A program made the translations under genes and the position numbers. A stretch of DNA of 64,000 nt from Dioscorea cayenensis subsp. rotundata (taxonomy: Eukaryota > Streptophyta > Magnoliopsida > Dioscoreales > Dioscoreaceae). Positions 1 to 64,000 of this stretch are shown piece by piece; the first letter of the stretch is position 1, and each line of letters starts with the position of its first letter. The notes below the pieces were generated by a model, which did no database searches, had not been told where the DNA came from, and saw nothing but the letters and a program-made list of their open reading frames with translations. The stretch spans positions 806,001 to 870,000 of the forward strand of contig NC_052494.1 of the NCBI RefSeq assembly GCF_009730915.1, written 5' to 3'.

Positions 1-371
1 ATGAGAGTTTGAGATTATGAGGATTGAAGTGTATTGATAGGGAAAAGGTTAATTAGAACTCAACATAGCAGAGTAATTGAATGATGGAATTATATGGTTT
101 TGTTTTGTTTGCTGAATGAATTTTGTGATTGTTTTTGAGTGTTTTGAAGGTGGTGTTACTATTAATATATATATATATATATATATATGAGAATTGATTA
201 TGAGGAATGAGAGTTTGAGATTATGAGGATTGATATGTATTGATTGAGAAAAAAATAAGTTAAAACTCAATAGATGAAGCACAGTAATTGAAAGATGGAA
301 TTATATGGTTTTGCTTTGTTTGCTGAATGAATTTTGTGATTGTTTTGAGTGCTGTGAAGGTGGTGTTCTGG
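1..371. repeat. Direct duplication spanning an intron 3' end and the start of a CNGC4 exon
   Basis: Positions 1-164 and 207-371 are two similar direct copies (both begin atgagagtttgagattatga), separated by a (TA)n tract near 166-188. The right copy runs into the real CNGC4 exon that starts at 360. The left copy keeps a decayed version of the splice acceptor and of the first bases of that exon, so it is a duplicated intron/exon boundary. Confidence 0.85.
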
Positions 372-2487
372 TTGGTGTTACCGAAACTAATCAGAGAGGA
401 AGAAATCAGGCTTATCATGTCAATACTTTTGCTCATGTTCTTGTTCCAATTCCTTCCGAAAAGTTTACCACATTATTTATGTCATGCAAAAGATGCAGAA
501 AGTCACCGGCTATATATTCGGCACAATTTGGTGGGGTTTCGCTCTCAATCTCATTTCCTATTTCATTGCCTCTCATGTAAGTTCTTTAAACTTATTTCAC
601 ATTAATAATACGAAACTAAAGACATCGGCGGTACATCATTATTATTGAAACTTCAAAACAATAATACAAATTTGGAACTGCAGGTAGCTGGTGGATGTTG
701 GTATGTACTCGCGATCCAAAGAGTATCCTCATGTCTTCGACAACAATGTGAAAAAAACAACAATTGTGATCTTGTATCGCTTGCTTGTTCAAAGGAACTC
801 TGCTACCGTATGTTCTTACCTTCCGGCTTCAAAGAACTTACTTGTGATAGTAACTTGGAAAGATCGATTGGAAGTAAAAACACACCGATGTGTTTAGATA
901 TGGATGGTCCTTTCAACTATGGCATCTACAATTGGGCACTTCCTGTTGTATCAAGTAATTCACTTGTTGTTAAAGTTCTCTACCCAATCTTTTGGGGTCT
1001 TATGACTCTCAGGTAAAATATTCAAAACTAATGATGAAAAAATTTAGTAATGTAGATAAACTTTCACCATATCAATGTTATCTTGTTTTTTTTTTACAGC
1101 ACTTTCGGTAATTGTCTTGAACCTACAAGTCATTGGTTGGAAGTGATTTTCAGTATAGTTATAGTTTTGAGTGGGCTAATGCTCTTCACTTTGCTAATTG
1201 GAAACATTCAGGTAGATTTATTGATAGTTTTGCTTTTCCAATTGACTGTTTATAGATTTATGTGAATTTGGAATTAAGTTGATGTTTGTAAAATAAAAAT
1301 GTAGGTGTTCTTGCATGCTGTGATGGCAAGGAAGAGAAAAATGCAGGTAAGATGCAGAGATATGGAATGGTGGATGAAGAGGAGACAACTTCCGTCGAGG
1401 TTGAGACAGAGAGTTCGACAGTATGAACGACAGCGGTGGGCGACATTGAGAGGTGAGAATGAGATGGAGATCATCGGAGACTTTCCAGAAGGTCTCCGGC
1501 GAGGTATCAAGCGATATCTCTGCATTGATTTGATCAAGCAGGTGCATTACACTCCAAACATTGTTTTTTATAGTCAATGTTACTACTTGATAGAAATAGA
1601 ATTAAACATCTCATTCTTAACAAATTATTTCTGCATATAATCAATGTTAATACTTGAAAGAATTAGAATTCAATGTCTCATTCTTGACAAATTATTTCTG
1701 CATATAATCAATGTTAATACTTGAAAGAATTAGATTTCAATGTCTCATTCTTGACAAATTATTTCTGCATATAATCAATGTTAATACTTGAAAGAATTAG
1801 AATTCAATGTCTCATTCTTGACAAATTATTTCTGCATATAATCAATGTTAATACTTGAAAGAATTAGAATTCAACATCTCATTCTCTGCAAATTATTTCT
1901 GCATTTTTTTTTTGTTAAGAATCAGAACATATGGCAATCAATGCAAAGTATTTCTGCAGTTTGTTTTTTCTTTTTTGTATCAGCTAAACCAAAATGCATC
2001 ATTAACAAATGAAAGCAAGCTGCATTATCATAGAATGAATTGAATCAGTAATTAAAGTATTTCCTGTAATGAAAATTATTTTGACTATAGATATGATCAA
2101 ATATATATATATATATCATGTCTTCTCTCAGGTGCCATTGTTCCATGACATGGATGATCTCATCCTTGATCACATTTGTGACAGAGTGAAGCCTCTTGTC
2201 TTCTCCAAAGATGAAAAGGTAACAAAATTATATAAATTAATCTCAATAGTTATATCCTAATGTTTAAAATGATAATTTCCTCTTCAATTTGATACAGATA
2301 ATAAGAGAAGGTGATCCAGTGCAAAGAATGGTGTTTATAGTCAGAGGAAAAATGAAAAGCAGCCAAAGATTAAGCAAAGGAATGGTAGCAACATGCATGC
2401 TAGGCCCCGGAAACTTCCTCGGCGACGAGCTCCTTTCATGGTGTCTCCGGCGACCATTCATCGATCGTCTACCAGCTTCCTCGGCCA
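360..2487 (+). CDS. CNGC4: Cyclic nucleotide-gated ion channel, CNGC4-like (3' part, truncated by window edge and gap)
   Basis: Plasma-membrane cation channel subunit; CNGC4 (DND2/HLM1) acts with CNGC2 in calcium signalling and immunity in Arabidopsis. Exons read from the sequence: 360-576, 684-1012, 1100-1211, 1305-1541, 2132-2218, 2298 into the gap at 2488. They encode the end of the transmembrane domain (WWGFALNL), the pore region (YPIFWGLMTL), S6 (LLFTLLIGNIQ), the C-linker (RQRVRQYERQRWATLRGE) and most of the cyclic-nucleotide-binding domain with its phosphate-binding cassette (FLGDELLSWCLRR). The N-terminal exons lie left of the window and the calmodulin-binding C-terminus is in or beyond the gap. 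Exon 360-576 is 217 nt where 216 are expected: an extra A in the A-run at 459-462 shifts the frame between QFLPK and VYHII. Identity is clear from residue-level similarity to Arabidopsis CNGC4; whether the frame break is biological is uncertain. Confidence 0.9.
1569..1904. repeat. 67-bp minisatellite, five copies, in a CNGC4 intron
   Basis: Five head-to-tail units with boundaries at about 1569, 1637, 1704, 1771 and 1838 (period 67 bp), each ending in aaattatttctgcat. The inner three are almost identical; the first and last are more diverged. It lies wholly within the intron between the exons ending at 1541 and starting at 2132. Confidence 0.95.
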
Positions 2488-3487
2488 NNNNNNNNNNNNN
2501 NNNNNNNNNNNNNNNNNNNNNNNNNNNNNNNNNNNNNNNNNNNNNNNNNNNNNNNNNNNNNNNNNNNNNNNNNNNNNNNNNNNNNNNNNNNNNNNNNNNN
2601 NNNNNNNNNNNNNNNNNNNNNNNNNNNNNNNNNNNNNNNNNNNNNNNNNNNNNNNNNNNNNNNNNNNNNNNNNNNNNNNNNNNNNNNNNNNNNNNNNNNN
2701 NNNNNNNNNNNNNNNNNNNNNNNNNNNNNNNNNNNNNNNNNNNNNNNNNNNNNNNNNNNNNNNNNNNNNNNNNNNNNNNNNNNNNNNNNNNNNNNNNNNN
2801 NNNNNNNNNNNNNNNNNNNNNNNNNNNNNNNNNNNNNNNNNNNNNNNNNNNNNNNNNNNNNNNNNNNNNNNNNNNNNNNNNNNNNNNNNNNNNNNNNNNN
2901 NNNNNNNNNNNNNNNNNNNNNNNNNNNNNNNNNNNNNNNNNNNNNNNNNNNNNNNNNNNNNNNNNNNNNNNNNNNNNNNNNNNNNNNNNNNNNNNNNNNN
3001 NNNNNNNNNNNNNNNNNNNNNNNNNNNNNNNNNNNNNNNNNNNNNNNNNNNNNNNNNNNNNNNNNNNNNNNNNNNNNNNNNNNNNNNNNNNNNNNNNNNN
3101 NNNNNNNNNNNNNNNNNNNNNNNNNNNNNNNNNNNNNNNNNNNNNNNNNNNNNNNNNNNNNNNNNNNNNNNNNNNNNNNNNNNNNNNNNNNNNNNNNNNN
3201 NNNNNNNNNNNNNNNNNNNNNNNNNNNNNNNNNNNNNNNNNNNNNNNNNNNNNNNNNNNNNNNNNNNNNNNNNNNNNNNNNNNNNNNNNNNNNNNNNNNN
3301 NNNNNNNNNNNNNNNNNNNNNNNNNNNNNNNNNNNNNNNNNNNNNNNNNNNNNNNNNNNNNNNNNNNNNNNNNNNNNNNNNNNNNNNNNNNNNNNNNNNN
3401 NNNNNNNNNNNNNNNNNNNNNNNNNNNNNNNNNNNNNNNNNNNNNNNNNNNNNNNNNNNNNNNNNNNNNNNNNNNNNNNNNNNNNNN
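2488..3487. other. Assembly gap (1000 N)
   Basis: A run of exactly 1000 N interrupts the last visible CNGC4 exon. Reading frames that run through it are artefacts. Confidence 1.
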
Positions 3488-4095
3488 TTGTATATAAGCT
3501 CTTGTGTTAAAAAAAGAGTGAAAAAAAAATTAGGGGACTCATCGGGGTGTTTTGCCCAGCCAAGACGAGTTTAATGATCTTTTTCAGAGTTAGAATGAGG
3601 TAGACCCGAGTGTCCTGACGATGTCATTAAAGTTAGAACAAGCTTGAGTGAAAATAAAAAAAAAATTAAATTTTAAAAAATAGAGATGAATCAAGTATTT
3701 TATTTGTATAATGTTTAGAGGATAATTTCATCAAATCAGTTGATTTTTTTTTTTTTGAGAAAAAAAATATTAAATGAGTATTAATGATTATTTGAAGAGG
3801 GGAACCATTTGTTTTTTATCAAGGTATATGAATAGCAAACCAATGAAATATAAATAACAATCAATAGTGTAAAAATACATGAATTGAAAAATCTTATAAA
3901 ATTGGAAGAAAAAAGTTATAAAAATGAGAGTGCTACCACTCACAATGCAAATGAAAATAACAAAAATTTCTCATGAAAACAAAAAAACTAAGAAAAAAAA
4001 ATAGTTAAACAAAAGGGATGGACTTTGGATCCAATAATCTTTATCGGATCATCCAATAAAGATCTTACCCGAATCCGATAGTGATCTGATGCTGC
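3488..4095. other. Intergenic, AT-rich; upstream region of the ISD11 gene
   Basis: No coding potential seen and no recognisable end of CNGC4. A less AT-rich patch at about 3535-3650 looks like a fragment of an unidentified repeat. The stretch 4025-4095 just before ISD11 is richer in GC and is probably its promoter. Confidence 0.5.
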
Positions 4096-4101
4096 CACGT
4101 G
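4096..4101. promoter_or_regulatory. G-box (CACGTG) upstream of ISD11
   Basis: A perfect palindromic CACGTG, typical of bZIP/bHLH binding, lies 58 bp upstream of the ISD11 ATG within gctgccacgtgtccc. Function is inferred from the motif only; it may lie inside the 5' UTR. Confidence 0.45.
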
Positions 4102-4158
4102 TCCCAAGGCTTTTTTCTCAAAGCCCAAGAGACCTCGAGAGGAGTTCGAGGTTCTCCA

Positions 4159-4434
4159 ATGGCGACGATGGCGCCGTCGATGCCGGAAGTGATCTCGCTG
4201 ATGCGCTCGTTGCTTCGTACGGCGGCCAAGTTCCCCGACTACAACATCCGGGAGTACACCCGGCGCCGCGTCATCGATGCTTTCCGTGAGAACCGTGCCA
4301 TCACGGATGCTTCATCGATCGCTGTGGCCTTTGCGGAGGGGAAGTCCCAGCTCGAGGTCGCCAAGAGGCAAGCCGTGGTTTACTCCCTATACGCCCCCAA
4401 AATCAAGAGCGTCATGGAGATTGAGAGCCTCTGA
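4159..4434 (+). CDS. ISD11: LYR-motif protein, ISD11/LYRM4 homologue
   Basis: Single-exon 91-aa protein. ISD11 stabilises the mitochondrial cysteine desulfurase NFS1 and is part of the Fe-S cluster scaffold complex. Family features seen: the helix starting VISLMRSLLRTAAKFPDYN, then REYTRRR, a basic ...VIDAFRENR segment, and the strongly conserved EVAKRQAVVYSLYAPK near the end. The usual L-Y-R is L-M-R here (residues about 14-16), so the tyrosine is replaced. The ATG at 4159 is chosen because an upstream in-frame extension would add unconserved residues and this start gives the family's usual length. The coding part is GC-rich compared with its surroundings. A consensus splice donor (cag/gtgaga) follows the stop by about 10 nt, so the gene probably has a spliced 3' UTR. 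Confidence 0.88.
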   Translation: MATMAPSMPEVISLMRSLLRTAAKFPDYNIREYTRRRVIDAFRENRAITDASSIAVAFAEGKSQLEVAKRQAVVYSLYAPKIKSVMEIESL

Positions 4435-6720
4435 TGGATTCAGGTGAGAAAAGTTGGAGTTTTTATTGTTCGTTTTTTGCCTCAGCGGCTTGTGAACTTT
4501 TAGGTTGAATCTGATATACCTAATGTTTGATTTAGATTTTGTTATAAATTATTGATATTGCTTGATGGTTTGGTGACTTCTAGTTTGTTTTTTGGGAGCT
4601 TAAAATTGGAATTTGATGTTTGAGTAATTGGGTGTAATAAACTACTAGTGATTTTGCTGAATGACAAGTTATGGTATCATAAAGCACTGAAAATTGGACA
4701 TTATAATCCATTAGTGTGCTTTGATGTTGATTTTTATTGTTTGTTACTTGAATTGTCAACTGATGAAAGCTTTTGATGAGGTGCCATGTTGAGAAAGATC
4801 ATCTTCTTATTGTGATTGTAGTTTTTGGTTGTGTGTATCCATTTGGAGAAACTGAAAATTAAATTTGGATTGTGAATTGTGGCTATCTTGATGAAATTTT
4901 ATTCTATGTGTGGAACCTTGGTGGAGCAGACATTGCAATGTGACAGTTTCTAGGTTTGGAACTTTGTTTTTATTGAGTGGTCATGTGTGTGTTGCTGCTG
5001 GTTTTTCTTTTTTCCACTTTTTGGTGGTACAGCTCTTTCATTTTCCAATTTGTTGCCTTGTTGCATTGGGTAAGTATAATGCTAGACTGTTGCTTTTTAG
5101 TTCCACTCATTAATTCCTAAACCTGAATCCTTTGTCAACAAATTCATTTCAAAGCACCTGTTGGGTGGATCAACAGAGAAATCAATGGCCTACAGTTTAT
5201 AGCACTGATCAACATTTAAGTTTGTGTGGGTTGGGGAAGTTTTGTAGAGATTGTTTTGCTTAATGCTAAGTGCTCACTGAATTTCTTGAAATGTAGTATG
5301 AGATGAGCAGATCTTACATTTTAATTTTATGATAAACAGAGTCATCTACTTTAGGAGGAATATTTGTTTGTGAGTATCTTGATATTCCTAAAGCAGTCTG
5401 AAAAAGAGGAATCATGGACTGGACTCTTGAGAAGTGAGGATCCTATTATGTTGAGAGTATATGATGGGATGGAGAGGAAGATCTATGGGATGTCTTTGAC
5501 ATATAGATATTATTTTAATTTCAGTTAATCATGCAAAGCAAATGCGATCATTTAAGCCCTGTATCAAAGATAAAGTTGGCATTTGCTTTACCATAACTTG
5601 ATCATTAAAATTTGTCTTCTCATGTGATAACTTATTGGTATTTGGTACACAAAGGAACAAGATTGGAAACTGGGCAATACTTCATTGTGTGTGTATATTG
5701 TCGGTCTGTTTTTAAAACTTAAAGCAGATGTAAGAGGTGAGGAATGACAATCATTTTTTACTTATTTAAGTGTGTTTGCTGCCATTCGTGAGTGCTATTT
5801 TTCTAAGGACGTTCTTGTCAAGGGAATCTCTCACAATGTTATGGTAACCATAATTATCTCCATACTAAACATAGGGACTAAGTGGATGAAACATATCTAA
5901 AGGATTTGGTTCATTGCAAGATCAAGTTGCTGCTACATTTCTGATAACCTATACAATGTTTTTTCCTCAATTAAAGTGCATCAAATGCTGAACTCTTGGA
6001 AACATGTGATCATATTTAATGAATTATGCAAATGGCATGAATCACTCACAATCTGAATACTCAAAATATAATTATTTTCTCTAGTTTATCTCGGTGACAA
6101 CTGTATTTATCTCCATTCCGAACATAGGGAGTGACCAGATGAACTGCATCTAAAGCATTTGATTCATTGTAACCACCGAGTCATTACAACTGTTCTGATA
6201 AATCACACAAAGCATAAGTATAATCCACAAGAATCTTCTTTATTGAACTGTGTTATAGATATTTTCTTCAGATCAATTTAATGCCTATGTTTCTATCAAT
6301 CATATTAAACTTCTGGTTCTGATGATGCAGAGTTGCTGCCTCACGGTCGCCCCTACAAGAAACTAGTTTGAATAAGCATCTCAAAGGAAACCAAACCCAA
6401 TGCCTGTAGTAGTAAGCAAACATGAATGCTACCTATCTTTTTCTCCGGCCCTTCTTTATTCATCGATGTAAATTTTCTTCTGTTTGGAGTTACAAGGCTA
6501 CTTGTCCACTTATTTCTTTGCTATCTCTGTGGTTAAAAATTGGGATGTAATGTACAACAAGAGAGTCCCAGAACCTTTGCAGTTATTTATGGGCACTGTT
6601 CTCACATTTTACTGTTTAAGACCAGGATGTACTTCAGTTGGAATTAATACATATTCCCACTTGCAGTTGTTTCTCAGAGATGTAAAAAGTAAATTGATTC
6701 TCACCACCATTTGAATTTTT
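4435..6720 (+). other. Probable ISD11 3' UTR intron and terminal exon
   Basis: A donor at about 4443 and an acceptor before agttgctgcctcac at about 6332 would make an intron of about 1.9 kb inside the 3' UTR, with a terminal non-coding exon to about 6720. This is inferred from splice signals alone. No conserved coding sequence was found. Two diverged direct copies of a sequence containing aacataggga sit at about 5826-5960 and 6100-6215. Confidence 0.45.
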
Positions 6721-7318
6721 CTGTTCTTGTGGCCAGTTCTTTGCCTCATAATGTTCATTCTTTTGTTTTTGGTTTTTTCGTCTTTATGAAACTCTTGTTT
6801 AATCTTCCGGGAAGCGGTTGAAGTGTGGAAGTATCACTTTGAATAGTTTTGTCGTCATTGTCGTTATGAAATACGAGTTTGTTATTATCCTATTTTTTTG
6901 TGTGTCAGTTTGTGACGTCGAAATTATTTCGATGAAACTGAATGCAATGAATAAACTCATGAGTTTCACTTGAGCTATGCATTGACTACTCTTGCTGATA
7001 CAATTAATAAGCTCATGAGTTTCTCTTGAGTTCGAAAGGAAAACAGTTGAAAGGAATTCAACTCACAAGGTTAAAGTTTCAACAAACTCAAACAATCAAA
7101 TATATGTCAAACTCATATAAACATTAAATTTAAAATGTAATAAGATGAACAATCAAGCATCCTCCATTGTAAATCCTTTCCATTTACTCAAACAACCACC
7201 CTGAAAATGGAAAGCAAGAACAAGAAAGGATGGAAAGCCGAAAAATTAAAATACATCCGAAACCATTCATATTACAATTCACTGCGACGACACGATACAT
7301 ATATAGTAATAAAAACGG
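6721..7318. other. Intergenic between convergent ISD11 and CLE
   Basis: AT-rich with no ORF of interest. A short duplicated phrase, ctcatgagtttc, occurs at about 6957 and 7013 in near-identical 25-bp contexts. The right part probably holds the CLE 3' UTR. Confidence 0.5.
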
Positions 7319-7585
7319 TTAATTATGTAGAGGATTAGGACCGGAAGGAACGAGACGTTTGTCGACACCATACCTTGGATCAATCTCTACTTTGAATGGT
7401 GGCGGTTGAGGTGGCCGGAGAGAGTTACCGGTGTCACGATGGTGATGTCGGTGATGGTGGTGGTGATGGTTGGGAAGATGAAATATGGGTTCATGAGTAG
7501 CAACAAAGAAGATGAACATTGAGAGAATGAAGAGAATTGTGTTGGTTTTGGTGGAGAATGATGAACTCTTCTTCTTCTTCTTCAT
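7319..7585 (-). CDS. CLE: CLE peptide precursor, CLE9/CLE10 type
   Basis: Intronless 88-aa secreted precursor. Layout: a lysine-rich start (MKKKKK), a hydrophobic signal peptide to about residue 30 (TILFILSMFIFFVATHEP), a variable region with a histidine-rich run (HHHHHHRHHH, residues about 40-49) and a proline patch, then a C-terminal CLE motif RLVPSGPNPLHN with nothing after it. That dodecapeptide equals the Arabidopsis CLE9/CLE10 product, perceived by BAM/CLV-type receptor kinases (HSL1 in stomatal lineage, BAM in xylem). The precursor length is normal for the family. The ATG at 7585 is the only one giving the signal peptide. Gene symbol is given at family level because orthology to one CLE cannot be fixed from the peptide alone. 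Confidence 0.93.
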   Translation of the reverse strand: MKKKKKSSSFSTKTNTILFILSMFIFFVATHEPIFHLPNHHHHHHRHHHRDTGNSLRPPQPPPFKVEIDPRYGVDKRLVPSGPNPLHN

Positions 7586-7696
7586 TGTATGCTTGATCTT
7601 ACTTAGTACTTTGCTCTTTTAGTTTCTACTTGCCAAGAATTTATTGGCACATATAGAGATAAGTGAAGCTCTAGCAGTTCTATGCATGTGGATTCA

Positions 7697-7707
7697 TTTA
7701 TATATAC
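7697..7707 (-). promoter_or_regulatory. Probable TATA box of the CLE gene
   Basis: On the minus strand the sequence reads gtgtatatataaatg about 115 bp upstream of the CLE ATG, a suitable place for a TATA box with a short leader. Confidence 0.5.
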
Positions 7708-7842
7708 ACAAATAGCCAAGCATGGAGCCAATGTTTAAATGTATTTTTTGATTATATATATATATATATATATATAGATATATTTTAGCCAACAGGGTTT
7801 TTGGTCCAGCGAAAGAGATTTTATGAAAATTTCATTACTCGA

Positions 7843-8842
7843 NNNNNNNNNNNNNNNNNNNNNNNNNNNNNNNNNNNNNNNNNNNNNNNNNNNNNNNNNN
7901 NNNNNNNNNNNNNNNNNNNNNNNNNNNNNNNNNNNNNNNNNNNNNNNNNNNNNNNNNNNNNNNNNNNNNNNNNNNNNNNNNNNNNNNNNNNNNNNNNNNN
8001 NNNNNNNNNNNNNNNNNNNNNNNNNNNNNNNNNNNNNNNNNNNNNNNNNNNNNNNNNNNNNNNNNNNNNNNNNNNNNNNNNNNNNNNNNNNNNNNNNNNN
8101 NNNNNNNNNNNNNNNNNNNNNNNNNNNNNNNNNNNNNNNNNNNNNNNNNNNNNNNNNNNNNNNNNNNNNNNNNNNNNNNNNNNNNNNNNNNNNNNNNNNN
8201 NNNNNNNNNNNNNNNNNNNNNNNNNNNNNNNNNNNNNNNNNNNNNNNNNNNNNNNNNNNNNNNNNNNNNNNNNNNNNNNNNNNNNNNNNNNNNNNNNNNN
8301 NNNNNNNNNNNNNNNNNNNNNNNNNNNNNNNNNNNNNNNNNNNNNNNNNNNNNNNNNNNNNNNNNNNNNNNNNNNNNNNNNNNNNNNNNNNNNNNNNNNN
8401 NNNNNNNNNNNNNNNNNNNNNNNNNNNNNNNNNNNNNNNNNNNNNNNNNNNNNNNNNNNNNNNNNNNNNNNNNNNNNNNNNNNNNNNNNNNNNNNNNNNN
8501 NNNNNNNNNNNNNNNNNNNNNNNNNNNNNNNNNNNNNNNNNNNNNNNNNNNNNNNNNNNNNNNNNNNNNNNNNNNNNNNNNNNNNNNNNNNNNNNNNNNN
8601 NNNNNNNNNNNNNNNNNNNNNNNNNNNNNNNNNNNNNNNNNNNNNNNNNNNNNNNNNNNNNNNNNNNNNNNNNNNNNNNNNNNNNNNNNNNNNNNNNNNN
8701 NNNNNNNNNNNNNNNNNNNNNNNNNNNNNNNNNNNNNNNNNNNNNNNNNNNNNNNNNNNNNNNNNNNNNNNNNNNNNNNNNNNNNNNNNNNNNNNNNNNN
8801 NNNNNNNNNNNNNNNNNNNNNNNNNNNNNNNNNNNNNNNNNN
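7843..8842. other. Assembly gap (1000 N)
   Basis: A run of exactly 1000 N upstream of the CLE gene. Frames read through it in any orientation are artefacts. A (TA)n tract at about 7754-7777 lies shortly before it. Confidence 1.
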
Positions 8843-10658
8843 CATTTATCTCTCATATTTAATTTTATTAAAAAAATTAAATAAAAGTATTAAGAGTAAT
8901 TTTGAAAAAAAATAATAATAAATACTTATTAACGTTAGAAAATGACAGATAAAAAAACATAGATTTATGATCAGATAAAAAAAAAAAAATACATAATATA
9001 TATATATATATATATCTGATACAATTTTATTAAAATATATTCGTATTATACCGTAACATTCGCCTCTTCACTATTGTATATGAGCCGTATACAACAATAA
9101 CCTCTCGTTAATATTTCATTATATAAATACTTTACTTCTTAAACATTAAAAATAACCAAACAAGTGGTGTAGGTTAATTTGGCTTCTTCGGGTGGGCATG
9201 CACACATGATTCTGACATTACAATCAAAGATACTCCACAGAAAACGCAAAGTTCCGCACCTTTTTAAGTCACCCTCTTTTTCCAATTAACTCGCCAATGG
9301 ACCAATGGTGAACGGCCACGTGTTCGTCTCGAGGTGTTCAAAATTATTTATTTACTAAAATCCAGCTAAAACAATCCTTTTCAATAATTTTTCCCTTAAT
9401 TAGTGTAAAATAATGATCATCTGTTATTCAATATTTTCATACATAATTTAAACACTAATAAATATATATATATATATATATAATCATATAGTATATGAGG
9501 TTTTTTTTTTTACAAAGAAGTCAAGAGGTAGATAAATATAGTAGTACACTAATTACGGTGACTTAATAACTATATAAAAATTTATTAATTCAGCAAAATG
9601 TCTAAATCCCTCTGTCATGCAACCTTTTAACATCATCTCACTGGAGACGTTGTAAACAATAAATAAATAGTACTACTACAGTATTAATATAATATTTTAT
9701 AATGTATATAATCTACTGCATAACATTCACATTCCATTGCATCAAATAGGGGCTGTTAATACGAGTTTTTTAAATCATTTACTAAAATATTATTCAATAA
9801 TACTATTTTTTAAATACCATTTATTTATTTATTTATTCATATTTTTATAAATAATGAGTTGTTTGCCCGGCTGACATGTGATGCCACGTCAGTGAGTTAC
9901 TAAAAAGAGTGAAAAACAAAAGTTCTTATAATTATAAAATTCTTGCTATTCAATGATGGTCTGGGACATTGACAAAGAACCAATTTTTGTTTCTCTGTCT
10001 CTCTATATGTGTCTAAGATTCATGTTTTTTGAGGCTTAGATTGGAAATCATCAGCTCTAGCTAAGGTTTGGATCTCTTCTCTGGTCCATGAACTTCTTTT
10101 CTTTGTATTTGATGTTGATTTCTATGTATCCTGATCATGTTCAGATGGAGTTTGCTCTTTGATTGTCTGTGTTTATCTTCTATTTTGTATATTTTTTTAT
10201 TTGTGAGTAGATTCATGTTTTATCTTGTGAATTATGGATTGATTTGTTATTTTTTTTTTTTTAGTGGATTTGATGTGGTTTTAGTACTTATTCTGTCTCT
10301 CTATTGTTTTCCTGTTTTTTGTTGGCATTTTATTGATGTTAACTACTGAAAAATTTGATTTTTTTTCCACTTAATTTTTCAGTTTCAATGTTTTTTTTAG
10401 TATGATGATCATCCGTAGTGTAAATGAAGTTTGGCAATAAGGTTCCATTTGGTTTTCTTGCTTGAGATGTGTTTGGTTTGTAGATATTTGATCATTTATT
10501 TCACAGAAATATTAGATTTTGTGGTTCATAAATTGGTGAAATTTTGATCTGTGTTAAGTTTTGGAACAAAATTGATAATAATTGAACTTGTTGTTATCCT
10601 GAAACAGATCATTTGGGTTATCTGTGATTGTGCTTTGCTTTGAGAAATCACTGGAGAG
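8843..10658 (+). other. Upstream region and probable 5' UTR intron of the ureide permease gene
   Basis: 8843-9900 is AT-rich with (TA)n tracts near 9000 and 9463; a G-box-like ccacgtg lies at about 9316 and an ACGT element, tgccacgtcag, at about 9883. A leader exon probably ends at about 10064 (ctaag/gtttgg), and an acceptor at 10607 (gaaacag/atcatt) restores the leader 51 nt before the ATG. No protein-coding gene seen. Confidence 0.5.
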
Positions 10659-13600
10659 ATGTTTGTAATTGAGGATAAACTAGGAGCTATTGCTCTGATG
10701 CAAGTTTCTCTTCTTCTCTTGGGCACTTGGCCGGCATTTCTGACTCTATTAGAGCAACGTGGCCGTCTACCTCAACATACGTACCTTGATTACTCTCTCA
10801 CTAATTTCTTTGCTGCGGTTTTCATTGCTCTCACATTTGGTCAATTGGGAGATGCCAAGCCAAACTTCTTCACTCAGCTTTCTCAGGTCTTTCTTCACTT
10901 CTCTGATTTCTTATTGGTTTCTGTTTCTATGTTGAGTATAAATTTGGTCTTTCCCCAAGTTTTTACTCAATCTTATCATTACTGTAACTGGAAATTCTTT
11001 ACAAAGTAATATAGTGTTTGGTGGGAAGAAGGTGGTGTTATCTGTCATTTTGTTACGCTGAGATTTACATATCCATCTAACTTGGCCATTGTTTTTTAGT
11101 GGTGTTCTATAATTGAAATAAGCACCTTTCTTATTCATGATCCTATGAATATCAAAGAATGGCATTTGAAGGTAGACATGCTTAATATTCTATTGAATGG
11201 GTGAAATATTTATCTTTGCTATCATCCATATGAGCCATATTAATGGTGTTGATAGCATCTAATGATTTACTTTATAACAATGAATTTCCCTGTTATTCAT
11301 GTAATTTTATCTTTGAACTTCAGATAAACATGTGTGTGTGTGTCTCTTTTTGGTCGTCTTCGCTGATGTTTTTGCCCACTTAACAAATAATGAACATGTA
11401 ATGCAGGACAACTGGCCCTCAGTCCTGTTTGCAGTTGCAGGTGGAATTATGCTTAGCCTCGGGAACCTTGTTACACAGTATGCCTTGGCTTTTGTTGGTC
11501 TGTCAGTGACTTTGGTCATTACAGCAAGTTTGACAGTTGTTATAGGTAAATACTCTTAACTTGACGATTTATTGATAAGATTGAGTCTTTATGTTTCTGT
11601 TGTTGTCAGCAAACTAGCACACATTAGTTTTCTTTGTTTGGGAATAATGAATGCAATCTTGCATATGCTGTTTCATGGGCTATAATTAGGTTTAACTGCA
11701 GTACTCTGAATGATTTCAAATTGTTTGCTTTTTCTTAATATGCAGGCACAACCATGAACTATTTCTTAGATAATCGGATTAATAGAGCAGAGATTCTTTT
11801 CCCCGGAGTTGCTTGCTTTCTTGTTGCAGTTTGCCTTGGAGCTGCTGTTCACTCATCCAATGCCGCTGATAATGCCCAAAAACTTGGCGGTTTTTCAAGT
11901 CAACACAAAGGCAAACCTTGTAACCTAATCTATTTCCTATGGCTTTCGGGTTCCTCTCGAATGGCAAGTTTCATTTGGAGGTGGTCTCTGCTTTTAAGAC
12001 CACCATAATTTGACTATTTCTTTGCCCTGTTTGCTTCAGATCAGTCATCACCAGACATGGAACAAATCCATCTTCTACGTGATACCCCTGGGTACAATGA
12101 TCAGGAATCGAACAAAGGTAATTATTCTTATTAAGAAGTTAACCTCTGCCAAACGGGTGTGTTAAATAACTTATGATTCTACTGATATAGATGCGGAGAG
12201 TGGTATATCCTATACTCCAGACGATGTCCTGAAGGCAGAAAAAGTGGAACCAGGAAGTGCAAAATTCCTCCTTCAGCTTGAGCACAGAAGATCTATCAAG
12301 GCAAGCAGCTTAACTGTATCTTTGACTAACAAAATGGAGGAAATAGCTATTAAGTCCATGTGTTTGATCATGAATCTCACATTCATTTTTCATCTATTCT
12401 TGCTTTCTTTCATCCTTGCACGTGCACATTTGCCTGTTAGTACTTAATACAGATGATTTTTATATAGCATATCATTGGCGTATGCAAGAAGTATGACTCC
12501 GTATCATCACTCAGTCATTTAGGAGTGTATAGTGCACAGAATACCAGCTCGTTGCTGGTCTAATGTTTGCATATATGCTTGTGAATCCTGTGCTCAAGTT
12601 TTGTTTCACCATTATTAGTAGACTTTCTGAATATTTTTTTTATTGTGCAGGTGTTAGGATCTGATATTTTCTTAGGCCTCAGCATGGCATTCTTTGCTGG
12701 TATTTGCTTTTCACTCTTTTCGCCGGCATTCAACTTGGCCACTAATGATCAGTGGCATACCTTGAAAGAAGGAGTGCCTCATTTGGTGGTCTACACTGCA
12801 TTCTTCTATTTCTCCATCTCTTGTTTTGTTCTTGCAACTATCCTAAATATCTACTTCCTATATAATCCAATGCTTGGACTGCCGAAATCATCTTTTACGG
12901 CATACTTGAAGGATTGTAAAGGACGACACTGGGCATTGTTAGCTGGGCTTATTTGTGGCTTTGGAAATGGATTTCAGTTCATGAGCGGTCAAGCTGCAGG
13001 ATATGCTGCAGCTGATTCTGTTCAGGTACAACTTCTATCCTTCCTTTTTTCGCTTGTGAAGTGAATTCCATTGCATTAGTGAAAAGAACGGCGAAAACTT
13101 TAATTCCGTGTGCCATGAACTACAATCAGCATGACCGATTGAAAAGACCTCAAGCTGTTCATTACCTTTTGCTCTTTGATTTCCCTGCTATTATTTAATA
13201 TCAACTTCCTGGGAACTCCTTTCATCAAAATGATCGTCTGGAAGCGTAGTAATCATAGTAAATTATTTTCGTTCAGAACCTCCCTCAAAAACGTTTATTA
13301 GTGCAACACTTTTTTAAAAGATTAGAAGTGCAAACAATACTATAAGACTTATGTCGATCTGATTATTTTGTACATTTGTTCTCGATGCTCTTTCGATTTC
13401 AGTTTTTTACAAGTAACTTTGCTTTGGCACTGATTCAGCAAGCACAATTCTGAAGCAAAATCAATGATTGATCTGAACCATTGCCTCTGTTTATATCTTA
13501 ATACTTATTTGTCTCAAACATATGACTTAACATTGATCTGATTAAATCATTCTTTTATTCAAGATATGTTTTGGTTTAATTTTTATCCCAAAGTTATTCT

Positions 13601-13896
13601 ATTTGCCCGCATTCAAGAATTCTCAGAAATTTACTTTAAGAAGTCTTTGTTAAGAATGTTCGGCTTATAAAATTATTTTGCTCGGTAGCACTAATAAAGT
13701 CGAACATTTTGTCGAACATCTGAATCAGGCATTGCCACTTGTTAGTACCTTCTGGGGTGTAGTCCTTTTCGGAGAATACCGAAAATCATCCAAAAAAACA
13801 TACATACTTCTTGCAAGCATGTTGTTCATGTTCGCCGTCGCAGTTGCTGTTCTTATGGCTTCATCAGGCCAAAGAAAGACATCATTCAACAGCTGA
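10659..13896 (+). CDS. UPS: Ureide permease (UPS family)
   Basis: Plasma-membrane transporter of allantoin, uracil and related oxo-heterocycles. Exons: 10659-10886, 11407-11545, 11746 to about 11919, 12040-12117, 12191-12300, 12651-13025, 13729-13896; all phases agree, giving about 420 aa. Family blocks seen: LLGTWPAFLTLLEQRGRLPQ, QHTYLDYSLTNFFAA, FFTQLSQDNWPS, NYFLDNRINRAEILFPGVAC, FFAGICFSLFSPAFNLATND, CGFGNGFQFMSGQAAGYAAA and ALPLVSTFWGVVLFGEYR, forming about ten membrane segments with a hydrophilic loop (exons 4-5) in the middle. The donor after exon 5 is AAG/gcaagc, a GC-AG intron. The exon 3 end is ambiguous between a GC site after 11910 and a GT site after 11919; both keep frame. The ATG at 10659 matches the family start. 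Confidence 0.95.
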
Positions 13897-15322
13897 AGTT
13901 CATGCTTAGATTCATATCTTAGATTCCTACCAAGATTCCAAATTTATGGTAATATTGATCAATCATTGTGAATTTGTTGATCAATTATTGTGTTATTTAC
14001 TTATTTGATAAACCAGAACATTGTTTGTAGCATATCATGGCCTGTGTAAAATTTTTTCCTTGGTTGTAAAAAAAATTGTATGTGTAAATTGATTGATGTG
14101 TCTTTGTTAATTTGATTTATTTGTTTTTATTTTCTCAGTAATTCTATTATTTCATTTTAATCAAATATTCATCTCAATTGAATTCGTTGGTAATTAATAA
14201 GCATTAATAACTATTTTTTGATTTTGTGTTTTAGTTTTTTATTTTTGTCTAACCAAAATATTTAACTTATAATATATATATATATATATATGTTTCAATT
14301 TCTTATTTATGAATTCATAATTTTACTGTTATTATATTATTATAAAAGTTTACAAATTTGCAATTATTTTATAAACTACGCTCAAAAAAATCCATTGTGA
14401 TACTTTACCAAAAAAATTATTTTTTTAATTCTCAAACTATAAAAAAAATATTTTATTTTATTTTATTTTTTAAGTAAATTTAAAAATGCATAATTCAGTC
14501 ATTTGAAATTAAAATGAATATATTTTGGGAAAAATTACTTTTAGCCCCCTGAAAGTTCAAAACATCTCAAAATAACCTCTCTGACATTTGAATTTTTCAA
14601 ATATCCCCTCTTTTTTTCGTAAACTTTTTTGGTTTGCCAGCTCACTTCGTCAGTTTATTCTATCTTTACAACATTTACTTCCCCTTAATAATTTTATTTT
14701 TTATTTAATATTAAGTGTTTACATGTAACCACATAAGTTTTCACTTAATATATTATCTTTTCATTTAATATTTTTTTTTCCGATTTAATATCAGACCTTC
14801 CCATTTAATATTATATATTTTTCGTTAAAAAGCTGATGACCATTTACTGTTAACCTCAACTTTTATGTCGTAGTACTGAAAAGTAAGTTATCAGAAAAAA
14901 AATATTTTTTTAGGAATAACCAAATTTGGGAGGACCAAGTATACATAAAAGAAACTTCCAAAGGATTTTGGCAATTACCCATATTTTTTATATAATTTTT
15001 TATTCAATAACTATACATACTATTAAAGTAAATATATAATCTCCGAAAACGTTTCAAAGAACAATTTTAATTTTTTTTAATAATATTTAAATTTTTTGTT
15101 TATATTATTAATAATGTTAATAATTAAAAAATATTAATTACACCTATTTATGTAATAAATGTCCATAAGAACTTTTAATTATATTATTTTATATATAATA
15201 TTGATACGGAGAAAATGCTTAGTATATATAAGAGATTATGAGCCGTAGATATTTCCTCGTGATTATAAAAATGGATCAAGATCAAATCACGACCGGCCGT
15301 TGAACTTCACATTACCGCACTG
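13897..15322. other. Intergenic, AT-rich, with a MITE-like segment
   Basis: 3' UTR of the ureide permease, then very AT-rich DNA with a (TA)n tract at about 14271-14291. 14528-14985 begins gggaaaaattacttttagcc and ends with an approximate inverted counterpart (gggtaattgccaaaatcc on the minus strand), suggesting a non-autonomous DNA transposon; the ends are only loosely matched. Confidence 0.4.
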
Positions 15323-15329
15323 TATAAAA
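15323..15329 (+). promoter_or_regulatory. TATA box of the PHD-finger gene
   Basis: tataaaa in the context cactgtataaaagagaac, 63 bp upstream of the ATG at 15386 and followed by a C/T-rich leader, so transcription probably starts near 15355. Confidence 0.65.
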
Positions 15330-15385
15330 GAGAACACTAGCTCTCCCTTCCTCGCTTCGGCGTTCTCACCGAGGACTCTCCGGCG

Positions 15386-18300
15386 ATGGTCGGAACTGGG
15401 AAACGCCGGCAGGTAAGAACCCTAGTTCTATCGATTCCATTTCCTTTTGTTCTTTAGATTGTTCATTGTTGTTGTTTAATGTGATTCGAATCAGCGTTGT
15501 TCTTTATCTGTCTTGTGAATCACAATGGGTTTTGATTGATGAAATCTTGAGTTTTGTTTTGGAATTTTAGGTTTAATTATTTCTTTGTGATTTGGACAAT
15601 GGGTTGATCTTTGATTCGCTTCTTTCTTTGTTCATTTTTGGTTTTCTTGTTTGTATTTTAACATGCTTATTTCGCTTTTGTGATCAGGAGTGGGGGCTTT
15701 TGGTGTTTGGCATGATGAATTCTGGTGTTTTATTTTGTGGAATAAAAAGGTTGAATTTTTGCTAACTTGATGAGAAAATGGGGAACCTTATTTTTTTTTG
15801 CATAAAGAAATCTCGACTTTAATTGGGAATATGTTTTGGGGATTGGGATTGATGAAAGATGGTGTTCTATTTAGGGATATGACGTTGATTATTTCAATAT
15901 GATTAGAACCATGGCTTAATCTTTTCTGTTTTTGCTAGTGATTTCAGGCTATATATGCATTGCGAATATTTTTGGCTATGTAACGTATTGTTGGTTCATA
16001 ATGTGAATGAGGATCCACTCTTTTCCACTTTATTTGTGGTTTTTTTTTAACTATATCATTATTAGTAGTGAGCTTGCTTATGTGTTTTTGTTTTTATTTT
16101 TTTGAAAAAAAGTTTATCATGCTAATGATTTGGAATGAACTTTGAGCTCATAAACCAACCATATATGGAGGGCTTGTTTGGATTGGCTTACTTGTAGATT
16201 GGGAGCAGTTTGTTTGTGTGTTGAGTACTTATTGGCCTAATTTTTGGCGTTTGGATCGGCTCCTCGATAAAAACAAAAGTGAATCTATCAGGTTGATATT
16301 TATGGGATAGGCACTTCTAGATGTCTGTGTTAACGGTTGTGTTACTTTATTTCAGACGATAATGCCCACCAAAAAAAAACTCATATAAATTGCTTCTATA
16401 GTAACTCATCTAGATGGAAATCTGCTTAATAACTTACTCACAAAAAGGGAACAAAATACTTACCAAAAACTTTTAAAAATTGTTGTTCTTCACGAATCAA
16501 TCCAAACGAGCCATTAGTTCATTAGTATTTCCTTATTCATCCATCTTTCAAGAAGTTTTAAGTTTAATATAGTTTTGTAATGACAGCGATTCTTGATCCA
16601 CCCTGGCATTTCGCCAAGGTGAAGCGAATGTTATTTTGCAGCAATTTGAATTTGTAAGCAATGTTGTGATTAAGCTATTAGTGCTACATGTTGGATTCCA
16701 TGGATGCTATCTGCATATTCTTATTTGAAATAGAAGGATTGTTTCCCAACTTGTCAGAATGAAATGAAAAGGAAGAATTAATTAAGAGGGTTTGAGAAAA
16801 GGAAGAAAGAGTGTGGAGGTTCAATAATAAGAATAATTTGATGATGTTTTCTTCTATCTTCTATTCCTATTTAGTTTGGATTTGCTTTCCCTTGTTTATG
16901 AGATTCGCCGCATGTGTCTCTTTTTAATTTTCAGACAAATATGTCACAAGCACCCCCATTTAACAGTAAGTCAAAGATGTACACAAGTGTGGAGTTAATA
17001 CCTCAAACACGCCTGCACCCTCACCTTGTGTGGGCTTTGCATTTGATCTCAGGCCATCCCTGAAACGAACACACTATGCAAGAGACCTGGTATCAATAGG
17101 CCAAGAGGTCGTGGGTGCCACATGTTCTTTTAGCCAAAACTTATGTTGGGAATTCTAGCATTCTATTAGTGAAATTATATTTATCTAAAGCTCCACTCTT
17201 TGCATTTGTGTATTATATGATCTTTTATCTTTGATTCATTTGATTCATGTATCAAACCTCTTCTGCAGGATCTAGTTTGTAACATATGTGGTGATGTTGG
17301 CTACGCAGACTATATTGCAACTTGTTGTCACTGCAAGCGAGTCTCAGAACATATGTAAGTTTTTTATCAACTCTTTGCTGAATAGCTGCAATTTAATAGT
17401 TTAATAGTGCTGCTCCTTTTGCAGAAGTTTAACCTATATGTTACCCTAGAATCTTTGCTCCAGATAATTAATTGGTGACAATATCTAATCGCATGTATAT
17501 GATCAATACTATCATTAGGTCTTTCATTAGTTGGCCAAATGAACCATCTTTGACTTCCTTTGTATTGGATGCTTATGTAAAAATGCATAAAAAAAAAACT
17601 GCCAAGGGATTCTTCTTAGTTGTATTTGTGTGACCATTCTGCCTAAGACAAATCATTTACATAAGCAAGGCATTTAGATTTCCTTCGTTTTCTTTCTTAG
17701 CTTTACAAATATTTTCCAAATTTAAAGGCTCTTTATTGACTTTCATCAACTGTTCAAATGAAAAAAGAGTTGACGTCTAATTATAAAAAATTGATCAACA
17801 CTGGGAAACTCGATTCTGCAAACTTAATAGATTTGTTTATTTGTTTTTTATTCCTTTTTTCTTGTTTAAATCATAAGTCCGGTTTAAGGCACTATAGTCA
17901 TTTAGCATGGTCAGCTTCTTTTCCATATAACATTCCTTCACATTTCATACACATTTTTGAAGTCTAACCCATAAACCCTTCAATTCTTCTCTATAACTTG
18001 TTTGCAGAGACAATTACTTATTTTAGAAAGGGAAGAATGTCTTCTTTGTTCCATTTGTGTTGATTGCAATACTAATTTCTCTACTTCTATGTTTCATGAG
18101 CTTTTCTTCTTTCCCTTGAATATCATATTCCAAACCTCATCTTTTTTTATTTATTTATTTTATTTGTTTATTTTTTTTATTTGTTTAATTTTTTTTTTTT
18201 AATTTATAGCTATTGTATGCAAAACAAACTTTATGAGATCCCTGAAACATGGACTTGTGAGCAATGCCCATCTGTTGTTTCGAAGTGTAAAAAAATTGAG

Positions 18301-21171
18301 ATTACATCTTCGAACGTGAAAAGGTTGAAACCTGATGATAAACAAAGTTACAAGGAAAACTTTCGGCAACATAAGGCTCAGCTGCTGCAACATGAGCGGA
18401 TTGGTCCCTCATCAGTGAAGGCTCACCCTGCTGATAGAAGAACTTCAGTTACTAGGGATGTACAAAAACAATTAACTGGCTCTGCTTTTCCAAGTCCAAG
18501 CACAATTGACAAGGCTGCGGAGAAGTGTTTGCCTGTTAAAGATGTTTCGGCACAGACATTTGGGGGAAAATCAACAGTGTCCAATATAAGTCCGAGCCTG
18601 GGTGCTTCAGTTGCTCGAATGAATCAGCATAAAATCATATGTTCCAAGAATTTGAACCTGTGCAAGACCCTCTATCAGCCAAAAGAGGAAGATACTGATG
18701 CTAATGAAAAGTCAGGGAGCGTGTGTAATTATGGAACTTCAGGTTGATTTCTGATGCCTTTCTGTACTTCTTGGCAATCTGATGTGTTGTTTTACCTTGG
18801 TGTTTCATATCTTCAGGGAAAGATTCTCTTCCAGCTCTGATTAAGACTGAGCCTTGCGAAGAGGGCACATATCCCCAAATGTGCAAGCCCTTGGATCATA
18901 CGGATCATATACTATCTGCATACTGTGCTGATGTGCCTACCTTGGGTATTAACAATGCTCCATATCATTCACCAATCAAGAAGTGTTCTGGTGTGTATTC
19001 TCATTCCATGTATGATTCCATTTATTTTGTATTCCTTGTTTGGTGTGTTTGGAGAATTGCCTAATTATTGGTTGATGCCTCACCACTTTTTATCTTTTAT
19101 TCAAGGTCAAAACATTCAGGTTAGTGAATTACCTCAGGGATGGAATCAGGGAACTGCCTAATGGAAGAGCTATTAACTTTTTATCACCTTTTCAATCAGG
19201 TACAGAAAAATATCTTCAGTGACTTAGTAAGATTGACCTAGTAATGACAAGCTGACAGTTGAATCAAGTGAGATAATTTCTTTGCTAATATAATAGCCGC
19301 CTGCTGTATGGAGGGTCTTACATATGCTTTGACAGGTAATGCCATTTGTTCATCTATTCCAGAAAAGAAGCTGCCCTTACTGGTTGTATCAGATGGTGCA
19401 CCTTCAAACTTCTTTTCAACAGAAACTGCATGGATGTAAGTAAACGGTCCTGCCACTTTAACATTAATAAAAGCTGATCCCATTGTAGAATCAATTCTAC
19501 CTGTGATCTATTGACTATAATTTTTGGCATCAATATCTAATTCATTCCTATCGTTAGATTTTCTAATATGAGCTTCATCCCCCTTTTTTTATTTTCCTAA
19601 AAACCTGTCTTATGATAAATTTATTCACAGTGCAAACTCAGCATATTTTTCAGATCTCTTCACGTCTCATGTGTTGTTATGTTAACACACCTCATGCCCA
19701 TCAATTATGGACTTCATTTAGATTCTCTGGTCATAATAGGAAGTTTATAAGGTCTATAATCCATGAAAGGTATTCCATCTATTACTTTACTTGATCTCTT
19801 TATAAATACCAAATAAACATTTAAAAGCAACACCACATAATTATGCACCTCATGGTGAAGTCAATGATCTTACAATATGGTGACCTTGTACAAATGTATC
19901 TTGTTGCTGGTGGTCTACTCACTATGAATTTCCAGTGTATCCATATATTCCTTATTTTACCTAGTTGGATATTGAGTCAACACTAAAGGACTTTCACAAT
20001 TGTGAAAACGAACCAAAAGGTTATATTTTGTAGTTCCATTTGCTTGCAGAATGAAAGTGCATACTGACTCAATGATTTGGTTAAATACTGCTTGTTGCTA
20101 TAGTTTACAGGATATAACATCAATGCACTTTTCTCATCTGCAGGGGAGAACTTGAAATTTTTGGTGTCGTTCCTTATGTTTGTGAAGGAGTCGAAGCTCG
20201 TCTTCCAAGTAAAGTATGCCTTTTTGCATATGAGCAATTGAAACAGATGCCGATTAAAGTAAAATTGAAGCCTGTGCACCGCTTGGATGTCTGGCCAAAA
20301 CCTTTTCCAAGTGGATCCTCCTATGGTTGGTGACATCGCGTTCTTTCTCTTTCCTTGTGAATTCCAAAGGTTTGCTTGCTATCTCACTTAGTTACTCTTA
20401 TCTGCGGTTATGTTATAAATCTTTTCTCAGTATACAAGAACACATTGTCTTGAGTACCATACTTTTTTTCACATCTCAATAAAGGATGCACGCTGATCAT
20501 TCCCATTGTATTTGCAACTAACAAATCAGTGCCCAACGTAGGCTCAAAGAGAAGTACTCTCAACTCATTGAACAAATGAGCAGTGGCGATTTAGCATTGC
20601 AAACTCGTAAGGATGCTGTTGAATTGCTGATATTTACATCTAAAGAGCTGCCCAAGGATGCCAACTGTGAGTTTTTCTGTTTGAAATCCCTTTTTAATGT
20701 CTAATTTCCGATCTTGTGGTTCAAGTCTCAATAAAACATTTAGATATATTTGTCAAATGTTTAGCAGTCGGAACTCTTTTGCCGGCTTTTAGCTAAGAAC
20801 ATCCTGAGTACCATAGCCAAATTGAAACAATCAAAACATACATACATACCCTTCATCCACTCTTTCAAGTGCTTCATAAAACTATGCATAAATTTTGGAA
20901 TATTTTTATTTTTCATTGGAAATTTTTATAGTTTTGCATTAGTTATCTCTTTGTCATTGCACTTTGCTCCATGTTGATCAATGACAATACACCGACTGTA
21001 CATTGAATGAGATGGTTGGTATTTTTTATTTTTTATTTTTATTTTTGCAAATAACCTTCATTTATTTATCGTATACTGAAACTGTAAAAATCTTCAGTCA
21101 CAGGATTTCCTGTGAAAAACTTCTTGTGGGGAGTATTTCGACACTTAAAACCGAAGAAGCAATGCAACTAA
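15386..21171 (+). CDS. PHD-finger protein, AIPP2/PAIPP2-like
   Basis: Nuclear chromatin-reader type. In Arabidopsis AIPP2 and its paralogue join BAH proteins and the phosphatase CPL2 in a repressive complex. Exons: 15386-15412, 17269-17354, 18210-18742, 18817-18990, 19336-19435, 20144-20369, 20530-20666, 21098-21171; about 451 aa. Seen: a PHD zinc finger at about residues 13-55 (CNICGDVG, CCHCK, HIYC, WTCEQC), a long low-complexity middle, then the AIPP2 C-terminal domain (GELEIFGVVPYVCEG, GDIAFFLFP, DAVELLIFTSKELP, NFLWGVFRHLKPKK). Exon 20144-20369 is one base longer than the phases require: an extra T near 20315 (ggatcct where ggacct would fit) shifts the frame between WPKPFPSG and PPMVGDIAFF, after which everything is in phase again. 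Intron 1 is about 1.86 kb. Family assignment is good; the exact orthologue is not certain. Confidence 0.82.
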
Positions 21172-21786
21172 CAAGCAACAGAAGAAGAAGAAGGTGAGAA
21201 TATACCAGTATTTGTGCAGCATTACTTGAAAGTGAATATGCTAGATTTCCTTCATGTAAAACCTTTTCAATGCTTCAGAGACAAAGCATTTACTCTTTGT
21301 TTTTTCACCATATAACATAAATAGCCCTTATATATATATATATATATATATCTTGTCTTTACAAAGGAACAGAATTATTAGATAAAGAAGAGAGAAAAAG
21401 AATTACTTTTCACTGTTCCCTGTTTACTGCTGATTAAATGATTTAATATAGCAAATGCAGGTTAAATTAAATGTTTGTGTTTTGCTTTATTTGGATTCTA
21501 ATTAGGCAGGTTTAAAGTGGGTTTTTTTGCAGGAAAATAACAATGACTTACAGGGTATCTATGTAAATATTGATTTTACAGGGGGTACAATGGCGATTTC
21601 CCATTTTTTAGGGGATATGCAAGCACTATATTTATGTAGGCCAGCAATGCTAGTAAATAAAAATGCTTTCTATAAAGGGTATATTAGTCATTACAAAGTT
21701 TTCATAGGGCCAACAAAGTTCATATATTTTAGAAAATTATTTACAAACTTTCCTTTAAAAAAAGATTATTAAATTTAATCAATATT
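21172..21786. other. 3' flank of the PHD gene
   Basis: AT-rich, with a (TA)n tract at about 21329-21352. No conserved reading frame found. Confidence 0.5.
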
Positions 21787-22180
21787 GAGGTTGTAAACGA
21801 AACGAGCCGAGCCGAGTATCACCAGGCTCGAGCTCGGCTCGAGTATAGTATTCGAAGGCTCGAGCTCGGTTCGAGCTCGTTCGAGCTATTTTTTTTGTGC
21901 TCGAGCTCGGCTCGCTGAATAGTTCAAGTAGCTCGAGCTCGGCTCGTTTAAGCTCGATTATCTTGTATACATAAGTATTTTTGTAATTTTATATAATTTA
22001 TGTAATTATGTACTTTTGTAATTTATATATAAATAATTTAATATTTTATATATAAAAGCTCGCAAGCCTCACGAGCTGAGTGTTTTTAGGCTTGAGCTCG
22101 GCTCGTCAACATAAACGAGCAGCTCAAGCTCGGCTCGTGAAAAATCAAATCAAATCGAATTCTGACAACATTCTACTCCT
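21787..22180. mobile_element. Non-autonomous DNA transposon (probably hAT-like) rich in CGAGCTCGGCTCG subterminal motifs
   Basis: About 390 bp starting ggttgtaaacgaaacgagcc and ending near gctcggctcgtgaaaaatc. Both sides carry many copies of gagctcggctcg in both orientations around an AT-rich core (21960-22060). Terminal gtaaacgaa...cgagcc ends with arrays of cgagctcg are common in plant hAT-type MITEs. The ends are only imperfectly inverted, so exact limits are uncertain. Confidence 0.6.
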
Positions 22181-22446
22181 ATTGTAAGGAAGGTAGAAAT
22201 ATTTCTTAAAGTATATGAGTTTTAATATTAACTAAAACTTTATAAATCACATCCACCGATCTGAATTTCAATTTTCAATTTAAAAAATCATATTTTAGCA
22301 CATTATATACGCATATATACTATGTATAAATACTCATATATACTATGTATATTACACTAATTTCTTTTATTTTTGAACTTAAAAAAAAACAAAAATTTAG
22401 CATTTTGCCTTGGAAAAACAAAAACAAAATTAATATATATATATAT

Positions 22447-22617
22447 TTTTTGACAAATAGACAATAAACACCCCCTATCTAAAAAGTAGTCGAGAGGTAG
22501 TACATGACAGTAGGCGAGGCTCACCGAACCGTGCAGCTCACTCATGCGAGCGTGATTCAATTTCAGGGTCTCCCAAAAGCGAAAAGCTTTTACGCAAGGG
22601 ACCCGGTGCCAATTAAT
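22447..22617. repeat. Dispersed repeat, about 165 bp, family shared with 61833-61992
   Basis: A GC-richer island in AT-rich DNA, beginning with a T-run (ttttttgacaaatag) and including ggctcaccgaaccgtg and gacccggtgccaatt. 61833-61992 shows the same order: T-run, ctcacc...accgtg, a gcgtgag-like phrase, acccgacgccaat. On the minus strand both end in an A-run, as a short retroposon would. Class not identified. Confidence 0.5.
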
Positions 22618-22760
22618 ATATATATGATCCAACACTTTCTGAGACCAAAAAATTTTCAACACCCCCATTGAAAATCAATATGATACAAAAATTATCAGGA
22701 TATATATATATATTGTTACAAGCCGGTAAAAATGAAAGTAAAAGCATCAAAAAACACTAT

Positions 22761-25700
22761 CTAAATGTCAAGAGCTCCACATGGTTTGCTCTGAAAACTT
22801 GAAGCTTTGTTGTGTTCTTCATCCTTTGCATTGTTCCGGCCTCTACTCCGACCAATGCCTAGTTTTGGTAGACCTCGATTTAGTCCGTCGAGCAATACAC
22901 ACGCTTTACACAACTTCTGCAAACAATATTCATTAACCACTCAGAATCATCGCCAAAAATTAAACATTTAACAATGGATTGAAACACTTCTAAGACATGT
23001 ATGATACAATCAGAGAGGTCACTAACATGATTACATTTCATTCATTGCATTGATAATTTCTAAAGACTAACAGTAAAACGAAGTAAAAGAACTCTTGTAG
23101 TAATTATGGCAAGCATGGCTTAAAGTAATATAGGATTATTTGGGATTACCTGGCTTGAAATATAACCACATCGTTCACATGTTCCTTGCTCTGGCATTTT
23201 TGTTGATGAAGATATCCTGAAATTTTCTCCTGATCTGATGATATCTAGAATGGCCCTTGGTCTGCAGCAATATATTCAGAATCTCAGATTAACATGCCTT
23301 TCGAGAGTCTTTAACTGCAAAAGCTTTGCATTTGTGAAAAATAAATAAATACTGGTATAGATGAAAATGTTTACCTGATCCTCTCCAAATCTTTAATAAA
23401 TTCCCGAGCAAAAGCCTCGGTATGCATTTGGAGAATAAATACCTGCGATCGCACTAAATATTCAATCACTGGGGAAAAAAATTAACAATTCTCTTGACAT
23501 AGAAACAAGAAGAGAATACTACAATGTAGTGCTTTCATTAGTTCATAGTGTGAAGAAGCTATTTCTCAAGATAGATAAATAATTATTAAGGACATTAATC
23601 AAACTGAAACTATCTACTACCAAAACATCAATGGTACTTTGACGTTGGACGTTTGAACACATGAATGCTCCATCCACATGGGAATCCCATTTTAAATATA
23701 TACGGCAAATTCTTTTTTTCCCAATTTATCCAAAATAACTAAACGAGGTCATAACAAATTTCAATTGTTAAAAAAAAACAGCTAACCGTATAGCATGTAT
23801 AGCATATTACTTTAGTAAAAAAAGAGTAAAGCTTACATTCTGTCGAGAAGTAGTCCAGCTTCTTAAAATATGCATACGTATAAATCCGTCAAGGTTTTGC
23901 AAATTCAATGATTATAAATAAAAGGAAATTTGCGCATATATATATACCCCTAAAAGTGCATAATTGCATATATACTCCCATAATTTTTTTTTGTGTATAT
24001 ACCCCTACAAAACATGAACATTGCATATAATCCCCATCAAAAAAACCTCACCATTTCACTCTAACCTCAATGGCCAAATGTCACATACTAATAGAGAAGT
24101 GATGCTAAAAAGGGTATTTTCAAAAAAAATAAAAAAATTAACAGTTGGCTTTTGAACACATAGGTGTATATACACAAATATTGGTGTTTACTAGGGTTAA
24201 ATATTGCAAATATAATTCTTATTTGTTAGGGGTGCATATGCAACTTTCTAAGAAATAAGTAGCATTAATGTCAAGGATATATAACAATCTCCTTCTCATA
24301 TGTGTATTTGAATGGCTTGCACCTCGGAATAGGTCCATCTTCACCAGTGGTTATAAAAGTACATCTACTCAATCTACAAAATAAGATGAAAAATATTTAA
24401 TAAACAAAATAAGAGAAATGCAAATAGGAGGAGGATAACAAGACATTTGGATCCCATACCTTGCTATATCACCCCTTAATATGTTCAAGAGAATGGTTTC
24501 TGCCATATCATCAGCATTATGTCCAGTAACAAGTTTCTCTGCTTTCATAACTGCAGCACCTCGATCTAATGCCTAAGATAATCAAGTGAAAAATAAAAAT
24601 AATGTATACATAACTCAATGCAAACCATTGGCCTAAAAAGAAGCTGTTTTGTAGGACAAAGCTTCATCATGGTTGATCATACATAAACGAAGAGATGACA
24701 TACCTGCCGGCGGAAAACCCCACAGAAGGTACAGTTATTTTTTAAGCCAATTGCTTTCACAATTTCATCCATTGTCCAGCCATACATGGTCTTGTATGAA
24801 ACTATTTTTAGTGGCAATCCATACTACAAAAGATGAGTTAAATTAGAATGGCACTATGTAAAATTCATCAAAGCATGACTGTATGAGGTGAACACAAAAG
24901 CAACATTCGAGTCACAGTTCAGGGAAATGATTGATAAACAATGTAAAAAAAAAAAAATTACAGAACATAACCAAGCAAGGGATTGGACCAGAGCATTTGT
25001 CATCATTTAAAACCAATCTTTTTTTTATTTTGATTCACAAGTGAAAAGTGCATAAAGACAGACATCTATCTACATGGTCATCTTCCATCAAAAATCATTT
25101 GAAAGTTTGTCAAAACTAGATATCAACCTACATCATGGCCATGAACCAACCCACCTGGATTTCATTTCTTTTGACAGTTTCAAGTGAATCATCTCTATAA
25201 CCAGTAATGCCTTCATCGACAGACAAAAGGAAGAGATCAAGCCCATAATTGTGCCTCCTATTGAGTTCTGATAATACATAAGCTAGGACAGTTGAATCTG
25301 CAACAGAAAACCAACAAGAGCAAACAAGTCATCCTCAGAAAGTTTCTAATGTTAACCAGCATAAGCTCCATTATCATCAACCATACTGCCAATCCCATTT
25401 CATTAAAGAAAATGAAAAAGAGCAATGAATTTAAATTGTTCATCAAATAAAAGCATTTCATCAATGAACATCATAATCATTTACCTTTCCCTCCAGAAGC
25501 CCCGATAGCAACCCGTTCTCCAGGCTTAAACAAATGGTTATCGACAATAGTTCTATGTATCTCATCCTCAAATACAGTATAAAAGCACTCCCTGCAAATC
25601 TACACCAATCGAGTACTACCAAGATCAGTGATTAGCTAGATTTGGACTAAACATTTTTAAATCATTTCATACCTACAGAAAAAGTAATACTTGAGTCAGT

Positions 25701-26063
25701 GATTTGCTAGCTTTAAATTATGAACTTTTCAATATTTTTTTACAAATTTGTGCAAACATAACTCAAATTATACACTAAAAGAACAAGCAAATTGCAAAGC
25801 TATACAGACAAATACCACTGAAATCAGCAATTTGCTAACTTTGGACTACGAACTTTCGATTATTTTTATTACAATTTAGTTAAAGCACAAAGCAAATCAC
25901 ACTATAAAGGGACAAATTTGAACGAATAAAACATAGAAAAAATCATAATAGAAATCACCTGCTCTAGGGTTTTGGGCCGTTTGAGGGCGGCCTTCCTCTC
26001 GTTACAGATGGAGCAGACACGACCTGCGCCTCTCCTAGACTTCTTCTCATCACTGTCCTCCAT
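22761..26063 (-). CDS. CTU1: Cytoplasmic tRNA 2-thiolation protein 1 (CTU1/NCS6/ROL5)
   Basis: ATP-pyrophosphatase-type enzyme that, with CTU2, 2-thiolates wobble uridine of cytosolic tRNAs using sulfur from URM1. Ten exons: 25959-26063, 25485-25599, 25155-25297, 24704-24823, 24460-24572, 24281-24373, 23837-23877, 23375-23442, 23150-23261, 22761-22916; about 354 aa, the family's length. Seen: N-terminal CxxC pairs (CSIC, CREC), the PP-loop SGGKDS across exons 2/3 (residues about 70-75), [40 protein letters not shown], and C-terminal CERCGY and KLCKACVLL zinc motifs. Exons 6 and 7 join only through an AT-AC intron (23878-24280). Exon 8 (23375-23442) has one base too many: four A at 23410-23413 on the plus strand where three fit RGFAREF. 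All other phases agree. Confidence 0.94.
23878..24280 (-). other. Probable U12-type AT-AC intron of CTU1
   Basis: On the minus strand the exon ends GAG ATT GTT AT, followed by the donor ATATCCTTGAC. The intron ends AACCTTGAC ggatttatAC, followed by exon G TAT GCA TAT. This joins to give EKEIVMYAYF, the conserved CTU1 sequence, including Met rebuilt as AT+G. No AG acceptor exists near the exon start. ATATCCTT, a CCTTRAC branch site 11 nt from the end, and a terminal AC are the hallmarks of minor-spliceosome AT-AC introns. Confidence 0.88.
23923..24256. mobile_element. MITE-like insertion inside the AT-AC intron
   Basis: About 330 bp. The left end (ggaaatttgcgcatat...acccctaa) and the right end read on the minus strand (agaaagttgcatatgcacccctaac) are imperfect inverted repeats. 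Without it the intron would be about 70 bp. No transposase ORF. The target duplication is not clear. Confidence 0.55.
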
Positions 26064-26572
26064 GAGCTCCGGCCACCACCGCCACCCCCCTTCCGGCGAG
26101 GTCTAGGGTTTTCCCTTCTCTCTCTCTCTCTCTTTCTATAGCGAAATATTATAATGTTTTGGAATTTTATATATACTATCCATTAATTATGACATATATA
26201 AAGGATCCCGTTTGTAAAAGTTACTGAAAAATAATTTAATTTTTGTGATATATATATATATATATATAAAGTAAAAAAAATTGCCTTGCACATCTCAAAA
26301 CTATTTCCCGGACAAAAGGTATTTAATAATAAATATTATAATATTATTATAATATTTATAAATATATTAAATTATTTTTAAAAGTATTTTTTTATAATTT
26401 TTTAAAATTTATCATTTTTTAAAAAAATTAAAAATAGTCTTTTTATCAAATTTGTTTATTTATCAAATTCTTATATTATTTATCCAAATGTTAAATTTCT
26501 AATGATATATATCCAATCTTATTTTGTTTTTAATATTACAATTTTCGTGTGTATATATATATATATATAAAC
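26064..26572. other. CTU1 promoter and 5' UTR
   Basis: A (CT)n tract at about 26117-26136 (GA-rich on the CTU1 strand) lies some 55 bp upstream of the ATG and is likely leader or core promoter. The rest is AT-rich with (TA)n tracts near 26250 and 26555. Confidence 0.5.
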
Positions 26573-27664
26573 AGTTGAAGTTTTTATTAATCAATCAAGA
26601 CAAAAGTAGATACTGAAAGTTCGAGTTGCTAGATTTAGAAGATTCTATGTTTTTAAAATAAATCAGAAATCAATAGTATTGAGATGGAGATGAAGAGGTT
26701 CTTCTTTATTTTTTAATATAAAATTATTATATATTTGAACATTAATGTGTGTATAATATCTTTTGTTTTCATAAATAAATTAATTTTTTATCGAATCTGT
26801 AATATAGGAGGATTCATCATCAATAAAAAAAAAAAGTTCATTGATTCAATGGTTCAAAACATTATTTTTATTTTTATAAAGAAAAAGAAATATTTTATGC
26901 GGAAATTTATAGTTAGATATAATAATATGTCAAATAAATTAATAAACCACATATTCATGCTAAATTTTATGTCAAACACTAACGTTATAGATGTTGTAAA
27001 TGAAAATTTTTCCAAAACAATGTTTTTATGTTTAGATTGTTTGTTGCCATTTTGGTTTTAGTTGAACTTGAGCAAAATAAATTATTTGGTAAGTATTTAA
27101 TTATTTATGTAATTATTTATGTATGTTAAAATAATTAAATAATTTTTCATGTACGAGTTATCTAATAATATTTAACTTTTTTAACACTAGTTATGATCTA
27201 AACACGAAACATTGTCTTGGAAAATTTTCATTTACAATATCTATAATATTAGTCTTTAACATAAAAATTTAGCTTGAACTTGTGGCTTATCGACTTATAT
27301 AGTATATTATTATATCCAACTATAAAATTACGCATAAAATATACTTTTTCTTTCGTAAATCAATGATTTTGAACCATTGAATCAATGAACTTTTTATTGG
27401 TGCATGAATCCTTCTATACTACAGATATGATAAAAAAATTAAATAATTTATGAAAACAAAAGGTATTATATAAACAATTAATGTTGAAACATAAGATAAT
27501 TATATATATATCAAAAACAAGGGAAAAAACTCTCCATAAATACCATCACAATACTATTGATTTCTAATTTATCATGAAATTATGAATCTTCCAAAGTCTA
27601 ACCACTCAAATTTTCAATATTCATTATGTTTTGCTAACGATGATTTGATCGATAAAATCAACTC
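26573..27664. repeat. 1.1-kb fold-back element (long inverted repeat)
   Basis: Left arm 26573-27040 and right arm 27190-27664 are imperfect inverted copies of each other along about 470 bp, with a loop of about 150 bp. Clear matching blocks: gttcattgattcaatggttc (left, about 26837) against its reverse complement near 27367; agaaatcaatagtattg (26666) against its reverse complement near 27556; tgtaaatgaaaattttt (26995) against its counterpart near 27220. No transposase. Consistent with a fold-back/MITE-class element; a transcript would form a long hairpin. Confidence 0.85.
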
Positions 27665-28871
27665 TTTTTATCATACTGTGAAAGGTTTAGTTTTTTAAAA
27701 AATATTAAAAGAATATAAAAGCACAAGGATAAATTTGAAAAAAATTAATATTTTATAATTTTTTTAAAATAAATATGTATAAAATAAAAAAGTTTTTAGA
27801 ATAAGACCAAGATGAAGTAATTTCAAGATTTTTTTTTTATTTGAAAAAAAGGATATATAAACTAATAAAAGATATAATGATTATTATTTAATAATATAGA
27901 CCGGGAAAAGAGCGCGGTGAAACATTGGCTTCTCGCGCCGGCCGGAGAAGAAGAGAAGAGTTTAGATCTGAGATCATCTCTCGCGAATCCAGGCTTCGCT
28001 TGTGCTCTGGTAATCTCTTTGCCCATCTTGATCTTGTTTGTCCGCTGTGTTTTCTATTTCGATCTGCTCTGCTTTTGGCGGAAGGTCTACGCTTGGATTG
28101 ATTTTGAGATCAAACTATTTGAGTCTCAGATTGAATGTTATTTTTTGTTTGTGTTTTTATGTGCAAAATTTCTTTTTTGGAGTTCTGGGCTTGCAATTAA
28201 TGGTGGAAGAATCAAAACCCTTTTGAATTGTGTGAAAAAGGTGGGGTTTTGGGCAGTGCACGAACTTTAAATTTTATGGTTCTTTGTTTGCATTGAGCAT
28301 GATAAGTTAGAATTAAATCTTTCATTTTGTTGTTATTGTTGTGAAGGAATCGTCTTGTGTTGCTGCCTTGGAAATATCATGTTTCATTGTGATAGCATGG
28401 GTCTTTATGGTGTGATTTTATTGAAAACACCAAACTTTATGATTTCCTCAATGTGACGATGTCTTTGATGATTGAGATATAGATGTGATGTAGTGATTGC
28501 AAGTTTGAGATCCTTCATTTAAAGAAATGCACTGATGGTCACTTTCCCTTTAGAACGATAATGTACAGAATGGGGGAAAAATATCCCTAGTTTGGTTGTC
28601 TTGAATCAGAATTACATTTCTCAACATCAACATTCTCTTTCTTGTGTTTAACAATCATGTCATAATGCTGTTGCTGTGGTGGGAATTTACCTGGATTAAC
28701 TGGAAAATGGTTACCATCATGATCAGCTTGTTGACTTTTTGCTGTTCTTATTTGTTCCATTGATCTTGTTTGAAACTTTTGGTACACTCAAGTTTGAGCT
28801 GCTGCACATATTCATATTACGTTGTATAACTTTTTTTTTTCTCACACTGATTCACATCTATTCAGTGTGTG
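27665..28871 (+). other. Promoter, 5' UTR exon and leader intron of phosphoserine phosphatase
   Basis: AT-rich to about 27895, then a GC-richer leader exon (about 27900-28010, gcgcgccggccgg region) ending cttgtgctctg/gtaatc. The acceptor ctattcag at 28865 is six bases before the ATG. The small frames inside this intron are not conserved. Confidence 0.6.
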
Positions 28872-31706
28872 ATGGCAGCGGCAGGTAGTGCACAGTTGTG
28901 CTTCATTCTTCCAGTTTGTGATTCTCATCGCTCGGCTCTTCCCATGTTGACCTTGCGTAGTTTTCCAAAGTATCCAATCAGGCTTTCTTTCACTACGACA
29001 AGATTGTATAAACCTCCTGCAATAATGGCAGGCTCCTTGCATTCTTCAAAGGAGGTATCTTCCACCCATTTGGATAATACTCTACCTACCAAAGGTGATT
29101 GTCTATAGCTTCAACTTCAATATTGTGCATTCTTTTGTGTAATTTTCTGCCCTTTCATTTGCTTCTGTATATGTATTATAGACGTGCTTGAGATTTGGCG
29201 CAAAGCAGAAGCAGTATGCTTTGATGTGGACAGTACAGTGTGTGTTGATGAAGGTATTGATGAACTTGCTGATTTCTGTGGTGCTGGGCAAGCTGTTGCT
29301 GAGTGGACTAGCAAGTAACATGCCATTTGACTTGTTTCCTTATGTGTCTGATTTGTTTAGATGAAGCTTATTCAGCATTTTTTTTTTAATTTATTTGTCA
29401 GGGCGATGAATGGCTCTGTTCCATTTGAGGAGGCATTAGCTGCAAGACTATCTTTGTTTAACCCATCACTTTCTCAAATCAATGATTTTCTTGAAAAGCG
29501 ACCACCCAGGTATTATCACTTTTTATATATAAAAAAAGAAATTTATTGTTTCTATCATGTGCTATTTACTTGAAACTCTCCCATAAAATTCCTATTTGGT
29601 AAGGAGAAAAATTATTTGGATTTTTTTATTTCCATGGATTTTGGGAACAATGATCAGGTTTATTAAGCTTCTGTCTTTGATTGATCAAACTGATGAAAGA
29701 ATTGTAGAATCATGTGCACCGTTTGTTCAATAGTAACTGGTGATCCTTTTTATTTTTCTGACATATCCAGTTTTCATGTGGCGCTCTTGTTCAAATGTAA
29801 TCATTCAGTCAGTATTTCATTATGTCATCCTCAGTTGCCCACAGGCTAGTGATTTACTATCTTCTGTGACCATGATACATCAGAAGCATAATGCCAGTTT
29901 TATATTTCTCCTTGCTCGTTTTTCTGAAACCGAATGCATGTGTTCTGATGTATGTGATCAGTCGCATACATTTGCCCATTTCTTTGTTATGTTGTTGGTC
30001 TATGAGTAATGCCTTCTGTCAAAGTGTAGAATTTCACCTGGCATTGCTGAGTTGATCTTGAAGCTGCAAGCTAATGACACTGAGGTGTACCTGATATCAG
30101 GAGGTTTCCGGCAGATGATTAATGTATGCTTTCTTAGCTTTAAGACTTTTCAATAAAGAAGTGCAAATATATATATATATATATATATATGTATATGCAC
30201 TAGACTACAAGTAGTTGTGAGCTTCAGATTACCGTTACATATGATAGACATATTTTGTAGCTTTCAATTCTAGTTGTTCTGTTTTGGTCTGTTCAATATT
30301 TTGGCAGTCAGATGGTTAAGTTTTCGCTTTCTCATACGAATGCACATGGTCCTTTACTGGAGACAGATATGAATTACTGTTTATCCTGTCCAGCTGTAGG
30401 TGCTTGACCCACTTGAGACAAATGGTTTCCTGGCGTCATTTCTTGTGTGTTGCAAGAATGTGGTGAAAATTTTTGGGCTATAAAACTCTGATAAATACTT
30501 GATAGAAACTGCTTGAGAAAAAGATTCAGGCACCACAAATGAGAATAACTTTTGTTATGAAATGGTTCCTTTGGAGACAATGCTCCAAATCTTTATTTTT
30601 AGTGGGACTTGAGATTACCGACCTGCTTTAATGCCAAACCATCATTAAGTTGATAGGGTCGAGTATCATTAAGGTATATGTAGATATCCTCAATACAATT
30701 CATATCAGTTTATCACAAATATTAAATCATCATCCCACTGCAGAATGCAGTTTTGAGTCTTTTGACTATAGATTCATTATATGCTCTAGCAGAATTTCTT
30801 TGTTGATAGCCTCTGATTTCTCCTCTACTAATTATATTTTCAGTTTACAGACTGAATGAAAAGCTATAATGTAATATACAAATTAATTGGTTAGGATTTC
30901 TTCTTTTGTTTTGCAGCCTGTTTCAGTAAAGCTTGGAATTCCTCTTGAAAACATTTTTGCAAATCAATTGCTTTTTGGGAGCAATGGCGAGTTCCTTGGT
31001 TTTGACACCTCTGAACCTACTTCAAGAAGTGGTGGAAAAGCTACAGCTGTGGAAGATATAAGAAAGGTTTAGGTTTATAATTTTACTTGCTAATAATTTT
31101 AGAATAGGCCACATGCCTTCACTATCAATCATGATTTATGAAACTTGCAGAAGCACGGCTATAAGTCTATGGTCATGATAGGAGACGGTGCAACTGACCT
31201 TGAGGTAAGAGAAACTATTTGATAATCTTAGCGAAATTATTAGATAAAGCAGACAGTACATGCGTTTTTCCTATGTTTTTAGATCGCATTTATTTCAAAA
31301 CTAACAGCTTTTGTTTCTTGAAATTCACCAAAAAAAGTCTTATCAAGTTTTTTGATTGTTAACAAAAACTCTGATTACGTTAACTTTCTTTCAGATGATA
31401 ATTGTCTGAGAAGTATTTTATTGATAACATTTTTCAAGAGTTAATGAAACAATTTAAATCTTGATTCAAGTCTTGTTTCTCTGATGACAGGCTAAGAGAC
31501 CCGGTGGAGCGGACTTATTCATCTGCTACGGCGGAGTTCAATTGCGGGAAGCTGTCGCAGCGAAAGCCGATTGGCTGGTCTTTCAATTTCCAGGACTTGT
31601 TAAACTCTTTGGAATGATTCCAATTTGTTGTTCTTTATATGTTGCAACATTTGTATTCTTATGTGCTATTCATGTTATCATTCACATATCCAATAAATGT
31701 TCCTAA
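28872..31706 (+). CDS. PSP: Phosphoserine phosphatase, plastid form (C-terminus shifted by +1)
   Basis: Last step of the phosphorylated serine pathway in plastids. Coding exons: 28872-29094, 29182-29314, 29402-29509, 30030-30123, 30917-31066, 31151-31204, 31491-31706. The first about 70 residues look like a transit peptide (Ser/Arg-rich, few acids). HAD motifs are present: FDVDSTVCVDEG (nucleophile Asp about 89), LISGGFRQMIN, GGKATAVEDIRK (motif III Lys) and MIGDGATDLEA. The last exon begins with conserved AKRPGGADLFICYGGVQL, but after KADWLVF one extra T (about 31579-31583) diverts the frame into an unrelated hydrophobic tail ending at 31706. The other frame reads NFQDLLNSLE and stops at 31617, which is the family ending. 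A partial duplicate at 37831 keeps that frame. So the expected protein ends at 31617. Confidence 0.93.
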
Positions 31707-33597
31707 GTTTCCTTTCTTTGAGGGATTGTAACACTGTTAAATTTTGTGTGAATTTGATTGTCATCTTTGATTTGCAACTCTAGTGTTGTAGTCTTGAAAG
31801 AGTTGCAATCTCTGACTGGTTATTCAGATTTTTTAGGCTATTGTAACATTTGTAAATTGAATTTTTGGCAACTCTTTCTTATATATGAGAATAAAAGAAA
31901 CGTTCTATTTTTATTGATTTTATATTTGTATATTTCCAATCATACCATATATTATTTATTTTTTTGATTGGATAGGTTGCCCTTAAAATTTTTCAATTTA
32001 TATTATCACTCCCTCCACTTTTAAAATTAAAACATTCCAGTATTAAAAAAAATATATATGTATATATATATAGAGGACATGTAATCTAGATGCGTTTTTA
32101 GATTTCAAATCTATGGACGTCCACAGTAGTCGTCAGATGATGATTCGATGGTTATGATCATCATAAACAATACAAAATGCGTTTTACAGTGTCATACATT
32201 AATCGTGAACATTAAAAAGATGTTATACAGTAATTATGAACAGTATAAAAAGATATACAATACTTATATGAACAAATAACCATTGAATCGTATTTAACAG
32301 CCGCTGTAAAAGAGACATCCCTAAAGAATAGTAATCTAGGGAATGTCCATAGATTACCATTTCCCATATATACGACGCACACACGAATATATGATTATAT
32401 AAAATGATTTACGGGGAACAAATATTGATAATACAAGGGTATAACAGTAATTTCGCATTGGATACAAGTCAAGAGAAATTTATTTTAAAAAACAATTGTT
32501 TTTATAGAAACAATTATTATTCTTAATATCTTATATTGTTTCATACAGTAATTATTTTGATCAAATTGGATAAATGTCTTCAAATTTATTTCCAAAAAAA
32601 TTAATAATAAAATAGTTCAATTATTATGCTGAAATTTTGATTATTCTGATGAGAGTATATTCTTCTCAAAATTCCATCTTTCTTTTCTGACCTCAATTTT
32701 CTTGTGTTTCCATTTACTCCATTTTCTATGCTTTTGATTATTTAATTTGCTTTGAGTCAATGGATTCTTTGTCTTGAGATTTGTGAAGTTTGTTGACCTC
32801 CTTCAGTCTTTATAGTTTATACATCACTAGCTGTTCTTGTTTTGGTTTCAGCACTCAACTCAGTGAGCCTTCTTCCTCTTCAGTGTAAGGTGACAGTGAG
32901 TCTTTCTCTTCTTTCTTTTCTTTGTTTTTGTTGCCTTCTTTGATTGTCTCTTTGCTATTTTATTGGATTGTTTTAGTTTTTTTCTTTCTTGTTTTCAAAG
33001 GTATCAACTTTGGTTTTATGGTCCTACTGTTTTTGATATGATAGTCTTATTGGAACTGTTGTTCAGTTTCTCTTGTGGTGTGATTTCCTTTGTATATGAG
33101 TAGATGAAAAGGGAATGGATATTGAGAGGGTTTGAGTTATTATCAGGATGTGCAATTTGCTAGTCAAATTGTGTTATTTTGCTTGTGATTTTTCTTTCAA
33201 TGTTGTTGTGCAGCTTTGAATTTCTGTTGTATATAAAGTTGAGGATATCTGATGGAAATGAGAAGATGGAAAGGAAATGGGTACTGAAAGGTTTTCTGTG
33301 ATGTGCAATTAGCTTATCAAATGATGCCAGTTGCTTGAAATTTTGCTTTCTCTCTTGTGCTGTTTTAAAAATATGTTTTTTTTAATTAAGAAGAGAATAT
33401 AATGGCCAACGATCGATGAGGATTCCCCATGGAAATGAGTAGATGGAAAGGGAATGGTTATTGAAATTGTTTGTTTTCTTTCATTTTGCATGGAATTTTT
33501 GCTTTCTATGTTGTTCTACTTTAAAGTTTTGTTTTTTCTTCTTCTTTTTTTAAAAAATTTTAAATTTGAGCATTGTTGCAGGTTTTGAAGCAGAATC
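31707..33597 (+). other. Intergenic and leader region of purple acid phosphatase 1
   Basis: 31707-31980 is phosphoserine phosphatase 3' flank, also found in copy 2 (38100-39000). 32050-32375 has weakly inverted ends (gacatgtaatctaga...ggacgtcc at left, ggaatgtccatagattac at right) and is missing from copy 2, so it looks like a MITE inserted after the duplication. 32640-33597 is leader exon plus a 5' UTR intron ending cattgttgcag just before the ATG. Confidence 0.5.
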
Positions 33598-36500
33598 ATG
33601 GTGTTCTACTTGTTGATTCTCTTGGGAATCACCTCGAGCTTGTTCAGTTTCGGGGCATCCAGTGGAGAGCAGCCACTTTCCAGGATTGCTATTCATCGGA
33701 CTACGTTCGCCGTTCATAGCTCTGCTTATGTGAAAGCTTCTCCAACTGTTCTTGGCTTGAAGGCACTCTTCCAAACATTGCTCCTTTACTCTTACTTTAC
33801 TTTCTTTGTTCATTTTGGTTTGCATCTTATGTGTTTTTTATTGGCTGGAAAAGGAAATCAAAGCATTTATTATTTGTGTGAAGTTTACTCTAAAAAAGCA
33901 TCTGGCTTTTCTTTGAGAATGTATTAGAGATGGATTATTTTCAGAAAGCATAAGCATTGAAACTTTAATCATAGAAGCTTAATTTGTGAACCTTTGCAAA
34001 AATCCCATATTGTATTTACATTTTGGTTTTCTTTTGATTGATGGGGCATGATATTTGATTTATACATCATTGAAATAGGATTTGTTTGACTTTGGTACTG
34101 ACCTCTAATCAAAGCCATCATTGTCGGTTGCAGGGTGAAAATAAGGAGTGGGTGACATTGAACTTTGGTCACCCAAATCCATCAAGTGATGACTGGATTG
34201 GAGTCTTCTCTCCAGCAAATTTTAGGTAGATATCTGATTTGTAATTGAACTAATTCCAGTGTAGAATAAATCTGAATAATCTGTGTTTATGATCTATAGA
34301 CCACTTTGCTCTCCATGATGATGATGAGTTTTATTTAGCATTTGAAGTTTATTTGGAATTTGATTCTATGTGATATATCATCTCAAACAACTTGTGTTAT
34401 GCCTTTGATCTCTAGCATCAGCCCAAATCCTGACTTTCTTGATTGTTGTTTGTAAATTTCAGCGCTTCTGTTTGTGCACCAGAAAATGAAAGAGTTCATC
34501 CACCGATATTATGCACATCTCCTATTAAAGTTGGTATTTCATTCTGTGTGGTAGGGAATTTATGTCAGTGTTATTGTATCTTTAATTTGATTGATTTTCA
34601 TGTTGATTTTGTAGTTTCAATATGCAAATTACAAAGACAACGGCTATAATAAAACAGGAAAGGGATCTTTGAAGCTCCAACTGATCAATCAAAGGGAAGA
34701 CTTCTCTTTTGCATTATTTTCCGGTGGTTTGTTGAATGTAAGAAATTCTTCAAACCAATATCTTCATTAGATAGCATAAAGAACAACGCTATTGCTACCA
34801 TGAACTTGAAGGAATTAGCTCAAATCAGTACAACAGTGCCTGAATCTACGTGTGCATTGATCTTCGTTCTAAGTTCAAAGAAAAATAGCAACATGTAGAA
34901 TAAGCAGCTTATTTTCTTTGATACTGTAATTTCATCTTTCTAAATTTTTATGTATTGAAGAAGCAGGTGAAGTAAAGTTCCTTTGAAAAACTTCTAAATT
35001 AAAACAGATAAATCACTCTTCTTCCAATCTTGCTTTGTTATATGCTCTACTTTCTCTGTTGTTCTATATATGTTCATGGGAGGCTAAATTTTGTTCTTTC
35101 TGCCTACAATGTTGAAGCACTTTTAACCGCGTGAAATTTATTGATCTTTTGCAAGAACAGCCAAAGCTGGTAGCTGTCTCGAATACAGTAACTTTCGCTT
35201 ACCCGAAAGCACCTGTCTATCCACGGTTAGCTCAAGGAAAATCCTGGAATGAAGTAAGGTTCACTTTCCCTTTTTCTGTTACCAAAATATATTCATCTGA
35301 ACTTGTTCTGAAACAGACAGCACAATTAACTTTAAAAACTCAATTACATCAGAGTTTCTTGTATGGGCACTTGCTCATACATATCTTGAAATGCAGCTCA
35401 GTTTCTTTGTTCTATTTGCAAGTTATGTCTTTAGTTATGAATTCTACTTTAATATACTACAATGATATCAGATGACGGTAACCTGGACGAGCGGATATAG
35501 TATTGATGAAGCTATTCCATTTGTTGAATGGGTTCCACAAGGAGGAGCCCCAATGCATTCACCGGCAGGAACTTTGACTTTCAGTCGGAGCAGCATGTGC
35601 GGTAAGATTTTGATTCTTTTCTATAATTTTTCTTATTGATCCTATTTCTTTGTATCCTGTGACAAACTAGGCCTGGCGGCTACATTTAAAGCTAGCTCTC
35701 CTTATTGAATGACATGGCAAAATTCGTCAATGTTTTATAATATATGCCATGATTTATTTACTTAAGGTCCTTCGACTTCAGTACTGATAAATGTCGAAAA
35801 ATGATTAATTTCAACTTCATTGTTCACAGGTGCACCTGCGAGGACTGTGGGATGGCGTGATCCTGGTTACATACATACAAGTTTTCTGAAGGACCTATGG
35901 CCAAATATGAAGTACATTACACTAGTTTATTTTTCATTAAACTTTTTTCAACAAACACGACAAACTATTACTATCGAGTTTTCTTCAATGATTGTAATTA
36001 GTTTCCTTTTAACAATCACTGTTGCAGGTATGCCTACAGGCTTGGTCACAAATTAAACAATGGTTCTTATGTCTGGAGTCATTTATACAGCTTTAGAGCT
36101 TCGCCCTTTCCTGGGCAAGAATCTTTGCAGCGTGTTATCATTTTTGGTGACATGGGAAAGGTGAGAGACATTTGTCTAATGATTTTCTGCTAAATATCAA
36201 ATTCAGCTCCTGAGATGCTTTCTTCTTTTATCAGGCAGAAGCTGATGGTTCCAATGAGTATAATGACTTTCAGCCTGCCTCACTTAATACCACAAATCAG
36301 CTAATCAAGGACTTGGAGAACATCGACATAGTTCTTCATATTGGAGATATATGTTATGCAAATGGGTACATATCACAATGGGATCAATTCACCGCACAAA
36401 TTGAACCCATTGCTTCAACTGTGCCTTACATGGTTGGAAGGTTTGTGTATATATATACACATATATTTCGATGTTCACTTTGATCTTGCAAATAACACTT

Positions 36501-37435
36501 TTGGAATACTTACTCTGCAGTGGCAATCATGAGCGAGACTGGCCTGGGACAGGATCGTTTTACGGTAATATGGATTCAGGAGGTGAATGCGGAGTTATAG
36601 CAGAAACTATGTTTTTTGTCCCTGCTGATAACAGAGCTAAGTTCTGGTATAAGACAAAAGAGACAGATAGCATTACATTTTACTTTTATCGGCTCCATGT
36701 TTAGAGTATAATATATATATATATATATATATCATTACTTCACAGGTACAAGACAGATTATGGAATGTTTAGATTCTGTATAGCAGACACAGAGCATGAT
36801 TGGAGACCAGGGACCGAGCAATATAAATTCATTGAACATTGTCTAGCATCTGTTGACAGAAGAAAGCAACCATGGCTCATCTTTCTTGCTCATCGAGTTC
36901 TTGGTTACTCCTCTGATTACTCTTATGCTGTCGAAGGATCCTTTGAAGAGCCAATGGGAAGAGAGAGTCTTCAAAAACTTTGGCAGAAGTATAAAGTGGA
37001 CATTGCATTCTATGGTCATGCACACAACTATGAAAGAACCTGTCCAGTGTACCAGGTAAAAGAAAAACAAAAACTGGAAACTTAAAATTTCTCAGTTGGA
37101 AAGTTTTTGATCGTTGAGATTGATTGCAGAATACGTGCGTCCGCAATGCATCCAATCTCTATACTGGACCATTTGCAGCGACAACACATGTTGTTGTTGG
37201 TGGTGCAGGAGCTAGTCTTTCTGGTTTTACTACGCTAAGAACTCATTGGAGTTATTTTCAGGACTTTGATCACGGTTTTGCTAAACTAACAGCATTTAAT
37301 CATTCAACATTGTTGTTTGAGTACAAGAAAAGCAGTGATGGAAAGGTCTATGATCATTTCATCATAGCTCGTGATTACCGTGACATTTTAGCATGTGCTT
37401 TTGATAGTTGTGAAAGAACTACATTAGCTACTTGA
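33598..37435 (+). CDS. Purple acid phosphatase 1 of a tandem pair (PAP1/24/27 subfamily)
   Basis: Secreted or vacuolar metallophosphatase. Twelve exons, all in phase, 610 aa: 33598-33762, 34134-34225, 34463-34529, 34615-34737, 35161-35253, 35472-35601, 35830-35911, 36028-36160, 36235-36440, 36521-36646, 36746-37055, 37130-37435. Signal peptide MVFYLLILLGITSSLFSF, fibronectin-like N-domain (DDWIGVFSPANF, VTWTSGYSIDEA), then the catalytic domain with all five metal blocks: GDMGK (about 290), GDICY (about 332), GNHERD (about 365), LAHRVLGYSS (about 453), GHAHNYERTCP (about 496). Family members in databases are often labelled 'probable inactive', yet the seven ligands appear present. Intron 1 begins AAG/gcactc, a GC-AG intron. 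AtPAP27 (611 aa) is the closest relative I can name. Confidence 0.95.
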
Positions 37436-37601
37436 ACTTGAGCAGAAAAAATACAGTGTTTGATTGTGGAGAGAAATGAATGGTTTTGTGACAAGAAATG
37501 TAAGTTTGTGGAAAATGGGATTGTGAATCTGTGATGGAAATGAAATAAGCGTTGAGATAAACCGAATGATTAATTGGTTTCTTGTTTGTGATTTAATTCT
37601 T

Positions 37602-37738
37602 GTTTCATCTGGCATTGCTGATTTGATCTTAAAGCTGCAAGCTGATGACTCTGACGTGTACCTGATATCAGAAGGTTTCTGGTAGATGATTAATGTATGC
37701 TTTTTAACTTTAAGACTTTACAGTAAAGAAGTTCAAAT

Positions 37739-37772
<34 letters not shown>

Positions 37773-37990
37773 GTACATGTATATGCTTCTTAACTTTAAT
37801 CTTGATTCAAGTCTTGTTTTCTGATGACAGGCTAAGAGACCCGGTGGAAGCAGACTTGTTTATCTGCTACGGCAGAGTTCAATTGCGAGAATCTGTAGCA
37901 GCAAAAGCCAATTTACTGGTTTTCCATTTCCAGGACTTGTTAAACTTTTTGGACTTGTTAAAATTCGCCATTCAATCCATTTTGCATCCA
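37602..37990 (+). pseudogene. Phosphoserine phosphatase fragment (exons 5 and 8 only)
   Basis: 37602-37697 resembles exon 5 (ctggcattgctgatttgatc...) but has a stop where GGFRQM should continue (ggtttctggtag). A (TA)n tract follows, then 37831 onward resembles exon 8 (gctaagagacccggtgg; ADLFICYGRVQLRESVAAKA, then LLVFHFQDLLNFLD). Exons 1-4, 6 and 7 are absent, so it cannot encode an enzyme. It is a passenger of the phosphatase duplication and keeps the family reading frame at the C-terminus that the full gene has lost. Confidence 0.92.
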
Positions 37991-39075
37991 AGATTTGAAA
38001 TTAGGTGGATGTGAATTAAGCCTAAAGAAAGTGTTTTCCACGCCTTGAAGACTTGTGCACTAATTTCTTTCTAATCTCTTCCTCTCCTCAAAGAACCATC
38101 TCCACCAACAATTGCAACATTTGTATTCTTGTATGCTATTCATGTTATCATTCACACATCCAGTAAATGTTCCTGAGCTTCACTTGTTTAGGGAAGGTTG
38201 TAACACTGTTGCATTGAGTACCAAATATTTTGGGTCCAATTTTGATTTCTTTTACCCATGATTATAATTATTATGTAATATTAATTCTTTATATCCTTTT
38301 GCAAATTGAAGCATTTGACTTTTGTTCTAATTTTTTTAAAAAAAATTTTGGTTTGTGTGAATTTGAATGCCAGCTTTGATTTGTAAGTTGACTTTTTTAA
38401 TCTTGAGGGAGCTGCAATCTCTGACTGGTAATTCATAATTTTCATATTATCGTGAAAATTATGGGAAGAATCATATTATCGTTTAGGACGCACTTGACAA
38501 GTCTTAATTATCTCGTGTATTAGCTTACCCATATGATAAATTCTTAAAAAAATCGCTAAATCATTATAACTAATGCACCTCCATACGTACATATTTGTCT
38601 TTATAACAATACTCGTCAAAAACAAATATATTAAAATGGTGGGTAAATTTTCACTTCAGCCACTTTAACCAAAAATGAAGTAAAATAAACATGTCCCAAC
38701 TAAAAATGAAGTAAAATAAACATGTCTCAAGAATTGATATAAATGACAATACATGGGTGACCCTAATTACCCACTTTTACGATAAACATTAATGGTCACC
38801 AATCATGAGTGAGATTTTTAAAATCACATGGCCAACTTGATTTATTTCTATTCTTCAAACCATTATAATAATTTTAAATTGAATTTTTAGAAACTCTTTT
38901 TTATATATGAGAATTCAAAAAATGTTCTATTTTTACTGATTTTATATTTGTATAATTCCAATCATACCATTTATTATTTATTCTATTGATTGAACAGGTT
39001 GCCCTAAAAGTCTTCAATTTATGTATCACCCCCTCCACTTTTAAAAATAATTTCATTCCAATTTTAGAATATAAG

Positions 39076-39106
<31 letters not shown>

Positions 39107-39262
39107 AGCTAACTTCTGGTCATATGATTATAATGGTAATTTCAACTGGGATACAAGACAAAGGAAAAATTATTAAAAAAAACAATTATTATTCTTATCT
39201 AGTGTTTCATAAAGTAATTATTTTGAAAAAAAAAATTGGTTAAATGCATTCAAATTAATTTC

Positions 39263-39313
<51 letters not shown>

Positions 39314-39921
39314 AATACTTCAATCAATATGCAGTGATTTTGATTATTCTGATGAGAGTATATTCTTTTCAAAATTCCATCTTTTCTTTTCTGCCTTCTC
39401 CACATTTCTGACCTCAATTTTCTTGTGTTTCCATTTACTCCATTTTCTATGCTTTTGATTATTCAATTTGCTTTGAGTCAATAGATTCTTTGTTTTAAGA
39501 TTTGTGAAGGTTGTTGACCTCCTTCAATCTTTATAGTTTATAATACATCACTAGCTGTTCTTGTTTTAGTTTCAGCACTCAACTCAGTGAAGGTGGCAGT
39601 GAGTTTTTCTTTTCTTTCTCTTCTTTCTTTTTATTGCCTTTTTTTTATTGTCTATTTGCTATTTGATTGGATTGCTTGAAATTTTGCTTTTCTGTTGTGC
39701 TGTTTTAAAATTCTGTTTTTTTTTAATTAAAAAGAAAAAAAAAATGACCATTGTTGAGGATTTCCCATGCAAATGAGTAGATGGAAATGGAATGGTTGTT
39801 GAGATAGTTTGATTTCTTTCATTTTGCTTTATATGTTGTTCTACTTTAAAGTTATATGCTTTTTTTTTGTCTCTTTGTAAACTTTGAATTTGATCATTGT
39901 TGCAGGTTTTGAAGCAGAATC
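37990..39921 (+). other. Leader and upstream region of purple acid phosphatase 2
   Basis: Duplicated phosphoserine phosphatase 3' flank (to about 39000), then duplicated phosphatase leader DNA (39335-39600) and 5' UTR intron ending gttgcag at about 39906. 38640-38765 starts ggtgggtaaattttcacttc and ends gtgaccctaattacccac, a short MITE-like segment containing a direct repeat of aaaaatgaagtaaaataaac. Confidence 0.5.
39266..39310. repeat. (TA)n microsatellite, about 45 bp
   Basis: One of the longest pure TA tracts in the window. Others of note: 39077-39106, 60876-60903, 62041-62064, 62489-62515, 63181-63201, 63262-63299 and 63884-63903. Confidence 0.95.
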
Positions 39922-42900
39922 ATGGTGTTCTACTTATTGATTATCTTGGGCATCACCTCGAGCTTGTTCGGCTTCGGGGCATCCACCGGAGAGCAGCCAC
40001 TTTCGAGGATTGCTATTCATCGAACTAAGTTCGCCGTTCATAGCTCTGCTTATGTGAAAGCTTCTCCATCTGTTCTTGGCTCGAAGGCACTCTTCGAAAC
40101 ATTGCTTGTTTGCTCTCACTTTACTTAGTTTGTTCATTTTGGTTTGAATCTTTTATGTGTTTTATTTGCCAGAAAAAGAAATCGACGCGATTATCAATTG
40201 AATGAAGTTTACTGAAAAAAGTATCCGCCTTTTCTTTTAGAATGTATTTTTTTTGGGGAAAGAGCTCAGAAAGAGCTAATTTTATTAGAAACAAAAGAGG
40301 TTTACAAAGAGATTAAAACAACCAAAAGAAGGAGGAAGAAGAAAGCTAGAGCAGCAAACCAGAAAAGAACAAAGATTACAAAAACTAAAACAAAAACTAG
40401 AATGTAAAGCCAAAATCAGAGAATAACTTCATTAACCATTGGGGCAAATCCCGGCCGGACAGGAAGAGATTGAGGTTGCAATTGATGGAGCCGACGCCAG
40501 CAAGAGCGAGAGCGGGTCCATTCCAACGACTAGGAATGGCCACCAAAGAGGGATTACCAGCAGCTTGGAGAAGATGAGAAGTATCCAAGATCGCAGGAGC
40601 AGCACGCCAAGAAACGGGATTGCTGACCACTGATAAGATCAGAGAAGTGTCAGGGTTGCAGTGGAGAATACGACGAATGTTCATCTGACGATCAATGGAG
40701 GCACGGACAGCAATCCCCAAAGCCATGATCCCAGCAACACTGCAAGACTCAGCAGGAAACAAGCCACAGCCTGCAAAATAGACAACATTAGAATGGTTGG
40801 AGACAAAGAAGCCCAGTTTACCTGTCTTAGAAATGTCGTTCCAGGTGTGAGCATAAAACAGGAATAGGCCATCTGCAGTGGAGAAATTATTCAGCAGAAG
40901 ACGCTGGCCCAGAAGACCAGAGTTTTGCTGAGAGAAGTCTTTGACATGGGCAACAGCACGAAGAGCAATATTAGAGAAGTTTGGAGCAATGTTATGAATT
41001 CTTTTAGAATGTATTAGAGATGGATTGTTTTCTGAAAACATAAGCACTGAAACTTTACAAAATCTTAAATTGTGTTTACATTTTGGCTTTCTTTTAATTG
41101 ATGGAGCATGATATTTAATCTATACATCGATGAAATAAGATGTGTTCAGATCAAAACTATCATTGTCGATTTCAGGGCGAAAATAAGGAGTGGGTAACAT
41201 TGAACTTTGGTCATCCAAATCCATCAATTGATGATTGGATTGGAGTCTTCTCTCCGGCAAATTTTAGGTAGATATCTGAATTGTAATTGAACTAAATCCA
41301 AATGTAGAATAAATGCGAAGAATTTGTGTTTTATTTAGCATTTGAAGTTTATTCGGAATTCGGAATTCGTGTTACGCTTATGATCTCTGACTTTCTTGTT
41401 TGTTGTTTGTAAAATTCAGTGCTTCTGTTTGTGCACCAGAAAATGAAAAAGTATACCCGCCGACATTATGTACTTCTCCTATTAAGGTCGGAATTTCATG
41501 TTGTTCGGTAGTGAGTCTACGTCGACATTATTGTATCTTGAATTTGATTTGATTTCATGTTTATTTTGCAGTTTCAATATGCGAATTACAAAGACAATGG
41601 CTATAACAAAACCGGAACGGGATCGTTGAAGCTCCAACTGATCAATCAAAGAGAAGACTTTTCTTTTGGATTATTTTCCGGTGGTTTCTCAAATGTAAGA
41701 AATTCTTCAAACCAACATCTTCATTAGATAACATAAAGAACATTCAATTCCGATGATCAGGTTGTTGAATCACAGTCATTAACTTGAAGGAACTAGCACA
41801 CAATCAGTAAAGAACAGTACCTGAATTAACATAGAAATTTATTGATCTTTTGCAAGGACAGCCAAAGCTGGTGGCTATCTCAAATACAGTAACTTTCGCT
41901 TACCCAAAAGCACCAGTTTATCCCCGGTTAGCGCAAAGAAAATCCTGGAATGAAGTAAGCTTCATTTTATCTGAACTTGTTCTGAAACAGACTAAATACA
42001 TGAGTTTCTTGTATGGCCATTTGTTTACTTGTTTGTACATGTCTTGAAATGCAACTCAGTTTCTTTGTTATGCTTATGCTTACAAGTTATGCATTTCGTT
42101 ATGAATTCTACATTTAATATACTACTACAATGATATCAGATGACGGTAACCTGGACGAGTGGATATAGTATTGATGAAGCTATTCCATTTGTTGAATGGG
42201 TTTCAAAAAAAGGAACACCAACGCATTCACCGGCGGGAACTTTGACTATCAGTCGGAACAGCATGTGCGGTAAGATTTTGATTCTTTTCTATAATTTTCT
42301 TATTGATCATATCTTTCCGTACCTTGTGACAAACTAGGCCTATCGGTTCCATTTCAAGCTCGCTTTTCCTTATTGAATCACATGACGAAGTTCTTCAATG
42401 TTTTTTAATCTATACCGTGATTTATTTACTTAAAGTTATTCAACTTCAGTAATGATAAAATGTCGAACAATGGTTAATTTCTACTTAAAACATTCACAGG
42501 TGCACCTGCGAGGACTGTAGGGTGGCGTGATCCTGGTTACATACATACAAGTTTTCTGAAGGACCTATGGCCAAATATGAAGTACATTACACTAGTTTAT
42601 TTTTCATTAAACTTTTCTCTACAAAACGACGAACTATTACTTTCGAGTTCTCTTTATGATTGCAATTAGTTTCGACTTTCGATCACTAAACCTTTTAACA
42701 ATCAATGTTGCAGGTATGCCTACAGGCTTGGTCACAAATTAAACAATGGTTCGTATGTCTGGAGTCGTTCGTATAGCTTTAGAGCTTCACCATTTCCCGG
42801 GCAAGAATCTTTGCAGCGTGTTATCGTTTTCGGTGACATGGGAAAGGTGAGAGATATCTTCTAATGAGATCTGCAAAATATCGAATTCTGCTCCTGAGGT

Positions 42901-44107
42901 GTTTTCTTTTTTAATCAGGCAGAAGCTGATGGTTCCAATGAGTTTAATGACTTTCAGCCTGCCTCTCTTAATACCACAAACCAGCTAATCAAGGACTTGG
43001 AAAACATCGATCTAGTTCTTCATATCGGAGATTTATGTTATGCAAATGGATACATATCACAGTGGGATCAATTCACTGCACAAATCGAACCCATTGCTTC
43101 AACTGTGCCTTATATGGTTGGAAGGTTAGTAGTATATAAACATATATTTCGATGTTCACATTAATCTTGCAAATAAAACTTTTGGAATACTAATCCTACA
43201 GTGGCAACCATGAGCGAGACTGGCCTGGGACAGGATCATTTTACGGGAATATGGATTCTGGAGGAGAATGCGGAGTTCTAGCAGAAACTATGTTTTATGT
43301 CCCAGCTGATAACAGAGCTAAGTTCTGGTATATAATGAAAGAGACAGATAGCACTACAATTGACTTTTATCGGCTCCGTCTTTAGAGTGATACATATAAT
43401 GCTTTATTTCGCAGGTATAAGACGGATTATGGAATGTTTAGATTCTGTATAGCAGACACAGAGCATGATTGGAGGCCGGGGACCGAGCAATACAAATTCA
43501 TTGAACATTGTCTAGCTTCTGTTGACAGAAGAAAGCAACCATGGCTCATCTTTCTCGCTCATCGAGTTCTTGGTTACTCTTCTGGTTCTTTTTACGGTAT
43601 CAAAGGATCCTTTGAAGAGCCTATGGGAAGAGAGAGTCTTCAAGAACTTTGGCAGAAGTATAAAGTGGACATTGCATTCTATGGTCATGTACACAACTAT
43701 GAAAGAACTTGTCCAGTGTACCAGGTAAAAAAAAAAAATTTAAAAAAATGAAAACTTAATTTCTTGGTTGGAAGTATGTTAATTGTTCAGATTGATTGCA
43801 GAATACGTGCATGCGCAATGCGTCCAATCTCTATACTGGACCATTTGCAGCGACGACACATGTTGTCGTCGGTGGTGGAGGAGCTAGTCTTGCTGAATTT
43901 ACTAAGCTAAGGACTCACTGGAGTTATTTTCAGGACTTCGATTACGGTTTTGGTAAACTAACAACATTCAATCATTCGACTTTGTTGTTTGAGTACAAGA
44001 AAAGCAGTGATGGAAAGGTCTATGATCATTTCATCATAACTCGTGATTACCGCGACATTTTAGCATGTGCTTTTGATAGTTGTGAAAGAACTACGTTGGC
44101 TACTTGA
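39922..44107 (+). CDS. Purple acid phosphatase 2 of a tandem pair (PAP1/24/27 subfamily)
   Basis: Paralogue of the gene at 33598 with the same twelve-exon plan, 610 aa, all phases intact: 39922-40086, 41176-41267, 41420-41486, 41572-41694, 41862-41954, 42140-42269, 42500-42581, 42714-42846, 42919-43124, 43202-43327, 43415-43724, 43802-44107. Metal blocks GDMGK, GDLCY, GNHERD, LAHRVLGYSS and GHVHNYERTCP are kept (VH instead of AH in the last). Signal peptide MVFYLLIILGITSSLFGF. Intron 1 again starts AAG/gcactc (GC-AG) and holds a LINE fragment in the opposite orientation, enlarging it to about 1.09 kb. Most differences from copy 1 are conservative, so both are likely functional. Confidence 0.95.
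40234..40248. repeat. Target-site duplication, left
   Basis: cttttagaatgtatt, identical to 41001-41015, directly left of the LINE's T-run. Confidence 0.9.
40249..41000 (-). mobile_element. 5'-truncated LINE (non-LTR retrotransposon), RNase H end
   Basis: About 750 bp inserted antisense in phosphatase 2 intron 1, flanked by a perfect 15-bp target duplication, cttttagaatgtatt, at 40234-40248 and 41001-41015; copy 1 has the empty site. On the minus strand the element ends with a short A-run after ctctttccccaaaa. It carries an open frame of about 200 codons (to 40397) resembling the C-terminal RNase H-like region of plant LINEs (GKLGFFVSNHSN, FPAESCSVAGIMALGIAV, near-terminal GRDLPQWLMK). The open frame and perfect target duplication indicate a recent insertion. 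Confidence 0.88.
41001..41015. repeat. Target-site duplication, right
   Basis: cttttagaatgtatt, identical to 40234-40248; beyond it the intron continues as in phosphatase 1 (agagatggat). Confidence 0.9.
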
Positions 44108-45417
44108 ACTCAGACTTGAGCAGAAAAATACAGAGTTTGTGATTGTGATTTGTTTGCTGGGCCTGAATTAACAGAGGCGTTTATAAAGTATATTTGTAAT
44201 AGCATGTACAATGAGATTGGGCCTGAATAATGTCGGTTAAGTATTGTGTATTATGGTTGAAAAACATTATGCCTAAGTTATGAATTGAAAAACTAGGTAA
44301 CATAAGTCATGCATTTAATTATTTAGTGTCCTCATTAATCAAATCAAAATTCAAAGAATGGGTAAGAGAGAGCATGAAAGTTGCCACTTTCTTACTTTTG
44401 GGTTAAATCCGGGCCGGGTTCGGACATAGAAATTCTGACAATCGGGCCTTTTTAACTCTAAAATTTAAAAACTCACAATCTTAAACCCACCTCTTTTAAG
44501 CCCAATCTTCTAAAAACTTAAAACATATATATTATTTTTTTATTTTTTCCATTAAGAGTAAGATTTTTATTATCGGGCCTTTTTAACTCTAAAATTTTAA
44601 AAACTCACAATCTTAAACCCACCTCTTTTAAGCCCAATCTTCTAAAAACTTAAAACATATATTATTTTTTTATTTTTTCCATAAGAGTAAGATTTTTATT
44701 TGATTTGAGTTGAGTTTTAAATTGCTGACAATGTTTTTTGCATTTAAAGTGAATTAATTTTTTTTTGTATAGTGAACTTAAATGTAGGTTATAGAATTCG
44801 GATAAATTTGGGCATCCGGACAACTCGGTTTTCAAATAAACCGGGTTTGGACAAGTTAAATTTGTCCGGATTTAAAACCGGGTCGGGTCTGGACAACAAA
44901 TTATCTATTTATACTAGTAGTTGTCCAAACCCGGTTTTGTTCAGACCCGGATTTATGCCACCCCAACCTATCATTCTATACAAAGACCTTTTAAAGATAG
45001 CGGGAGCTATAACTAGTACAATGTCCACTAAATTCTCTATATCAAGGTGATGCTGAGCTTCCACCAAGTGTGTGTCTATTCATGAGAAACAAACACATAC
45101 ATTACCGAAAAGAAGAAATATGCTTTAATTGTACCATGGCATCAGGGACAGGGAACAAAGCTAAACAACAAGCAAGTAACAACCACCAACCTAAATTTTT
45201 GATGATGGTTACTTAATGGTCCACCGCCTCCATCTCTTCTCAAAAGCCAATGACTTTGTCAGCTTCAAAGGCCCCATGTGTCCTACACCTAGCTGAAACC
45301 ACATGATAAGATCAACAGACGAAGAAATCCAAAGCCCACGCTACTACAGATGTTTAGAATTTAATAAAACTGAATAGAACAAGCACAGGCAAACAGCACA
45401 TGACTTACAGATAGTGT
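44108..45417. mobile_element. Intergenic with a MITE-like element containing an internal tandem duplication
   Basis: 44400-44965 starts ggttaaatccgggccgggttcgg and its right end, read on the minus strand, gives ggcataaatccgggtctgaac plus accgggtttggaca, so the termini are loosely inverted. Inside it, about 130 bp (44443-44574) is repeated at 44575-44699 almost without change (tatcgggcctttttaactct). 44966-45417 is non-coding, mostly the topoisomerase II 3' UTR. Confidence 0.5.
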
Positions 45418-48400
45418 TTAAAAATCATCTTCCTCAAAGTCTGAGTCATCAGTGATGGGGCCATCATCATCCTCTTGTTCCATTTCTGAATCACTTTCCA
45501 CATATGTGGCTTTCTTTACAGTCCTGTTCCCTCTTCTTGGACGTGCAGCAATCATTATTGGTTCATCTGAAGGACTAGAATTAGATACTAATGAGCTGCT
45601 GGAATCATCATTGCTGCCAAGTGAGGATTTCCCCAACACTGAACCACTCTTCTTGTTGAACGGGGATGCCCTGATCTTCCTCACTTTCTTCTCCGGTGAG
45701 CTATTAGCTTGCTGTTCCACAGGCTTCAGCACTTCGGTGATAAGTTTTTGGCTCAAAACTTGCTGTTTCTGCTTGTTGTTTTTAGTTGCTGCACCTCTTT
45801 TTCTATCTGTCGTTGTGGTGGTGGTGGTGTCTGCCTTTCTTCTTCCAGTTTTCTTTCCTTTAGGGATCTCCACCACCTCAAATTCCTCATCCCCGTCTTC
45901 ATTATCATCCTCCGGGAAATTTGACATGTAATCTTCTCGAGGTTCATCGTCATTGTCCGAGATGTCAGTGATGGCGATAGACGATAATGCCTTTGCAGCA
46001 GCTGCTCTTTTGCTCGGTTCCTTCTTTGCTAGCACCTCCTCAACATCCATAGCTGGAATAATCAAAAGAGACTTTTGGTTTGCTTGGGAAGAGTCATGAG
46101 CTCGGAAAAGCCGAAAATTTCTCAATAACACTTATTGAATTTAAGGCATATGCTTAAACTAAAAGTACCATTTTCATGAGCAGATGAACTGAGGCTTTGT
46201 GCGTGCAGTCGGTCTCGAAGTGCGAGTATCTCATCGTCGTCATCGCTTCCATTATCAACCGTCTGCCAAGTAAGAAACAGATGATCAGATGCAATTAACT
46301 ACAAGTAGATGCTTCAGTTTATAAAGTTCTTTAGATGCCAGGCAAATCAAACATACTTTCTTGGAAGTAGCCTTCTTTGCACCCCCTCTAGGCTTAGGTT
46401 TGATGGCTTCAGTAGCGTTGTCTGAAAGGAATGAAGAGAGATAGCCTCAGCTAAGAAAACAATTATAGAAATCAAGTTGTTAATGAGAGAAGAAAAGCAG
46501 ACAGAAGTTCATACTAGCATCAGTCTGAGCAGTCACTGGAACAACAGGGGGAGGTTTGGCAGTGTTGGTCTTTCTTGGTCGTTTGGGCCCGTTCTTGGAA
46601 GCTGCCGCAGCTTTGCTATTCAAGCCCTTCTTTCTCATCTCGTTCTTCACTTGCTCAGCTTCAGCATCAAGTTTATCTTGTTCCTGTGTCATAAGAGCAA
46701 CAAATTAAAACTACCTCAGCCAATGCCCACAAATGGAGATTGGAGAAGACTAAAGAGATTTCAACGAATAATATACACATACATCGAGCATTCCTTCAAA
46801 AGCTTCAAGGTCCTTCGACCACAAAGACATCACAGTGGCACTTTTCAAATCTTCAACATCAGCCTCCAGTTTGTTTTTACTAGCAATCAACTCCTGAACC
46901 TTCTCTAGAGTGAGGGTTCCAATTGCCATGGATAGAAGGTAGTCATAGTCACTTGCTCTCACACTTCCTCTAACAATCTCTGGACTATCTTCCGAAGACT
47001 CTTCATTTTCTTCTGAATCAGCCATAGCTCCAGCAACTGCAGCCTCAATTCCTTTGTTTTCCTTCCTTATAGGAGTGAATCCTTTTTCCCTGAGCTCAAT
47101 CAACAAGTCTGCTTTTTTCCTATTGCTCACAATTATCTCGTTTCTAATAACACCAAGGATGAACCTGACTTTGTTATCTAACTTCATCAGTTCGAATTCA
47201 AGGCTGTCCAATAATTTTTTCTACACAGAATATGAAGGCATTGTTGTCAGTGTTAATGTTCTTCCATGCATGACTCTGAGGATATGAAACAGTTCAGAAA
47301 ACTCACCTTTCTTTTCTCATAAAATTCAAGCCTCAAACTGAAAAATTCCTCAAGAACTGCAAAGGAATTGGAGAATAATTAGTTACCAATAACCACCTTT
47401 GATAGTGACACGTACATGTCATTAATGGCTTGTTGACTTACTTTGCTCAGGTGTATCATACTTTTTAATAACCCCACTTGGATCAAAAAGGTGCATATTG
47501 CTGGTACTGATGGTTGTAGTAAGCTTGAACTTCTTCTCCAGCCCTTCCTGTCTGGCAATGTTCATGTTCTCCTCGGACAAAATAACCTCAAAATGTACTG
47601 TTGTGTCATCGTTGTGCTCTCTGTAATCCTGTTAAAAGATGGAAACATAAGTACTCGACAAGGAGTGAAATTTTACTTCTCCCATTTTGTTCAGTGTACC
47701 TGGATAAATGGTTCCTTGCTTTTCTCATTCCCAGTCATCAATGACTCAAGAAATTCCTTATAATCTTGTGTCCATCTACGTATTGGCAGTTCCAAGATTC
47801 TGAGCGTGTTGTTGTCGATTTCTTCCACAATACCAGTGATGGTGTAGGTGACACCAGCCACCTTTGATGCCGATTTCTCAATCCGGCCCTGAATGTTCCA
47901 GCAATCAAGTTAGTTGTCCTGACACTGTCAGAGAGAAAATTCAACTGAAAAGAGAAATATATTTAACTGACCTTAAATCCTCTATACCATGGGTCCATAG
48001 GCTGCATTTCCTCGCCATTTAACAACCGTTTTACATTTGCAACTATGTCTCTCGGATTATAATTAGGAATGTAAGAACTCCAGCCAGTTCCAATCCCCTC
48101 ACTTCCATTTACAAGAACCATAGGTATGATGGGCATGTACCTGTAAATGACCAGAATCAATGTATAATACTCTACTTATTTCACGATCCACACCTGCTAC
48201 AAAGCAAAAATGAGACTCAAAAAATTACCAGGTTGGCTCAATGATCTGCCCGTCTTCAGACAAATAGTTCAGAAGAGCATCATCATCCTTTGGAAACAGA
48301 AACCGGGTCACTGGGGACAAACAAGTGAAGATATATCTTGCACTTGCATGATCTTTGCCACCCTGCACATTACAGTGAAAAACGCAAAATATAAACTAAA

Positions 48401-51400
48401 TCCATAAAAGCTCCTAAATCCATAGGGGGATGAGTTGATGGCAGTGAGTATCTCACTTGATGTCTGGTGCCAAACTGTCCGTTGGGTTGCAAAAGGTTAA
48501 TATTGTTACTGCCCACAAAATCCTGGGCCATTCCTATTATAGTGCTGGCAAGACTCTGCTCGCCGTGATGGTAGGCAGATTTCTCAGAAACATAGCCCGA
48601 GAATTGAGCCACCTGAGAAGAAATAGATAAACATCATGATGGATATACGTTCTCACAAATAAGCATACAACTTATCAATTAGAACTAAGAAACACACCTT
48701 AAGTTCTTTGATTAGTGGTCTCTTGAAAGAGCAGTACAAGATCTTCCTTTGGCCTGGCTTGAGGCCATCAACCATGGACGGTATTGACCTTTGAAGATCA
48801 GCCATGGAGAACAATACCAGCTCCTTGTTAACAAAATCACTGTACTTGATGAGCTTCACACTTTGATCAAGGTAAGTTCCTGGCTGCAGTTACCAATGGC
48901 TATTAAATTAGGAAAAATTATCTGTCAAGGACAATTGCATGGCCAAAAAATTTTTGGCATTTACCTCAAACTGGCGGAGCCAGTTTTTTCTAGCCTCAAT
49001 CTTCTTCTTACTGAATGCCAATTCAATGGCATCTCCATCTTGCTCATCCACCCACAAGAAATCCTTCTGGTGCTTCCCAAGATCACTGAAGTATTCCTTT
49101 CCTTCTTTTGATGTGCTCGTACCCAACCCCTACTCAGCAATTGTCTCAAGTAAATTATTGACCCATCCCAGCAACAAATAAAATTCAAATGAGTTTTTAC
49201 TCTTATTAAGCTGATCAAACCTTATAATACTTAATGGTCCAGCCATTTGCATTTCCTTCTATGCTCTTCTTCCATGCTTCATATTCAGGCATGGTGTAAA
49301 AGGCCAATACCCTACCATTGCGGTGAGTTGCCTAGGAAGTTATTCAATTAAGGGTATCAGAACAGATACATAGGTGATAAATAGCTCTTCGCAGAGCATC
49401 AGAAGCAGAATACATACCTTTACAATCGGTGTGATAAACTCAAGCATGAACGAGGGGATTTTCAGCAAGGATGGCCAGAATGAATGGATGAAATTGATCA
49501 GGAGACCCTTGATATGGGATCCATCATGATCCTGAATGTATACATATAGAGAGAGGATATATTAGCATTGTAAACACAGGAAGTTATATTAGCATGGCTT
49601 CAAAACCAAACCTGATCAGTCATTATCATGAGATGCCCATATCTTAAACCATTAACACTTTCATACTGCTTCCCATGCTGCAGTCCAAGAGCCCGTTTCA
49701 GGCTCTGGATTTCTTGATTTTCCATTATCTGTTTGTGACTTGCTTCTCTCACATTCAGCAGCTTACCCCTCAGAGGGAACACACCATAGTGGTTCCTGCC
49801 TACTACGGAAATACCTGCCATCTGTTCACCAGACAAGAATAACATCCCTTAATTGAGGTGCAAAATCACAATTTCATACTAATTTTGGCAATTAACAAGT
49901 TGCTCACCGCAAGTGCTTTGGCTGAATCTCCCTCAGTCAAGACCAGAGTGCATTTGTGAGAGTTACTTGAACCTGCTTCATTAGCATCCTCGAGTTTGGG
50001 AATGCCTGTGATCCTCTGCTTCTTTGTTCCATCGGTCTTCTTCAGTTCTTTGCTCTGCTTCATATCAGCCCAAGAGAGGACATTGTCTAAAACTCCAGAT
50101 TTAGCCACTGCAGCACAGCAAGGGTTGTAAAACAATACTACCTCCTAAAACATGGTTTCACATAATAATGAGAAGTGCACTAAGAATATATATATCTGAA
50201 ACACTAACCCTTTTTAAGGAACTCCTCTGAAAGCTCACATTTAGATCCAAAGCTTCCTTGGCGAGTAGTTAAGTTCTCTTTAGTCTGAGAGTCAAAAGCA
50301 GGATTGTCGACGAGTGCATTGACAAAGACCCACAGATGGTTTTTGACATATTGGGCCTTAAGAGCCACATTCTTATTCTTCTTCTTTGCTGAATTGATCA
50401 CATAGCCAGTGATCTGATTGGTGACATAATCCACATGACTACCACCTTTTGTAGTTGCAATAGCATTTACAAAACTCACCTGTTGGAAATGCCCATCACT
50501 AAGACTAACACATACCTCCCACCTTTCATTCACTCTCTCCATTATCCTGTTAGCAGTAAGTAAATGTTAGATTGCAAGCCACAAAAGCGAGCTAAAAATA
50601 ACACTGAAATACTTAAAAGAACTGTCATGAAACCTTGGTAGGGGCTCAGCCCTGAATTTGGAAGCACTTTGGAGGTATAAGTTGACATAATCAGCGAAAG
50701 ACTTCACAGGCACTCTTTTCCCATTCAATTCTACCTTGACAGTTTTGCCAAGAGCTCCTGCTAGATCAACAACTCTTCTCCTCATCAATGCCACAACATC
50801 ATCTTCAAGCATTGTCATATTGAATTTGGCCAGGTCCGGCTTGAACGTGACTTTAGTCCAATTCTCTCCATCCTTGCACTTGGTAATGTTTGGTACTGAC
50901 TTTTTGCTCATGTTATCAGAGAAAACCTATATACAAGTAATCAAAATACACAGATTAAATAACTTAAGATCTATGATTAAGAGCACACAAAGGAAACAAT
51001 CCTCCACTGCACATGAAGCACATGATGAGTGTAGACTAACTTAGATCATTGCATTTTCCCAAAATTCTACAGCGGATGCTAACATAATGTATATTTGCCC
51101 TCGAAGATTTATGCATTGTTTAATTTGGAAGATTCACATAAACAATCACAGAAGATTATCTAAACCCATGATAAGAGCTGATCAAGTAAACTAGAAAAAG
51201 TTCAGCAAAATGATTCCATTGCACGACAACCATTTCAGATGACAGATAGACCTATTCTGAGATGATGAAATGCAATAAACCCTTTAAAAAATCCCAAATG
51301 GGGGCCTAATTCACACTCTTAAGCTAACAAATTTCTTGCCTGGAAATGGAGCGAAATTGCAATTCCCAACAAAATGATGATCCCCAATAACCTAACCAAC

Positions 51401-52067
51401 AAAGGGAAACATCAATAGCGGAAGATTTTAATACCTGCTTGTACTTCTTCTGCCGCTTCCCATCAGCAGTCTCAATCACAAACTCCGTGGAGAAGATGTT
51501 CGTCAGCTTCGCCCCGTACCCATTCCTCCCTCCAGTGGTTTTCTTTACATTGTCATTGTAGTTGCTACTCGTTAGCAAGTGCCCAAAAATCATCTCAGGC
51601 ACATAAACCCCAACATCAGCATGGATCTCGATGGGAACACCATCGCCATTGTTGTAGATGCTAATGCGGTTAGCCTGGGGATCAATCTCAACGCGCAAAC
51701 AGTCCATGGAGGGGTCTCGCTGCTTATTATCAGCAGCATTGACAAGGATCTCATCAAAGATCTTGTAGAGGCCGGGAACGAAGGTCACCTTTCGGTGAAC
51801 CATGGTTTCTTTATCATCACCAGCCGGAGCTGTTAGATCCTCCGCTGCATCGACAGTGATCTTTGGTTTCTCAAACACCCAGAGATCCTGGGTGTGCTTC
51901 TCAATGGAGCCAATATAGGTGTCAGGACGGAGGAGGATGTGCTCCAGCTGCGTCACCTTCTGGTACGTCTCCTCGATCGTCGTCTTGCCAGCGGCGGCTC
52001 CATCTCCGGCGACGGCGGCGTTGTGGGCGGAGCTAGACTGGAGGGGTAGCTTCTTCTCGACGGGCAT
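45418..52067 (-). CDS. TOP2: DNA topoisomerase II
   Basis: ATP-dependent double-strand-passage enzyme of the nucleus. Twenty exons, all in phase, 1511 aa: 51435-52067, 50634-50926, 50209-50546, 49908-50107, 49612-49821, 49418-49531, 49221-49331, 48965-49129, 48698-48883, 48457-48612, 48229-48362, 47972-48140, 47700-47888, 47442-47628, 47307-47356, 46783-47220, 46515-46683, 46357-46421, 46169-46262, 45418-46052. Seen: GHKL ATPase motifs ([19 protein letters not shown]), TOPRIM motifs ([10 protein letters not shown] about 480, [12 protein letters not shown] about 556), the winged-helix region ([10 protein letters not shown]) with catalytic Tyr about 812 in SARYIFT, and an acidic/basic C-terminal tail with an SPxxK-like site and a run of seven Thr. 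The ATG at 52067 starts the conserved KKLPLQSSS leader; an in-frame ATG at 52184 would add unconserved residues. Length is close to the plant norm (AtTOP2 about 1473 aa). Confidence 0.97.
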
Positions 52068-53147
52068 GGCGAGAGAGAGATGGTGAGCAGTGACACTGAG
52101 ATCGTGTCTGAGAATGCTTTGAATTTGGGGATTTTGGGAAGAGGGTTTGAGCGAGGGATTGGTTTTATAGGGGAAGAAAGGCAACGGTCAGTGATTTGAA
52201 ATTTGAATAACAAATAAGGTGTTTAAAATGGAGGGTCAGGATTGAGAGAGAAGGAATCCATCCGATGGTTGATATAAATTGGGATCACGACAGTATGTGG
52301 ATTTACTTTCCGCCGTATTTAATTAAAGTAAATAAATCATAAATTTATTGAAAAAGACGAAAACTGAAATAAACAAACATGTAAAAAAAATGAAAAAACA
52401 CGAACAAAGAGCAAAGATGCAATACGAAGTATACCATAATAACAAAATAAATAGTAAAAATAAAAGTAAAATAAAGATGGTTGAGAAGGTGAAATTTTCA
52501 CCCTTTGATATTCGAGACCTCCTCAAGCTAGCAAAGGGAGTCGATCACTCATGAATAATGGGTGGGATCGGGGGGGCAGTCTAATCATTTGTTCTCTGAC
52601 TCTGGAAAATAGGAGATCTCTTGAGCTTCTGAATTAAATCATTTTGAACGTACTGATTTGGGCCTCTAGTTCCAAAAATCCAAGCAAGTAACATATGAAT
52701 AATTTTGACAATTATACAATGAGAGGCGATGTAAATTGAAAATGCGATTGGTTTTATAAAAAGAATTGTTTGTTTGTGGGAATCTATGATGGAAATGAAA
52801 TAAATGTTGAGATAAACTGAATGATTAACTCGTTTCTTGTTTGAGATTTAATTATTGTTTGTCACAATAATTTTTATAAATAATTACCATTATGGTTTTC
52901 AGAGATTGAAAGTAATTAACTCACATATACTATTATTAACATTATCATTAACAAAGCTTTGTGTTTCAAGAACAACTCAAACCCTGAATCAATAAAAAAA
53001 TCATCTGAAATTGTAATTTATTACTGAATAAATGTTTGGTGTTTGAATTAAGATCACCATCCAAGAATACACCATTCAAAAATTTCAGAAAAATTAAATA
53101 ACTAATGAACATTGGAGTAAATATACAAAATGCATAAACAAAATGAA
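52068..53147. other. Topoisomerase II promoter and intergenic region
   Basis: 52068-52330 is the leader and promoter of topoisomerase II. The rest is AT-rich and holds the displaced phosphatase 3'-flank fragment at 52745-52860. 52865-53147 is probably the MRS2 3' UTR. No further gene seen. Confidence 0.5.
52745..52860. repeat. Displaced copy of purple acid phosphatase 3' flank
   Basis: About 115 bp including gatggaaatgaaataaatgttgagataaact, here split: gatggaaatgaaataa and gttgagataaac both recur in order at 37530-37562, followed by gaatgattaa and tttcttgtttg in both places. It matches 37478-37603, downstream of phosphatase 1, but is not found directly downstream of phosphatase 2. Confidence 0.85.
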
Positions 53148-54943
53148 TCACAAGGGCAGTAATCTCTTGTGCTTGAAGTACAACAAGAAAAACAAGTATG
53201 CAACTGCACAGCAGATACTTGAATATATCACAACCGAATTGAAGTTGGATGGATTATCGAAGACAGAATCCACAAAGTTCATCCCAAAAACACCGGTCAC
53301 AACAGCGAAGATTGTGACGAAAAATGTCGCAGCTGTGAGGAGTAACTCAAATTGAATCAGCTGGTTCTGAACATTGTTCTGTTAAATTTATTAGACAGAG
53401 AAAAGAAGTTCAGGCTTTCGTCATATTAATGATCTCCGAAGAAGATACAATAATACATCATCAAATGATCTCACCAGTTTGATGTTTATAAAATCCTCGG
53501 TGTCATCTATGTACTCTTTTAGCTGCGACACAGATCAAAAACCAAATTAGAGGAACATAGAACTTGAAAAATTGGAAATTCATAGTTCAATCACAGGTAG
53601 AAGACTCACAGATAATAATTTGCTTAATGTGTAATCCATGACGACAAAATATGCTTCGAGTAACATCTCCAGCTCTTCTACATTCCACCTTCTGTTGGAA
53701 GAAGAACGGGAAGCGGAGCTATCATGCTTGCTTAAGCTCATAATTGCACTGCTCCAAGCTTTTCCTGATTCTCCGATGCTCGAACCAGTTGGTGAACAAG
53801 GCAGAGATCTGGAGACAGCATCTTCGGTTGAGAGATTGTTTACATACTGTTCCGTGGCAAAATATGTTTCCATCCTCGCTTTCTTTTCAGTTAGGTACAT
53901 CTCAGCCATGTCTCCATCATCATCCATGAGTTGTTCTATTTCATCTCGCACCTGAAATATTGGCCTGGTGGCTATAATCTTCAATTTCAATAGTTGTGAA
54001 AGAAACAGAGGGCTAATGAGACGTGAGTGATGAACACACCTTTTGAACTCTATGAGTCAGTGCAAGAAGATCACTTTTCAGCCTACGAACATGTTCAAGA
54101 TTAACAGTGCTTATGGACGATGCTAATTCCTCTAGCACGGGGTATATTTCAAGTTCCAATCCAGTGACCTGTTACATTTCAGGTTAAATGCAAAGTTGTG
54201 AACTTCGCGAGTAAAGATTATAATGTATCACAGTAAAAAAAACAGACAAAATGGCACGCTCTTTTAAAGATAACCTATGAGACTATTAAGACATACCTGA
54301 GAATCAAGTGATGAAGAAGCTAACTCCAAAGCAAGCTCCAAAGCTTTGAATTCAAAAGGCAAGTCATCTTGAAGCCACAAGCATATACCACAAAAGAGAG
54401 GAATACAGGTATCAGTTGACAAATAACAACAATGTGGACAATATAGGATTATTCACATCTTCAATAATTCCTCACACTAGAAATTAAGAAATGGAATATA
54501 TTGATACCATTTTGATCTTTCACTGTCTGAAGCCGTTGGCAAAGTTCCGATTCATATTGCAGCACACAACTATCAATTGATTTCAAGAGGAAAACATCAT
54601 CTGCCATGATTATGCACCGAACCTTCTCAAGGCTGACAACAATGGCTTTCTCACGGCCTAATATTGTGGAAGGGTACACAAATAGCGGATCTAAGAGCCT
54701 CAGGTCTCTGGCAGGAAGCCCACAACGCTTCAAGAGAGTGGCCTTATCAAGCACTAGAGTCTGTGATTTTCCATTTTTATCTATTTGTACCCACGAGCGA
54801 CTACCAAGACCTCTTTTTTTCACACCTGATGTTCCAAATCCATGGAGTAAAGGAATGCTGACCCCATCTAACTCAGCGCCTTCTTGGAATGAGACTCGTC
54901 TATGAATGCCAGATAAAAGCAAAGTAGAGTTCTGATCTTTCAT
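53148..54943 (-). CDS. MRS2: Magnesium transporter, MRS2/MGT (CorA-like)
   Basis: Plant CorA-type Mg2+ channel. Six exons, all in phase, 418 aa: 54508-54943, 54297-54367, 54040-54168, 53610-53951, 53475-53522, 53148-53378. Seen: the family core LPARDLRLLDPLFVYPSTIL and GREKAIVVSLEKVRCI, the DDLPFEFKALELALE helix, a coiled region with a Ser-rich insertion (residues about 265-320), WNVEELEMLLEAYF, and the pore signature GMN at about residues 374-376 (VVTGVFGMNF), followed by the second membrane helix and a short basic tail (KHKRLLPL). A non-coding first exon seems to lie about 1.7 kb upstream. Confidence 0.96.
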
Positions 54944-56810
54944 TGGGCTTATGTCTCTTGTAACAATCAGCCTGTAGTATCTTAAAACCTACACAATAGC
55001 TTCAATGCCCCAGCACTCATGCCAGATTTATCAATTGAATTTTGAACAAGAGTATCAAGGCAACATCAGAGTCTCCGTAACCAAGGATCTAAACTAAAGT
55101 TCAGGGAACAAAATAAGAATTTAAAGACTGGCATCAGAATCTGCAGCACATAAGAAACATCATGCTGAATTTTCAGCATTCCATGAATGTAAAGAAAACC
55201 AAGATCCAGTGACAATAAAGAAAATATATGTATATACAACTCATAAACTTTCTGCATCAGGCAAATAAAAAAGTTTTGCAGCAATCGCTTGCATCCTTTT
55301 ACATTCCAGCAAGCATATTTCACAAAAGAACAAGCCTAAATCAATTAAATTTGCTGGACAAAATGGTTGAACAAATAAAAAATAATAATAATAATAATAA
55401 TAACAACAGCCCAAAATACCAGATCCTGGCATGGAAAAAAGAAGAACCCTACTACAACTTGGCAACCATGCACAGTAGAGCAGATAAGGAAGAAGAGAAA
55501 AGCAGCACCTAAGATCCACTATGATGGACCTTATCCACCTTCCAAGAAGTTACAACACAAAGGAATGAAACCTCAACAACCATTAGTAAGTTCACCAAAA
55601 TATTTTCTCATTGTGATGTTGAGAGAAGTCCTTTCAACAATCATTCTTGTTTATTTGTCTTTTTTTTTTTTCAACATTAATCTGTTTGTCTCTGAGAAAT
55701 TCACATACAAGATATTCTCTAGTCAAATTTCCCCTCCCCCCTCAACTGGAATTTTCAAAGATGCATAAGCAAATGATAATGAAAGTTGAAGTCACACAAG
55801 TAAATAAAATACTTTCAAGGATATAAGTGTAAAAAAACATGTGTCTTAATTGATCTTTTGGCATGGCTTGTGGTGGGTGGGCAATGGGCATCATCACATG
55901 AAGACACCCTTTGGAAGGGTGCCTTCAATGATTTTTATGTGGGGAATAGGAATTATTGAATTGATGTCAGCACTATCATCAGTTGTCATTTTCTCACATT
56001 TCTCTAAGAAAAATTATAAAACAAGGAGTAATCAAGTGTCAATTGATTGGGATTATGGTAGCAATTTACTCATTCTCTTGTGTATCACACTTGTCAAATG
56101 ACTAAGATAATCCATTTCAGAGATGTCTTATTCCAGAATAAAGTTCTTATTCCAAGAATACTTATTTCCAACACAAACATTCATTAATTCATTCCCATCT
56201 CCAGCCAGAAAGTTTCCCTAATTTGAGTATAAGCTAATCAAGGTACAATTGTATTACTAATATAATTAGGATTAAAGCCTCAAAATTTGGGGTAAAATGA
56301 TCCTTAGAGTGAATAAATTCTTAAAATTCCTCCTGCTCCGGCTACTCCATATTAAAAATTAAATTTTTTTCATAAAAAAATTGTGAAATAAAATGACTAA
56401 AAGTAAAAAAAATTGGGACTTTTATCTTTTTCATACAAGTTTATTATCAAAGGATGAGAAACAGCAAAATAACAGCAATGCAAATTGGAAAAACAAACCA
56501 TTGCTATGAGAATGAGATGACAAGCAGTTAAATTTATCTAATTTTTTGAAAACTATAAAAAGTTAAATAGAGGATAAAAGAGGATCTCAAAACAAATGAA
56601 GAGAAAATTCACAGATGAAAAGAAAACTAGATCTAGTTTGATCTACTTTGTGAAAGGATTACTGACCTAGATCATCAACCATAGTGAAGGAATCCGTGAG
56701 AACGAGCAGGGTTAACAATGGAGGAGATCAATGCCGGCACATCACCGGCGGAGACGTTGATTGAAGATGGGATTGAGGACGCGGAGCGGGCCAGGCGTTG
56801 AGGGGGAAGA
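54944..56810 (-). other. MRS2 leader: 5' UTR intron and first exon
   Basis: On the minus strand, a GC-rich exon (about 56810-56667) ends gatgatctag/gtcagt. An acceptor gtgtag at 54989 would join it to the leader before the ATG, leaving an intron of about 1.68 kb (54989-56666). The joined leader has an upstream ATG at 56682 whose frame overlaps the main start. An (AAT)n tract lies at about 55379-55404. No other gene seen here. Confidence 0.5.
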
Positions 56811-56956
56811 GCAAAGGTAGAATTTTTAATTTTTAATTTTTGCTTGGGTTTTTGGAGTTATCCCAATTTTTTTAGGGGTAATTTAGTCATTTTGATTTAG
56901 AAAGAAAGGACAAATTTTGTACTTATTTTCAAATAAATCCCTAAAAATATTTGAGA

Positions 56957-58331
56957 GATGAAAATTCAACAAAATCAAATATAAATCATGTAAAAAAATA
57001 ATAACCATTATCTTAGTTTCAAAAAATAAATAGGGCATAGAAATATGAGTTTATNNNNNNNNNNNNNNNNNNNNNNNNNNNNNNNNNNNNNNNNNNNNNN
57101 NNNNNNNNNNNNNNNNNNNNNNNNNNNNNNNNNNNNNNNNNNNNNNNNNNNNNNNNNNNNNNNNNNNNNNNNNNNNNNNNNNNNNNNNNNNNNNNNNNNN
57201 NNNNNNNNNNNNNNNNNNNNNNNNNNNNNNNNNNNNNNNNNNNNNNNNNNNNNNNNNNNNNNNNNNNNNNNNNNNNNNNNNNNNNNNNNNNNNNNNNNNN
57301 NNNNNNNNNNNNNNNNNNNNNNNNNNNNNNNNNNNNNNNNNNNNNNNNNNNNNNNNNNNNNNNNNNNNNNNNNNNNNNNNNNNNNNNNNNNNNNNNNNNN
57401 NNNNNNNNNNNNNNNNNNNNNNNNNNNNNNNNNNNNNNNNNNNNNNNNNNNNNNNNNNNNNNNNNNNNNNNNNNNNNNNNNNNNNNNNNNNNNNNNNNNN
57501 NNNNNNNNNNNNNNNNNNNNNNNNNNNNNNNNNNNNNNNNNNNNNNNNNNNNNNNNNNNNNNNNNNNNNNNNNNNNNNNNNNNNNNNNNNNNNNNNNNNN
57601 NNNNNNNNNNNNNNNNNNNNNNNNNNNNNNNNNNNNNNNNNNNNNNNNNNNNNNNNNNNNNNNNNNNNNNNNNNNNNNNNNNNNNNNNNNNNNNNNNNNN
57701 NNNNNNNNNNNNNNNNNNNNNNNNNNNNNNNNNNNNNNNNNNNNNNNNNNNNNNNNNNNNNNNNNNNNNNNNNNNNNNNNNNNNNNNNNNNNNNNNNNNN
57801 NNNNNNNNNNNNNNNNNNNNNNNNNNNNNNNNNNNNNNNNNNNNNNNNNNNNNNNNNNNNNNNNNNNNNNNNNNNNNNNNNNNNNNNNNNNNNNNNNNNN
57901 NNNNNNNNNNNNNNNNNNNNNNNNNNNNNNNNNNNNNNNNNNNNNNNNNNNNNNNNNNNNNNNNNNNNNNNNNNNNNNNNNNNNNNNNNNNNNNNNNNNN
58001 NNNNNNNNNNNNNNNNNNNNNNNNNNNNNNNNNNNNNNNNNNNNNNNNNNNNNNAAATGAAAAATATATTTATAATTGAATAAAATAGAGCCACTTAATC
58101 CAAAAAAATTTTCTTATGCTCAAAATAATATATATATATATATATAATGCTTATATAAGTGATGAAATCAACAAAATCAAATATAAATCATGTAAAAATA
58201 ATAATAAGCATTGTATTAGTTTTAATAAATAAATAAGGGATAGAAATACAAGTTTATAAAAATGAAAAATATATTTGGAATTGAATAAAAAGAGCCACTT
58301 AATCCATTTTTTTTCTTATGCTCAAAATTAA
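56957..58331. repeat. Direct repeat of about 165 bp, first copy split by the gap
   Basis: The copy at 58164-58331 (aatcaacaaaatcaaatata... to tcttatgctcaaaatt) is matched by 56957-57054 up to the gap and 58055-58125 after it. In the intact copy, the two parts touching the gap are only about two bases apart. Confidence 0.85.
57055..58054. other. Assembly gap (1000 N)
   Basis: Exactly 1000 N, placed inside one copy of a short direct repeat. Frames through it are artefacts. Confidence 1.
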
Positions 58332-58569
58332 TGTATGTGAAATTCAATGCATATTAAATCACAAGAAGCATTGATTTCTCATTCTGCACACAAAATCAAC
58401 TCGAGAAATTTGTTTATATCACAAAAACTCAAGTTTTTCGTCGATTAGAATTTCGAAAATTGCTGTACACAGTGAATATGGATGAAATGTGCATCACAGA
58501 GATGCTTGCAGATTGCAGAAATAATAGTTTCAATTTTCATGGACAACACATTTTACCATAAACTCATGT

Positions 58570-60716
58570 TCATTCCAGTCTGACTTGGTACCATTGTACC
58601 GAACCGACTTGGCCGGTGATTTGGAGCTCACAAACAGACTTCACAAGATGTGAGACGGCATCATCGATAGTATTGAATCTGGCAAGATCAGGCGGTAAGG
58701 AGTTCCCCGGCCAGTTCTCGAGCAAAAACTTTAATCTGTCTTTGAGCTCTTCCTCCGATACGAATTCTTCGCTTTTGCCCGGCTCAAGCAGTACATATGT
58801 TTCTGATTGCATGAATGCTCTCCTTCTCCTTATTGCAAATGCCTGCTCATTCATATCAATCACTACATCGATTCAAAATGCTAGACAATGTTCAATGATT
58901 ACCGGCCTACTTCTTCACATTGATCGCGCAATATAATGCAGTTATTGATAGACAAAAAAAAATATATATATCATGGTATGCATTTGGTGATTCAGAATTA
59001 AGATGATAATCAATTGTTTTCAAATAGCTACTGATTTGTGGAGATTCATTGAGACATGATATTTTAAAAGTCACTATTAAACTTCTTTTCAAACAATACC
59101 AGTTCTCTGGTTGATTTCAGCGTAACGAAGCTAATGCCACAACATGTTATGCATAATCTGACAGTGTGCAAAATTATCAAGAAAAAACAACAGAACGAGT
59201 TTATTCGGTGTTTGGGAGGATATATACCTTCACGCAATGCTTGACATGTTGCGACATATACAGTACTTCCCGGTTAACAACATGGTGCATATTATCAGCA
59301 ATGGGCAATGAATGTCTCAACGATGAAGGAAATTGACGGCAAGATTCAGGTAGTTTCTTTCCTGCATAAAGCACATGTTAAAGGCAACACCAAATCTTTG
59401 AAATAGCTGAGCTTTATCATGATTTATCAGGATGTCATATTGATTAGTATTTTCACTAGAGTGCTCACAAAACATTGACTTTGCGAGAAGACAAAGCACT
59501 TAACATTTACACTGACATATCATATTTAATACATCAAATACCATATCTTGTAAAACTGTATCAGTTTTCTTTGCATACACTCTTTAAAATGCCTCCTAAA
59601 AAGAGATATCAAATTCTCATGATATTTCACACTATTAAAACATCATAATGTTATAAAAATGGTTACTGTTTGCAGACTTAATCTGAAGACTTGTTCCACA
59701 AAACAATCCAACAGATATCATGAGAGTGAAATTAAGCAATACTACATATATATATAAATAAATATATATATATATTCATTATCTCCATTGACAGGCAGCC
59801 ATTAAAATTTTAGATATATAAAGCTAAACTAAACCATTTTTCTCAACAAGAAAATCACCAAATCCTCTCCACTCAAATACAAGAACAGCAGAATCCATCA
59901 ATGTGATATTGAATAACCAAAAACATATAGCATTACAGTTATAAATCAAATTGTTCTGCATATAAGCATTAAAATGATGGCTCCTGTAAACATTAGAAAC
60001 ACTGTAAATTACTACATTTTTATCCATAAAAACCTCACCTTGAAAGTTGGGAACTTCATCAGAGACTGTCAATTTGATATTGAAAGTCAATAAATTAACT
60101 TATTCCACATATAAACATCAAGATAATGTGTTGTGTAAACATTAGAAACACTGTAAATTTGTATTTTTTTTCTCCATAAAAATAACTCACCCTGAAAGTT
60201 AACAAGTTCATTACAGGCTCCCAAATTTGATATTGAAAAGCCAAACCCATCTTAATATTACAAGTCTTAACTTCACATGAAAAATCAACTTATTATACTA
60301 CACATATACATCAAAATCATGCCTTACAGAAACAATAGAGAAACTGTAAATTTCCCTCTTTTCCTCTGTAAAAAAGCTCATCTTGAATGAAAATTGGCAA
60401 GTTCATTACAAACTATATAATTAACTTAGATGTTGAAAAACCAAACACATATAGTACTACAAACTGCAAAATTTCTTCTTCTTTGTGAACTTATCACTTT
60501 GTTATTGAAAAAACCAAACATTTCTTAGTATTACAAAATTTCAACATCACATAAAACATCTACTTATTCTGCATATAAACATCACAACAATGACTCGTAT
60601 AAACATTGGAGACATTGTAAATTTCCTCTTTTTCCTGTAAAAAAAAGGAAAAATGCTCACCTTTGAAAGTTGGGAACTCCATTACAGAGAGAACTCCTGC
60701 ATAGAAGCCCCTCCAT
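58570..60716 (-). CDS. CRR7: CRR7, chloroplast NDH complex assembly factor (+1 near end of exon 1)
   Basis: Stromal protein needed to build subcomplex A of the chloroplast NADH dehydrogenase-like complex. Exons: 60661-60716, 59228-59361, 58570-58842. The last exon carries the conserved domain: [59 protein letters not shown] and the terminal [12 protein letters not shown]. The first 60 or so residues are probably a transit peptide. Exon 1 from ATG 60716 reads [18 protein letters not shown] but is one base out of frame with exon 2: a run of three A at 60662-60664 where two would give NFQ-GKKLPES. A downstream ATG at 60682 (MEFPTFK) is in frame with exon 2, giving a shorter N-terminus. Intronic copies of exon 1 support the two-A version. 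Confidence 0.88.
59890..60690. repeat. Tandem copies of the CRR7 exon-1/donor region
   Basis: The end of exon 1 with its splice donor (plus strand caccttTgaaagttgggaac-like) recurs at about 60378, 60189 and 60038, each followed by a diverged copy of the same flank (atcaatttgatattgaaa, tgcatataaacatca, aaacattagaaacactgtaa). On the gene strand the copies read CTTTCAAAGgtgagc (exon 1), TTCAAGatgagc, CTTTCAGggtgag and CTTTCAAGgtgagg. Spacing is about 150-280 bp. Confidence 0.85.
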
Positions 60717-60870
60717 ATGAGCACCTCTCTCTCTCTCTCTGTGTCTTGTGGTTTTACATGGTGGGAATGAAGTGGTGAGTGGATAGAGTGTGCTGAATGA
60801 ACCATGGAATTATAATAAATAATAACTATTTAGTAATGCAAATTAATAAAAATAAATAATAATTATCCTG

Positions 60871-60909
<39 letters not shown>

Positions 60910-61047
60910 GGTTGTAAGGACAACAAAGTCCTTGACATATTTTATATTTAATCTACTCATTCCGGCAAATCATTGGCAATGACTGTCTTTAATTTATTTA
61001 TTTTTTAAAATTTAAATGATGTCAATCAATATAAAATGGTAATACAT
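60717..61047. other. CRR7 promoter region
   Basis: A (CT)n tract at about 60724-60741 (GA-rich on the gene strand) lies directly upstream of the ATG, then AT-rich DNA with a (TA)n tract at 60876-60903. No ORF of interest. Confidence 0.5.
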
Positions 61048-61305
61048 AGAGAGAACAGGACCCGAGCGGTTCTCACTTGTTTTTATGATTTGAGGAGTCT
61101 CGAGTTCTAGTCTCCCAATTTACAAATATACAGTGTGGTCTTATGTGAGAAAAAAATAATGATTTAAACTGCAAGAGAATTACGTAATAAAAAATTTATC
61201 CCTAAAAAATCATTAAAGCACTGTAATTAATATATTTTTGTAGTTGTTTATCCTCGACATCTCTTTACCGAGGTGCTAATTGCCTTTGTCTAAAAAAACA
61301 AAATA
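61048..61305 (+). mobile_element. Possible tRNA-derived SINE
   Basis: Begins ggacccgagcggttctcact and has gtctcgagttctagtctccc about 30 bp later, an arrangement resembling Pol III A and B boxes. It ends in an A-rich run (ctaaaaaaac). No clear target duplication, so this is tentative. Confidence 0.4.
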
Positions 61306-62514
61306 AAAATATTAATAAATTCATTATCTAACTAACAATTAATAGAAATCAAATAATTTGTTTATACCTAAAAAAACAATTGAAATCATTAAACCGATGT
61401 CGCACATTATCATCCCAAATGAAGAACAAAAAAGTAGAATTTGGCTACCTCCATATATTTCCCTTTAAAAAAAATTGATTAATTGTTCATAAGACCCCAT
61501 AAATATTATATTTGGATGTATATTTTGTGACCTCAAAATCACATTATTGAAAAAGCCACTAAATATGGAAAAAGCCCCTAATCATCTCTCCACTTCTCCA
61601 TGCACTCTCTGAATAAATGAATCCATGAATCATTTGAGACTGAGTAAATATATATATATATATAGTTCTTGATAATTGATATTAATATAATTAAAATTCA
61701 GCAACACTCATCTTAATATAATTAAAATTCAGCAACACTCATCTGATTACTAGGCCTATTTATGATTGACACATGATCCCATGCAAATATTATTTTTTTA
61801 TTTTTATTTTTATTTTTATTTTTTTGAGAAAAGCGACAAAGTCTTTCGAGCCCATAGATGAACACGTGAGGGGAGTACGCTCACCACTCAAACCGTGTCC
61901 TCACCTGCGTGAGATGAGTAATCGACTCGTGAGCCCACTGCCGATACTCGGGACTTTAATACCGACATTGCGAACCCGACGCCAATAAAATCAAAATGGT
62001 CATTGGCATCCCAGGTAAAATTTATCTTTCTTTTACATTCTATATATATATATATATATATATAGGACAATATGTATTAGTTGGTCCATGTGAAGATGGT
62101 CCTTTTTTTTATTTTATGTTATTTTATTATATATATATAATAATGTTTTATTAGCATATGCTTTTAATTATTTATGTTCTTTAGTATATACAAGATAAAC
62201 AGAAAGACAAACCAACAGACATATATTGACATGCATAAACATGCAGATATCTGTGATCACACTATCATTTTATTTTTATGTAAAGCTTTGTGTGTTATTC
62301 TCCAAATTAATTAAAAAGCAGAGGAACACATTCATATATAATAATCAACAAGGATCACTTTAATTTGATCCATTACATTTTGCTGACAGAAAACCATGCA
62401 TATGATATGAGTTTAACATCCATAAATAAGATACAAATTTTTATTAAACAGACCATATATATATATATATGCTTTAATTGCCTCCATGCATATATATATA
62501 TATATATATATATA
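61306..62514. other. Intergenic, AT-rich
   Basis: Holds the dispersed repeat at 61833-61992, a short direct repeat of taatataattaaaattcagc (two copies at about 61683 and 61714) and (TA)n tracts. No gene seen. Confidence 0.5.
61833..61992. repeat. Dispersed repeat, about 160 bp, same family as 22447-22617
   Basis: Starts with a T-rich run (tatttttattttttttgag type) and contains ctcaccactcaaaccgtg, cctgcgtgagatgag and gaacccgacgccaat, in the same order as the 22447 copy. It contains tacgctcacc and an ORF fragment with no known similarity. Confidence 0.5.
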
Positions 62515-62835
62515 TTAGTGTGAACAATAATGGCTATTTTGGCACCCTCTTTGATATGATTGGCCCCTTGGTGTACCAACAACCTGTATGTCTGAGATGA
62601 GAGCATTAGGAACTTTGATAGATGGTGTTCCTGCTGCATTTGCAAGTAGCCAATCCAATTCATGATTTAGTTCCACTTCCATTAATGAAGTGGAAACATT
62701 ACATATTGCAGAAGCATCCCTTTCCAGTGGCAGTAATGTTGCCATTTCAGCTTGCATCATCATCATCATCATCATCATCAACCCAAACAAAACTAACAAC
62801 CAACAAACAGCTTTCATCTTCTTCAAATTAACCAT
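62515..62835 (-). CDS. Small secreted cysteine-rich peptide, divergent RALF-like
   Basis: Intronless 106-aa ORF. Signal peptide with a run of eight Met (LLVLFGLMMMMMMMM), ending about residue 30 (QAEMA). Then an acidic pro-region (MEVELNHELDWLLANAAG) and a C-terminus ending SYQRGCQNSHYCSH. The Y-x-R-G-C-x5-C spacing equals the second disulfide of RALF peptides. The first RALF disulfide, the YISY motif and the RRxL cleavage site are not visible, and only one other Cys (AICN) follows the signal peptide. RALFs signal through CrRLK1L receptors; function here is inferred from weak motif evidence. A second in-frame ATG (residue 7, 62817) is also a possible start. A TATA-like run lies at about 62847-62861. 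Confidence 0.55.
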   Translation of the reverse strand: MVNLKKMKAVCWLLVLFGLMMMMMMMMQAEMATLLPLERDASAICNVSTSLMEVELNHELDWLLANAAGTPSIKVPNALISDIQVVGTPRGQSYQRGCQNSHYCSH

Positions 62836-63259
62836 TCATATCACATATATATATATACCTGTGTCTGTTCATTGTTCAAGCAATTAGAAGGATCAATGTA
62901 CAGACATAAAGATTAATTATTGCTTGAAAACAAAATAAACTATATATATGTAAAAACATATATAACATTATTATTCTAATTTATGTATCCTAAAAAATAA
63001 TTTAACTAATATACCTGGTGCGAAGAAGCAAGGAAGGATATGTGCCTGCATTTTATAGACAGTGCACATCACATCTGAAAACTTAAAATAAAAGATGTGT
63101 TATCAAAAAGATAAGGAAATGAAAGGCTCAAAAATGAAGAAGACTATTATTAATAATTGAATGCTTTAACATCTAGTAACATATATATATATATATATAT
63201 AGGGCCACCTCAAAACATGCACATGAATCAATTATTGTACTTAAAACACTGGATTTTGT

Positions 63260-63301
<42 letters not shown>

Positions 63302-64000
63302 TTAATTAGAAGCAATGGAGGCTTAATTACATGATGGGCAGATGATAATATATATTCAAGATATATTCAATTTCTTGATCTCGTGATTCATAAGAGAATC
63401 ATAGCAAATATGGTGCATGATAAACAACAGACAAACAGAAAGAAACACTTGGATATATAAAACATGAGAAAAGAGAACTATATATATACTTTGACACCCT
63501 CTTGCACATGGTTGGTGAGTGACCTTGATTAACTTTGAATTTATAATTTTAAGTCAAATATATGTTTAAACGAAAGAATTTGAAGTCTTATATGTTTACA
63601 TTCATCAAATCTTGTGTTTAATGAAACAATATATAAGAATGTTTTATTTTTTTAAAAAAAATATTTTAAATTCACATCTTTGTCTATGTAAATAAACCAA
63701 AATATGTATAGTTTTTGTAAAGTTTTAGATTTTTTTAATTTTTTTAACTAATTTTGAGTCTCTCATTTAGATTCAGTAGCTTTGGAAAACAGGTCTCAAA
63801 GATCAAAAGTAGTTAATTTGTTTTATTAAAATCCAACATTCTTGCTTGAACAATGATAGTGAAATTAAGCAATAAAAGTGTGTGTATATATATATATATA
63901 TATAGTACAATACATTATATATTACATGAAGGAACATACAAAAGAAAGAAAGAAAGAGACAAAAAAGTCCTTAATATGTGAGAGGAGATCGACTATGGTC
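62836..64000. other. AT-rich flank upstream of the RALF-like gene
   Basis: Many (TA)n tracts. At about 63483-63530 the minus strand reads caagagggtgtcaaag, resembling the RGC-coding part of the RALF-like gene (caaagagggtgccaaaat), possibly a decayed duplicate. No other ORF supported. Confidence 0.45.

What the first reader, a model, noticed from the sequence alone, without database searches (positions are those of the whole stretch)
23878..24280. U12-type AT-AC intron in CTU1
On the minus strand the donor is AT/ATATCCTTGAC, the branch-like element is AACCTTGAC 11 nt from the end, and the intron ends in AC. Splicing there rebuilds a Met codon and gives the conserved KEIVMYAYFKK. No AG acceptor is available near the exon. 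AT-AC introns are a small minority even among U12 introns; one in a tRNA-thiolation enzyme would make CTU1 expression depend on the minor spliceosome.
Basis: partly seen in the sequence, partly recalled or inferred. Interest (0 to 1): 0.8.

Follow-up and report, generated by a model that had tools for sequence, protein, structure and literature searches.

The report
AT-AC minor-spliceosome intron in plant CTU1
A plant gene for a tRNA-modifying enzyme appears to contain one intron of the rare AT-AC type, which needs the cell's secondary splicing machine; the reading looks sound, but such introns are a known and ordinary part of plant genomes.

Summary
The minus strand 26063-22761 encodes a plant-like CTU1/NCS6 (tRNA U34 2-thiolation enzyme) in ten exons. 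Eight of nine introns are GT-AG; intron 6 is exactly 24280-23878 (403 nt, phase 2). Its donor ATATCCTT equals the published AT-AC consensus, and the A of the branch-like AACCTTGAC lies 11 nt before a terminal AC. The YAYFKK frame is open only 11 nt upstream of exon 7, with no AG there. Of ten frame-keeping splice pairs enumerated, only this one rebuilds KEIVMYAYFKK, and two homologous proteins of known structure (NcsA, TtuA) align across the joint without a gap. Chance of both signals at fixed ends is about 4e-6, with thresholds chosen after the fact. An in-frame GT-AG pair exists but would delete seven residues.

No RNA evidence or plant comparison was obtained; the genome search did not complete. 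No listed paper ties CTU1 to U12 splicing, but the listings were capped and key papers are not held. AT-AC introns are 13-26% of U12 introns in four plants: a new member of a known kind. The assembled gene also carries a single-base frameshift in exon 8. Interest low to moderate.

The parts
22761..26063 (-). CTU1/NCS6 (cytosolic tRNA 2-thiolation protein 1) gene, ATG to stop, 10 coding exons
   Evidence: Exon model; NcsA/TtuA homology, PF01171, C-terminal zn-ribbon_14 PF16503
24281..24373 (-). exon 6, ends ...KEIV + AT of the Met codon
23878..24280 (-). intron 6, AT-AC, 403 nt, phase 2, U12-type
24272..24280 (-). 5' splice site ATATCCTTG (8 of 9 to RTATCCTTT; +1 to +8 identical to published ATATCCTT; C at +5)
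   Evidence: consensus from a passage of PMC2831892
23888..23896 (-). branch-site-like AACCTTGAC (7 of 9 to TTCCTTRAC), A 11 nt before the intron end
   Evidence: optimum 11-13 nt in a passage of PMC3584512
23878..23879 (-). 3' terminal AC
23837..23877 (-). exon 7 (41 nt), G of the Met codon then [13 protein letters not shown]
23375..23442 (-). exon 8, carries a single-base frameshift: SPNAYRGF and [11 protein letters not shown] lie in different frames

Best explanation
A genuine U12-type intron of the AT-AC subtype in a plant CTU1 gene. U11 would recognise ATATCCTT, U12 the AACCTTGAC element, and the U4atac/U6atac.U5 machinery would join AT to G across a 403-nt intron to make the Met codon of KEIVMYAYFKK. 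Shown here: gene, borders, motifs, frame, homology across the joint. Inferred: actual splicing, use of the minor spliceosome, and dependence of CTU1 on it. If the intron is retained, translation runs IYP and stops.
For: Frame and homology place the joint. The donor equals the published AT-AC consensus ATATCCTT and has C at +5, whereas the sodium-channel AT-AC introns of the U2 class all have G at +5 (PMC2831892 passages). The branch A lies 11 nt from the end, optimum 11-13 (PMC3584512 passage). Joint chance about 4e-6. None of the other eight introns of the gene scores high for both signals: best donor 7 of 9 with branch 5 of 9 (intron 7), best branch 6 of 9 with donor 3-5 of 9 (introns 3, 4, 5).
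Against: No transcript and no second genome compared. The branch motif is 7 of 9, AA in place of the consensus TT. Both motifs occur by chance in this AT-rich sequence, and the same relaxed scan of the window lists many unrelated donor-branch pairs. The weak pyrimidine tract does not discriminate: 45% here, but 50% in introns 1, 7, 8 and 9. A frameshift in exon 8 leaves open that this copy is decaying or mis-assembled.
Confidence: 0.93

Rival explanations
1. A U2-type GT-AG intron 24285-23862: donor GTTATATAT five bases upstream, acceptor TTTTAAG inside exon 7, giving KEI|KLDYF without VMYAYFK (or, with the acceptor three bases on, without VMYAYFKK).
For: Both keep the frame.
Against: It deletes seven or eight residues that are aligned without a gap in the four alignments printed of seven PDB hits; these four are two distinct proteins, NcsA (6scy) and TtuA PH0300. 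The donor GTTATA is poor for U1 (recalled consensus), and the U12 signals would be left unexplained.
Confidence: 0.03
2. An AT-AC intron removed by the major (U2) spliceosome.
For: Such introns exist (human SCN4A intron 21; PMC2831892 passage).
Against: The sodium-channel cases have G at +5; here +5 is C, with a full U12 donor and a U12-like branch site.
Confidence: 0.02
3. The copy is decaying or mis-assembled, so that its splice signals may be relics (compatible with the intron being of U12 type by origin).
For: Single-base frameshift in exon 8; the record holds three runs of 1000 N.
Against: The other exons, all splice sites and the zinc ribbon read intact; a lone change in a short T run is a common sequence error (general knowledge).
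Confidence: 0.12

Closest known systems
U12-type AT-AC introns (minor spliceosome)
   Same: ATATCCTT donor, CCTTRAC branch core, AC end, 11-nt spacing, phase other than 0
   Different: First two branch positions AA instead of TT; donor +9 G instead of T (full 9-mers recalled)
U12 intron of plant CBP20
   Same: A minor intron in a plant RNA-metabolism gene (PMC5932401, abstract in search listing)
   Different: A different gene; its conservation across land plants is reported there, and was not testable here for CTU1
Arabidopsis ROL5 (CTU1, AT2G44270)
   Same: Same enzyme family; the CTU1 homologue required for tRNA thiolation (PMC4014090 passages) and immunity (PMC10863982 abstract in listing, passages)
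   Different: Its intron types were not stated in what I saw

Membership tests
U12-type AT-AC intron | 5' splice site ATATCCTT at +1 to +8 | tested here: met
   8 of 8 (consensus)
U12-type AT-AC intron | Branch site (T)TCCTTRAC | tested here: met
   CCTTGAC core intact; 7 of 9 of the full motif, the two leading T are A
U12-type AT-AC intron | Short branch-to-end distance, optimum 11-13 nt | tested here: met
   11 nt after the A (optimum)
U12-type AT-AC intron | AC terminus fitting the reading frame | tested here: met
   Only pair of the ten frame-keeping pairs that restores KEIVMYAYFKK; a second AT-AC pair keeps the frame but puts IWIYT in place of M
U12-type AT-AC intron | Lacks a distinct polypyrimidine tract | tested here: inconclusive
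   45% pyrimidine, lowest of nine introns, but four others have 50%
U12-type AT-AC intron | Removal depends on U11/U12/U4atac/U6atac | not testable with these tools
   No RNA or mutant data
U12-type AT-AC intron | Minor snRNA genes in the same genome | not tested
   The genome search with RF00619 did not complete; Rfam scan of the window alone gave 0 matches
CTU1/NCS6 | PP-loop SGGKDS ATPase domain and C-terminal zinc ribbon | tested here: met
   PF01171 above its cut-off, PF16503 above its cut-off; best NCBIfam match NcsA NF047749, E 1.6e-39, but 135.9 bits against a curated cut-off of 500 for the 243-aa piece given

The most novel reading that the evidence does not exclude
The AT-AC intron is kept in CTU1 across plants because it works as a switch: minor-spliceosome activity, and in particular the AT-AC-specific DROL1/CENATAC branch, sets CTU1 level and so tRNA U34 thiolation and codon-specific translation.
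Probability: 0.08. Interest if true: 0.55.

Novelty: new member of a known kind. Interest (0 to 1): 0.22.

Why it matters
If spliced as read, CTU1 is one of the few plant genes whose protein needs the AT-AC branch of the minor spliceosome, giving one candidate link between minor-splicing mutants and tRNA-thiolation phenotypes. Practically, gene finders that allow only GT-AG would be expected to mis-annotate exon 7 of this gene (inference).

Tried and rejected
Other pairings around the joint: six types of terminal pairs were enumerated; ten pairs keep the frame, and the nine others lose or add residues. The intron as a copy of a mobile element: imperfect inverted repeats lie inside it, but blastn at E up to 0.01 matched nothing in the window except the intron itself; left open. 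Relatives: one scan of genome contigs (single protein query) gave six bacterial loci from 21 candidate stretches, whose matches end at query residue 228 or earlier and so do not reach the joint; one scan of viral contigs gave two candidate stretches and no relative.

Literature: eight searches, listings capped (20 of 42 papers; 20 of 329; 40 of 138; 25 of 217; 20 of 190; 4 of 4; 15 of 77; 10 of 53). No listed paper shows CTU1, NCS6, ROL5 or At2g44270 together with a U12 or minor-intron term; one review (PMC11765398) holds 'thiolation' once and minor-intron terms a few times and was not opened. At2g44270 is in four papers: passages of two, and passages of a third found through ROL5, say nothing of intron type as far as shown (in one search, 12 of 23 places were shown); the fourth was not opened. 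Passages of PMC4892727 gave nothing on CTU1. Suzuki 2022 on DROL1 and Zhu and Brendel 2003, the likeliest to list it, are not held, and supplements could not be read, so absence from print is not claimed.

Full report
What is there. The minus strand from 26063 to 22761 holds a CTU1/NCS6 gene. Joining ten exons gives a protein with SGGKDS and several CxxC pairs. Exons 1-7 (243 aa) match archaeal NcsA (6scy, E 3.8e-34, residues 33-240) and TtuA (5mko, residues 13-240) among seven PDB hits, and Pfam PF01171. The C-terminal piece carries zn-ribbon_14 (PF16503, E 7.2e-19). Plant origin is inferred from the neighbours: of nine other ORFs scanned, seven had a Pfam match (ureide permease twice, Metallophos twice, topoisomerase-related domains twice, MRS2-like once) and two had none. 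It is not shown by a database match, and the species is unknown.

Intron 6. Eight of nine introns are GT-AG. Intron 6 runs 24280-23878, 403 nt, phase 2, beginning ATATCCTTG and ending ATAC. PMC2831892 (passage) gives the AT-AC class as ATATCCTT at +1 to +8, TCCTTAAC at the branch, and AC. The donor is identical over all eight positions. The branch element is AACCTTGAC: the CCTTGAC core fits, the two leading T of the recalled 9-mer are A. The A lies 11 nt from the intron end; PMC3584512 (passage) gives an optimum of 11-13 nt. In a crude 9-mer count none of the other eight introns is high for both signals; intron 7 has 7 of 9 for the donor but 5 of 9 for a branch site.

Why the borders are forced. 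Reading upstream from YAYFKK, the frame is open for 11 nt before exon 7 and has no AG; the only AC ends there lie 10 and 0 nt before it. The nearest AG upstream is 72 nt away, beyond the in-frame stop. Six types of terminal pairs were tried over 26 donor and 36 acceptor positions; ten pairs keep the frame, and only 24280/23878 gives KEIVMYAYFKK. Two GT-AG pairs with acceptors inside exon 7 keep the frame but lose VMYAYFK or VMYAYFKK. In the four alignments printed (two distinct proteins, NcsA and TtuA; seven hits in all) that segment is present without a gap.

Chance. Each motif by itself is no more frequent than shuffles of the window predict, and a relaxed scan of both strands lists many unrelated pairs. 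The evidence is positional. With a first-order model of this gene's pooled introns (intron 6 included), a donor of at least 8/9 at one fixed place has probability 6.3e-4, and a branch motif of at least 7/9 with the CCTT core before one fixed end 6.4e-3, about 4e-6 together if independent. The thresholds were set after seeing the site, so this is a guide only.

Context in print. AT-AC introns are 23, 26, 13 and 22% of U12-type introns in Glycine, Arabidopsis, Zea and Oryza (PMC7367187 Table 2, passage), and 0.06% of splice sites on average in a survey of 121 plant genomes (PMC6310983, passages including the abstract). Minor introns are biased away from phase 0 (PMC10639083 passages); this one is phase 2. 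It lies at 65% of the coding length, in the 3' half, the less usual side: 68 of 182 Arabidopsis U12 introns lie there (PMC2426677 passage). AT-AC introns have dedicated factors: DROL1 in Arabidopsis, orthologue of TXNL4B, and CENATAC for AT-AN introns (PMC11039992 passage). In Arabidopsis ROL5 (CTU1) is needed for tRNA thiolation (PMC4014090 passages) and immunity (PMC10863982, abstract in listing, passages).

Mechanism. Most likely the minor spliceosome removes the intron, and the AT-AC branch of that machinery is needed. Retention would add IYP and a stop. That CTU1 output depends on minor splicing is a consequence if splicing is as read, not a finding; regulation through it is speculation.

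Against. No RNA, no plant comparison, and a frameshift in exon 8 as assembled: SPNAYRGF and [11 protein letters not shown] lie in different frames. Sequence error, broken allele or decay cannot be told apart here. The record holds three runs of exactly 1000 N, scaffold gaps or masking.

Verdict. Whether CTU1 is already in the U12 databases could not be checked; I think it likely for annotated plants (opinion).

Noticed in passing
window 23375-23442 (-): Exon 8 of CTU1 has a single-base frameshift relative to the family reading; as assembled, the protein would stop shortly after SPNAYRGF.
   Followed up: partly
window 23941-24243: Imperfect inverted and direct repeats (for example arms 23990-24007 / 24161-24178, 94%) inside the AT-AC intron, perhaps MITE-like; no second copy in the window.
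   Followed up: partly
window 36705-37082 and 43386-43748 (+): Two Metallophos (purple-acid-phosphatase-like) exons about 6.7 kb apart whose translations look nearly the same by eye, probably a tandem duplicate.
   Followed up: no
window 2488-3487, 7843-8842, 57055-58054: Three N runs of exactly 1000 bases: scaffold gaps of set size, or masking.
   Followed up: no
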